Shown one piece after another: positions 1 through 37,403 of a DNA stretch of 37,403 bases. Below the pieces are notes generated by a model. It was given only the letters and a program-made list of their open reading frames with translations. It did not search any database and was not told the DNA's origin. The DNA is from Thermodesulfobacteriota bacterium. Lineage in GTDB: Bacteria > Desulfobacterota > Desulfobacteria > Desulfobacterales > JAUWMJ01. The stretch is from assembly GCA_034189135.1 (NCBI GenBank), contig JAXHVO010000083.1, forward strand, positions 1 to 37,403, given 5' to 3'. Position 1 is the first letter of the stretch, and each line of letters starts with the position of its first letter. A program made the position numbers and the translations under genes.

Positions 1-1
1 G

Positions 2-421
2 AAAGTAAAGATTGGAATCATAGAATTTCAGAGTCTAAACGAAGAGGCCAAGAAAGATAACTTGGGAAAAATTGTCTCTGAGATTTTAACCACGTCTTTT
101 GTTAATTCTGAATCTTTTAAAATTATTGAAAGAGAACAACTGCAAAAAGTAATAAAAGAATTTAAGCTCAGCCAATCTGGAATTATTGACACCTCATATG
201 CCAAGCAAATAGGGAAAATAACAGGTGCAGATGCTATAGTTACGGGAAGTGTGATTAAGATAGGAAGTAGTCTGCGGTTAGATGCCCGCATCATAGACGT
301 AGAATCAGGTATTATTCTCACTGCCGAGAAATGCACCGGTAAATTGGACATAGATAGCATAGGTAAGATGGCAGAACAAATCGTTGTAAACCTGGCCAAA
401 AAATTTTATGAAAAAAGGTAA
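2..421 (+). CDS. CsgG/FlgO-like lipoprotein-family domain, C-terminal part (cut by window edge)
   Basis: The reading frame is open to the left edge, so only the last 139 residues are seen. The order of elements matches the CsgG/HfaB and FlgO-type assembly-protein fold: an opening strand (KVKIGIIEFQ), a helix leading to a SEILTTSFVNSESFKIIERE segment, the family-typical KLSQSGIID, then GADAIVTGSVIK, LRLDARIIDVESG and a closing helix rich in Lys. Members of this superfamily act in the periplasm or at the outer membrane, in curli secretion, flagellar outer structures or other envelope assembly. The signal peptide or lipobox would lie outside the window, so the location cannot be checked. The first in-frame start inside the window is TTG at 62, but homology-like sequence runs further upstream, so that is not the true start. 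Family call is good; the exact role is unknown. Confidence 0.75.
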   Translation, partial: KVKIGIIEFQSLNEEAKKDNLGKIVSEILTTSFVNSESFKIIEREQLQKVIKEFKLSQSGIIDTSYAKQIGKITGADAIVTGSVIKIGSSLRLDARIIDVESGIILTAEKCTGKLDIDSIGKMAEQIVVNLAKKFYEKR

Positions 422-1038
422 TATTTTTTCAATTCGGAAATTCTGCGATCGTGTCTTTGGGCATCCTTACATTTACCCATGAGCTGATCGATCTGGCCGG
501 CGCCATATATTTTTCCAAAGGCCCCCCACCCTACCCTCGTTTTAGCAAGTAAAAGCTGCTATCGCTGAAACCTCGAGGTTTTCATTATCACTCAGGCAAA
601 CCGTATCCAACCTGAATTATTCACGCATGAACCATTCGGAAAAGAAAATTAATTTGCAATCTGGCAAAATTCTTGTAATAATTACCAATGTTACCCGACA
701 AACTATATGCTGGTACAACTTTATTGAGATAACAATGAACAAATTTTCCCAATATCCCGTATGCATGGGACAGAGAGATAAATGAATTGAAGATGGTAAA
801 TATTTCTTATAATACTCTGGAAAAAATATCCGCCGAAAACGCTGCTGATTTTTTCAGTCTGAAATTGTAAACTGCATGAGAAGTATTGAGTTTTTTGCAA
901 TGTTTAAAGAGTGTTATAGATGTGAAAGTCATGTAATCCGACGCTGCACTCGGACACAAAGCACTCCGTTTGCTATCGATCCTTCAGCCCTTTATGCGCT
1001 TGGGCTTGTCGCCAGATAAACGAGATAATGAAATTTCG
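422..1038. other. 617-bp gap without a convincing gene
   Basis: No open frame of useful length is present. Two short stretches read like protein remnants on the plus strand: 451-552 (GTG to TAA, 33 residues, a hydrophobic helix followed by a Pro-rich end) and 793-870 (ATG to TAA, 25 residues). Neither is recognised and neither has a good ribosome site. A 14-bp perfect palindrome, AAACCTCGAGGTTT, lies at 568-581. The region looks like decayed sequence between the CsgG-like gene and the next membrane gene. Confidence 0.4.
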
Positions 1039-1344
1039 ATGAGGATAAATCAGTTTACCAAAAAAAATAGGCGGCTTGATTCAGCGATTCTTATAGCATT
1101 TGTCCTGGCTTTCACCGTTGCCACCTTTAACCATGTAATGGATATTATGCGAGGAGGTTTATTCCCTTATTCAAAGTGGTACGGTGCATCTGAAAGTTTA
1201 AATTTTTATTGGACCAGCCTGACCCTGTTAGACCCACTTGCTATTGTACTATTAATATATAATGTCAGAGCTGGTTACATTTTGGCTTTTTGCATAATGC
1301 TTACAGATGTCCCCATTAATTACAGAGCTAAACCCCCAGCTTAG
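1039..1344 (+). CDS. Small membrane protein, probably truncated at its 3' end
   Basis: A 101-residue product with about three hydrophobic segments (roughly residues 17-35, 53-74 and 78-92) and polar, aromatic-rich connections such as GGLFPYSKWYG. The ATG at 1039 is preferred over the TTG at 970 because the segment MRINQFTKKNRRLD gives a normal positively charged N-terminus, although no clear ribosome site precedes it. The frame stops at TAG 1342-1344, exactly inside the loop of a very long inverted repeat (1313-1371), and the last residues (AKPPA) are encoded by the palindrome itself. This strongly suggests that the native C-terminus was lost when the palindrome arose. The family is not recognised; whether the protein is still made is unknown. 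Confidence 0.5.
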   Translation: MRINQFTKKNRRLDSAILIAFVLAFTVATFNHVMDIMRGGLFPYSKWYGASESLNFYWTSLTLLDPLAIVLLIYNVRAGYILAFCIMLTDVPINYRAKPPA

Positions 1345-1371
1345 CTGGGGGTTTAGCTCTGTAATTATTGG
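1313..1371. repeat. Long inverted repeat, 29-bp arms with a 1-nt loop
   Basis: Left arm 1313-1341 and right arm 1343-1371 are complementary at 28 of 29 positions (mismatch 1316/1368) with only base 1342 between them; 1317-1367 is perfect. The core is C5-AGCT-T-AGCT-G5 flanked by TTTAG/CTAAA. The outer part of the right arm is an inverted copy of the end of the upstream coding sequence. No T-tract follows on either strand, so it is not a standard terminator. Short CCCCC/GGGGG hairpins of this type are seen at ends of IS200/IS605-type elements, but no element is present here, so that link is only a guess. Confidence 0.9.
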
Positions 1372-1501
1372 TTATTGCCACTTTACAAAAACTACAGTCT
1401 AATATTACAAATGACTTTTTTAATCTTTCTTTTAGTTACCGTTCCTAGAATATGGAAGCTGACTAGCAATAAATAAGCAAAAACCATCTAACCTATAGCA
1501 A

Positions 1502-1530
1502 TTGACACGGTCTGAAAGGATGTTTCCAAT
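1502..1530 (+). promoter_or_regulatory. Possible sigma-70 promoter for the radical SAM gene
   Basis: A perfect -35 hexamer TTGACA (1502-1507) is followed after 17 bases by TCCAAT (1525-1530, four of six matches to TATAAT). It lies 43 bp before the ATG at 1573 with no other gene between. Read by eye only. Confidence 0.35.
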
Positions 1531-1540
1531 CTACTGTTCG

Positions 1541-1553
1541 ATGTGAATCACAT
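1541..1553. promoter_or_regulatory. Possible operator palindrome (ATGTGA-A-TCACAT)
   Basis: A 13-bp perfect palindrome with 6-bp arms lies between the likely promoter and the radical SAM start codon. The half-site TGTGA resembles CRP/FNR-family half-sites, but the one-base spacing is much shorter than the usual spacing for that family. It may bind another regulator or be chance. Confidence 0.25.
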
Positions 1554-1572
1554 ATTCAAAGGGCGGTAAAAT

Positions 1573-2574
1573 ATGCATACTGAAGAAATATTAAAAAAAA
1601 CGCGATCGTTTGATGTACTGTCTAAAGAAGAACTCGTCTATCTGCTTGACCTGCCGCCAGATTCTTCCGAAGCATACATGGTCATGGCTGAAGCAACACG
1701 TCTTTCGAAAGAGCTTTCCGGTGGAATGGCCGAAGTGCATGCGCAGTTTGCTATCAATCTCGCTCCGTGTTCTTGTGACTGTCTCTTCTGCTCTTTTGCA
1801 AAGATAAACGGTGTCTTTAAAGAAGCAACGGAGCTGTCTATAGCGCAATCTGTTGCCTATGCCCGCCAGTTTGAGATAGATGGTGCGAATGCGGTGTTCA
1901 TGATGTCAACAGCCAGATATCCATTTGAACGATTCATAGAAATGGCCGAGGAAATTAGAAGGAACCTGAATCCGGAAACGACATTGATTGCCAACGTCGG
2001 TGACCAGACGCTCAAGAATTCAGTCAAGCTTAAGGATGCCGGCTTTTCAGGCGTTTATCACGCTGTTCGATTGCGAGAGGGAACGGATACCACACTTTCA
2101 GTAAAAAAAAGAAAACAGAGTATCCGTAACTTCATGGAGGCCGGCCTTGAAGTCGGAACATGTGTCGAACCTGTAGGTCCGGAACACACTAACGAGGAGT
2201 TGGCTGAGATGATAGAATTTACGGCCTCTTTCAATCCTTCGTATAGCGGTGCTGCCAGACGTATCCCCATACCTAGAACCGCTATAGCAGAACGCGGAGT
2301 TATCAACGAATTGCGTATGGCTCAGATCGTTGCTGTTACCCGGTTGGGAATGCCGCGATCTGTAATGGGTAACTGCACCCATGAGCCTTGTACTCTTGGT
2401 GCGATCGCCGGAGCAAATCTTTTTTGGGCAGAAGTCGGCGCCAATCCTCGGGATATTGAGCAAAAGACAGAAGAAGGCAGAGGTGAAACCGTTAATAGCT
2501 GTCAGTCAATTTTTAGTGAAAGCAATTGGAAATTGTGGAGCGGTCCCTCACGCTACTACAATAGCAACGGATGA
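1573..2574 (+). CDS. BioB-like radical SAM enzyme of unknown product
   Basis: A 333-residue protein with a CX3CX2C cluster motif (C66, C70, C73, inside APCSCDCLFC) that binds the [4Fe-4S] cluster used to cleave S-adenosylmethionine. An extra Cys at 68 sits inside the motif. The following TIM-barrel segments include a GANAVFMMST strand, GVYHAVRLREG, GLEVGTCVEPVGPEHT and a C-terminal GANLFWAEVGANPRD helix, the architecture of biotin-synthase relatives (BioB, HmdB and similar). It is not BioB itself: there is no neighbouring biotin gene, and typical BioB N-terminal and dethiobiotin-site sequence is not obvious. The start is supported by the upstream promoter-like sequence and a purine-rich stretch (AAAGGGCGG). 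It stands alone, with a 76-bp gap to the next gene. The substrate cannot be inferred. Confidence 0.8.
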   Translation: MHTEEILKKTRSFDVLSKEELVYLLDLPPDSSEAYMVMAEATRLSKELSGGMAEVHAQFAINLAPCSCDCLFCSFAKINGVFKEATELSIAQSVAYARQFEIDGANAVFMMSTARYPFERFIEMAEEIRRNLNPETTLIANVGDQTLKNSVKLKDAGFSGVYHAVRLREGTDTTLSVKKRKQSIRNFMEAGLEVGTCVEPVGPEHTNEELAEMIEFTASFNPSYSGAARRIPIPRTAIAERGVINELRMAQIVAVTRLGMPRSVMGNCTHEPCTLGAIAGANLFWAEVGANPRDIEQKTEEGRGETVNSCQSIFSESNWKLWSGPSRYYNSNG

Positions 2575-2650
2575 ATATATTTTGACAATGATGCGTTGAA
2601 CACTCAGGCCGTCATGGTTCAGTTCTGAATATGCCTAAGGATATTCAAAA

Positions 2651-3058
2651 ATGAAACATAAAGATACTGACAAGAATGTTTCAAATTCTTCGCTAAAACT
2701 AACGCGTGTAATCCGTAAAAGCTTAATTATTTACCTTTTATCAGGTGTTATTGTACCGGTTATCTGTTTAATTTTTGGATGGCGATCATTGGAAAATATT
2801 GGATCTGGATTTATATATGCTTCCCTGGTCGTGGCGCTTTTCGGTGCTTTGATTCTGGCAGGAAATACGGCACCGGCACAACTTGCTAAACTTTCACCCC
2901 CTAAATACATCTCCCCCTCTCTTGGGCACCATCAAAAAACCGAAAGTAATCGTTTTCCCTCCAGAGATGGGGGGCTAAGATTCTTCTTTACCACTCTAAT
3001 ATGCGGGGTATTTTTATTTTTGACAGGACTTTTTTTGAAATTGTTACAGTGGGTGTAA
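2651..3058 (+). CDS. Small membrane protein, unknown function
   Basis: A 135-residue product with three predicted membrane segments (about residues 26-43, 52-71 and 110-132), a basic N-terminus, and a soluble loop at about 75-108 rich in Pro, Ser and His. I do not recognise the family. The important clue is internal to the window: the last part of this gene (GLRFFFTTLICGVFLFLTGLF) is matched by a decayed copy at 6845-6935, so the genome once carried at least two members. The ATG is the first in the frame; no strong ribosome site is visible. The downstream acetyltransferase gene follows after about 110 bp, so co-transcription is possible but not shown. Confidence 0.6.
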   Translation: MKHKDTDKNVSNSSLKLTRVIRKSLIIYLLSGVIVPVICLIFGWRSLENIGSGFIYASLVVALFGALILAGNTAPAQLAKLSPPKYISPSLGHHQKTESNRFPSRDGGLRFFFTTLICGVFLFLTGLFLKLLQWV

Positions 3059-3167
3059 TCCGGCAGTTCAAAAGGTGGTGACAGAAACAAAATGGGTGGA
3101 CAGTGCCGCTTGCATGATATACCATAACTTCACAAGATCAACCAACCCAATACATCAAAGAAAACGC

Positions 3168-3692
3168 ATGAACGTTATCATACGACAGTGTTTAACCAAT
3201 GAATTAGATACGTTACAGAGAATTGGATACGAAACATTTGATGAAACGTTCAGGTCAATAAATAGCCCTGAAACAATGGACAAGTATCTTCAACAAGCAT
3301 TTAGCATGAAGAAACTGTCAGAAGAGCTTCGTAGTACATGTTGCAAGTTTTATTTCATGTATTTAGACAATGAATTGGTCGGATATCTCAAAATAAATGA
3401 TGCGCCAGCTCAGTCGGATATTAATGATAGAGAATCAATGGAAGTTGAGAGAATATATGTAAGGAAAGAACATAAAGGTAAAGGATTGGGCAAGGTTTTA
3501 ATGGACTACGCATTTCAGCAAGCAAAAGAAAATAAAAAAAGATATGTCTGGTTAGGTGTATGGGAAAAGAATGTCGATGCAATCGCATTCTATAATAAGA
3601 TGGGATTTAATGAGGCAGGACGACGTTCATTTCGAATGGGAGATGAACAACAGTCTGACCTGATAATGAAGAAAATCATCAATAACAAGTAG
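3168..3692 (+). CDS. paiA: PaiA-like GNAT N-acetyltransferase
   Basis: A 174-residue GNAT-fold protein that would transfer an acetyl group from acetyl-CoA to an amine in the cytoplasm. The acetyl-CoA loop is at residues 99-108 (RKEHKGKGLG), and FYNKMGF at 141-147 is the usual C-terminal GNAT block. The whole layout (YETFDETF near residue 21, NSPETMDKYLQQAF, an ESMEVERIYV strand, YVWLGVWEKN, and a SFRMGDEQQSDLIM ending) closely follows Bacillus PaiA, which acetylates spermidine and spermine. The frame extends to a GTG at 3075, but the ATG at 3168 matches the family N-terminus and is preferred. Only the A-rich AAAGAAAA precedes it. Polyamine substrate is by family analogy, not proven. Confidence 0.8.
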   Translation: MNVIIRQCLTNELDTLQRIGYETFDETFRSINSPETMDKYLQQAFSMKKLSEELRSTCCKFYFMYLDNELVGYLKINDAPAQSDINDRESMEVERIYVRKEHKGKGLGKVLMDYAFQQAKENKKRYVWLGVWEKNVDAIAFYNKMGFNEAGRRSFRMGDEQQSDLIMKKIINNK

Positions 3693-3790
3693 AGAACTGA
3701 GGTATAAGAACGAATTGTAGTAATAATAAAATTGAAAACTGCAAAAAGATCCATATAACCCGTCAGTTCAGTCTAAGAAAGAGGTGATTC

Positions 3791-4204
3791 ATGGCCATCG
3801 AATCTCATATCAGGCCAGAAGATAACTTGGTCGTCCTGACTCACGTTGGAGAAATTGGAGATGACGAATTTCTCGCTTTCTATAATTCGTTCTTTAAAAG
3901 CGATACCTTTAAGCCATCGATGAACATTCTGGTTGACCTTCGGAAAGCGGACAGCAGCCCCCGAAGTGCCGGTGTCCTCCGTCGATTCGCTGAATTCTTG
4001 CAGGCAGTCCGACCTGACATCACTTCACACACAAAAGTTGCCGTAGTCGCTCCAAAGGATCTCTCTTTCGGCCTCGCCAGAATGTATGAAGTCCTTTCTG
4101 ATTCTGTGCTCTGGAATTTCGCTGTTTTCCGTGCCATGGACGCTGCTCTGGCATGGCTGGGGCTTAGAGAGGATTCGGTTAATCATGAGACCTGGGATGC
4201 TTAA
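3791..4204 (+). CDS. SpoIIAA-like (STAS-related) protein
   Basis: A 137-residue soluble protein. It has the SpoIIAA-like layout: a strand/turn N-terminus, a central ILVDLRKAD strand, a KVAVVAPKDLSFGLARMYE block and the closing FAVFRAMDAALAWLG. Proteins with this fold bind lipids or partner proteins or act in regulation; no enzymatic residues stand out. A good ribosome site (AGAGGTGA, 3780-3787) precedes the ATG. A clear paralogue lies 14 kb away at 17884: ILVDLRKA pairs with ILWDVRKC, and FGLARMYEVL with FGISRMFEML. No obvious operon partner. Fold-level assignment is by pattern; function unknown. Confidence 0.65.
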   Translation: MAIESHIRPEDNLVVLTHVGEIGDDEFLAFYNSFFKSDTFKPSMNILVDLRKADSSPRSAGVLRRFAEFLQAVRPDITSHTKVAVVAPKDLSFGLARMYEVLSDSVLWNFAVFRAMDAALAWLGLREDSVNHETWDA

Positions 4205-4326
4205 CTTTTCGATGCACCAGACCGCTTGGGAGGTGGTCACACCTATTACACTCGGCTAAACGCCACGGCGCTACCTGAGATCACTCGTTGCTGGATGTTT
4301 ATCCATGAAAAGAGAGGTTTATAAAG

Positions 4327-5100
4327 ATGCGGGTAACCGTATGTGAACTTCCCAATGACTTCGCTGTTTTTAATAATGCCTGGGATCAATTGGTTCACCA
4401 TATTGGTAAACATAGAAGTGAGGTGGTGGTGTTGCCGGAGATGCCATTTTTTCATTGGTTAGCTCATAAGAAAGAAGCAAATGCTCACCAATGGGAACAG
4501 GCGGTGAAAGCTCATGATGAGTGGATAACCAGGCTTCATGTGTTGGCTCCGGCCATTGTCATCAGTACCATGCCGGTCATCAACGACGGAAGAAGAGAGA
4601 ATATCGGCTATATCTGGGAACCGGATAATGGCATAAAAGTAGCCCATACCAAGTATTATCTTCCTGATGAACCCGGTTTTTGGGAGGCATCATGGTATCA
4701 AAGGGGTGATGGAAAATTCTCTGCAGCAAAAACCTCCAAAGGCAAAGTCGGTTTTCTCATCTGCACTGAACTCTGGTTTAACTCACATGCCAGGGAGTAT
4801 GGAAAGCAGGGCATTCATTTACTTGTTTGCCCCCGAGCCACACCCAGTTCATCGGTAAAAAAATGGGTGTTTGGAGGGCAAACAGCTGCGGTGGTATCCG
4901 GAGCATTCTGTCTTTCTTCAAATTTGGCGGGAACGACCTCAGCAGGCGGTGATTTTGCCGGCGTGGGTTGGATCATTGAACCAGAAGAGGGAAAAATATT
5001 AGGTCTAACTTCACCAAAGCAACCATTTTTAACTATAGACGTAGATCTGAACGAAGCAGAGAAAGCTAAAAAAACATATCCAAGATATGTCTCTGATTAG
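4327..5100 (+). CDS. Carbon-nitrogen hydrolase (nitrilase superfamily)
   Basis: A 257-residue cytoplasmic protein of the nitrilase/omega-amidase superfamily, which hydrolyses non-peptide amide or nitrile C-N bonds through a Glu-Lys-Cys triad. The candidates are E38 in VVLPEMPF, K109 in HTKYYLPDEPG and C146 in FLICTELWF. The size fits single-domain members. A ribosome site (GAGAGG) sits 8 bases before the ATG. It is followed at a distance of about 115 bp by a second, structurally unrelated amide hydrolase. The substrate cannot be read from sequence; the His/Trp-rich segment FFHWLAHKK after the Glu differs from common omega-amidases and may line the pocket. Confidence 0.85.
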   Translation: MRVTVCELPNDFAVFNNAWDQLVHHIGKHRSEVVVLPEMPFFHWLAHKKEANAHQWEQAVKAHDEWITRLHVLAPAIVISTMPVINDGRRENIGYIWEPDNGIKVAHTKYYLPDEPGFWEASWYQRGDGKFSAAKTSKGKVGFLICTELWFNSHAREYGKQGIHLLVCPRATPSSSVKKWVFGGQTAAVVSGAFCLSSNLAGTTSAGGDFAGVGWIIEPEEGKILGLTSPKQPFLTIDVDLNEAEKAKKTYPRYVSD

Positions 5101-5216
5101 GTGCATAAAACCAGCACTCTTGACAAATGGGCCACCTGACAAAAAAAGGAGTTGACTGAAGGAATTCAATTTTGGATTCATCAATAAAACAAATTTATTT
5201 AACAGGATTTATCAAA

Positions 5217-6302
5217 ATGAAGCCTATGTTAAAAGCAATCATACCCTCTTTTATCATTATTTTTTTAGGGATAACGGCTGGCCATTCCTGCACGACCTTT
5301 TTTATTCATCACCAGGGAAAATCGGTTTTTGGCAAAAATTATGACTGGTTTCTCGGGCGGGGAATTATAATCATAAATAAAAAAGGGGTGTTTAAAAAAG
5401 CGATGCCCGACGCTGAAGCGCAGGGGCCTTATGCAGAATGGGCGTCCAAATATGGCAGCCTGACCTTTAATCAGTATGGACGGGAATTTCCCATGGGCGG
5501 CATGAACGAAGCCGGACTGGTAATTCACCTGATGATGCTTACGGAAACCACATTTCCGCCTCCGGATGAAAGGCCCGTTATTAAAGAATTACAGTGGATT
5601 CAATATCATTTGGATAAATTCGCAACCGTAGATCAAGTGGTGGAAAACCAGTCCAACATCAGGATAGTTCATAAAGAAGAGCCGGGAATCCATTACCTGG
5701 TGGCCGATAAAAACGGCAATTGCGCCACCATCGAATTCATAGGGGGGAATCTGGTGGTTCACAGCAAGGACACGTTGCCGGTAAAAGCACTGGCCAACGA
5801 CAGATATTCCGCTTCGCTGTCTTATTTAAAAACCCATCAAGGCTTTGGTGGAAGCATCCCCATCATTAAAGGGGAAAGTTCAATGAAACGGTTTGTTTTT
5901 GCCTCAAAGATGCTTCGTGACTTTCACCTTAAACCCAAAAAATCCATGGTGGATTACGCATTCAAAATTTTATACTCAGTTAAACAGAGCACATCCACCC
6001 AATGGAGTATCGTTTATGATCTTAACGCCCTTACAGTCTATTTTCATACCCGGAAGTGCCCGGGTATGAAAAGTGTAAATTTAACTGCTTTTGATTTAAA
6101 ATGCTCGACCCCGGTTGAAGTGCTGGATATGAATAGCGATTCAACAGGGAATATTCTCCATTTATTCTATGATTACTCCAAAGAAACAAATTACCGTTTA
6201 ATCCGGGATGCATTTGACGGTACATGGTTTTTAAGAAATACCCCCGCTGTGGTCATGGACCGCCGGGCAACATATCCGGACAGTCATATTTGTCGGCAGT
6301 GA
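5217..6302 (+). CDS. Exported choloylglycine hydrolase-type (C59) linear amide hydrolase
   Basis: A 361-residue N-terminal-nucleophile hydrolase. The ATG at 5217 (AGGA 9 bases upstream) is chosen over the TTG at 5172 because it opens directly on a signal peptide: Lys, a hydrophobic core (about residues 8-21) and then GHSC. Cleavage before C25 would expose the catalytic Cys nucleophile followed by TTFF, as in penicillin V acylase and bile-salt hydrolase relatives. GKNYDW (residues about 40-45) holds the conserved Asn/Asp region, with Lys where many relatives have Arg, and LANDRY is the later Asn motif. The product is likely periplasmic. Substrates in this family are linear amides such as acyl-homoserine lactones, penicillin V or bile conjugates; which applies here is unknown. 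Confidence 0.8.
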   Translation: MKPMLKAIIPSFIIIFLGITAGHSCTTFFIHHQGKSVFGKNYDWFLGRGIIIINKKGVFKKAMPDAEAQGPYAEWASKYGSLTFNQYGREFPMGGMNEAGLVIHLMMLTETTFPPPDERPVIKELQWIQYHLDKFATVDQVVENQSNIRIVHKEEPGIHYLVADKNGNCATIEFIGGNLVVHSKDTLPVKALANDRYSASLSYLKTHQGFGGSIPIIKGESSMKRFVFASKMLRDFHLKPKKSMVDYAFKILYSVKQSTSTQWSIVYDLNALTVYFHTRKCPGMKSVNLTAFDLKCSTPVEVLDMNSDSTGNILHLFYDYSKETNYRLIRDAFDGTWFLRNTPAVVMDRRATYPDSHICRQ

Positions 6303-6303
6303 T

Positions 6304-6329
6304 CATATAAGAAGCGATATGGTTTTTTT
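6304..6329 (+). terminator. Weak hairpin plus T-run after the C59 hydrolase gene
   Basis: CATAT (6304-6308) can pair with ATATG (6317-6321), followed at once by GTTTTTTT. The stem is short and AT-rich, so termination would be inefficient at best. Confidence 0.2.
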
Positions 6330-6380
6330 ATCGAAATTTAAGGTAAAACCCTATGGTAGATGTTAACAAGGAGGAATGTG

Positions 6381-6758
6381 ATGGCAGTATTACCGGAAAA
6401 AGTGAGTCAGGAATGGGAAGAACGGGAAGGCCCCATCGTTTTATCAACGGTAAATAATGATGGAATCCCCAATTCGATATACACCACCTGTGTGTCAAAA
6501 TTCAGCGAAGATACCATTGTGGTGGCGAACAACTATTTTTCTAAAACGCTGGAAAATATAAAGTCCGGCAGCAAGGGAACGATTCTTTTTTTAACCAAAC
6601 AAAAAAAGTCCTACCAGATCAAAGGAAGGATTGAATACCACACCGAAGGGGCTGTTTTTGAGGATATGAAAAAATGGAACCCGGAAAAGCATCCCGGCCA
6701 TGCTGCCGCAGCATTGAAGGTGGAAGAGGTTTATGCCGGAGCAGAGAAACTTCTTTAG
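6381..6758 (+). CDS. Pyridoxamine 5'-phosphate oxidase-fold (flavin-binding) protein
   Basis: A 125-residue protein with the split-barrel PPOX fold: GPIVLSTVNNDGIPNSIYTTCVS is the typical first hairpin, followed by DTIVVANNYFSKTLENIKSG and a strand-rich ILFLTKQKKSYQIKGRIEYHTEG. Such proteins bind FMN or F420 and reduce or sense small molecules. The very strong ribosome site AAGGAGG (6368-6374) fixes the start at ATG 6381 rather than the ATG at 6360. It is too short to be a PdxH enzyme, and the PLP-specific C-terminus is absent. The 3' end overlaps the open frame of the mosaic pseudogene that follows, and the C-terminal GAEKLL is read normally before the TAG. Confidence 0.8.
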   Translation: MAVLPEKVSQEWEEREGPIVLSTVNNDGIPNSIYTTCVSKFSEDTIVVANNYFSKTLENIKSGSKGTILFLTKQKKSYQIKGRIEYHTEGAVFEDMKKWNPEKHPGHAAAALKVEEVYAGAEKLL

Positions 6759-6783
6759 GAAAGAGTTCAAAAACTCACAATTA

Positions 6784-6935
6784 GATTTACACCAAACCAT
6801 GAAAATAATTATCTGTGGAAAAGGAAACAGCGGTCTATATATGCGGGTTAAATTTTTTTTCGACGTTAATATGCGAGGCATTTTTATTTGTCAGCGGACT
6901 TTTTTAAAATTGCTGCGGTGAGGTATAACCTATAA
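6784..6935 (+). pseudogene. Mosaic remnant: 5' end of a cooC copy joined to the 3' end of a membrane-gene paralogue
   Basis: Bases 6784-6834 match 10870-10920, the leader and first 12 codons of the intact cooC gene, at 46 of 51 positions, including GATTTACACCAAACC before the ATG. The copy spoils the nucleotide-binding loop: GKGGSGK becomes GKGNSGL. From about 6845 the sequence switches to a paralogue of the end of the membrane gene at 2651-3058. Read in that frame it gives GLNFFSTLICEAFLFVSGLF against GLRFFFTTLICGVFLFLTGLF, then a stop caused by one T missing from a T-run. The two parts are in different frames. Bases 6733-6921 remain open by chance but are unlikely to encode a working protein. 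A deletion that fused two former genes explains it best. Confidence 0.85.
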
Positions 6936-7310
6936 GGATTGAACGGCTCCCAACCATATTTCGACAGCATGTGTGAAGCCATATACAAGGATTGTCTGAT
7001 CACCCCTGTCCTGACCGCGCACATCGCGGGCGTTGATTGTTCTTATCAAAGCAGAGCTAGCCGGACCGTCCTTTTTCCTTGACTCACTGATCGTATTTTT
7101 TTATAACTGCGCATTAAAATGAACTGCCGGCCCTTTGTTCAGGTGCTGAATGGAAAAGCGATCAACCGGGTAAAGGTATGCGGCCGATAAAATACTTTTC
7201 GGATTTGTCGGATGATATCGCGGTTGAGTCTGATGTGGTCGGATTATTTTTGATGCGATAGCAGAAATATAGCTTGACATTCTAAGAATTCTCAATAGTG
7301 GAGGGGTGTT
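6936..7310. other. 375-bp gap after the pseudogene
   Basis: No convincing gene. A frame from TTG 6939 to TGA 7080-7082 reads about 47 residues with protein-like composition (PYFDSMCEAIYKDCLITP) but is not recognised and may be a further decayed piece. TTGACA occurs at 7274-7279 but is too close to the flavodoxin ribosome site to pair with a normal -10 box. Confidence 0.35.
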
Positions 7311-7811
7311 ATGAAGGTACTGGTAGCGTATTTGTCTGAAGGAGGAAATACTGAAAAGCTAGCAAAGGCTATTTTTGAGGGAATCGAGTCGTCTGAAAAG
7401 GAAATCCTGTCCATCAAAGACATGGACGGAGTTGAAGGCTATGACGTTATTTTTATCGGGTTTCCGGTCCAGTCCCACAGTGTACCGGGTAGTGTCGAAG
7501 CCTTTGCGAAAACCCTGCCTGACGGTCAGAAAATAGCCTATTTTGCCACACACGGATCCATGAAGGGCGGAGAGCTTGCGGTTACAGCCTTCTACCACGC
7601 CCTGACTATTTCCAAAAATACCGTGATACTGGGGACTTTCGGCTGCCGCGGTCAGGTAAAGCAGAGTATTATTGACGCTCTCCTGCAGAAGGCTGAGCAT
7701 CGGGGCTGGGCCATGGAAGCACAGGGTGCTGCTGGGCATCCGGACGCGGCCGACCTTGAAGATGGAAAGGATTGGGCCCAGAAAATGATCGCCAAGGCCC
7801 TCGCCCGTTAA
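7311..7811 (+). CDS. Flavodoxin-family protein
   Basis: A 166-residue flavodoxin-fold protein expected to bind FMN and carry electrons in the cytoplasm. The N-terminal strand and phosphate loop VLVAYLSEGGNTEKLA (residues 3-18) is the FMN phosphate-binding site, with Glu-Gly-Gly in place of the more common T/S-x-T. Later blocks YDVIFIGFPVQSHSVPG and YFATHGSMKGGE, and then ILGTFGCRGQV, fit flavin-contacting loops. A strong ribosome site (GGAGGGG, 7300-7306) precedes the ATG. It is a single-gene unit closed by a hairpin terminator at 7870. The redox partner is not evident from the neighbours. Confidence 0.85.
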   Translation: MKVLVAYLSEGGNTEKLAKAIFEGIESSEKEILSIKDMDGVEGYDVIFIGFPVQSHSVPGSVEAFAKTLPDGQKIAYFATHGSMKGGELAVTAFYHALTISKNTVILGTFGCRGQVKQSIIDALLQKAEHRGWAMEAQGAAGHPDAADLEDGKDWAQKMIAKALAR

Positions 7812-7869
7812 ACAGCTTCATTTGATTCACCTGCAATCTTCTTACATGAAACCTGTTCCGTCTTTATGA

Positions 7870-7896
7870 AAGCGCCCGTCTCCTGAGCGGGCGCTT
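7870..7896 (+). terminator. GC-rich hairpin downstream of the flavodoxin gene
   Basis: A 9-bp perfect stem (AAGCGCCCG / CGGGCGCTT, 7870-7878 and 7888-7896) encloses a 9-base loop. No T-run follows, so this is either a weak intrinsic terminator or an mRNA 3'-end stabiliser. Confidence 0.55.
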
Positions 7897-8126
7897 CAAC
7901 GACAAATAAGGCTGAGCCCTCCATCCATGCCGTCCCAACTCAATCGTAGAGGCAAGTCAGAGATTGTCCTATATTTATCATATGACTTATCATATATACC
8001 CACCGGTTAGGCTCATGGAAAAAAATTAACATTGACATTTTCCAATTAGAATAAATATTAGAAAGCAGTGCCCGTCATATGCTGATTTGGCGGAATTCTG
8101 AAACCACTTCGACATAAGGAGATGGC
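7897..8126. other. Intergenic stretch before the hydrolase-OsmC gene
   Basis: No gene is visible. AT-rich sequence holds a TTGACA at 8032-8037 that could be a -35 box, but no good -10 match lies 16-18 bases downstream. AAGGAGAT (8117-8124) is the ribosome site of the next gene. Confidence 0.4.
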
Positions 8127-9350
8127 ATGATATCCAAAAAGCTCAAATTTCCAGGCAGTGATAAACATAACCTGGTTGCTCAAATCAGCCTTCCGGTGGA
8201 TGACAGTCCCCATGCTTTTGCATTATTTGCCCATTGTTTTACATGTACGAAAAATCTTAAAGCCGTCAATCACATCAGTAACGCACTCACCCGTGAAAAG
8301 ATAGCGGTGCTGCGCTTTGATTTTACCGGGTTGGGGGAAAGCGAAGGAGATTTTGCAGACACCAATTTTTCATCGAATGTGGCCGACCTGGTGGCCGCGG
8401 CAAATTTTTTGGAAAAGGAATATAAAGCCCCGAGTATCTTAATCGGGCATTCTTTGGGAGGGGCCGCGGTCATCCAGGCGGCCTCGCAAATACCTTCCTG
8501 CAAAGCGGTGGTCACCATCGGTGCTCCTGCAGAACCTGTCCATGTTACCCGGCTCTTAAGTGACCGGAAACAGGAGATTGAGGAACAAGGGGAAGCGCAG
8601 GTCAATTTGGCCGGCAGGCAGTTTAAAATCAAGAAGCAATTTTTCCAAGATCTGGAAAAAACGCGTATGGTCGACTCCATCCGCAATCTGAAAAGTGCGC
8701 TTTTGATTTTGCACTCACCGATCGACAACACCGTGGGAATTGAAAACGCGGCAGACATTTTTCAGGCAGCCCGTCATCCCAAGAGTTTTGTTTCACTGGA
8801 CACGGCGGATCACCTGTTGATGAAAGAAGAAGATTCTTTATATGTGGGGAACACAATCGCGGCATGGGCAAGCCGGTATATTGATCCGCAGATTAAACAG
8901 GCTCCGAAAACAAAAGTGCCTGATAATCGCGTGGTGGCCCGTACAGGGAGTAAAGGATATAAAACAGAGATTATGGCCAATGGCCTTCCCCTGGTTGCGG
9001 ATGAGCCCATCTCTTTCGGAGGAACAAACCTGGGCCCTTCTCCTTACGACTATCTTGTTGCGGGTCTGGGAGCCTGCACGTCGATGACACTTCGAATGTA
9101 CGCGGATCGAAAAAAGTGGCTCCTGGAAGAGATTGTGGTTGAGCTTTCCCACAAGAAAATTCATGCCAAAGACTGTGAGGCCTGTGAGAATAAAAAAGGA
9201 TATGTGGATCAAATCGAAAGGGAAATCTCTTTAAAAGGCCCTCTGGATGACGATCAGCGCCATCGTTTAATGGAGATCGCCGATCGATGCCCGGTTCATC
9301 GAACATTGAATTCACAAGTACTGATCAATACCGTGATGAAACAGAAATGA
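8127..9350 (+). CDS. Alpha/beta hydrolase fused to an OsmC peroxide-reductase domain
   Basis: A 407-residue two-domain protein. Residues about 1-255 form an alpha/beta hydrolase with nucleophile elbow GHSLGG (S109) and likely acid and base D200 (HSPIDNTV) and H229 (DTADHLL). Residues about 265-407 form an OsmC/Ohr-like domain with the two redox cysteines C317 (LGACTSM) and C388 (DRCPVHRTL). OsmC proteins reduce organic peroxides; the hydrolase half might release acyl or lipid peroxides for it, which is inference. This fusion is a known bacterial arrangement, not an assembly error: the frame is continuous and the linker is normal. The ATG follows AAGGAGAT. No operon partner. Confidence 0.88.
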   Translation: MISKKLKFPGSDKHNLVAQISLPVDDSPHAFALFAHCFTCTKNLKAVNHISNALTREKIAVLRFDFTGLGESEGDFADTNFSSNVADLVAAANFLEKEYKAPSILIGHSLGGAAVIQAASQIPSCKAVVTIGAPAEPVHVTRLLSDRKQEIEEQGEAQVNLAGRQFKIKKQFFQDLEKTRMVDSIRNLKSALLILHSPIDNTVGIENAADIFQAARHPKSFVSLDTADHLLMKEEDSLYVGNTIAAWASRYIDPQIKQAPKTKVPDNRVVARTGSKGYKTEIMANGLPLVADEPISFGGTNLGPSPYDYLVAGLGACTSMTLRMYADRKKWLLEEIVVELSHKKIHAKDCEACENKKGYVDQIEREISLKGPLDDDQRHRLMEIADRCPVHRTLNSQVLINTVMKQK

Positions 9351-9887
9351 AAAACCGTTTTCCGAGGTCCAGACACTTATCATGCTTCAAAGAGGGTACA
9401 ATCACAAAACCATATGTTGCGAGTTGCGGGTCTAAATCAACGCATAATTTTTTTTAGCCACACAAATATAAAGAATTACCAAGGGGATCTTTTAATATAG
9501 AATCTATAGAATTGATGTATCACCTATGCGATGGGGTTGGGGCTGGTCTGGGGACATACATCAGTTTGGAAGTTGACAGGGTTGTTTGACTGTGATATCA
9601 ACCATGTATACAACATCAATCAAGAATAGTTGTGCCGGCTTGTGGTTTGCCGCATTATTTGCAGAAGGATAGGACAAAAAATATTTGAGGGTATTATTGA
9701 TACAGATGCTTTTATTAAATATAGCCAGAGCATATCCGAACCAAAATCTCATATCAAACGCTAAACTTATAAACTGATTTCTCAGAAATTTATAATAATC
9801 TAAGTCCCCAATTTCGAGTTTTTCCGCGTGCTCCATTGTCGAAACAGCTTCTCCACTGTATTGGCAGCGTCAACAGGAATTTTTGCT
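9351..9887. other. 537-bp gap with a heptamer repeat and a doubtful minus-strand frame
   Basis: No well-supported gene. A minus-strand frame at 9561-9836 (91 residues, no near ribosome site, unrecognised) could be a small divergent gene or remnant, but evidence is poor. The heptamer repeat at 9416-9433 is described separately. The stretch is AT-rich relative to both flanking genes. Confidence 0.4.
9416..9433 (+). repeat. Two copies of the 7-bp repeat GTTRCGR
   Basis: GTTGCGA then GTTGCGG, followed by GTCT. The same unit forms arrays at 35082-35183, where the arrays end in GTTT. Dispersed intergenic repeat family. Confidence 0.6.
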
Positions 9888-10844
9888 ATGCTAAAAAACC
9901 TGCTTGCCCTTTTGATCTGTTTTCTGATCTGCAGCTGTACCCCTGCTCTTAAACCAGATCATCTCAAGGGTGGCCTGTCCTATACCCATCACCTGAATAT
10001 ACGTTACAACGGGGCCCGACGCAGTTATCTTTTACATGTACCCGCACTCTGGGAGCCCTCGAAGCCGTCACCCCTGGTGATTGTCCTTCATGGCGCGTTC
10101 GAAACCGCCCGTTCGATGGAAAAGCAGACCGGTTTTAGCAAACTTGCTGACAAAGAAAATTTTTTCGTACTATATCCCAACGGCATCGGCATCTTCGGTT
10201 GGCTGCAACATTGGAATGCCGGGCATTGTTGCGGAAAAGCGGCTTCCGACGATGTGGATGATGTCGGATTCATCGACATGGCTATCGAAGAAACCTGCCG
10301 CATTGTCAAGGTGGATCGCCGTCGCATTTATATGGTCGGTTTTTCCAACGGGGGTATGCTTACCCATCGCTTCGGATCCGAACGTTCGGGCCGGCTGGCG
10401 GCCATTGCCCCTTTGGCGTCATCCATAGGCGGGCGATCAAGTCCTGAGACATCTTTATGGCAAATTAAGCCGCCTGAATCCCCATTACCAGTCATTATTT
10501 TTCATGGCACAAATGATAAAGCGGTCCCCTATTCCGGAGGATTCGCCAAGGGTAAGGTTGATGGCAGGGAGTACCTTTCGGTGCCGGTATCGACCGAATT
10601 CTGGAAAACGCACAACCGGTGCCTGCCCCGGGCTGAAGAAACCTCTCTTTATCAGGGAGCCATCGTCCGTAGCACCTGGCGCGATAACCAGGGCAATATT
10701 CGGGTTCAACGATACACTGTGAATAACTGGGGGCATGTCTGGCCGGGGCCCTATTTCACTGGCACCCTCCAACCTGATCATCCGTTGCATGGATATGATG
10801 CCGCCAGGGTTATCTGGGATTTTTTCGAGGATTATCGACGCTGA
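9888..10844 (+). CDS. Lipoprotein esterase of the PHB depolymerase/feruloyl esterase (LpqC-like) type
   Basis: A 318-residue secreted serine hydrolase. Starting at ATG 9888 gives a short lipoprotein signal peptide with the likely lipobox ending at C17 (LICSC); the alternative upstream start at 9828 would bury this signal. The catalytic residues fit S153 in GFSNGGM, D210 in HGTNDKAVPY and H283 in NWGHVWPG. HWNAGHCCGKAASDDVDDVGF is the Cys-containing block usual in this group. The protein would be tethered to the membrane, facing the periplasm or outside, and hydrolyse ester bonds in polyesters or plant-derived aromatic esters. The cooC gene follows after 40 bp and may be co-transcribed, though no functional link is evident. 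Confidence 0.82.
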   Translation: MLKNLLALLICFLICSCTPALKPDHLKGGLSYTHHLNIRYNGARRSYLLHVPALWEPSKPSPLVIVLHGAFETARSMEKQTGFSKLADKENFFVLYPNGIGIFGWLQHWNAGHCCGKAASDDVDDVGFIDMAIEETCRIVKVDRRRIYMVGFSNGGMLTHRFGSERSGRLAAIAPLASSIGGRSSPETSLWQIKPPESPLPVIIFHGTNDKAVPYSGGFAKGKVDGREYLSVPVSTEFWKTHNRCLPRAEETSLYQGAIVRSTWRDNQGNIRVQRYTVNNWGHVWPGPYFTGTLQPDHPLHGYDAARVIWDFFEDYRR

Positions 10845-10884
10845 TACCCCAGCCACATCGGCCGAAAAGGATTTACACCAAACC

Positions 10885-11649
10885 ATGAAAATAATTGTCT
10901 GCGGAAAAGGCGGCAGCGGTAAAAGTACAGTGGCGGCTCTTTTGGCCAGTGCCATGCACAAAAGAGGAAAAAGCATTTTCCTGGTGGATGCGGATGAATC
11001 CAATATCGGGTTGTATCGTATGCTGGGGCTGGATATGCCTGTTCCGCTGATGGACAGCCTGGGAGGGAAAAAGGGTTTCCGGGGCAAGACAAAATCAACC
11101 GGTGTGGCACTTGACGGGCCTTTATCACTATTTCCCCCGAATTTGACACTGCAAAACCTGCCCGACCGTTGTATCGCATCTTTCGGTCGTATGCGGGTGA
11201 TGTCCATTGGTAAAATTCAACATTTTGCCGAAGGGTGTGCCTGTCCGATGGGAAGCCTTTTCCGCATGCTGTTTTCATCCCTCAGCTTTGAGAAACAGGA
11301 TCTGGTTATGGTGGATACAGCCGCCGGTGTGGAACATTTCGGGCGCAGTCTTGACGGGCAGTGCGACCATGTGTTCTGTATAGTGGATCCCTCCTATGAA
11401 TCCATTATGATGGCAAAAAGGGTGGAGGCTTTTGCCAGTGAAGCCAGGCTTCCGGTATCGATAATTCTTAACAAGATTACCCCTGACGTTGATGAAGATC
11501 TCACCACCGCCCTGGAAGGCGTGGCCATTATCGGACGTCTGCCTGACCACCGCTCACTCTTTTTGAACAATCTTAAAGGAAGAGCTCTGGACTCTGACAT
11601 GCCGGAAATAGAAGCTGTGTGTGATTCGATCGAACAGGCATGGGTTTAA
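10885..11649 (+). CDS. cooC: CooC-type nickel-insertion ATPase
   Basis: A 254-residue MinD/ParA-family ATPase. The deviant P-loop GKGGSGKS is at residues 7-14, DADESN at about 34-39 and MVDTAAG in the Walker B/switch region. The CXC pair C118-A-C120 matches the metal-binding cysteines of CooC, which dimerises on ATP and delivers nickel to carbon monoxide dehydrogenase or acetyl-CoA synthase. A longer frame reaches 10735 but overlaps the previous gene, and ATG 10885 starts exactly at the family N-terminus. No CODH, AcsB or hydrogenase gene lies in the window, so its client is elsewhere. A decayed copy of its 5' end is at 6784-6834. Confidence 0.87.
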   Translation: MKIIVCGKGGSGKSTVAALLASAMHKRGKSIFLVDADESNIGLYRMLGLDMPVPLMDSLGGKKGFRGKTKSTGVALDGPLSLFPPNLTLQNLPDRCIASFGRMRVMSIGKIQHFAEGCACPMGSLFRMLFSSLSFEKQDLVMVDTAAGVEHFGRSLDGQCDHVFCIVDPSYESIMMAKRVEAFASEARLPVSIILNKITPDVDEDLTTALEGVAIIGRLPDHRSLFLNNLKGRALDSDMPEIEAVCDSIEQAWV

Positions 11650-11772
11650 ACCGATATATCGTCTGAAGGGATTGTTTCTGCTTCCGGATCTTTTTGAAAA
11701 ATTTGATTTGAACAGCCGGACACCTCGATTTCACTTTCAAAACGGACAATACAATATAGTAAAGGGATCGTT

Positions 11773-12027
11773 ATGGCAAAACACTCTCACCGTTTTGTAG
11801 AAACCTATGATGGATTTTTTGGGTATGGCCTGGACCGATCTTCCAATGAAAGTACAGTGCAAGTGTATCTGCAGAAATTTTCCGATGACCATTTGATGAA
11901 AACAATTCTGCAACGGATGACCGATGACGATTTAAATAAGATATTTGAGATTACCAATAAGATGATGAAAAAATATCTGACTGAACCTGAATACCATCAA
12001 TTGTTTCTCAAAGAGGACAAACAATGA
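11773..12027 (+). CDS. Small conserved cytoplasmic protein, unknown function
   Basis: An 84-residue soluble, charged protein with no signal or membrane segment. The opening AKHSHRFVETYDGFFGYG, the middle LQKFSDDHLMKTIL and the ending YLTEPEYHQLFLKED look like a small family I recall from sulfate reducers, usually labelled only 'cytoplasmic protein'. The helical C-terminal two thirds alternates acidic and hydrophobic residues and may form a helical bundle. A usable ribosome site (AAAGGGAT) precedes the ATG. Only 13 bp separate it from the methyltransferase gene downstream, so the two probably form an operon. Confidence 0.7.
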   Translation: MAKHSHRFVETYDGFFGYGLDRSSNESTVQVYLQKFSDDHLMKTILQRMTDDDLNKIFEITNKMMKKYLTEPEYHQLFLKEDKQ

Positions 12028-12040
12028 ATAGAGGATCTAT

Positions 12041-12526
12041 ATGGAAGAAAAAATGAGCCGATGGGGCATAGGACCCACTTTTACTGCTCTTTCAATTGGT
12101 TATGGAATACTGGCCATAGCAATCAGCCGTTATTTCTACCCTGTTTTCCGTATAAGTTTTTTGCCTCCCTGGGTGCTGAATACCCTTGGGATTGCGCTGA
12201 TGGCAGTTGGAATCCCTTTCTTCCTGGTTTCCGTCAAATCAGTTTCACAGGCATACAACTCTGATAAACTGGTAACAGGCGGTGTTTACAAATGTTGCCG
12301 CCATCCGTTATATGGATCATGGATGGTCTTTATTGTCCCCGGGGTTGTCCTCTTATTAAAAAGCTGGATCGGTCTGACCACACCTTTGTTCATGTACCTC
12401 ATATTGCGTAATCTGGTCAAAAAGGAGGAGGACTATTTGGAATCCGTATTCGGTTCCGAATATGGTAAATATAAGAAAAAAGTGCCAAGCATAATGCCCT
12501 ATGGCTGGATAAAGCCCTTGTTATAA
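12041..12526 (+). CDS. Isoprenylcysteine carboxyl methyltransferase-like membrane protein
   Basis: A 161-residue integral membrane protein with about four hydrophobic segments. The C-terminal signature GVYKCCRHPLYGSW (about residues 82-95) followed by KKEEDYLESVFGSEYGKYKKKVP is the SAM-binding region of the ICMT/PEMT-like superfamily. Bacterial members methylate small lipids, isoprenoid or other membrane substrates; protein prenylation is not expected here. GAGG six bases upstream supports ATG 12041, with an internal ATG at 12053 as an alternative. Probably co-transcribed with the small gene just upstream. Confidence 0.8.
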   Translation: MEEKMSRWGIGPTFTALSIGYGILAIAISRYFYPVFRISFLPPWVLNTLGIALMAVGIPFFLVSVKSVSQAYNSDKLVTGGVYKCCRHPLYGSWMVFIVPGVVLLLKSWIGLTTPLFMYLILRNLVKKEEDYLESVFGSEYGKYKKKVPSIMPYGWIKPLL

Positions 12527-12680
12527 CCTGCTTCTACACAGGTTTCGCATCCTATTCAGCGCATCAATAAATATAAAATGGGGATCATCTCGTTATATGG
12601 ATGTATTTTAAAAATATTAAGGAGTAAGGACGTAGGAAACTCAAATGTTTATTTCATCGGTAACAAGTCGTTCATATTCA

Positions 12681-12712
12681 CTTGAACCCTGGACCCCTTG
12701 AATCCCCGAACC
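12681..12712 (+). repeat. Degenerate 8-bp tandem repeat (CTTGAACC-like), four units
   Basis: Units in order are CTTGAACC, CTGGACCC, CTTGAATC and CCCGAACC. Related short motifs (TGAACA-CCGAACC) occur in two other intergenic regions, near 27400 and 29542. Confidence 0.5.
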
Positions 12713-12761
12713 CCCTTCTTCAACTAATTTGGAGAAGATCCATAAATAGAAAACTTAAATA

Positions 12762-13511
12762 ATGCCAACAGCAATGTTCCGCTTTTATGAGGAATTAAAT
12801 GACTTTCTTCCAAAGCACCGAAGAAAAACTGATTTTGTCGCAAAATTTAAAGAAAAAAGATCAATCAAGGATATGATCGAATCCCTCGGCATTCCTCATA
12901 CGGAAATCGATCTTATTCTGGTGAATGGAAAATCGGTAGATTTTAATTATATTATGGAAAATAATGACCGGGTGAGCGTATATCCGGTTTTTGAATCCTT
13001 TAATATCACCAAGGTGAGCCGGCTCAGAAAAACCCCGCTTCGCAAACATCAATTTATCGCCGATGCAAATCTTGGAAATATAGCTAAATACATGAGAGTC
13101 ATGGGATTTGATTTATTTTACGATCCCTTAATTTCCGCCCGCGAAATAATTAAAATATCCAAAAGAGAAAACAGAATCATACTCACCCAAAGCAGAAAAC
13201 TCCTTAAAATCAAAGATGTCACCCATGGAATTTATGTACGCCCGGGTACAGCCACCGAACAGATCAGGCGAATCATAAATTTCCTTGACATTAAAGATAA
13301 AATAAAGCCTTTTTCAAGATGTCTTCGTTGCAACAGCCAGCTAAAGAAGGTGCCAAAGGAAAATATTTTAGATCGAATCCCTCCAAAGACAAAAGAGTTC
13401 TATGATGAATATGCTCAATGCCCGCGTTGCAATAAAATTTATTGGAAAGGAACTCATTTTATCAACATGAAAAAGGTCGTCTGCCAAATACTCGATGAAA
13501 CAAAACCGTAA
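12762..13511 (+). CDS. Ubiquitin-like/Mut7-C RNase-fold protein with a zinc ribbon
   Basis: A 249-residue protein in three parts. Residues about 1-85 are a ubiquitin-like Ub-Mut7-C domain (FRFYEELNDFLP opening, VSVYPVFESF ending). Residues about 95-185 are the Mut7-C PIN-like nuclease domain, with FIADANLGNIAKYMRVMGFD containing the first acidic residue, and ILTQSRKLL. Residues about 190-240 carry a four-Cys zinc ribbon (CLRC and CPRC). The family is linked to RNA processing by domain relationship, but bacterial members are not well characterised. The start at 12762 lacks a close ribosome site; ATG 12774 is an equally good start. Stands alone between two long gaps. Confidence 0.85.
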   Translation: MPTAMFRFYEELNDFLPKHRRKTDFVAKFKEKRSIKDMIESLGIPHTEIDLILVNGKSVDFNYIMENNDRVSVYPVFESFNITKVSRLRKTPLRKHQFIADANLGNIAKYMRVMGFDLFYDPLISAREIIKISKRENRIILTQSRKLLKIKDVTHGIYVRPGTATEQIRRIINFLDIKDKIKPFSRCLRCNSQLKKVPKENILDRIPPKTKEFYDEYAQCPRCNKIYWKGTHFINMKKVVCQILDETKP

Positions 13512-13812
13512 TGCTTTGTATTAATAGCTGGAGAAAAAAGGTTTTACACCTGCCGATATCTAATGGTGTGCCAAATCCGTCTTGATGAATATATGCTTTA
13601 CGTTTTTTCCGGTTTCTGTCATAGTCGTTCAGTCTGACGATAATACCTGTCTTGTTTTATTGATTAACTTGAAGAATATCAATACCAGGAAGTGTGCTTA
13701 TCTTAAGTAAATATGCAAACCGAATTCTTATACGAGCAATACCTGCTGCTTTATAAAAACTGAAAATGTTGAATTTATCAAATGATACTCAAGTCGTTAA
13801 AGGAAAAATATC
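13512..13812. other. 301-bp gap without a gene
   Basis: AT-rich, with no open frame, hairpin terminator or recognisable repeat that I can support. AAAGGA (13799-13804) is the ribosome site of the next gene. Confidence 0.4.
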
Positions 13813-14931
13813 ATGTATACACATTTATTTTCCGAGCTCAACGTTGGTGGGGTTACGCTGAAAAACAGATTGACTATGGCACCGTTATACCTCGGATACG
13901 CCGGAGATGGCGGTACGGTGAGCCAGCTATTACTGGAACACTACCGGTTGATGGCTAAAAGCGGGGTGGCGATGATCGTGGTTGAAAATTCAACCATCGA
14001 TCATCCCACCGGCAGCGGTTCTGACCGAACCCTGCGGTCAGATACCGATGAAAATAACGACGGACTAAAAAAGCTATCTTCCACCATTAAGCAGGAGGGG
14101 TGTGTTGCCTGTCTCCAGATCAACCACGCCGGTCGTTTTGCCGGTGTAAATCAACCGGTGGCCCCATCTGCGGTTGAAACGTTTGGTAAAGTTCCTCAGG
14201 CATTGAACAAAGCGGACATTCGGAAGGTGGTAAACCAATTTGCCGATGCGGCCTTAAGAGTTAAAAATACCGGTTTTGATATGGTCGAGCTTCATGGAGG
14301 GACCGGTTATTTACTGGCTCAATTTCTCTCCCCCAGAACCAATCAGAGAAATGATGAATACGGCGGCTCATTGGAAAACCGCCAGAGATTTGCCCTTGAG
14401 GTGGTTAACGCAGTCAAAAACAAAGTGGGAGATTTTCCGGTGGGTTATCGATTTATGGCAGATGAATGGCTACCTGACGGGCTGCAACTGGATGAATCGG
14501 TTCGTTTTGCTCGTTCTGTTGAATCTGAAGGCATTGCCTATCTTTCGGTCATGGGCGGAACCTATGAATCTTTCTTTCTTCCGGACATTATCAGCAAATC
14601 AAGAGAAAACGGCTATATGGTTGATCTCTCTGCCGCTGTCAAAAACAAAGTCCATATTCCGGTGATTGCGGCCGGTAGAATCGCCACCGGTTCTCTGGCG
14701 GAAAGCATACTCGAAGAAAAAAAAGCGGACTTAATCGGACTGGCCCGGGTTCTCTGGGCGGATCCTCAATGGCCTGAAAAAATTATGCAGGGAAAAGAAA
14801 ACGATATTGTCCATTATGACCCGGGCTGCGGCGACACCTGCATGAAGCTGGTGATGAAAAGGAAACCCGCCTTCTGTGTCCGCTGGAATCATGATAAATT
14901 GGTAAAATGGAAGAATCGCATGCAAACTTGA
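13813..14931 (+). CDS. Old-yellow-enzyme family NADH:flavin oxidoreductase
   Basis: A 372-residue FMN-binding TIM barrel. Recognisable blocks are LKNRLTMAPLY near the N-terminus, LQINHAGRF, GYLLAQFLSPRTNQRNDEYGGS and VIAAGRIATG. The substrate-anion pair of classical OYEs (His and Asn/His) reads H161 and T164 in ELHGGTGYL, so the second position is altered. The protein ends after the barrel with a few cysteines (C-x3-C near residue 339 and one more), with no NAD(P)/FAD domain as in 2,4-dienoyl-CoA reductase. It would reduce activated C=C bonds. Seventeen bases separate it from the proline-racemase-family gene, suggesting one operon. Confidence 0.85.
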   Translation: MYTHLFSELNVGGVTLKNRLTMAPLYLGYAGDGGTVSQLLLEHYRLMAKSGVAMIVVENSTIDHPTGSGSDRTLRSDTDENNDGLKKLSSTIKQEGCVACLQINHAGRFAGVNQPVAPSAVETFGKVPQALNKADIRKVVNQFADAALRVKNTGFDMVELHGGTGYLLAQFLSPRTNQRNDEYGGSLENRQRFALEVVNAVKNKVGDFPVGYRFMADEWLPDGLQLDESVRFARSVESEGIAYLSVMGGTYESFFLPDIISKSRENGYMVDLSAAVKNKVHIPVIAAGRIATGSLAESILEEKKADLIGLARVLWADPQWPEKIMQGKENDIVHYDPGCGDTCMKLVMKRKPAFCVRWNHDKLVKWKNRMQT

Positions 14932-14948
14932 ACAATGGAGGTGACTTG

Positions 14949-15986
14949 ATGAATAAAAAAATGCACCACTGGACCCCACCGGATCACTGGCAGAAAATCA
15001 CCACCATCGACGCCCATACCGAGGGAGAACCGTTTCGCGTGATCACCGGCGGATTACCGGACCTGCCCGGTGACAGTGTTCTGGCCCGTCGGCGTTACAT
15101 GAAAAAAAATCTGGATCACCTGCGTACCGCACTCATGTGGGAACCCCGAGGGCATGCAGACATGTACGGCTGTATTCTTACCCCGCCGGTGTCACCGGAG
15201 GCTGATTTTACGATTCTGTTCCTTCACAACGAAGGTTACAGCAGCATGTGCGGCCATGGCATCATCGGCATCACCCATGTGGCCATTGAAACCGGGTTGA
15301 TACCCGCCAAAGCACCAGAAACCGTTGTAAAGATCGATGCTCCGGCAGGATTGGTCACCGCTCATGCCCGCATTGAAAACGACCATGTGAAAAGCGTTTA
15401 TTTTCATAACGTCCCGTCTTTTGTTCTGGCGCTTGACGAAACCATCGATGTGCCGGATATGGGGCAGGTTCGCTATGATATTGCTTATGGGGGAGCATTT
15501 TATGCGTTTGTACGGGCGGAAGATGTCGGATTGCGTATCACCCCTGATGACTTTTCGGCCATCATTCAAAAAGGAATGGCCATCAAAAGAGCAATCATGG
15601 AAAGCCAGCCGATTCCGCACCCGTTTGAGGAGGACCTGAGTTTTCTCTACGGCACCATATTTACCGGCCCGGCTCATTCCAAAGACACACACAGCAGCAA
15701 TGTATGCGTATTCGCCGAAGGAGAAGTCGACCGGTGCCCCACCGGAACGGGTGTCAGCGCTCGCCTTGCAATTCATCACGCCCGGGGTGAAATCCGGATT
15801 GATGAACCGATCACCATCGAAAGTATTATCAGCACACGCTTCACAGGACGTGTGGTTCGCACCACCCGATTCGGTCCCCATGAAGCAATTATTCCACAAG
15901 TGGAAGGAACCTCACGAATTACCGGACGCAATGAATTTCTCATCGACCCGGAAGATCCTTTAAAGGACGGATTCGTGCTTCGTTAA
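14949..15986 (+). CDS. Proline racemase-family protein, probably trans-3-hydroxy-L-proline dehydratase
   Basis: A 345-residue diaminopimelate-epimerase-fold protein. The ribosome site GGAGGTGA (14937-14944) fixes the ATG at 14949 over the upstream ATG at 14907. The first catalytic site has Cys (C101 in SSMCGHG). The second reads DRCPTGTG, so the position after Pro, which is Cys in proline racemase and 4-hydroxyproline epimerase, is T265. Cys plus Thr is the pattern of trans-3-hydroxy-L-proline dehydratase (for example human L3HYPDH), which forms pyrroline-2-carboxylate. The nearby C263 is out of register and probably not catalytic. The adjacent OYE-like gene is the likely operon partner; no pyrroline-2-carboxylate reductase is seen. 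Confidence 0.82.
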   Translation: MNKKMHHWTPPDHWQKITTIDAHTEGEPFRVITGGLPDLPGDSVLARRRYMKKNLDHLRTALMWEPRGHADMYGCILTPPVSPEADFTILFLHNEGYSSMCGHGIIGITHVAIETGLIPAKAPETVVKIDAPAGLVTAHARIENDHVKSVYFHNVPSFVLALDETIDVPDMGQVRYDIAYGGAFYAFVRAEDVGLRITPDDFSAIIQKGMAIKRAIMESQPIPHPFEEDLSFLYGTIFTGPAHSKDTHSSNVCVFAEGEVDRCPTGTGVSARLAIHHARGEIRIDEPITIESIISTRFTGRVVRTTRFGPHEAIIPQVEGTSRITGRNEFLIDPEDPLKDGFVLR

Positions 15987-16033
15987 AAACAAACAAGAGG
16001 AAACGAGTTCGTTTGCAATTCCGGAGATATCTT

Positions 16034-16177
16034 TTATGTTTTGTTGATCCCAATAAATCCGGCGACCATCAAGGCGATTCCCGCAAAATAAAAATATCTG
16101 CCATTATCGATAAAATAGTATCCGGCAATAAGCAGGGCAATTCCTGCCATTCCTAGGAAACAAAAAAAATTTCTCAT
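16034..16177 (-). CDS. Small two-helix membrane protein (47 residues)
   Basis: The minus-strand frame is open from 16270, but the ATG at 16177 is preceded by GAGGA at the right distance and opens directly onto a membrane protein. Two hydrophobic helices (about residues 4-18 and 26-43) are joined by a short polar turn (FIDNGRY). The two helices are alike, GMAGIALLIAGYYF and FAGIALMVAGFIG, suggesting internal duplication. Function unknown; it is divergent from the flanking plus-strand genes. Confidence 0.5.
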   Translation of the reverse strand: MRNFFCFLGMAGIALLIAGYYFIDNGRYFYFAGIALMVAGFIGINKT

Positions 16178-16387
16178 GCTGTCCTCAACTGTAGACTTTT
16201 TAAACTTCCTTTCTCTAATGGACAAGGGTGGTTTTGTCAAAAGGAAACAGCCACTCAATAAATTTCTCACTCTGCGTGCTTTGTGTCTTAAGCGAAGCCC
16301 CGCTTAGCGGGACAAGCTGGGCGGTGAAAGAAATCCAGATAAAATACGTTATCGAAATAACGAATTATTGCACTAAGGATTATCCAC

Positions 16388-16585
16388 ATGACTGACGCAA
16401 CAAAAAGAGCGAACATTATGACCGGTCTGAAAGTTTCCATTGTATTAAAGCAGGATCAGAGAACCGGCAAGTTAACCGAAGGCATTGTCAGGAACATTCT
16501 GACAAAATCTGCCGCCCATCCCCACGGCATCAAGGTTCGCCTGGAGAACGGCTTGGTGGGAAGGGTCAAAATTATTCACCGTTGA
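16388..16585 (+). CDS. ywbE: YwbE family protein
   Basis: A 65-residue basic protein that matches the Bacillus YwbE family closely: VSIVLKQDQRTGKLTEGIV in the first half, then HPHGIKVRLENGLVGRV. It is a small beta-rich fold of unknown function; basic charge and shape suggest nucleic-acid binding, which is inference. The ATG at 16388 follows AAGGAT. Sixty bases separate it from the DMT transporter gene. Confidence 0.85.
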   Translation: MTDATKRANIMTGLKVSIVLKQDQRTGKLTEGIVRNILTKSAAHPHGIKVRLENGLVGRVKIIHR

Positions 16586-16645
16586 CGATCGTAATACTAA
16601 AATTAAGTTTCCAATAAATTTTTAATTTTAAAACAAAGGATCCAC

Positions 16646-17560
16646 ATGCCCTGGACAGGCGAGTTAATTGCCATTGCCACTGTACTTTGCTGGACCATCA
16701 GCGTCCAGTTTTTCGAAGCTGCATCCAACAGAGTGGAGGCAACCCCAGTCAATATTATCAGGCTCACTGTTGCCTTGATACTTTTCAGCCTGCTTTTGTT
16801 TTTCCGACATGGATATATCATTCCCGTGACCTTTTCCGTCAGGGCCTGGTTTTATCTTTCTCTTTCCGGAGTTATCGGTTTTTTCATCGGAGATATTTTT
16901 CTTTTTAAGGCCCTGGTTGAAATCGGACCCAGGGTTGCCATGCTGATTTTCAGCCTGGCCGCACCCACTGCAGCCTGTATCGGATGGCTATTTCTGGATG
17001 AAATATATGTTCCTTACCAATGGGTGGGGATGTTTGTTACCCTTTTTGGTGTCTGTATGGTTATACTCGAAAGAAATCAAAAAGCATTAAATCCTTCCAA
17101 ATTGAAAATCAGGGATATCTCGTTAAAGGGTGTTCTGTTTGGATTTGGCGGAATGTTCGGTCAAGCCGTCGGATATGTTTTTAGCAAAACCGGCATGCAG
17201 ACAGAATCGGGATATCTGGATGCATTTTCCGCCACCCAGATCAGAGCAATTGCGGCATTCCTCTGCTTTCTTGTTTTCTTTACCGTCACCGCGAAATGGG
17301 GGAACGTCAAAGCTGCTGTGAGAAATACAACAGCCGTACTCTACACTGCCATTGGTTCAGCCATCGGACCGTTTTTAGGGGTATCCCTCTCCCTGCTGGT
17401 CCTGCATTATCTGACCACCGGAGTGGCCTCCACATTTCTCTCTCTGGTCCCGGTTTTTATCATTCCGTTTTCAATTTTTCTTCACAAAGAGCACGTATCC
17501 AGCAGGGCCACGGCCGGGGCGGTGACCGCCGTATTCGGTATCTATCTTCTGATGTGGTAA
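16646..17560 (+). CDS. EamA/DMT-superfamily transporter
   Basis: A 304-residue inner-membrane protein with ten hydrophobic segments arranged as two EamA repeats (about 1-140 and 150-304). Typical end-of-repeat blocks are visible: GWLFLDEIYVPYQWVGMF in the first and a HKEHVSSRATAGAVTAVFG block in the second. The substrate in this superfamily ranges from amino acids to nucleotide sugars and cannot be read from sequence. The ATG follows AAAGGAT. No partner gene downstream within 300 bp. Confidence 0.85.
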   Translation: MPWTGELIAIATVLCWTISVQFFEAASNRVEATPVNIIRLTVALILFSLLLFFRHGYIIPVTFSVRAWFYLSLSGVIGFFIGDIFLFKALVEIGPRVAMLIFSLAAPTAACIGWLFLDEIYVPYQWVGMFVTLFGVCMVILERNQKALNPSKLKIRDISLKGVLFGFGGMFGQAVGYVFSKTGMQTESGYLDAFSATQIRAIAAFLCFLVFFTVTAKWGNVKAAVRNTTAVLYTAIGSAIGPFLGVSLSLLVLHYLTTGVASTFLSLVPVFIIPFSIFLHKEHVSSRATAGAVTAVFGIYLLMW

Positions 17561-17799
17561 ATACCACCCATAAAAAGCCCTGGCCTCAATTCACTTTGTC
17601 GACAGTCCGTTTAATTTTATCACCGGCTCTTCTTTTACTACGAAATTGCTTGATATGAGTTGAACGATTAGATATTATAATAAAAAAAGGCTCTGTCATG
17701 CATTGGAAAATAGCTTGGCAACCGCTCTGTTAAATTTATCTTCAATGAAGATACCTCGTTTCATTTTTGTTTACAGGTAAGTAAAAGTGTAAGGATACT
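17561..17799. other. Gap before the second SpoIIAA-like gene
   Basis: AT-rich, with no gene visible. Sequence from about 17800 onwards reads as the N-terminal part of the next protein (see that entry), so the true non-coding gap is about 240 bp rather than 323. Confidence 0.4.
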
Positions 17800-17883
17800 A
17801 TTTTCATTAATTTCAATATAAATAAAAATAATAAATTCCCTTATTTTCAGATTGAGCTATCGGGGCCATTTGATCTTAAAAGC

Positions 17884-18198
17884 TTGGAAATGTGTTATTT
17901 GAAAATTATTAAACATCCAAACTGGGATGTTGCACTTGACATATTGTGGGATGTCCGCAAGTGCACGCTTGATCACCTAAACAATGACGATCTTTTGGCT
18001 ATTGGCCACATGACCAATAAATATAGAAAGCAAAGAGGTAACGGTCTGGCTGCTTGGGTGGTGAGCAGAGATATAGACTTTGGCATATCTCGAATGTTTG
18101 AGATGTTGAATGAAAACAAAGTGATATTTAACTTTTCTGTATTCAAAACAATACAAAAAGCACAGGATCATCTTTTAACTGCATGTCAAGATAAATAA
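17884..18198 (+). CDS. SpoIIAA-like protein, paralogue of the one at 3791; 5' end unclear
   Basis: The first usual start is TTG 17884 (ATG at 17890), giving 104 residues, but the homology begins earlier. The same frame is open from 17785, and 17836-17883 reads FPYFQIELSGPFDLKS, matching the N-terminal strands of the paralogue at 3791. No ATG, GTG or TTG exists in that extension. ATT at 17800, four bases after AAGGA (17791-17795), or ATT at 17806 are the only plausible starts. Shared core: ILWDVRKC, WVVSRDIDFGISRMFEML and FNFSVFKTIQKAQDHL. Either a rare ATT start is used or the gene has lost its start codon. Function unknown; no partner gene. Confidence 0.55.
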   Translation: MEMCYLKIIKHPNWDVALDILWDVRKCTLDHLNNDDLLAIGHMTNKYRKQRGNGLAAWVVSRDIDFGISRMFEMLNENKVIFNFSVFKTIQKAQDHLLTACQDK

Positions 18199-18289
18199 CC
18201 CATCAATATTTTTTCAACCATCTCCCGATATGTTTTTGCTCATTAAGGCAAAATAAATGGATTATTTCCCATTGAATAGGAGTTTGCGT

Positions 18290-19645
18290 ATGAAAGTTCA
18301 ATATTTGTGGTGGACCTTTATTTGTTTGTTGAGCCTTGCCGCGCCTTTAACATCCATGGCCGAGTCTCCCTCCCAGCCTTTAACCCTTGAGGAAGCCATT
18401 GCTTCTGCCCTGAAACACAATCCCCGTGTGATGTCTGCCCGACACGAGGTGGCAGCGGCCGGATTCCAGGTCACCACCGCCCGTTCCGGATTGATGCCTC
18501 AGCTCTATTTATCCGAAAGATTTAACCGCACCAACAGTCCCCTGTGGGCCTTTGGCACCAAACTCAACCAGGGGATTATTGAAACGACTGATTTTAATCC
18601 AGACCGCTTGAATGAACCTGATGCCATCAACAATTTTAACACGGCACTTTCCCTAAACTGGAATCTTTTCGACGGTGGGCAGACCTGGATTGGGTGGCGT
18701 CAATCACAGCAGGGACAACGAGCGGCCGAGCTGAGTCTGCGGCGCTCGGAGCAGCAAACTATTGCCCTGGTGGCCAAAGCCTATATGGAATTACTGCTGG
18801 CAGTTGAAAACCATGGTGTCATTGCTCAATCATTGAAGACATCCCGGGCTCATTTTAAACTCGTTCAAGATCGCTTTCGAAGCGGTATATCGGTAAAAAG
18901 CGACGTTTTGCGTGCTCAAGTGCGTATCGCCGATCTGGAGCAAAAACGGTTGATGTCCCACAGCCGAATCCAGGTCGCCCAGGCCATGTTGCATGCCGCC
19001 ATGGGTCAGCCCGATGCCGCCCGTATCGTTCCGACCTCACCCTTTGAACGCTGCGTGCCCCCCAAAGAGAGTCTGACTCAATGGATCGACCGGGCACTGG
19101 AAAAACGGCCTGATTTAAAGCAGCTCGATATCCAGAAATTGATTGCCGAAAAAGGGGTGAAGCGTGCCCGGTCTGGCCACTGGCCCACCTTTTCTCTTCA
19201 GGGCAGCTATGAACTCAATAGCGAAGATTTAAGCAAAGCGGAGGACAATTACACCGTAGGCGCTATGCTGAGAATGAATTTGTACAGCGGTCAGCGCATC
19301 TCTTCCCAGACAGCGGAGGCCAAAGCCATGGTGGCCAAGTTGAATTCTTTGCGCAATAGCTTTGAACTGAATGTGCGGGTGGAAACCCAGCGCTCATTTT
19401 ACCAAGCCCAAAGCGCCTGGCAAAGCATCGCCGTTTCCCGCAGCGCAATTACCCAGGCGGAAGAAAGCCTGCGTATCGTAAGTAATCGTTTCGCCAGCGG
19501 GCTGCTCACCATCGTTGATTTGCTGGATGCCCAGACGGCATTGCAACAGGTCCGCATCCAGCTTTTCACCGCATTGCATGATTACAAGGTGGCCCGCATT
19601 GAATTGGCGCTGGCTGCAGGCATCATTGATAAGAACTTTGAATAA
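18290..19645 (+). CDS. TolC-family outer membrane efflux protein
   Basis: A 451-residue outer membrane channel. The ATG at 18290 follows AGGAG and begins the signal peptide (MKVQYLWW, hydrophobic core, likely cleavage after SMA); the upstream ATG at 18257 adds residues before it and has no site. The mature part has two OEP repeats: the first opens LTLEEAIASALKHNP, and the second has RALEKRPDLKQLDIQK, with a closing LLTIVDLLDAQTALQQVR. These form the trimeric beta-barrel and periplasmic alpha tunnel. Membrane-fusion and RND pump genes follow, so it is the outer-membrane part of a tripartite exporter. Confidence 0.9.
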   Translation: MKVQYLWWTFICLLSLAAPLTSMAESPSQPLTLEEAIASALKHNPRVMSARHEVAAAGFQVTTARSGLMPQLYLSERFNRTNSPLWAFGTKLNQGIIETTDFNPDRLNEPDAINNFNTALSLNWNLFDGGQTWIGWRQSQQGQRAAELSLRRSEQQTIALVAKAYMELLLAVENHGVIAQSLKTSRAHFKLVQDRFRSGISVKSDVLRAQVRIADLEQKRLMSHSRIQVAQAMLHAAMGQPDAARIVPTSPFERCVPPKESLTQWIDRALEKRPDLKQLDIQKLIAEKGVKRARSGHWPTFSLQGSYELNSEDLSKAEDNYTVGAMLRMNLYSGQRISSQTAEAKAMVAKLNSLRNSFELNVRVETQRSFYQAQSAWQSIAVSRSAITQAEESLRIVSNRFASGLLTIVDLLDAQTALQQVRIQLFTALHDYKVARIELALAAGIIDKNFE

Positions 19646-19790
19646 CATCATGGGTTAAAGACCAATAGTGTCAGTTGTCACCGGTAGCAATAATTTTTAG
19701 GATAGAAATTAATTGAAGCTCTGATCGGCAATTTATTGCTTCGGTGGGGCTTTCTGTCTTCCACGAAACATCTAAAATTTGGAGCTTGGC

Positions 19791-20831
19791 ATGAATAAAT
19801 CACTCGGTTACATGTTGACCATTATTTTGCCCATCGCTTTTTTGATTTCATGCGGCGATAAAATCGAACCGGGCACGACAGAAAGCCAACAGTGTCCCAC
19901 AGTCAAAGCCCCTGTTTTGGTGGCCAAACTGACCCATGAGCCCTTTTTATATGAGGCGGTTGGCACGGTCGCTGCACGTACCGCCAGCACCATATCCAGC
20001 AAACTCATGGGTGTGATCCAGTCCGTACATGTGCGCGAGGGCGATCTGGTTAATAAAGGTGATCTGCTGGTGACCATTGATCAGCGCCAGGTGGCTGCCC
20101 ACCTGGCGAAGGCCCAGGCAACGGCGGAAGTGGCTGCCAAGGAGTATCAGCGTTATCTACAATTACTTGAGGCTCAATCGGCTTCCCAACAGGAGTTTGA
20201 TCGTGCCGAAGCCCAGTACCGTCAGGCTCAGGCAGCCGTGGCCGCGGCCCGGGTAAGCATCAAAGACGCCCAGGTTCGGGCACCCTATGCCGGCCGAGTG
20301 GTAGCCAAAATGGTTAACGCGGGGGATCTGGCTTCTCCCGGTACACCTTTTTTAACCGTAGAGCAAGAGGGGCTATATTGCACCGATCTGGTGCTGCCGG
20401 AGCGATACATACAGTCGATCCGGGTAAATATGACCGTAAAAATTGTGGTACCGGCGATGAACGACCGGGAATTTGACGGCAAGGTGTGCCGTATTTTTCC
20501 CTCGGCCGATGCCCGCAGTCGCTCCTTCCAGGTCAAGGTAAGCATGCCTGAAGGACCCGATTATAAATCAGGCATGTTTGCCCGGGTCTCTTTTCCCGTT
20601 GGTGGCAGCGGTATCCTGCTCATTCCGCGAAGCGCCATCGTAGAACAAGGACAGTTAAACGGAGTCTTTGTAGTGGATGATTCCCGCATCGCCCGTTTCC
20701 GGTTGGTTCGCATCGGTAAAACCTTCGGTAAACATGTTGAGGTGGTCTCCGGCCTCACCGACGGTCAACACTATGTCTCAAAAGTGTCTTTTGCATTGAA
20801 AGATGGTGTTAAGGTAAAAAGCGATACCTAA
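19791..20831 (+). CDS. RND efflux periplasmic adaptor (membrane fusion lipoprotein)
   Basis: A 346-residue HlyD/AcrA-type adaptor. The ATG at 19791 (GGAG six bases before) opens a lipoprotein signal with lipobox LISC and lipidated C21. The lipoyl half-motif GVIQSVHVREGDLVNKGDLL is followed by a coiled-coil hairpin (about residues 105-155, Ala/Gln/Glu-rich), the second lipoyl half VRAPYAGRVVAKMVNAGDL, a beta-barrel and a membrane-proximal domain. It links the inner-membrane pump encoded next to the TolC-like channel encoded before it. Confidence 0.9.
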   Translation: MNKSLGYMLTIILPIAFLISCGDKIEPGTTESQQCPTVKAPVLVAKLTHEPFLYEAVGTVAARTASTISSKLMGVIQSVHVREGDLVNKGDLLVTIDQRQVAAHLAKAQATAEVAAKEYQRYLQLLEAQSASQQEFDRAEAQYRQAQAAVAAARVSIKDAQVRAPYAGRVVAKMVNAGDLASPGTPFLTVEQEGLYCTDLVLPERYIQSIRVNMTVKIVVPAMNDREFDGKVCRIFPSADARSRSFQVKVSMPEGPDYKSGMFARVSFPVGGSGILLIPRSAIVEQGQLNGVFVVDDSRIARFRLVRIGKTFGKHVEVVSGLTDGQHYVSKVSFALKDGVKVKSDT

Positions 20832-20892
20832 ATCGATATTTTCAACTTCGGAGTTCACGTTGAGTTAAATATTATCATAGCTGGAGCAAATA

Positions 20893-23800
20893 ATGACTGA
20901 TACTACCGGTACAGCAGGTAAAATCGCTCGCTTTTTTATCGATTCCAAACTAACGCCCCTGGTGATTACAGCCTCTCTTTTGCTGGGAATTGCCGCAGTA
21001 GTTGCCCTTCCCCGGGAAGAAGAACCCCAGATCATTGTACCCATGATCGATATCTTTGTACAGATGCCCGGTGCCGGCGCCAAAGAAGTGGAACAACGTA
21101 TCACCAGTCCCATGGAGAAACTTCTCTGGGAAATTCCCGGAGTGGAGTACGTCTATACCACCTCCAGCCCGGGATTGAGTATGGCCGTGGTAAGATTTCT
21201 GGTGGGTCAGGACGAAGAGGAATCCATCGTACGGCTGCAGTCTAAGCTCTTGGCCAACTTTGACCGCATTCCATGGGCAGCCACTCCACCCCTGATCAAG
21301 CCGCGCTATATCGATGATGTGCCCATCCTTGCTCTGACCTTTTGGTCCCGTCAGGTGGAACCCTATATCCTTCGCCGAGTCGCCGCTGAAGTGGAAACTA
21401 TCATCAAACGTGAACCCAATGTATCCATAACATCAATCATTGGTGGGGTTCAGCGCCAGATTCGTGTTCTCTTTGACCCGTTGCGCCTTGCATCGGTGGG
21501 CATTGATCTGGAAAAGGCGGCCATGATGTTGCAGGCAGCCAACCAGGAAGCCGATACCGGTGGTTATCCCTCCCCAAAGGGACAAGTGACCGTGCATGTG
21601 GGTGGTTTTTTAAATACCATCGAAGACGTTCGCCGGGTAATTCTCGGCACCCACGGCGGTCGTCCTGTGTATGTACAGGATGTTGCTACAATCGAGGATG
21701 GTCCGGCAGAATCAGACCAGTATCTTTTCTTTGGCACCGGACCGGCCTCAGCAGAAAGCCACATCAAAAACAGGGATCGTTTTCCGGCTATCACGTTGAC
21801 GGTTGCCAAACGCAAAGGCACCAATGCTATTGCGGTTGCGGAAAAAGTGCTTCACCGTATCAAAGATGTGCGAGGCACCATCATCCCAGACAACATTCAA
21901 ATGACCGTCACCCGGCACTATGGCGAAACCGCCAAAGAAAAATCAGATGAGCTGCTGTTTCACATGGCCATTGCCGTGATCTCGGTGACCCTGTTGATCT
22001 GGTTTACACTGGGACTCCGTGAATCTGGTGTGGTAGCCCTGGCCATTCCGGTTACCTTGGCGCTGACCATGGCCACCTTTTACTGGTACGGTTATACCCT
22101 CAACCGTATCACCTTATTTGCGTTGATTTTCTCCATCGGTATTTTAGTGGATGATGCCATTGTGGTGGTGGAAAATATGGTTCGTCACAATCACCTGCCG
22201 GAAAACAAAGGCCGCAGCCGTTTCAAGATCGCCATCGAAGCGGTAGACGAAGTTGGTAATCCCACCATTTTAGCCACTTTGGCGGTGATCGCCGCCATAT
22301 TGCCCATGGCTTTTGTGGGCGGATTGATGGGGCCATATATGCGGCCCATTCCTGTGGGAGCTTCGGCAGCCATGGTTTATTCCCTTCTGGTGGCCTTCAT
22401 CGTTACCCCCTGGGCAGCAGTTCGAATACTCAGATCGAATGACAGCGGTCATAGCAAAACCCATAATCATTCCCGCGAGGATTGGAGCACCCGCCTCTAT
22501 CGCAGGGTGATGAACCCCCTGATCCACCGTCGCCGCTGGCGCTGGATCTTTTTGGCGGCTGTGGTGGGATTGCTGTTACTGGCCTGTGCCATGGTGGGCA
22601 TTGGAATGGTCCAAGTGAAAATGCTGCCTTTTGACAATAAAAGCGAATTCCAGGTGATCATTGACATGCCAGAGGGAACCACCCTGGAAGCCACTGCTGC
22701 GGCAGCCCAGGATATGGGAGATTACCTTTCCACCGTAAACGAAGTCACCGATTACCAGATCCACGTGGGCACCAGCGGTCCTTTTAACTTCAACGGTATG
22801 GTCCGTCACTATTATCTGCGTCAGGCCAACCATCATGCCGATATCCAGGTCAACCTGGCAGAAAAAGGCCACCGCAAGCAACAGAGCCATGCCGTAGCCA
22901 AACGGGTTCGTCCTGCCCTGGTACAGATTGCCCGGCGCCATCGGGCACGTATCAAAGTGGCCGAAGTTCCCCCCGGTCCACCGGTTCTCTCTACCCTGGT
23001 GGCTGAAATTTACGGACCCGATTATGAACGCCAGCGTGAAATTGCCGCTCAGATCATGCAAGTCTTTGAAGAAACCCCCGGGGTGGTGGATGTGGACTGG
23101 TTTATGGAGGACGAACATCCCAGATATCTCCTGAGTTTGGATCGCGAAAAAGCCGCTCTTCATGGCATTACTCCGCACCAGATCAGCAGTACTTTAAAGC
23201 TGGCCATGAGTGGCCGACAGGTGGGACTGTTGCATCAACCCCGAGAAAGAGAAGATGTCCCGATCATTCTCAAACTGCCGTTGGCGGACCGTGCCGATGT
23301 GAAACGTTTGGGAAATATCAAGTTGCAGGCTTCTGACGGCCATCTGGTTCAGCTCTCTTCTCTGGTGCGTGCTGATATGACCGCACCCGATAAAAGCATT
23401 TACCATAAAAACCTCATGCCCGTGGTTTATGTGACCGGTGATGTGGCCGGCGTAAAGGAGAGCCCGGTATACGCTATTCTGGAAATGCGAAAAAAGATCG
23501 ATGCGATTCAACTGCCAGAGGGTTATGGTATTCAACAACACACTGCCAATCTGCCCAACAGCGACCGCAAGTATGCCATGAAGTGGGACGGTGAATGGCA
23601 CATCACCTACGAAGTCTTTCGCGACCTGAGCATGGCCTTTGCAGTGGTACTGATCCTAATCTTCGTTTTGGTGGTGGGCTGGTTTCAATCCTTTTCCACT
23701 CCGTTAGTAATCATGGTTGCCATTCCTTTTTCTCTCATCGGTATTTTACCTGCCCACTGGGCCATGGGGGCTTTCTTCACCGCAACCTCTATGATCGGGT

Positions 23801-24141
23801 TTATTGCCGGCGCAGGTATTGTGGTACGTAACTCAATTATTCTAGTGGATTTTATTGAACTGCGGGTTAAACAGGGCGCGCCTTTAGATCAGGCCGTGGT
23901 GGATGCCGGAGCGGTAAGGTTTCGACCCATGATGCTTACCGCTGCCGCAGTGGTGGTGGGAGCCTCGGTAATCCTTTTCGACCCCATCTTTCAAGGCCTG
24001 GCCATCTCCCTGATGGCCGGCGAAATTGCATCGCTGCTTTTTTCCCGCATGACCGTACCTATATTGTACTACATGGACAAACGATGGGAATCAGCCCACG
24101 CCCATGGTGCCGATGTGACTGCTGAAATAGTAGAGGAATAA
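20893..24141 (+). CDS. RND-family efflux pump permease
   Basis: A 1082-residue inner-membrane proton-driven pump. It has the expected twofold layout with twelve membrane segments and two large periplasmic loops. The proton-relay Asp pair is D420-D421 in [13 protein letters not shown], as in AcrB; the CzcA-type metal-pump pattern is absent. The Lys of AcrB TM10 is replaced by R979 in [13 protein letters not shown], a pattern I associate with one drug/acriflavin-type RND branch. Slightly longer than AcrB (about 1050). GGAG precedes the ATG, and a 61-bp gap follows the adaptor gene, so the three genes form one operon. The substrate is not evident. Confidence 0.92.
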
Positions 24142-24190
24142 TATGATTCATCAAGGGGTCTAGTAAATACACTCTTTATAGGCGAATAAA

Positions 24191-24691
24191 ATGGAATATC
24201 TTCTCAAATTCAGTGAGCTGAAAAAATATTTCCAAAAAGCTGATTTCTTTGATGTGAAAGTATTCCAAGGCAAGACCACATTGAGGAAATTTATTGCATC
24301 TATGTTGTCCTACTATCCATGGTGGATCGTCCAACTCTATCGTATCCGCAGGCTGCTCGTCGGCCTTTTGGGCCTTGTTAAACATGAAGCCCCGGAAAAT
24401 TTGCCCAACCTGAAACCGGAAGATGTTTCTTTTACCCCTGGAGACAATGTTACCTTTTTCATCGTTCGACGCGCCAAAGAGAATATCTTTTGGGTTTCGG
24501 AAATCCCTGATGACAAACATTTACGGGCATATTTCGGCGTTGTCAAAGAACCTGTAAGCCATTCTATTAATCGCTTCTACGTTATTACTACTGTTTTTTA
24601 TAAGCATTGGACAGGTTCGGTTTATTTTAATCTTATTCGACCGTTTCATCACCTGGTTGTTTCACGAATGGCTCAGCATGGGCTGAAGTAA
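24191..24691 (+). CDS. DUF2867-family protein
   Basis: A 166-residue protein that resembles the DUF2867 domain, also found at the C-terminus of some short-chain reductase-like proteins: a DFFDVKVFQGKTTLRKF opening, a mid part with DVSFTPGDNVTFFIVRR and DDKHLRAYFGVV, and the typical ending WTGSVYFNLIRPFHHLVV. No catalytic residues are known for this domain; a lipid or START-like pocket is conceivable. One hydrophobic stretch (about residues 36-62) may be amphipathic. It follows the RND gene by 49 bp and may be part of that transcript. Confidence 0.72.
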   Translation: MEYLLKFSELKKYFQKADFFDVKVFQGKTTLRKFIASMLSYYPWWIVQLYRIRRLLVGLLGLVKHEAPENLPNLKPEDVSFTPGDNVTFFIVRRAKENIFWVSEIPDDKHLRAYFGVVKEPVSHSINRFYVITTVFYKHWTGSVYFNLIRPFHHLVVSRMAQHGLK

Positions 24692-24727
24692 CCGAGTCAA
24701 CCATTTTATAGCTTAGGAATAACTCAG

Positions 24728-25279
24728 TTGGAAACCTACACTGAACCCAAAAAACTGGTTAAAAACATTGGTTATCAGGAACAAAAGCAACAAATGCTGG
24801 CCGGCCTCACTGATGGCATGATCGACGCCCCCATCATAGGACTGATTAAAACAATTAATCGCTTGCCTTATTGTTTCACCCTGCAATGCTGCTACGGGCA
24901 TTTTACCTACAACAGTCAGAATAATACCCACAACCTTGAACCGTTGCCGCGTACAGAAAAAATTGAGCGCGTGGAGTACAGGATTGCCTACATTGCCTTT
25001 TGTATTGAGCACAGTGCTTGGGGAAGAAGTCTCATTGCCGCTCTTAACAAAATCACTCATTTTGACCCGGAATACATACAGCTCTGCAGTGCAGAGTGGT
25101 TCTGGGAAAGACAGGTTAATTCTTATGCGTTACAGGTGGAGCCGGACAGGTTTAAGCATCAGGACAGAGTTATCCTTGATTATGACGAAGCATTGCATGT
25201 TGAAACCACACGAAATCAATTCTTTGACCACCTCAGAGAATTATTTCTAAACTTGTTGGAATCATCAGGTTATCGATAG
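24728..25279 (+). CDS. Unrecognised protein, 183 residues
   Basis: The start is TTG 24728 with AGGAA about 9 bases before; no ATG lies near. A soluble protein with a striking aromatic and Cys-rich segment INRLPYCFTLQCCYGHF (about residues 41-57) and a Trp-rich stretch near 120-130 (SAEWFWERQVNSYALQVEP). The first block vaguely recalls the TYW3 wybutosine-synthesis motif (S/T-S-C-x-G-R/H) but I do not claim the family. Strand-helix alternation suggests a single alpha/beta domain. It lies 36 bp after the DUF2867 gene, so the two are probably co-expressed. Confidence 0.55.
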   Translation: METYTEPKKLVKNIGYQEQKQQMLAGLTDGMIDAPIIGLIKTINRLPYCFTLQCCYGHFTYNSQNNTHNLEPLPRTEKIERVEYRIAYIAFCIEHSAWGRSLIAALNKITHFDPEYIQLCSAEWFWERQVNSYALQVEPDRFKHQDRVILDYDEALHVETTRNQFFDHLRELFLNLLESSGYR

Positions 25280-25352
25280 CAGATTTTATGCTCAAACGGA
25301 CCATCCCCGTGGTTTCCGTGGCAAACGACGGCTGCTTAATCGTTGATACAAG

Positions 25353-26090
25353 ATGCAAAACTATCATAAACAGAAATTTACCGCAGGAGGATACATTGAA
25401 TATTTCAAAAATCTAATATTGAATTTTCCCCAATTTCAAAAGCTGAAGAAAAAAAAAGGCCGTTATGTTGATATTGGATGTGGATCAGGAGAGCAAATTT
25501 TTTCCATTGCCCCTCATTTTGCACAATTCACATTCACCGGAATCGACCTGTCTAAGCCCAATATCTATGCCTGTAAGAAAGCGTTATCAAACATGTCCGA
25601 CCGTTCAAGATTTAACTTTATCCATGATGATTTCATTGAACACCCATTTAATAGAACGTTTGTCATGGCCTTTTCCTACTCTGTGTTCCAGCTTTTGGAT
25701 GCTTCGATTGATGATTTATTGAGACGGGTATGGAAATTGCTGGAACCCAACGGTTATCTTGTGTTGAGCATGCCGTATGCCTGCCGATACAACACTTGTT
25801 TAAATTATGTTAGAAAAATTTTAGGACTGCTTCGGTGTCATCTGTTTGATCGGCTTATTGTGGATATTGCCCACATGATGTATCGAAAGAAATTCTCTAA
25901 AACCTTCCTTCGTGAAAGGATGTTATACTTGGATCAGGTGGATCGCAATCTGTTCGATTTGAAGGCAACCAAAGCTCTAGACCAATTTTGGAAGATCGAA
26001 TTTCATGAGCAGACCCCCTCCCCCAGTTTTATTCAAAGCAGGCATATGTCGCTTATTTTGCGAAAAATCAATCCGCAACAAGCTTTCTAA
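25353..26090 (+). CDS. Class I SAM-dependent methyltransferase
   Basis: A 245-residue Rossmann-fold methyltransferase. Motif I is VDIGCGSGEQ at about residues 39-48, with the acidic loop FTGIDLSKPN after it and a later motif around FSYSVFQLLD, then LLEPNGYLVLSMP as the family's post-motif III strand. The C-terminal half (about 145-235) is a helical cap likely to hold the substrate. The start ATG lacks a clear ribosome site. Its 3' end overlaps by 23 bp the end of the convergent membrane gene at 26068. Substrate unknown. Confidence 0.85.
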   Translation: MQNYHKQKFTAGGYIEYFKNLILNFPQFQKLKKKKGRYVDIGCGSGEQIFSIAPHFAQFTFTGIDLSKPNIYACKKALSNMSDRSRFNFIHDDFIEHPFNRTFVMAFSYSVFQLLDASIDDLLRRVWKLLEPNGYLVLSMPYACRYNTCLNYVRKILGLLRCHLFDRLIVDIAHMMYRKKFSKTFLRERMLYLDQVDRNLFDLKATKALDQFWKIEFHEQTPSPSFIQSRHMSLILRKINPQQAF

Positions 26091-26439
26091 AAAAAGTGAT
26101 GGTGTCCTTTGTTTCCGCAATTAATGAATAAATAAGCACAGAAAATTGAAGACCGAAAATCACACTTTCCAAAATAAAGAACTGCCTCGGGGTTATGGTA
26201 AACAGCAGGAAAGGAACCAGTACAGCGGACATCCACATTAAAATATACCTAAATCTAATCTTTTGCTTTTGATTTTTTTCTCTGATCAAAGACGCAATTT
26301 TCAATATCACATAGATAATAACAACATCGGAGATGCTCCATAATATCCCCTGAACTTTTGTCGTCCACATATAGGCTCCGGTGGAAAAGTTTTTTCCTAT
26401 TTCAAAGAAAATCATATCCATTATATTTGAATTCATCAT
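26068..26439 (-). CDS. Membrane protein B of a two-gene W-x3-E/D helix pair
   Basis: A 123-residue protein with about three to four membrane helices. Residues 27-56 (TKVQGILWSISDVVIIY and on to LIREKN) carry one copy of the repeat found three times in the upstream partner: a small polar N-cap, W, three residues, then an acidic residue (here W34 and D38), then hydrophobic residues and a basic end. The ATG overlaps the partner stop as ATGA and has AAGGAAGG upstream, so the genes are translationally coupled. Its 3' end runs 23 bp into the convergent methyltransferase gene. I do not recognise the family. Confidence 0.65.
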   Translation of the reverse strand: MMNSNIMDMIFFEIGKNFSTGAYMWTTKVQGILWSISDVVIIYVILKIASLIREKNQKQKIRFRYILMWMSAVLVPFLLFTITPRQFFILESVIFGLQFSVLIYSLIAETKDTITFFRKLVAD

Positions 26440-27029
26440 ACCTTCCTTTTTAACAAGAAGAGGATTTTAAGTCCGATCAATCCAACCACCCATTCGATCA
26501 GAATCCAGAACATCCCGCATATTTTGATGTAAAAATTAAACATATTTTGCATGTTTTTAGGGTGATACCGATCCATATCCGCCAATGTGCCAACATAGCA
26601 ATGATAGCTGATATAAACAGCAACTAGAAACACCAAGAATATACCCGGACCAAATAAAAGAGTATTATTAAGTATTGATTTTTTCTTTTCTAAAGCCATT
26701 CTCAACAGATTATAGATTTGGAAAACATAAATTGCGATCACCGCTTCGATTGCCACCCACAGCGTGCAAAAGAAATTCCATAAGTAGCTGTAGTAGAAAT
26801 GTCCCAAGGACCTGTATTTAATCCCCAAATATGTGTCGATATTTATCTCTTCGCCGAAGTTTAAACAAACAAGAATAATAAAAAAAGTGATGCAAAAGAA
26901 GACAAATTCTCTTTGTCGCGCTTCTCCTTTTTTCAGGAAGAGGAAGCTTTTTCTGATATAAACCATGACCAGTCCTTCGGCAAAGAGCCAGAAGATTCCC
27001 ATGATCTTTATAAACAGTGATATGCTCAT
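26436..27029 (-). CDS. Membrane protein A with three W-x3-E helix repeats
   Basis: A 197-residue, six-helix membrane protein. Three segments share a pattern: residues 7-36 (IKIMGIFWLFAEGL), 83-112 (LWNFFCTLWVAIEAV) and 168-197 (IKICGMFWILIEWV). In each, Trp is followed three residues later by Glu (W14/E18, W91/E95, W175/E179) and the helix ends in basic residues. The first and last copies are closest, IKIxGxFW, suggesting duplication. Polar and aromatic loops lie between. The ATG follows AGGAGAGG. A buried Glu after Trp is unusual and might bind a cation or cofactor, which is speculation. No family recognised. Confidence 0.7.
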   Translation of the reverse strand: MSISLFIKIMGIFWLFAEGLVMVYIRKSFLFLKKGEARQREFVFFCITFFIILVCLNFGEEINIDTYLGIKYRSLGHFYYSYLWNFFCTLWVAIEAVIAIYVFQIYNLLRMALEKKKSILNNTLLFGPGIFLVFLVAVYISYHCYVGTLADMDRYHPKNMQNMFNFYIKICGMFWILIEWVVGLIGLKILFLLKRKV

Positions 27030-27487
27030 CCTCTCCTAACCCTCATGAACTTGAAATATGAAGCATTGCCAGAATGAAAATACTGGTAGAAATAGGAAAC
27101 AAATCTGAAAGCAACTGATCGATTTCTACTGTACCTACAGCGAAAAATCAACCTTCGGGTTATCGGTTGTGGAAATGCCTTGACGAGATAATGACTTATT
27201 ATCTGTATCCGTACCCTGACCATATAAATGAAGAGTCGGAGAGTTTTTAAATTTCCATACTATCACTGGGGAAATCGCCTTATAACAAGTATTAATAAAT
27301 GTGTTCACCACCAGATTTAAATTGATTTTTTCATCAATCCGTGTCATTTGATCTATCTCGTTATCAGCCGGTTTGATATGTTTTCGCTAAACCCATAACT
27401 TGAACACCGAACCCGCTTCGATGAATTTTACCAGCCGATACCCATAAATTTTATGTATATCTTTTCCATTCGGCCATAGGGAATCGC
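27030..27487. other. 458-bp divergent intergenic region
   Basis: It separates the minus-strand membrane pair from the plus-strand DUF2271 gene, so it should hold both promoters, but no convincing -35/-10 pair was found by eye. Minus-strand frames at 27026-27223 and 27135-27347 overlap each other in different frames and look accidental. CTTGAACACCGAACCC at 27399-27414 resembles the 8-bp repeat units at 12681 and a motif at 29542. Confidence 0.4.
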
Positions 27488-28186
27488 ATGATGCTTAAAT
27501 CATTTTTTACAGCAAAAACCGTTCAATGGCTTTTTCCCCTAGTCATTATAATTCTCTGGGGAAATCAGGCCCCGGCAGAAGTAAAACAAGAACATCCGGT
27601 ATTCACCTTTCGACTTCTTTTAACCGAGAAGAAATGCCAGATGGCTATTTGGGTGACCGATAAACACGGGGTCTTTGTGGAAACTGTCTATATCACCCGG
27701 AAAATCGCTAAAAAAGGGCTGGGAAATCGCCGTGGTGGATTGGATGACAAATGGGGTGGTGCCCGTTTAAGTGCTTTGCCTGTATGGGCTTACAGCCGTG
27801 GTGTGGACTATGGTAATGGAAATTTCTATCCTCCTAAACACATGCCTCTGCCGGATGCTATTTCTTCGGCCACACCCAAAGCAGGAGAATTCATTTGGAA
27901 ATGGCAACCCCAACAGGCTCTTAAACCGAGTCAATATTTTTATTACATCGAAGTCAATAAGAGTTTTGATCAAAACGAACAGCACCACTACAGCTGGTAT
28001 CGCGGTCAACCCTCTGTGGTATGGCAGGGAAGTATCCAGGTTGGCAATGAAACTTCGAAAAGCGAAGCTAAAATGATCGGGCATGGAGATGTGGATGGAA
28101 AAAGCGACCAAATCAACCCTGCCCTGTCAACGCTTACCACTTCTCTGGGATTAATCGAAAAAGCCGAAGCCGTTTATGATCCATAG
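27488..28186 (+). CDS. DUF2271-type periplasmic protein
   Basis: A 232-residue exported protein with a signal peptide: a basic N-terminus, a hydrophobic core ending near APAEV, then a mature part. IWVTDKHGVFVETVYITRK (about residues 54-72) and LPDAISSATPKAGEFIWKWQ (about 120-140) are the DUF2271 pattern, a beta-sandwich-like domain often found near flavin-transfer (ApbE) or redox proteins; no ApbE is present here. The start is ATG 27488 or the adjacent ATG 27491, after an AGGG. Function unknown; not obviously in an operon with the ATP-grasp gene 120 bp downstream. Confidence 0.7.
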   Translation: MMLKSFFTAKTVQWLFPLVIIILWGNQAPAEVKQEHPVFTFRLLLTEKKCQMAIWVTDKHGVFVETVYITRKIAKKGLGNRRGGLDDKWGGARLSALPVWAYSRGVDYGNGNFYPPKHMPLPDAISSATPKAGEFIWKWQPQQALKPSQYFYYIEVNKSFDQNEQHHYSWYRGQPSVVWQGSIQVGNETSKSEAKMIGHGDVDGKSDQINPALSTLTTSLGLIEKAEAVYDP

Positions 28187-28306
28187 GCTGTATCAATGAA
28201 ATGGCTCTACGTTCAACTGGGCCATGCATACACATCTCAGCAACCTCTTTGCAGGACCAACTGAACTTAACCAATCCCTTTTTGAACTAAGAGCAGGTAG
28301 ATAAAC

Positions 28307-29479
28307 ATGTTTTTTTTAGACAAACCATATGTTTCGAATTTTTTCAAAATGACTGTCAGGGATAATGACATCCCGGTGGTCGGTACGGATATAGCAAATG
28401 ATTTAGGCCTTTATAATGGGACAAAGGTAATCAGCGAACAAAAAGCGATTGCAATGGCTCGAGAGCTGAGTAATCCCCCCATCTATACTACATCAGAAAA
28501 TTCAATCGGTTGGATATCGAAGCATTTGCCTTTTTCCAAACTTCCGGAAAAAATAGAGCTGTTCAAAGATAAACTAAAATTTCGTGAATTAACCAGACCG
28601 ATCTTCCCCGATTTCTACTTCAAAGAGGTTCTGGCGGAAAACTTGAAAAAGATCCGGTTTAACCAAATCTCACGACCATTTATAATCAAGCCAGCTGTTG
28701 GTTTTTTTAGTATGGGTGTCCATAAGGTCTCATGTTACCAAGAGTGGGTTCGCACCATTGATTCTATCACCGGCGAAATCAACCAAATTAAAAATCGATA
28801 CCCTAAAGAGGTGTTAAGCACCCGTTCTTTTATTATTGAACAATGTATTGATGGCGAAGAATTTGCAGTCGACGCCTATTATAATTCGACCGGTGAACCG
28901 GTTATTCTGAGCATCTTTAAACATCCTTTTTCTTCGGGCAACGATGTAAGTGACCGGGTTTATATTTCTTCCAAACAGATTATCGAAAATAACCTGGAGG
29001 AATTTACCGGTTTTTTAGCAAAAATTGGCAATTTGGCTGGAGTAAAAAATTTTCCGGTCCATGTTGAGCTTAGGCGAGACAAAAGGGGGACCTTATTACC
29101 GATCGAAGTAAATCCAATGCGGTTTGGCGGTTGGTGTAGCACACCAGATATATCCTTTCTGGCCTATGGATTTAATCCTTATCTATATTATTATTTGCGT
29201 AAAAAACCAGACTGGTCTGAGGTTCTTAAAGGAAAAGAGGGAAAACTATACTGTATTATCGTATTGGAAAATTCCACCGGCATAGACGTGGCTAAAATTT
29301 CATCATTCAACTATGAAAAGTTACTTTCAAATTTTGAAAATCCACTAGAGCTTAGAAAAATTGATTATAAAAAACACTCAGTCTTCGGCTTCTTGTTCAC
29401 GGAAACCAGAGAAAACAATTTTAACGAGCTTAAAAACATTCTCGATTCGGATTTGAATGAATTTATATCAATCCGATAG
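28307..29479 (+). CDS. ATP-grasp family ligase-like enzyme
   Basis: A 390-residue protein. The ATP-grasp core is visible: RPFIIKPAVGFFSMGVH (nucleotide-binding Lys and glycine-containing loop, about residues 120-136), FIIEQCIDGEEFAVD (about 177-191) and the metal-binding VHVELRRDKRG...LLPIEVNPMRFGG (Glu and Asn, about 250-275). The N-terminal about 90 residues form the pre-grasp part. Such enzymes form amide or similar bonds via acylphosphate intermediates; the substrate is unknown. AGGTAG before ATG 28307 supports the start. It lies 95 bp before the BtuC-type gene, where a substrate-binding protein gene might be expected. Confidence 0.82.
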   Translation: MFFLDKPYVSNFFKMTVRDNDIPVVGTDIANDLGLYNGTKVISEQKAIAMARELSNPPIYTTSENSIGWISKHLPFSKLPEKIELFKDKLKFRELTRPIFPDFYFKEVLAENLKKIRFNQISRPFIIKPAVGFFSMGVHKVSCYQEWVRTIDSITGEINQIKNRYPKEVLSTRSFIIEQCIDGEEFAVDAYYNSTGEPVILSIFKHPFSSGNDVSDRVYISSKQIIENNLEEFTGFLAKIGNLAGVKNFPVHVELRRDKRGTLLPIEVNPMRFGGWCSTPDISFLAYGFNPYLYYYLRKKPDWSEVLKGKEGKLYCIIVLENSTGIDVAKISSFNYEKLLSNFENPLELRKIDYKKHSVFGFLFTETRENNFNELKNILDSDLNEFISIR

Positions 29480-29574
29480 TATAATAGCTTCATTCACTAA
29501 GGTTTTCCTCTGTTAAGGATTATCAGTTGGAAAGACCTTGACTGAACACCGAACCATTTTTTATATTCGATTAA

Positions 29575-30579
29575 ATGTCACAAAAACCATTTATTATAAA
29601 ACGGCTCCTGGTGGTTTCCTTTTTGCTGCTGGTCCTGCTAATTTTGTCCACATTTCTGGGTCTTTCCATGGGGTCTTCCGGAAACGGCGCAAATGCCGTT
29701 TTTAAATCGCTGTTTGGGGTGAATGAAGCTGATTCCATGATTCATACCATTATCTGGAAGATTCGTTTACCTCGTGTGCTTCTGGCAGCCCTTGTAGGTG
29801 CAACGCTTTCACTGGGCGGACTTGTTTTTCAGGCACTTCTTAGAAACCCGCTTGCCGAGCCTTACATTCTTGGAATTTCAGGCGGATCCGCTATTGGTGC
29901 AATAATCGGCATACTGGCCGGACTATCCCGTTTTCCGGGCGTCAGCCTCACCGCCTTTCTGGGAAGTATTGCCACCCTTCTTTTAATCCTTGCCATGTCA
30001 TCCGGACAAACGATCCTTAAAAAAGATTCCCTGCTGCTATCGGGGGTGATGGTGAATGCCTTCTGTTCTGCCATTATTATGTTCCTCATATCGATCACGC
30101 AGGACTCACGGATCCATAATATCATCTTCTGGCTCATGGGGGATCTTTCCATGAGTGACCTGAAGCAGGTTGAAATGCTTTCTCTGACACTTGTTCCCTG
30201 TTTTATTATCATATTCCGTTACTCGCACACCATGAACCTCCTCCTTATGGGAAATGAAATGGCCCAGACCATGGGGGTGAACATTAAACGAGTCACCACT
30301 ATTCTGCTTGTCACCACATCTTTTATGGTCAGTTCCACCGTCAGTCACTGTGGCCTGCTCGGTTTTGTCGGACTGGTTATGCCCCATCTTTTTCGGCTTA
30401 TGCTGGGTTCTGACCACCGTATCCTCGTTCCGGCATGCATTCTTGGGGGTGGATCATATATGGTTTTCTGTGACCTGATGTCGAGAATCCTTTCGCAACA
30501 TGGAGAAATGCCTGCAGGAGTGATTACTGCCATGATCGGGGCACCTCTATTTATATACCTTTTAAAAAGATCAAAATGA
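29575..30579 (+). CDS. btuC: FecCD/BtuC-type ABC transporter permease
   Basis: A 334-residue inner-membrane protein with about ten helices. Signatures of the family are seen: IRLPRVLLAALVGATLSLGG, QALLRNPLAEPYILGISGG, GLLGFVGLVMPHLFR and DLMSRILSQHGEMPAGVITAMIGAP. It would transport iron-siderophore, heme or cobalamin. Cobalamin is favoured because the cobamide synthesis operon converges on it, but the family alone cannot decide. The ATG has no clear ribosome site, which is odd. The stop overlaps the ATPase start as ATGA, so the two are coupled. No substrate-binding protein gene is beside it. Confidence 0.85.
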   Translation: MSQKPFIIKRLLVVSFLLLVLLILSTFLGLSMGSSGNGANAVFKSLFGVNEADSMIHTIIWKIRLPRVLLAALVGATLSLGGLVFQALLRNPLAEPYILGISGGSAIGAIIGILAGLSRFPGVSLTAFLGSIATLLLILAMSSGQTILKKDSLLLSGVMVNAFCSAIIMFLISITQDSRIHNIIFWLMGDLSMSDLKQVEMLSLTLVPCFIIIFRYSHTMNLLLMGNEMAQTMGVNIKRVTTILLVTTSFMVSSTVSHCGLLGFVGLVMPHLFRLMLGSDHRILVPACILGGGSYMVFCDLMSRILSQHGEMPAGVITAMIGAPLFIYLLKRSK

Positions 30580-31376
30580 AGAATAGCGCTGTTGACATAA
30601 CCAATCTCAGTTTTACCTACCGCAATCATCCTGTGTTGCATCATTTGTCCTTTTCTGTTTCGCAAGGCGAATTTTTTATCATCATTGGCCCCAACGGCTC
30701 AGGAAAAACAACCCTGATGAAAATAATGGCCGGAATCCTGAAATCCAAAATAGATGAGGTTAAAGTTTTTAACCAACCTCTCAAAGAATATACCCGGAAT
30801 GATCTGGCAAAAATAGTTGCCATTGTTCCCCAGATGGCGGTTGCTGATTTTCCTTTTACAGTCACGGAACTGGTCCTTATGGGACGCTCTCCCCATCTGA
30901 ATGTGCTGGGCTTGGAACAGCAAAAAGATCTTGAAATTGCGCAAAATGCCATGGCCTTTACCGAAGTTGAACATCTGGCTCATAGAAAAGTGGATCAATT
31001 GAGCGGAGGCGAATGCCAGCGTGTTTTCATTGCCAGAGCAATCTGCCATGAACCAAAAATAATCCTGCTAGATGAGCCCACCGCATCCCTCGATCTTGCT
31101 CACCAGCTTAAAATTATGGATTTGATGGAAAAGTTGAAAATTCAACGCGGGATGACGGTGATAATGGTATCCCATGATGTAAATCTGGCGGCCATGTATT
31201 CTGATCGGCTGTTGCTGCTAAAAAATGGAGAAATTGCCGGTCTGGGAAAACCGGATGAAATATTGACCTTGCAGATACTAAAGGAAACATACGATTGCAG
31301 GCTTTTGGTTGATGAAAGCCCGGTGGGTAAATTCCTCAGAATTACACTGGTGCCTGAAAAGCATCAGCCTAAATGA
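30576..31376 (+). CDS. btuD: BtuD/FecE-type ABC transporter ATPase
   Basis: A 266-residue ATPase that powers the permease encoded just before. Walker A is GPNGSGKTT (residues 38-46), the signature LSGGE is 141-145, Walker B is IILLDEP ending near 167, and the H-loop is VSHD. The PQM Q-loop is at about 84-86. Overlaps the btuC stop by four bases. The stop lies 23 bp from the convergent cbiR stop, with no clear terminator in between. Assignment to cobalamin rather than siderophore import rests on context. Confidence 0.85.
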   Translation: MKNSAVDITNLSFTYRNHPVLHHLSFSVSQGEFFIIIGPNGSGKTTLMKIMAGILKSKIDEVKVFNQPLKEYTRNDLAKIVAIVPQMAVADFPFTVTELVLMGRSPHLNVLGLEQQKDLEIAQNAMAFTEVEHLAHRKVDQLSGGECQRVFIARAICHEPKIILLDEPTASLDLAHQLKIMDLMEKLKIQRGMTVIMVSHDVNLAAMYSDRLLLLKNGEIAGLGKPDEILTLQILKETYDCRLLVDESPVGKFLRITLVPEKHQPK

Positions 31377-31399
31377 TGATACTGTTGCAAAAAGTCACG

Positions 31400-32203
31400 T
31401 CAACAACTTAGTTTATGCCACCATTTTTCCAGAAATACCAATGATGTTGCCAAATCGTGGTATGAAAAGACTTCCAATGACACAGTTTGAGAAAATTGAT
31501 TTAATATCCCAATGATCTCCTCCGCCCTTTCTGCTGCTAAACGTGTCAATGAAAGGTGGTCACAGCCGTTTTCAACGCCATGAAGGTGTATAATGGATAT
31601 ATGGTTATCGTGGTCACTAAAAAATCCCTCTAGATCCTCACCCCTCACCATAAGATGCCCCATATCCATGCAAACGGTAAAATTAAATTCCCTCACCATA
31701 TCTTCCACCCATGCAAAAGGATAATTTATATTCTCAATCGATATGTCTTCAGCTTTTGCTCCTAAGTTCACTAACCGATTAATCGCTTCGTATATACGCT
31801 CCCGCCATTTTTGCACCATCTCTTTTTCACCCGAAGTTTCATCGTATGATAAATGGAGGGTGCAGGTAGACGGGCATAAGGGTGAGCTTAAATCAAGCAC
31901 ACGCAGTATGGTTTCCACCGCATGATGTCGTGGGGATGGATCTTTATGCCCGAATGATATATCTGTTGGCAGATGAATGTTATAGGTAAGATCGAATTCT
32001 GCTGACAGAAGTGAAAGCGCACCGATATCATTTTGCCCGGGGAGGCTGCCCGGTTGACTTTCAAATAGCAAAAGCTCTATCTCATCTATATACGGTCCAA
32101 GCATGGTTACATTGGGCACATAACCGTCCGAATAGATAAAGGATGTGGTGCCGATTTTAAACGGGTACACGCCTTTGTATGATTTTGGCAGAGGCAGATG
32201 CAT
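31400..32203 (-). CDS. cbiR: CbiR-type cobamide-remodelling hydrolase (AP-endonuclease-like TIM barrel)
   Basis: A 267-residue TIM-barrel protein of the sugar-isomerase/AP-endonuclease-2 superfamily. Segments carrying likely metal ligands include CTLHLSYDE, ISIENINYPF, VCMDMGHLMV and IIHLHGVENGCDHL. CbiR enzymes (first shown in Akkermansia) cut the nucleotide loop of unsuitable cobamides to release cobinamide-type precursors for rebuilding with the preferred lower ligand. It starts 3 bp after the cbiB stop and is the last gene of the operon, exactly where such an enzyme would act with CbiB. The family call combines fold pattern with this context. Confidence 0.8.
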   Translation of the reverse strand: MHLPLPKSYKGVYPFKIGTTSFIYSDGYVPNVTMLGPYIDEIELLLFESQPGSLPGQNDIGALSLLSAEFDLTYNIHLPTDISFGHKDPSPRHHAVETILRVLDLSSPLCPSTCTLHLSYDETSGEKEMVQKWRERIYEAINRLVNLGAKAEDISIENINYPFAWVEDMVREFNFTVCMDMGHLMVRGEDLEGFFSDHDNHISIIHLHGVENGCDHLSLTRLAAERAEEIIGILNQFSQTVSLEVFSYHDLATSLVFLEKWWHKLSC

Positions 32204-32206
32204 TGA

Positions 32207-33169
32207 TTAAAATAGAAATAGAAAAACCGTTACCCCACATAATGTGACAAGCCATATCACCGAAGACAGTACCATTAGATCGCAGGCTTTTTTTATATGG
32301 ATGATTTCTGCTTCCCCGAAAAACTCTCCTATAAACGGCTTATGAACCAGCCGGCCGTGATAGTAATTGGGGCCGCCGAGCTTTATTCCCATGGCGCCGG
32401 CAAATGAAGCTTCGGGAAACCCCGCATTGGGGCTTGAGTGATTTTTTCCTTCTTTTATGGCGGTTTTTAACGCACGCCACCCTTTTTGTAAAACGAGTTG
32501 GGCAGACAGCGATATAATGGGTACTGACAGGCGGGCAGGAACATAATTGGCAACATCGTCTATTCGTGCGGCTGCTTTGCCAAAATGAACATACGTTTCA
32601 TTTTTATACCCAACCATGGAGTCTAACGTATTCACCATTTTATAGGTTAGTGCAAGTGGAGCGCCTCCGATAACGGCAAAAAATAAAGGTGCGATAACGC
32701 CATCCACCAGGTTTTCAGCAACGGTCTCAACGCAGGCCCTGATCATTCCTCTTTCAGTCAGTTGTTTGACATCTCTGCCCACTATACATGAAAGTTTTAT
32801 TTTTGCTTCCTCTATTTTATTCCTGACCAATGATCGCTTTACTTCCATGGCCGCTTGTCTGAGCGATCTAACCGAAATACACCAGTAAATCAGTACAGTT
32901 TGCAAAACCATTTCAACTACCGGATGTATTTTTCTCGCAATAACCACCAAGCCAAAACTCATTATCCAGGTGGAAATTATGAGAATGAGCGCGAAAAAGG
33001 TTCCGTAAACTGTGAGATTTTTTGAATTTTTTCTAAATGCAGGTTCAAATCGTTCAATCGCTTTCCCCATCCATCGAATGGGGTGGGGAAGAAACAGAGG
33101 ATCACCGACTATCAGATCGAGAACAACAGCAGCAGGAAGAATAATGAATAATCCACACGATTCCATCAT
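32207..33169 (-). CDS. cbiB: Adenosylcobinamide-phosphate synthase CbiB
   Basis: A 320-residue membrane protein that joins (R)-1-amino-2-propanol phosphate (or a similar amine) to adenosylcobyric acid. Conserved blocks are DLIVGDPLFLPHPIRWMGK near the N-terminus, ENLVDGVIAPLFFAVIGG, KMVNTLDSMVGYKNE, IDDVANYVPARLS and SPNAGFPEASFAGAMG. Four to five membrane helices are apparent. The start ATG overlaps the cobD stop as ATGA, so the two genes are coupled, which fits CobD making the CbiB substrate. Confidence 0.92.
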   Translation of the reverse strand: MMESCGLFIILPAAVVLDLIVGDPLFLPHPIRWMGKAIERFEPAFRKNSKNLTVYGTFFALILIISTWIMSFGLVVIARKIHPVVEMVLQTVLIYWCISVRSLRQAAMEVKRSLVRNKIEEAKIKLSCIVGRDVKQLTERGMIRACVETVAENLVDGVIAPLFFAVIGGAPLALTYKMVNTLDSMVGYKNETYVHFGKAAARIDDVANYVPARLSVPIISLSAQLVLQKGWRALKTAIKEGKNHSSPNAGFPEASFAGAMGIKLGGPNYYHGRLVHKPFIGEFFGEAEIIHIKKACDLMVLSSVIWLVTLCGVTVFLFLF

Positions 33170-34257
33170 GGGTTGCTTATATCCGATATTAAAACAGCCA
33201 GTTTATCCGCAAACATCCGGTTCACATTCTCTGTGTTCAAGGAGAAACGGATAAATTGTTCGGAAAGTCCTTTGAAATTAGAACAGTTTCGTAACAGTAT
33301 TTTCTCGTGTTGCAATTGTTCGCAAACTTCTCCGGCAGTAACGATGTCCGGCAGTTTGGCAAGCATGAAAGCCACCTGACTTGGGATTACTTTTATCCGG
33401 CCGGTCGACTCTAGTGTTTCAGCCAGCTTTTCTCTTTCGTTTTTAACAAATTTTCGCGTCTGCTCAACAAAACGGTCTATCTCACTTTTGTTCATCATCA
33501 GGTAAGATGCTGCCGCTTGCGCAAGGCTGTTCACACTCCAGGGAAGCATGTATTTTTTGAATTTGCGGATGATGCCTTTTGCTGCAATTAAAAATCCAAT
33601 CCTCAGTCCGGGAATCCTGAATATCTTGGACATCGAATTTAAAATCACTACATTGGCAAAACCGGAGCAAATCATGCTTGCTTTTTCACCGTTTTCCACA
33701 AACGCAAGGTAGGATTCATCTATGATAAAATGGGTATGGGGAAAAGATCGGCAAATAAAAATTATTTTTTCAGGGGATATCAATGTCCCTGTTGGGTTGT
33801 TGGGGTTACAGATAAAAACCGTATCATACCCCTTGATTTCATTTTTCAACGCATTAATATCGACCTCAAATAAAAGCGACTCGGAGGCTATAAAAAAATC
33901 AAACTCGACCCTATGCATTCGGCAGGCATCGGCATAATCGGAATATGTGGGTCCGATTATCAGCGCTTTCTTTGTTTCCAGCACTTGTGGAATGGCATAT
34001 ATTAACGGAGTGGTTCCGCTTCCTGCTAAAATACATTCAGCATCTAAACCGCATCGCTGGGCAAATTCGGTTGATATTTCTTTTGCATCGACTTGAGGAA
34101 GTGCGGTGATTAAATTTAACCTTTTTTGTAAATGCACTTTCAGACCTGGTGGGGGGCCCAGAGGATTCACATTGCTGCTCATGTCGATAATTTCACCAGG
34201 CTGGCAACCAAGTCTGGTGGCAACATCATAAATATTTCCACCGTGGCCTTTTATCAT
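33166..34257 (-). CDS. cobD: L-threonine-O-3-phosphate decarboxylase CobD (aminotransferase fold)
   Basis: A 363-residue PLP enzyme of the histidinol-phosphate aminotransferase type. The PLP lysine is K211 in LNSMSKIFRIPGLRIGF, with D180 in IIDESYLAF as the ring-nitrogen partner and the phosphate-side segment NPNNPTGTLI. The opening HGGNIYDVA is typical of CobD rather than HisC. It makes aminopropanol phosphate from L-threonine phosphate. GGAG lies six bases before the ATG. Gene order with cbiB confirms the role. Confidence 0.9.
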   Translation of the reverse strand: MIKGHGGNIYDVATRLGCQPGEIIDMSSNVNPLGPPPGLKVHLQKRLNLITALPQVDAKEISTEFAQRCGLDAECILAGSGTTPLIYAIPQVLETKKALIIGPTYSDYADACRMHRVEFDFFIASESLLFEVDINALKNEIKGYDTVFICNPNNPTGTLISPEKIIFICRSFPHTHFIIDESYLAFVENGEKASMICSGFANVVILNSMSKIFRIPGLRIGFLIAAKGIIRKFKKYMLPWSVNSLAQAAASYLMMNKSEIDRFVEQTRKFVKNEREKLAETLESTGRIKVIPSQVAFMLAKLPDIVTAGEVCEQLQHEKILLRNCSNFKGLSEQFIRFSLNTENVNRMFADKLAVLISDISNP

Positions 34258-34278
34258 TCAATCTCCATTATTCTTTTT

Positions 34279-35025
34279 TCAAAACAGCCGAATCGAAGCC
34301 AATAAAAAAAGCCCTGCTTCCAATATTTCGACCATTGCTCCCAGCATATCACCGGTGACACAGTCCATTTTTTTTTTGTAAAACCACAGCACACCGGCAG
34401 TAATCATCATAAAAGCAAGGTTCAGCAAAACAGCCTTCAGCCCAAGAAAAATTGAAAGGAAAACAGGAATCACCAATGCCGAAAATCCGATTGCCTTAAG
34501 CCTGGTTGCAAAAAACAGTTTGCCTGTTCCGCCATCCGTTCTTCCGTATTTCAAAAAGCGAATTCCGCATAAAATACCTCCCCTGGCATAGGAAGGAATG
34601 ATAATCAGTAAAAGACTTCTAGATGCATCTAAACCGGTGATACCAGCCCACTTCGCAGATAATCCACCCATAATGGCAACCATACCCATTACGCCGATTC
34701 TGCTGTCTTTCATTATGGATAGTGCCTTTTCCTTGGTTCGGCCTCCATAAAGTCCGTCAGCGGTATCTCCCAAACCGTCAACATGAAACGCACCGGTGAT
34801 AAGAATCAGAAAAATTACATCAAGAAGGCTTGCCACCGGTTTTGACCACAGCAGTAACCCAATCTTGTCGAACAGCGCCACCATCAATCCCAGCACAATA
34901 CCGACCACAGGAAATAAAGGAATCATCTTTTCCGCATTGAATTTTCCATGCTTCCCCAGAGGAATTATGGTGATAAACTGTATTGCTGCTATCAGATTTT
35001 TCATATAGGCGCTTAGTAACGTCAT
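34279..35025 (-). CDS. cobS: Cobalamin (5'-phosphate) synthase CobS
   Basis: A 248-residue membrane protein that joins adenosylcobinamide-GDP to the lower-ligand riboside. The signature GAFHVDGLGDTADGLYGGRTKEKAL (Asp-rich Mg/phosphate site) and KDSRIGVMG are present, with several membrane helices. ATG 35025 and ATG 35004 are both possible. The second begins MKNLIAAIQFITIIPLG, the more usual CobS opening; neither has a clear ribosome site. A 158-bp gap with heptamer arrays separates it from cobU upstream, so expression may depend on read-through. Confidence 0.9.
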   Translation of the reverse strand: MTLLSAYMKNLIAAIQFITIIPLGKHGKFNAEKMIPLFPVVGIVLGLMVALFDKIGLLLWSKPVASLLDVIFLILITGAFHVDGLGDTADGLYGGRTKEKALSIMKDSRIGVMGMVAIMGGLSAKWAGITGLDASRSLLLIIIPSYARGGILCGIRFLKYGRTDGGTGKLFFATRLKAIGFSALVIPVFLSIFLGLKAVLLNLAFMMITAGVLWFYKKKMDCVTGDMLGAMVEILEAGLFLLASIRLF

Positions 35026-35081
35026 TTAGACGAATTGTTGTCGATATCAGCCAACATGTTGTTTCTATGTTGAAAGATGGC

Positions 35082-35183
35082 GTTACGGGTTACGAGTTGC
35101 GAGTTGCGAGTTTAAAATCGGAAATAATCCTTTTTTATAACACGAAACCCGTCACACGTAACCCGCAACTCGTAACCCGCAAC
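35082..35183. repeat. Inverted arrays of a 7-bp repeat (GTTRCGR) between cobU and cobS
   Basis: The left array (35082-35109) has four units GTTACGG, GTTACGA, GTTGCGA, GTTGCGA followed by GTTT. The right array (35145-35183), read on the minus strand, has five units GTTGCGG, GTTACGA, GTTGCGG, GTTACGT, GTGACGG followed by GTTT. The two arrays face each other across about 31 bp and can fold into an imperfect hairpin. The right array touches the cobU stop codon. Confidence 0.8.
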
Positions 35184-35705
35184 TTACTTGATCACAATAG
35201 GAATGCCCGCAACCATCCATATTACCCTGTCGGCAACTTCGGCCACCTTTTGGTTGGTAAATCCTGCCAAATCCCTATACTGTCTGGCAAGCCTGTTTTC
35301 CGGGACAATTCCCGCCCCGACTTCATTTGAAACCAGTATGATGGAACATTTTACTTCTTTAAGAGCAAGGATGAATTGATGGATTCTTTGCTGGATACCA
35401 TCAGGGTCTTCCGTTTCCATGAGCAAATTGTTTATCCACAAAGTCAAACAATCGACTAGGATAATGTCCCCTTCCCTGCTGTTTTTATTGATTGCGGCCG
35501 ACAGTTCAACCGGAGCTTCAACTGTTTTCCAGCTTTTGTCTCTTTCTTTTTTATGGCGATCGATCCTGTCTTTCATTTCATCATCAAAGGGAATGCAGGT
35601 TGCGATAAAGATTTTTTTACTTGCTGCAATCTTTTCAGCCTGTTCAAGCGCTTGCCAGCTTTTACCGCTTCTGCATCCACCGATAATCTGAATTATTTTT
35701 TTCAT
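35184..35705 (-). CDS. cobU: Adenosylcobinamide kinase/guanylyltransferase CobU
   Basis: A 173-residue bifunctional enzyme that phosphorylates adenosylcobinamide and then attaches GMP. The P-loop GGCRSGKS is at residues 9-16. The histidine that accepts GMP lies in RIDRHKKERDKSWKTVE, and VDCLTLWINNLL and SNEVGAGIVPENRLARQYRD are further CobU blocks. The start ATG overlaps the cobQ stop as ATGA, so translation is coupled. Its stop codon is immediately followed by the heptamer repeat region. Confidence 0.92.
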   Translation of the reverse strand: MKKIIQIIGGCRSGKSWQALEQAEKIAASKKIFIATCIPFDDEMKDRIDRHKKERDKSWKTVEAPVELSAAINKNSREGDIILVDCLTLWINNLLMETEDPDGIQQRIHQFILALKEVKCSIILVSNEVGAGIVPENRLARQYRDLAGFTNQKVAEVADRVIWMVAGIPIVIK

Positions 35706-37219
35706 TCATTCACCTGTGAAATAATGGATTCGGTAATTCCTTTTGTATCAATATATTTCTCAAAATGCTCACAGAGAAGATCGTATTCCTTATTTCGTGC
35801 TGCAGGGCCATGGTCCTGAGAAACTTCCACCTTCCCCAGTCCAATAGTTTCCAGCCATCGCTTGGTAATACCGGGATTCTCAAACAGGCCGTGCATATAA
35901 GTTCCCATGATGCGAAATCCACCGACCACGCATCCATCCTTACAGTTGCAAGATACATTGTTTCGCTGGAAAACCTGAAACATGGAATCACCTTTTTTAA
36001 TTTCTGTTTGTCCCATATGAATCTCATAGGCAATTCCATCCATATCATCCCAGCAAAACCGAGTCAGAGTCGTGATTTTCGGAGCTTTTAAAATAGTTTC
36101 CACCGGCAAAAGAGAAAGCCCTTTGGTGGTACCGGGTTTTCCTTCAAGCCCATCAGGATCGTGGACATACTTCCCCATCATCTGATAACCTCCGCATATA
36201 CCAAGCATGTGCCCACCATGGTTTATATATGATAAAATTTTTTCCCACCACCCTGTTTTTTTCAACCAGGTAAGATCAAAACGGGTGTTCTTCGATCCTG
36301 GAATGATAATCGCCTTGAACCCGGCTAGTTCCTGAGGTTTTTCAACAAAATGAAGATTAACCCCGGGCAGTCTGGAAATAGGATCAAAATCGGTAAAATT
36401 TGAAATGTGTGGTATTCGCAATACAGCAATTGACGGAGGACTATCACTGGTCATACCAATGCTCTGCGGGTTTTCGATGATAACCGAATCCTCTGCTTCT
36501 ATATTAATATGGTTATACCAGGGAAGTACACCAAACACTTTTTTCCCTGTCTTGTTTTCTATCCAGCTTATTCCGTCTTCAAACAGAGCCATATCCCCCT
36601 TGAAACGATTAATAATAAACCCGGTAATTCTTTTTTGCTGTTGAGGTGACAGACATTCCAGCGTGCCGATTATCTGCCCGAATACACCGCCTTTGTGAAT
36701 ATCGGCTACCAGAATAACCGATGCATCAGTATATTCAGCCATGCTGAAGTTAACCATATCGTTGGGCATGAGGTTGACCTCTGCACATGAACCGGCACCC
36801 TCAAGTACCACCACATCGTACTTGCCTCTTAATCTGTCGACAGCTTCACAGACATTTACGAACAAATGCTCTTTTTTAGTATGATATTCTGACGCCTGTT
36901 TGTTTCCAGCTGCCTTTCCGAAAAGTATAATCTGTGAGCCTATGTCACTGGTGGGCTTTAAAAGGATAGGGTTCATATCCACATGGGGAGGAATCCCGGC
37001 AGCCTCGGCCTGGACAATCTGTGCTCTTCCCATTTCCAGCCCTTCCGGGGTGACGCCGGAATTGTTGGACATATTTTGCGCTTTAAACGGTGCAACATTT
37101 ATCCCCTTGTTTTTCAAAAACCGGCAAAGAGCAGTTGAAATAATACTTTTCCCCACATCGGAACCTGTACCAAATACGGCAATACACGGGGCCTTTTTAT
37201 TTTCTTCTTTAAAATCCAA
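35702..37219 (-). CDS. cobQ: Cobyric acid synthase CobQ/CbiP
   Basis: A 505-residue ATP-dependent amidotransferase that adds four amide groups to the adenosylcobyrinic acid a,c-diamide ring. The N-terminal synthetase domain holds FGTGSDVGKS (residues 16-25) and FKAQNMSNNSGVT. The C-terminal class I glutaminase domain has the nucleophile C342 in LGICGGYQMMG and H443 in YMHGLFENP. The start TTG at 37219 gives MDFKEENKKA before the ATP loop; a ribosome-like AGGTGAG lies about 20 bases upstream, which is far. First gene of the leftward operon. No B12-riboswitch element was recognised in the 184 bp upstream that are visible. Confidence 0.92.
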   Translation of the reverse strand: MDFKEENKKAPCIAVFGTGSDVGKSIISTALCRFLKNKGINVAPFKAQNMSNNSGVTPEGLEMGRAQIVQAEAAGIPPHVDMNPILLKPTSDIGSQIILFGKAAGNKQASEYHTKKEHLFVNVCEAVDRLRGKYDVVVLEGAGSCAEVNLMPNDMVNFSMAEYTDASVILVADIHKGGVFGQIIGTLECLSPQQQKRITGFIINRFKGDMALFEDGISWIENKTGKKVFGVLPWYNHINIEAEDSVIIENPQSIGMTSDSPPSIAVLRIPHISNFTDFDPISRLPGVNLHFVEKPQELAGFKAIIIPGSKNTRFDLTWLKKTGWWEKILSYINHGGHMLGICGGYQMMGKYVHDPDGLEGKPGTTKGLSLLPVETILKAPKITTLTRFCWDDMDGIAYEIHMGQTEIKKGDSMFQVFQRNNVSCNCKDGCVVGGFRIMGTYMHGLFENPGITKRWLETIGLGKVEVSQDHGPAARNKEYDLLCEHFEKYIDTKGITESIISQVNE

Positions 37220-37403
37220 TCTTATGCTTTATTTGATCTCACCTGTATAAAGGCACAAAGCGCCTGTTTGGTGTTGCGGTTTTTTAGTCATGACCTCCGG
37301 CCCAGCCGGAGGCTTGCATAAAGCCCTATAAGGGCATCGATACTGATAACCCCTTAAGGGGTATTATTGTGTTAAAATTACTGTTCTGCGACCAAATCCA
37401 TTT
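37220..37403 (-). promoter_or_regulatory. Leader of the cobamide operon with three hairpins
   Basis: Three perfect stem-loops lie in a row: 37294-37312 (8-bp stem CCTCCGGC/GCCGGAGG, 3-nt loop), 37323-37335 (5-bp stem GCCCT/AGGGC, loop ATA) and 37349-37362 (ACCCCTTAAGGGGT, fully palindromic). None is followed by a T-run on the minus strand. They may be leader regulation, REP-like repeats or a remnant. A B12 box was looked for and not found; it could lie beyond the window edge. Confidence 0.5.

What the first reader, a model, noticed from the sequence alone, without database searches (positions are those of the whole stretch)
26068..27029. Unrecognised two-gene membrane system built from a repeated W-x3-E/D helix
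Two overlapping, translationally coupled genes encode proteins in which four helices share the same layout: small/polar start, Trp, three residues, an acidic residue, hydrophobic run, basic end. Three copies are in protein A (W14/E18, W91/E95, W175/E179) and one in protein B (W34/D38). Acidic residues buried in membrane helices are costly and usually functional. I know of no named family with this arrangement, so it may be a new membrane sensor, channel or carrier module.
Basis: partly seen in the sequence, partly recalled or inferred. Interest (0 to 1): 0.6.

Follow-up and report, generated by a model that had tools for sequence, protein, structure and literature searches.

The report
New paired membrane proteins with repeated helix
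Two adjoining bacterial genes encode a matched pair of membrane proteins, built around a repeated helix with a buried acid, that fit no catalogued family we searched and probably form one small membrane machine, perhaps a transporter or channel.

Summary
Two overlapping minus-strand genes encode A (197 aa, 5 predicted membrane helices) and B (123 aa, 3). Helices A1, A3, A5 and B1 share the W-x3-E/D layout. In 14 homologous pairs the three A glutamates never vary where covered; A tryptophans vary only in the most divergent member. B's W34 is invariant, but its acid is D in 10 and N in 4. Profile comparison of all eight helices links only the four marked ones. A and B co-occur: the same 8 of 389 class genomes carry a full A and a B, one of them with the genes on different contigs; A is followed by B in 13 of 14. 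The marked helices are predicted parallel, running out to in. No Pfam, NCBIfam or PADLOC family and no solved chain matched convincingly; predicted structures of modest confidence gave no informative match. Best reading: an obligate 8-helix complex whose buried carboxylates bind protons or cations, most likely a transporter or channel. The complex is well supported; the activity is inferred. The family looks new; sensor, channel or carrier cannot yet be told apart.

The parts
26436..27029 (-). Protein A, 197 aa, 5 predicted membrane helices, with W-x3-E in helices 1, 3 and 5
   Evidence: ORF; hydropathy; 14 sequences aligned, window included
26068..26439 (-). Protein B, 123 aa, 3 predicted membrane helices preceded by an N-terminal helix; W34-x3-D38 in helix 1, E91 and Q98 in helix 3
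   Evidence: ORF; hydropathy; 14 sequences aligned, window included; helices in the fused model of the L009 homologue
26436..26439 (-). ATGA overlap of the A stop and the B start
   Evidence: sequence; spacing between -20 and +42 nt in 12 of 14 pairs, counted from the coordinates
26976..26990 (-). W14-x3-E18 codons (A helix 1)
   Evidence: W in 12 of 13, E in 13 of 13 sequences that cover it
26745..26759 (-). W91-x3-E95 codons (A helix 3)
   Evidence: W in 13 of 14, E in 14 of 14
26493..26507 (-). W175-x3-E179 codons (A helix 5)
   Evidence: W and E in 14 of 14
26326..26340 (-). W34-x3-D38 codons (B helix 1)
   Evidence: W in 14 of 14; D in 10, N in 4 of 14

Best explanation
A and B are the two obligate subunits of one small inner-membrane complex of at least eight membrane helices. 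Four parallel helices (A1, A3, A5, B1), each running from outside to inside, place a tryptophan and, one turn deeper, a carboxylate (Asn in some B proteins) in the membrane. I infer that these helices pack against each other and that the glutamates form a protonatable or cation-binding site, so that the complex works as a proton- or cation-linked transporter or a cation channel. Shown here: gene pair, co-occurrence, repeat, residue conservation, likely topology. Inferred: physical complex (about 0.85), clustering of the acids (about 0.6), transport or channel activity (about 0.4).
For: The same 8 of 389 class genomes have a full A and a B. G025 keeps both although its genes are on different contigs. 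In the order of G724, 5 of 85 genomes have A and each of the 5 has B, next to A. A is followed by B in 13 of 14 pairs. A and B distance matrices correlate, r = 0.94 for 13 pairs, as expected of a co-inherited pair. E18, E95 and E179 persist even in L047, the most divergent member, which has lost W14 and W91. The repeat helices match only each other. Basic residues concentrate after all four marked helices. Neither protein has room for a soluble domain, and the AF2 models are all helix.
Against: No substrate, partner or constant neighbouring gene points to transport. B D38 becomes N in 4 of 14. Conservation moments of the marked helices are weak (p 0.05-0.42) and partly circular, since W and E feed them; E18 lies 82 degrees off its helix's moment, so a shared buried face is not demonstrated. 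By hydropathy the B acid lies at a different depth (7 of 21) from the A ones (13-15 of 21). Model confidence is modest (pLDDT 68 and 62, pTM 0.59 and 0.54) and I could not read contacts from it. G168 has a 31-aa A fragment at a contig end but no B in its assembly.
Confidence: 0.4

Rival explanations
1. Membrane sensor or signal-relay module: the bundle binds a ligand or senses membrane state and talks to a separate kinase or regulator.
For: In L046 a PAS-histidine-kinase-receiver gene ends just before A. In G025 a gene that reads like a hybrid kinase is convergent with A (read from its sequence, not searched). In L010, L011 and L040 genes that read like two-component proteins lie a few genes away (not searched). 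The structural neighbours that span the whole models are mainly 7-helix receptors, at noise level.
Against: Apart from L046 and G025 I saw no kinase directly beside the pair in the stretches listed, some of which are only about 3 kb; such genes are common in these bacteria (general knowledge). No cytoplasmic output domain in A or B. Z near 8.5 is within the range the tool gives for chance helical bundles.
Confidence: 0.2
2. Intramembrane enzyme or assembly factor (for lipids, quinones or a respiratory complex): conserved E, C88, C171, Y and Q residues form an active or docking site.
For: Y79, T89 and Y167 in A and Q30, Q98 in B are invariant; C88 and C171 in A are lost only in L047.
Against: No catalytic family matched; no linkage to a complex seen.
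Confidence: 0.2
3. A divergent, split relative of a known multi-helix membrane family that HMMER and Foldseek cannot reach.
For: Sub-threshold matches: B to TRAP DctM (Pfam, 1 of 10 members, E = 0.065; PDB 7qha by profile, E = 0.036), B to a phage holin family (window B, E = 0.031), A to TMEM127 (4 of 10 members, best E = 0.041) and MgtE (1 of 10, E = 0.15), and L047 A to ArAE_2_N (E = 0.0026, below its cut-off).
Against: Apart from TMEM127, these hits mostly differ from member to member, as expected of hydrophobic composition.
Confidence: 0.15
4. The motif is a coincidence of ordinary hydrophobic helices in an orphan gene pair.
For: B alone: one W-x3-[ED] is expected by chance in 18% of shuffles.
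Against: Conserved across 14 pairs down to 20% (A) and 27% (B) identity; cross-matching helices.
Confidence: 0.03

Closest known systems
PACE efflux family (AceI; tandem BTP domains, PF05232)
   Same: Small bacterial membrane protein with an internal helix-pair repeat and a membrane-embedded glutamate motif in helices 1 and 3 (PMC6195760, passages read).
   Different: No PF05232 match in any of 14 A or 14 B; PACE has 4 helices in one protein and the motif RxxhaxxfE; here 5 + 3 helices in two proteins and W-x3-E.
Small multidrug resistance family (EmrE)
   Same: Membrane-embedded glutamate in a short membrane protein (listing and starts of abstracts only); some members work as unequal pairs (recalled).
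   Different: No match to its Pfam family among the hits; about 110 aa, 4 helices and one key Glu per subunit (recalled); no W-x3-E repeat (recalled).
Mitochondrial calcium uniporter MCU
   Same: Tetramer of two-helix subunits whose DIME Asp and Glu form carboxylate rings (PMC6347451, passages read); with the W that precedes DIME (recalled) the spacing is also W-x3-E. A+B would likewise give four marked helices and eight in all.
   Different: No Asp after the Trp and no Pro after the Glu; acids lie inside the helix instead of at a pore entrance; helix order differs; no MCU Pfam match. A resemblance of layout only.
7-helix receptors (TAS2R14 and others)
   Same: Best structural neighbours that span most of both models.
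   Different: Foldseek E of 0.64 or worse and Z at the chance level for helical bundles; profile match to a neuropeptide receptor only at E 0.043; two subunits with 5 + 3 helices.

Membership tests
PACE / BTP (PF05232) | Match to the BTP profile | tested here: not met
   No PF05232 at E <= 1 for 14 A and 14 B
PACE / BTP (PF05232) | Four membrane helices in one protein as two tandem pairs | tested here: not met
   5 + 3 predicted helices in two proteins
PACE / BTP (PF05232) | Membrane-embedded Glu in helix 1 | tested here: met
   E18 in 13 of 13 that cover it
MCU | DIME signature within W-D-x-x-E-P (flanks recalled) | tested here: not met
   No D after W and no P after E in any aligned copy
MCU | Tetrameric pore with carboxylate rings | not testable with these tools
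   Model coordinates are not readable here
SMR (EmrE) | Match to the family's Pfam profile | tested here: not met
   Not among hits at E <= 1
SMR (EmrE) | Proton-coupled transport of cations | not testable with these tools
   Needs an assay
TRAP large permease (DctM) | Pfam match above cut-off | tested here: not met
   E 0.065 in 1 of 10 B members
7-helix receptors | Shared fold | tested here: inconclusive
   Z up to 8.6, within chance for helical bundles; Foldseek E >= 0.64

The most novel reading that the evidence does not exclude
A and B together form a pseudo-fourfold ion pathway from two unequal subunits: four parallel W-x3-E/D helices (three from A, one from B) line a central pore or site inside the membrane, surrounded by four plain helices. 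This would be a channel or carrier architecture reached independently of MCU-type channels.
Probability: 0.12. Interest if true: 0.75.

Novelty: categorically new. Interest (0 to 1): 0.45.

Why it matters
If right, a conserved but uncatalogued two-subunit membrane machine exists in these sulfate-reducer relatives, with three invariant buried glutamates that can be tested by single changes. An internal repeat shared between two unequal subunits would also show how a membrane complex can be divided across two genes. 'New' refers to the protein family as judged by the libraries searched here; as a mechanism it may still prove to be an ordinary transporter.

Tried and rejected
Families: no match above cut-off in Pfam or NCBIfam, none at all in PADLOC, and none better than E 0.031 in PHROGs. 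Pfam covered all 14 A and 14 B; NCBIfam 12 of these 28 proteins; PHROGs and PADLOC 8 each. Weak hits set aside as hydrophobic composition: TMEM127 (4 of 10 A members, best E 0.041), a phage holin family (window B, E 0.031), DUF2070, MgtE, DctM, HGSNAT_cat, MerC, ArAE_2_N and others. PDB sequence searches at E <= 10: none for window A, one at E 1.1 for window B, a neuropeptide receptor in three records (best E 0.043) for the A profile, a TRAP permease (E 0.036) and a rhodopsin (E 1) for the B profile.

Structure comparison: nothing at E <= 0.001 in the PDB or in viral models; best VIA-align Z 8.7 covers 85 residues of a designed protein. With models of this confidence that is no evidence for a new fold.

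Defence or phage origin: window A has no match in phage or plasmid records, the A profile no relative in viral contigs; B was not searched there. In G025 B lies between a subtilase and a protein with an iSTAND domain and a sub-cut-off trypsin-like match, but I saw this in one locus only.

Gene context: no neighbour is constant beyond close relatives. Three loci (L010-L012) share an antiporter gene and an RRM gene upstream (L010 is cut within the antiporter), but these are near relatives.

PACE searched by profile in 96 relatives: none, but the 14 control genomes did not ring either, so this says nothing about its presence.

Fused alignments A4 and A7 were discarded because MAFFT laid A's repeat helices on B's first helix. 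A8 avoided this by giving B rows without helix 1, so B's N-terminal helix and helix 1 in the model rest on one sequence.

Shared conserved face by helical wheel: not demonstrated.

Name coincidence: the WxxxE motif of some secreted bacterial effectors (recalled) was set aside because A and B are multi-pass membrane proteins.

Limits of the counts: the genome searches draw a sample and score only the best first-look candidates per genome (8 or 11), so weak relatives can be missed; that searches drew the same 389 genomes is judged from the handles printed, not from a full list. In the order of G724, B was sought only in the five genomes with A, so lone B genes there are untested.

Rows dropped before counts: other copies of the same species or of the window (L001, L002, L007, L015-L018, L020, L021, L025, L028-L037); L048's partial A and L045's partial B (near-identical copies at contig ends in G831, counted as one pair: A from L045, B from L048); the A fragment in G168; weak matches with in-frame stops (L003-L006, L024, L027). 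L013's pair uses A from L013 and B from G025 (L008), the A sequences of L013 and G025 being alike. L014's A reads in two frames; only the open part was used.

Full report
What is there. Hydropathy gives 5 membrane helices in A and 3 in B. The gene beyond B is a convergent methyltransferase that overlaps B's end by 23 bases; upstream of A lie two short unassigned open frames and then a gene running the other way. The pair is AT-rich (35.6% G+C against 44.3% for the window; 0.3% of sampled spans of that length are as low).

Is the repeat real? Three W-x3-[ED] in A exceed composition (p = 0.0011); one in B does not (p = 0.18). The family makes the case. Cutting the alignments of 10 A and 10 B homologues into eight 29-column helices (9 rows for A1) and comparing all 28 pairs with hhalign, the six pairs among A1, A3, A5 and B1 scored 14-95% (A3-A5 highest, A3-B1 lowest) and the other 22 at most 5%. 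MAFFT also laid A's repeat helices over B's first helix in two mixed alignments, a by-product sign of their likeness.

Homologues. A scan of 84,980 bacterial and archaeal species genomes with two peptide patterns from a two-row A alignment gave 6 loci, all titled as deltaproteobacteria or Desulfobacter- and Desulfobulbus-type bacteria; such a scan misses distant relatives. Genome searches gave for A 10 of 389 class genomes at E <= 0.001 (8 full, one 31-aa piece at a contig end, one broken by stops) and for B 8 of 389, the same 8; 2 of 395 phylum genomes for A and 3 for B, one of them broken by stops; and 5 of 85 for A in the order of G724. Two incomplete genomes of the window's own genus have neither. 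The distribution is patchy. After removing copies, 14 A and 14 B sequences remain (window included), 20-88% and 27-87% identical pairwise.

Pairing. A is followed by B on the same strand in 13 of 14 (spacing -20 to +42 nt in 12, +157 in L047; coordinates). The exception, G025, has the genes on different contigs; its A sits between a 442-aa gene and a convergent gene, so the separation is not a contig edge. Co-occurrence despite separation argues for joint function, though it is one case.

Residues. E18 in 13 of 13 that cover it, E95 and E179 in 14 of 14. W14 in 12 of 13, W91 in 13 of 14, W175 in 14 of 14; both losses are in L047, the most divergent member, which keeps all three glutamates. In B: W34 14 of 14; D38 is D in 10 and N in 4, the four N all from one family of genomes (f34); E91 is E in 13 and D in 1; Q30 and Q98 14 of 14. 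C88 and C171 of A are lost only in L047. The glutamates are the most constant part of the motif, and B's acid the least.

Topology. Mean K/R against D/E per loop: A N-terminus 0/0, loop 1-2 4.1/1.1, loop 2-3 2.8/2.2, loop 3-4 3.3/1.3, loop 4-5 2.1/1.4, C-terminus 2.9/0.2; B N-terminus 1.0/2.1, loop 1-2 4.6/0.9, loop 2-3 0.8/0.6, C-terminus 3.2/2.1. The excess of basic residues follows each marked helix, which predicts that all four run outside to inside, in parallel. The A acids fall at positions 13-15 of a best 21-residue span and the B acid at 7, so equal depth is not shown. Helical-wheel moments are weak (p 0.05-0.42).

Structure. L009's A and B lie in one frame, so they were folded as one chain by reading the A stop as Ala: pLDDT 68, pTM 0.59, nine helices (5 of A, an extra N-terminal helix in B, and 3). 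A alone gave pLDDT 62, pTM 0.54. Foldseek found nothing at E <= 0.001 in the PDB or in viral models. The neighbours that span most of the fused model are receptors at Z about 8.5, which the tool's note places within chance for helical bundles. I cannot say from this that the fold is new, and I could not measure contacts.

Families. No curated family is matched above cut-off, nothing in PADLOC, nothing better than E 0.031 in PHROGs. The nearest by design are PACE pumps (PMC6195760, passages), EmrE-type transporters (listing and abstract starts) and, for the W-x3-E spacing and the count of four marked helices in eight, MCU (PMC6347451, passages; the W before DIME is recalled). Each fails a defining sequence feature tested here. 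Literature searches listed no paper that I recognised as describing such a pair; they cover open-licence papers and few terms, so they do not prove absence from print.

Mechanism. Shown: gene pair, co-occurrence, shared repeat, invariant glutamates, probable parallel orientation. Inferred: a physical complex (0.85), clustered acids (0.6), and proton- or cation-linked transport or conduction (0.4). Sensor, enzyme or assembly factor, and undetected split relative of a known family remain open at about 0.2, 0.2 and 0.15.

Verdict. The pair is a new family by the libraries searched, of moderate interest until an activity is found.

Noticed in passing
26068-27029: The A-B stretch is among the most AT-rich of the window (35.6% against 44.3% G+C). 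For A the closest homologue by identity is L044 (46%), from another order of the phylum; for B it is L009 (52%, same order) with L044 next (51%). Transfer between orders is possible but not shown.
   Followed up: partly
L041 7367-10443: In G025 the unlinked B lies between a subtilase (PF00082) and a protein with an iSTAND domain and a sub-cut-off trypsin-like match.
   Followed up: partly
L042 4377-5705: In G025 a 442-aa protein without a Pfam match at E <= 0.001 ends 4 bases before A.
   Followed up: partly
L010 3-1325; L011 3743-5976; L012 62-2421: In three close relatives A-B follows a Na+/H+ exchanger fused to a PTS EIIA domain (profile checked in L011 only; L010 is cut at its contig end) and a glycine-rich RRM protein (profile checked in L010 only).
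   Followed up: partly
24191-25279: DUF2867 protein at 24191-24691 (E 8.8e-27) next to a protein with a sub-cut-off TYW3 match (E 0.0017) at 24728-25279.
   Followed up: no
27488-37219: Protein with a sub-cut-off DUF2271 match at 27488-28186 (E 0.00085), upstream of genes that read like an iron/cobalamin ABC importer and a cobalamin biosynthesis cluster (names from reading, not searched).
   Followed up: no
L014 1096-1636: The A gene reads in two frames here: a natural frameshift or an assembly error; B is open.
   Followed up: no
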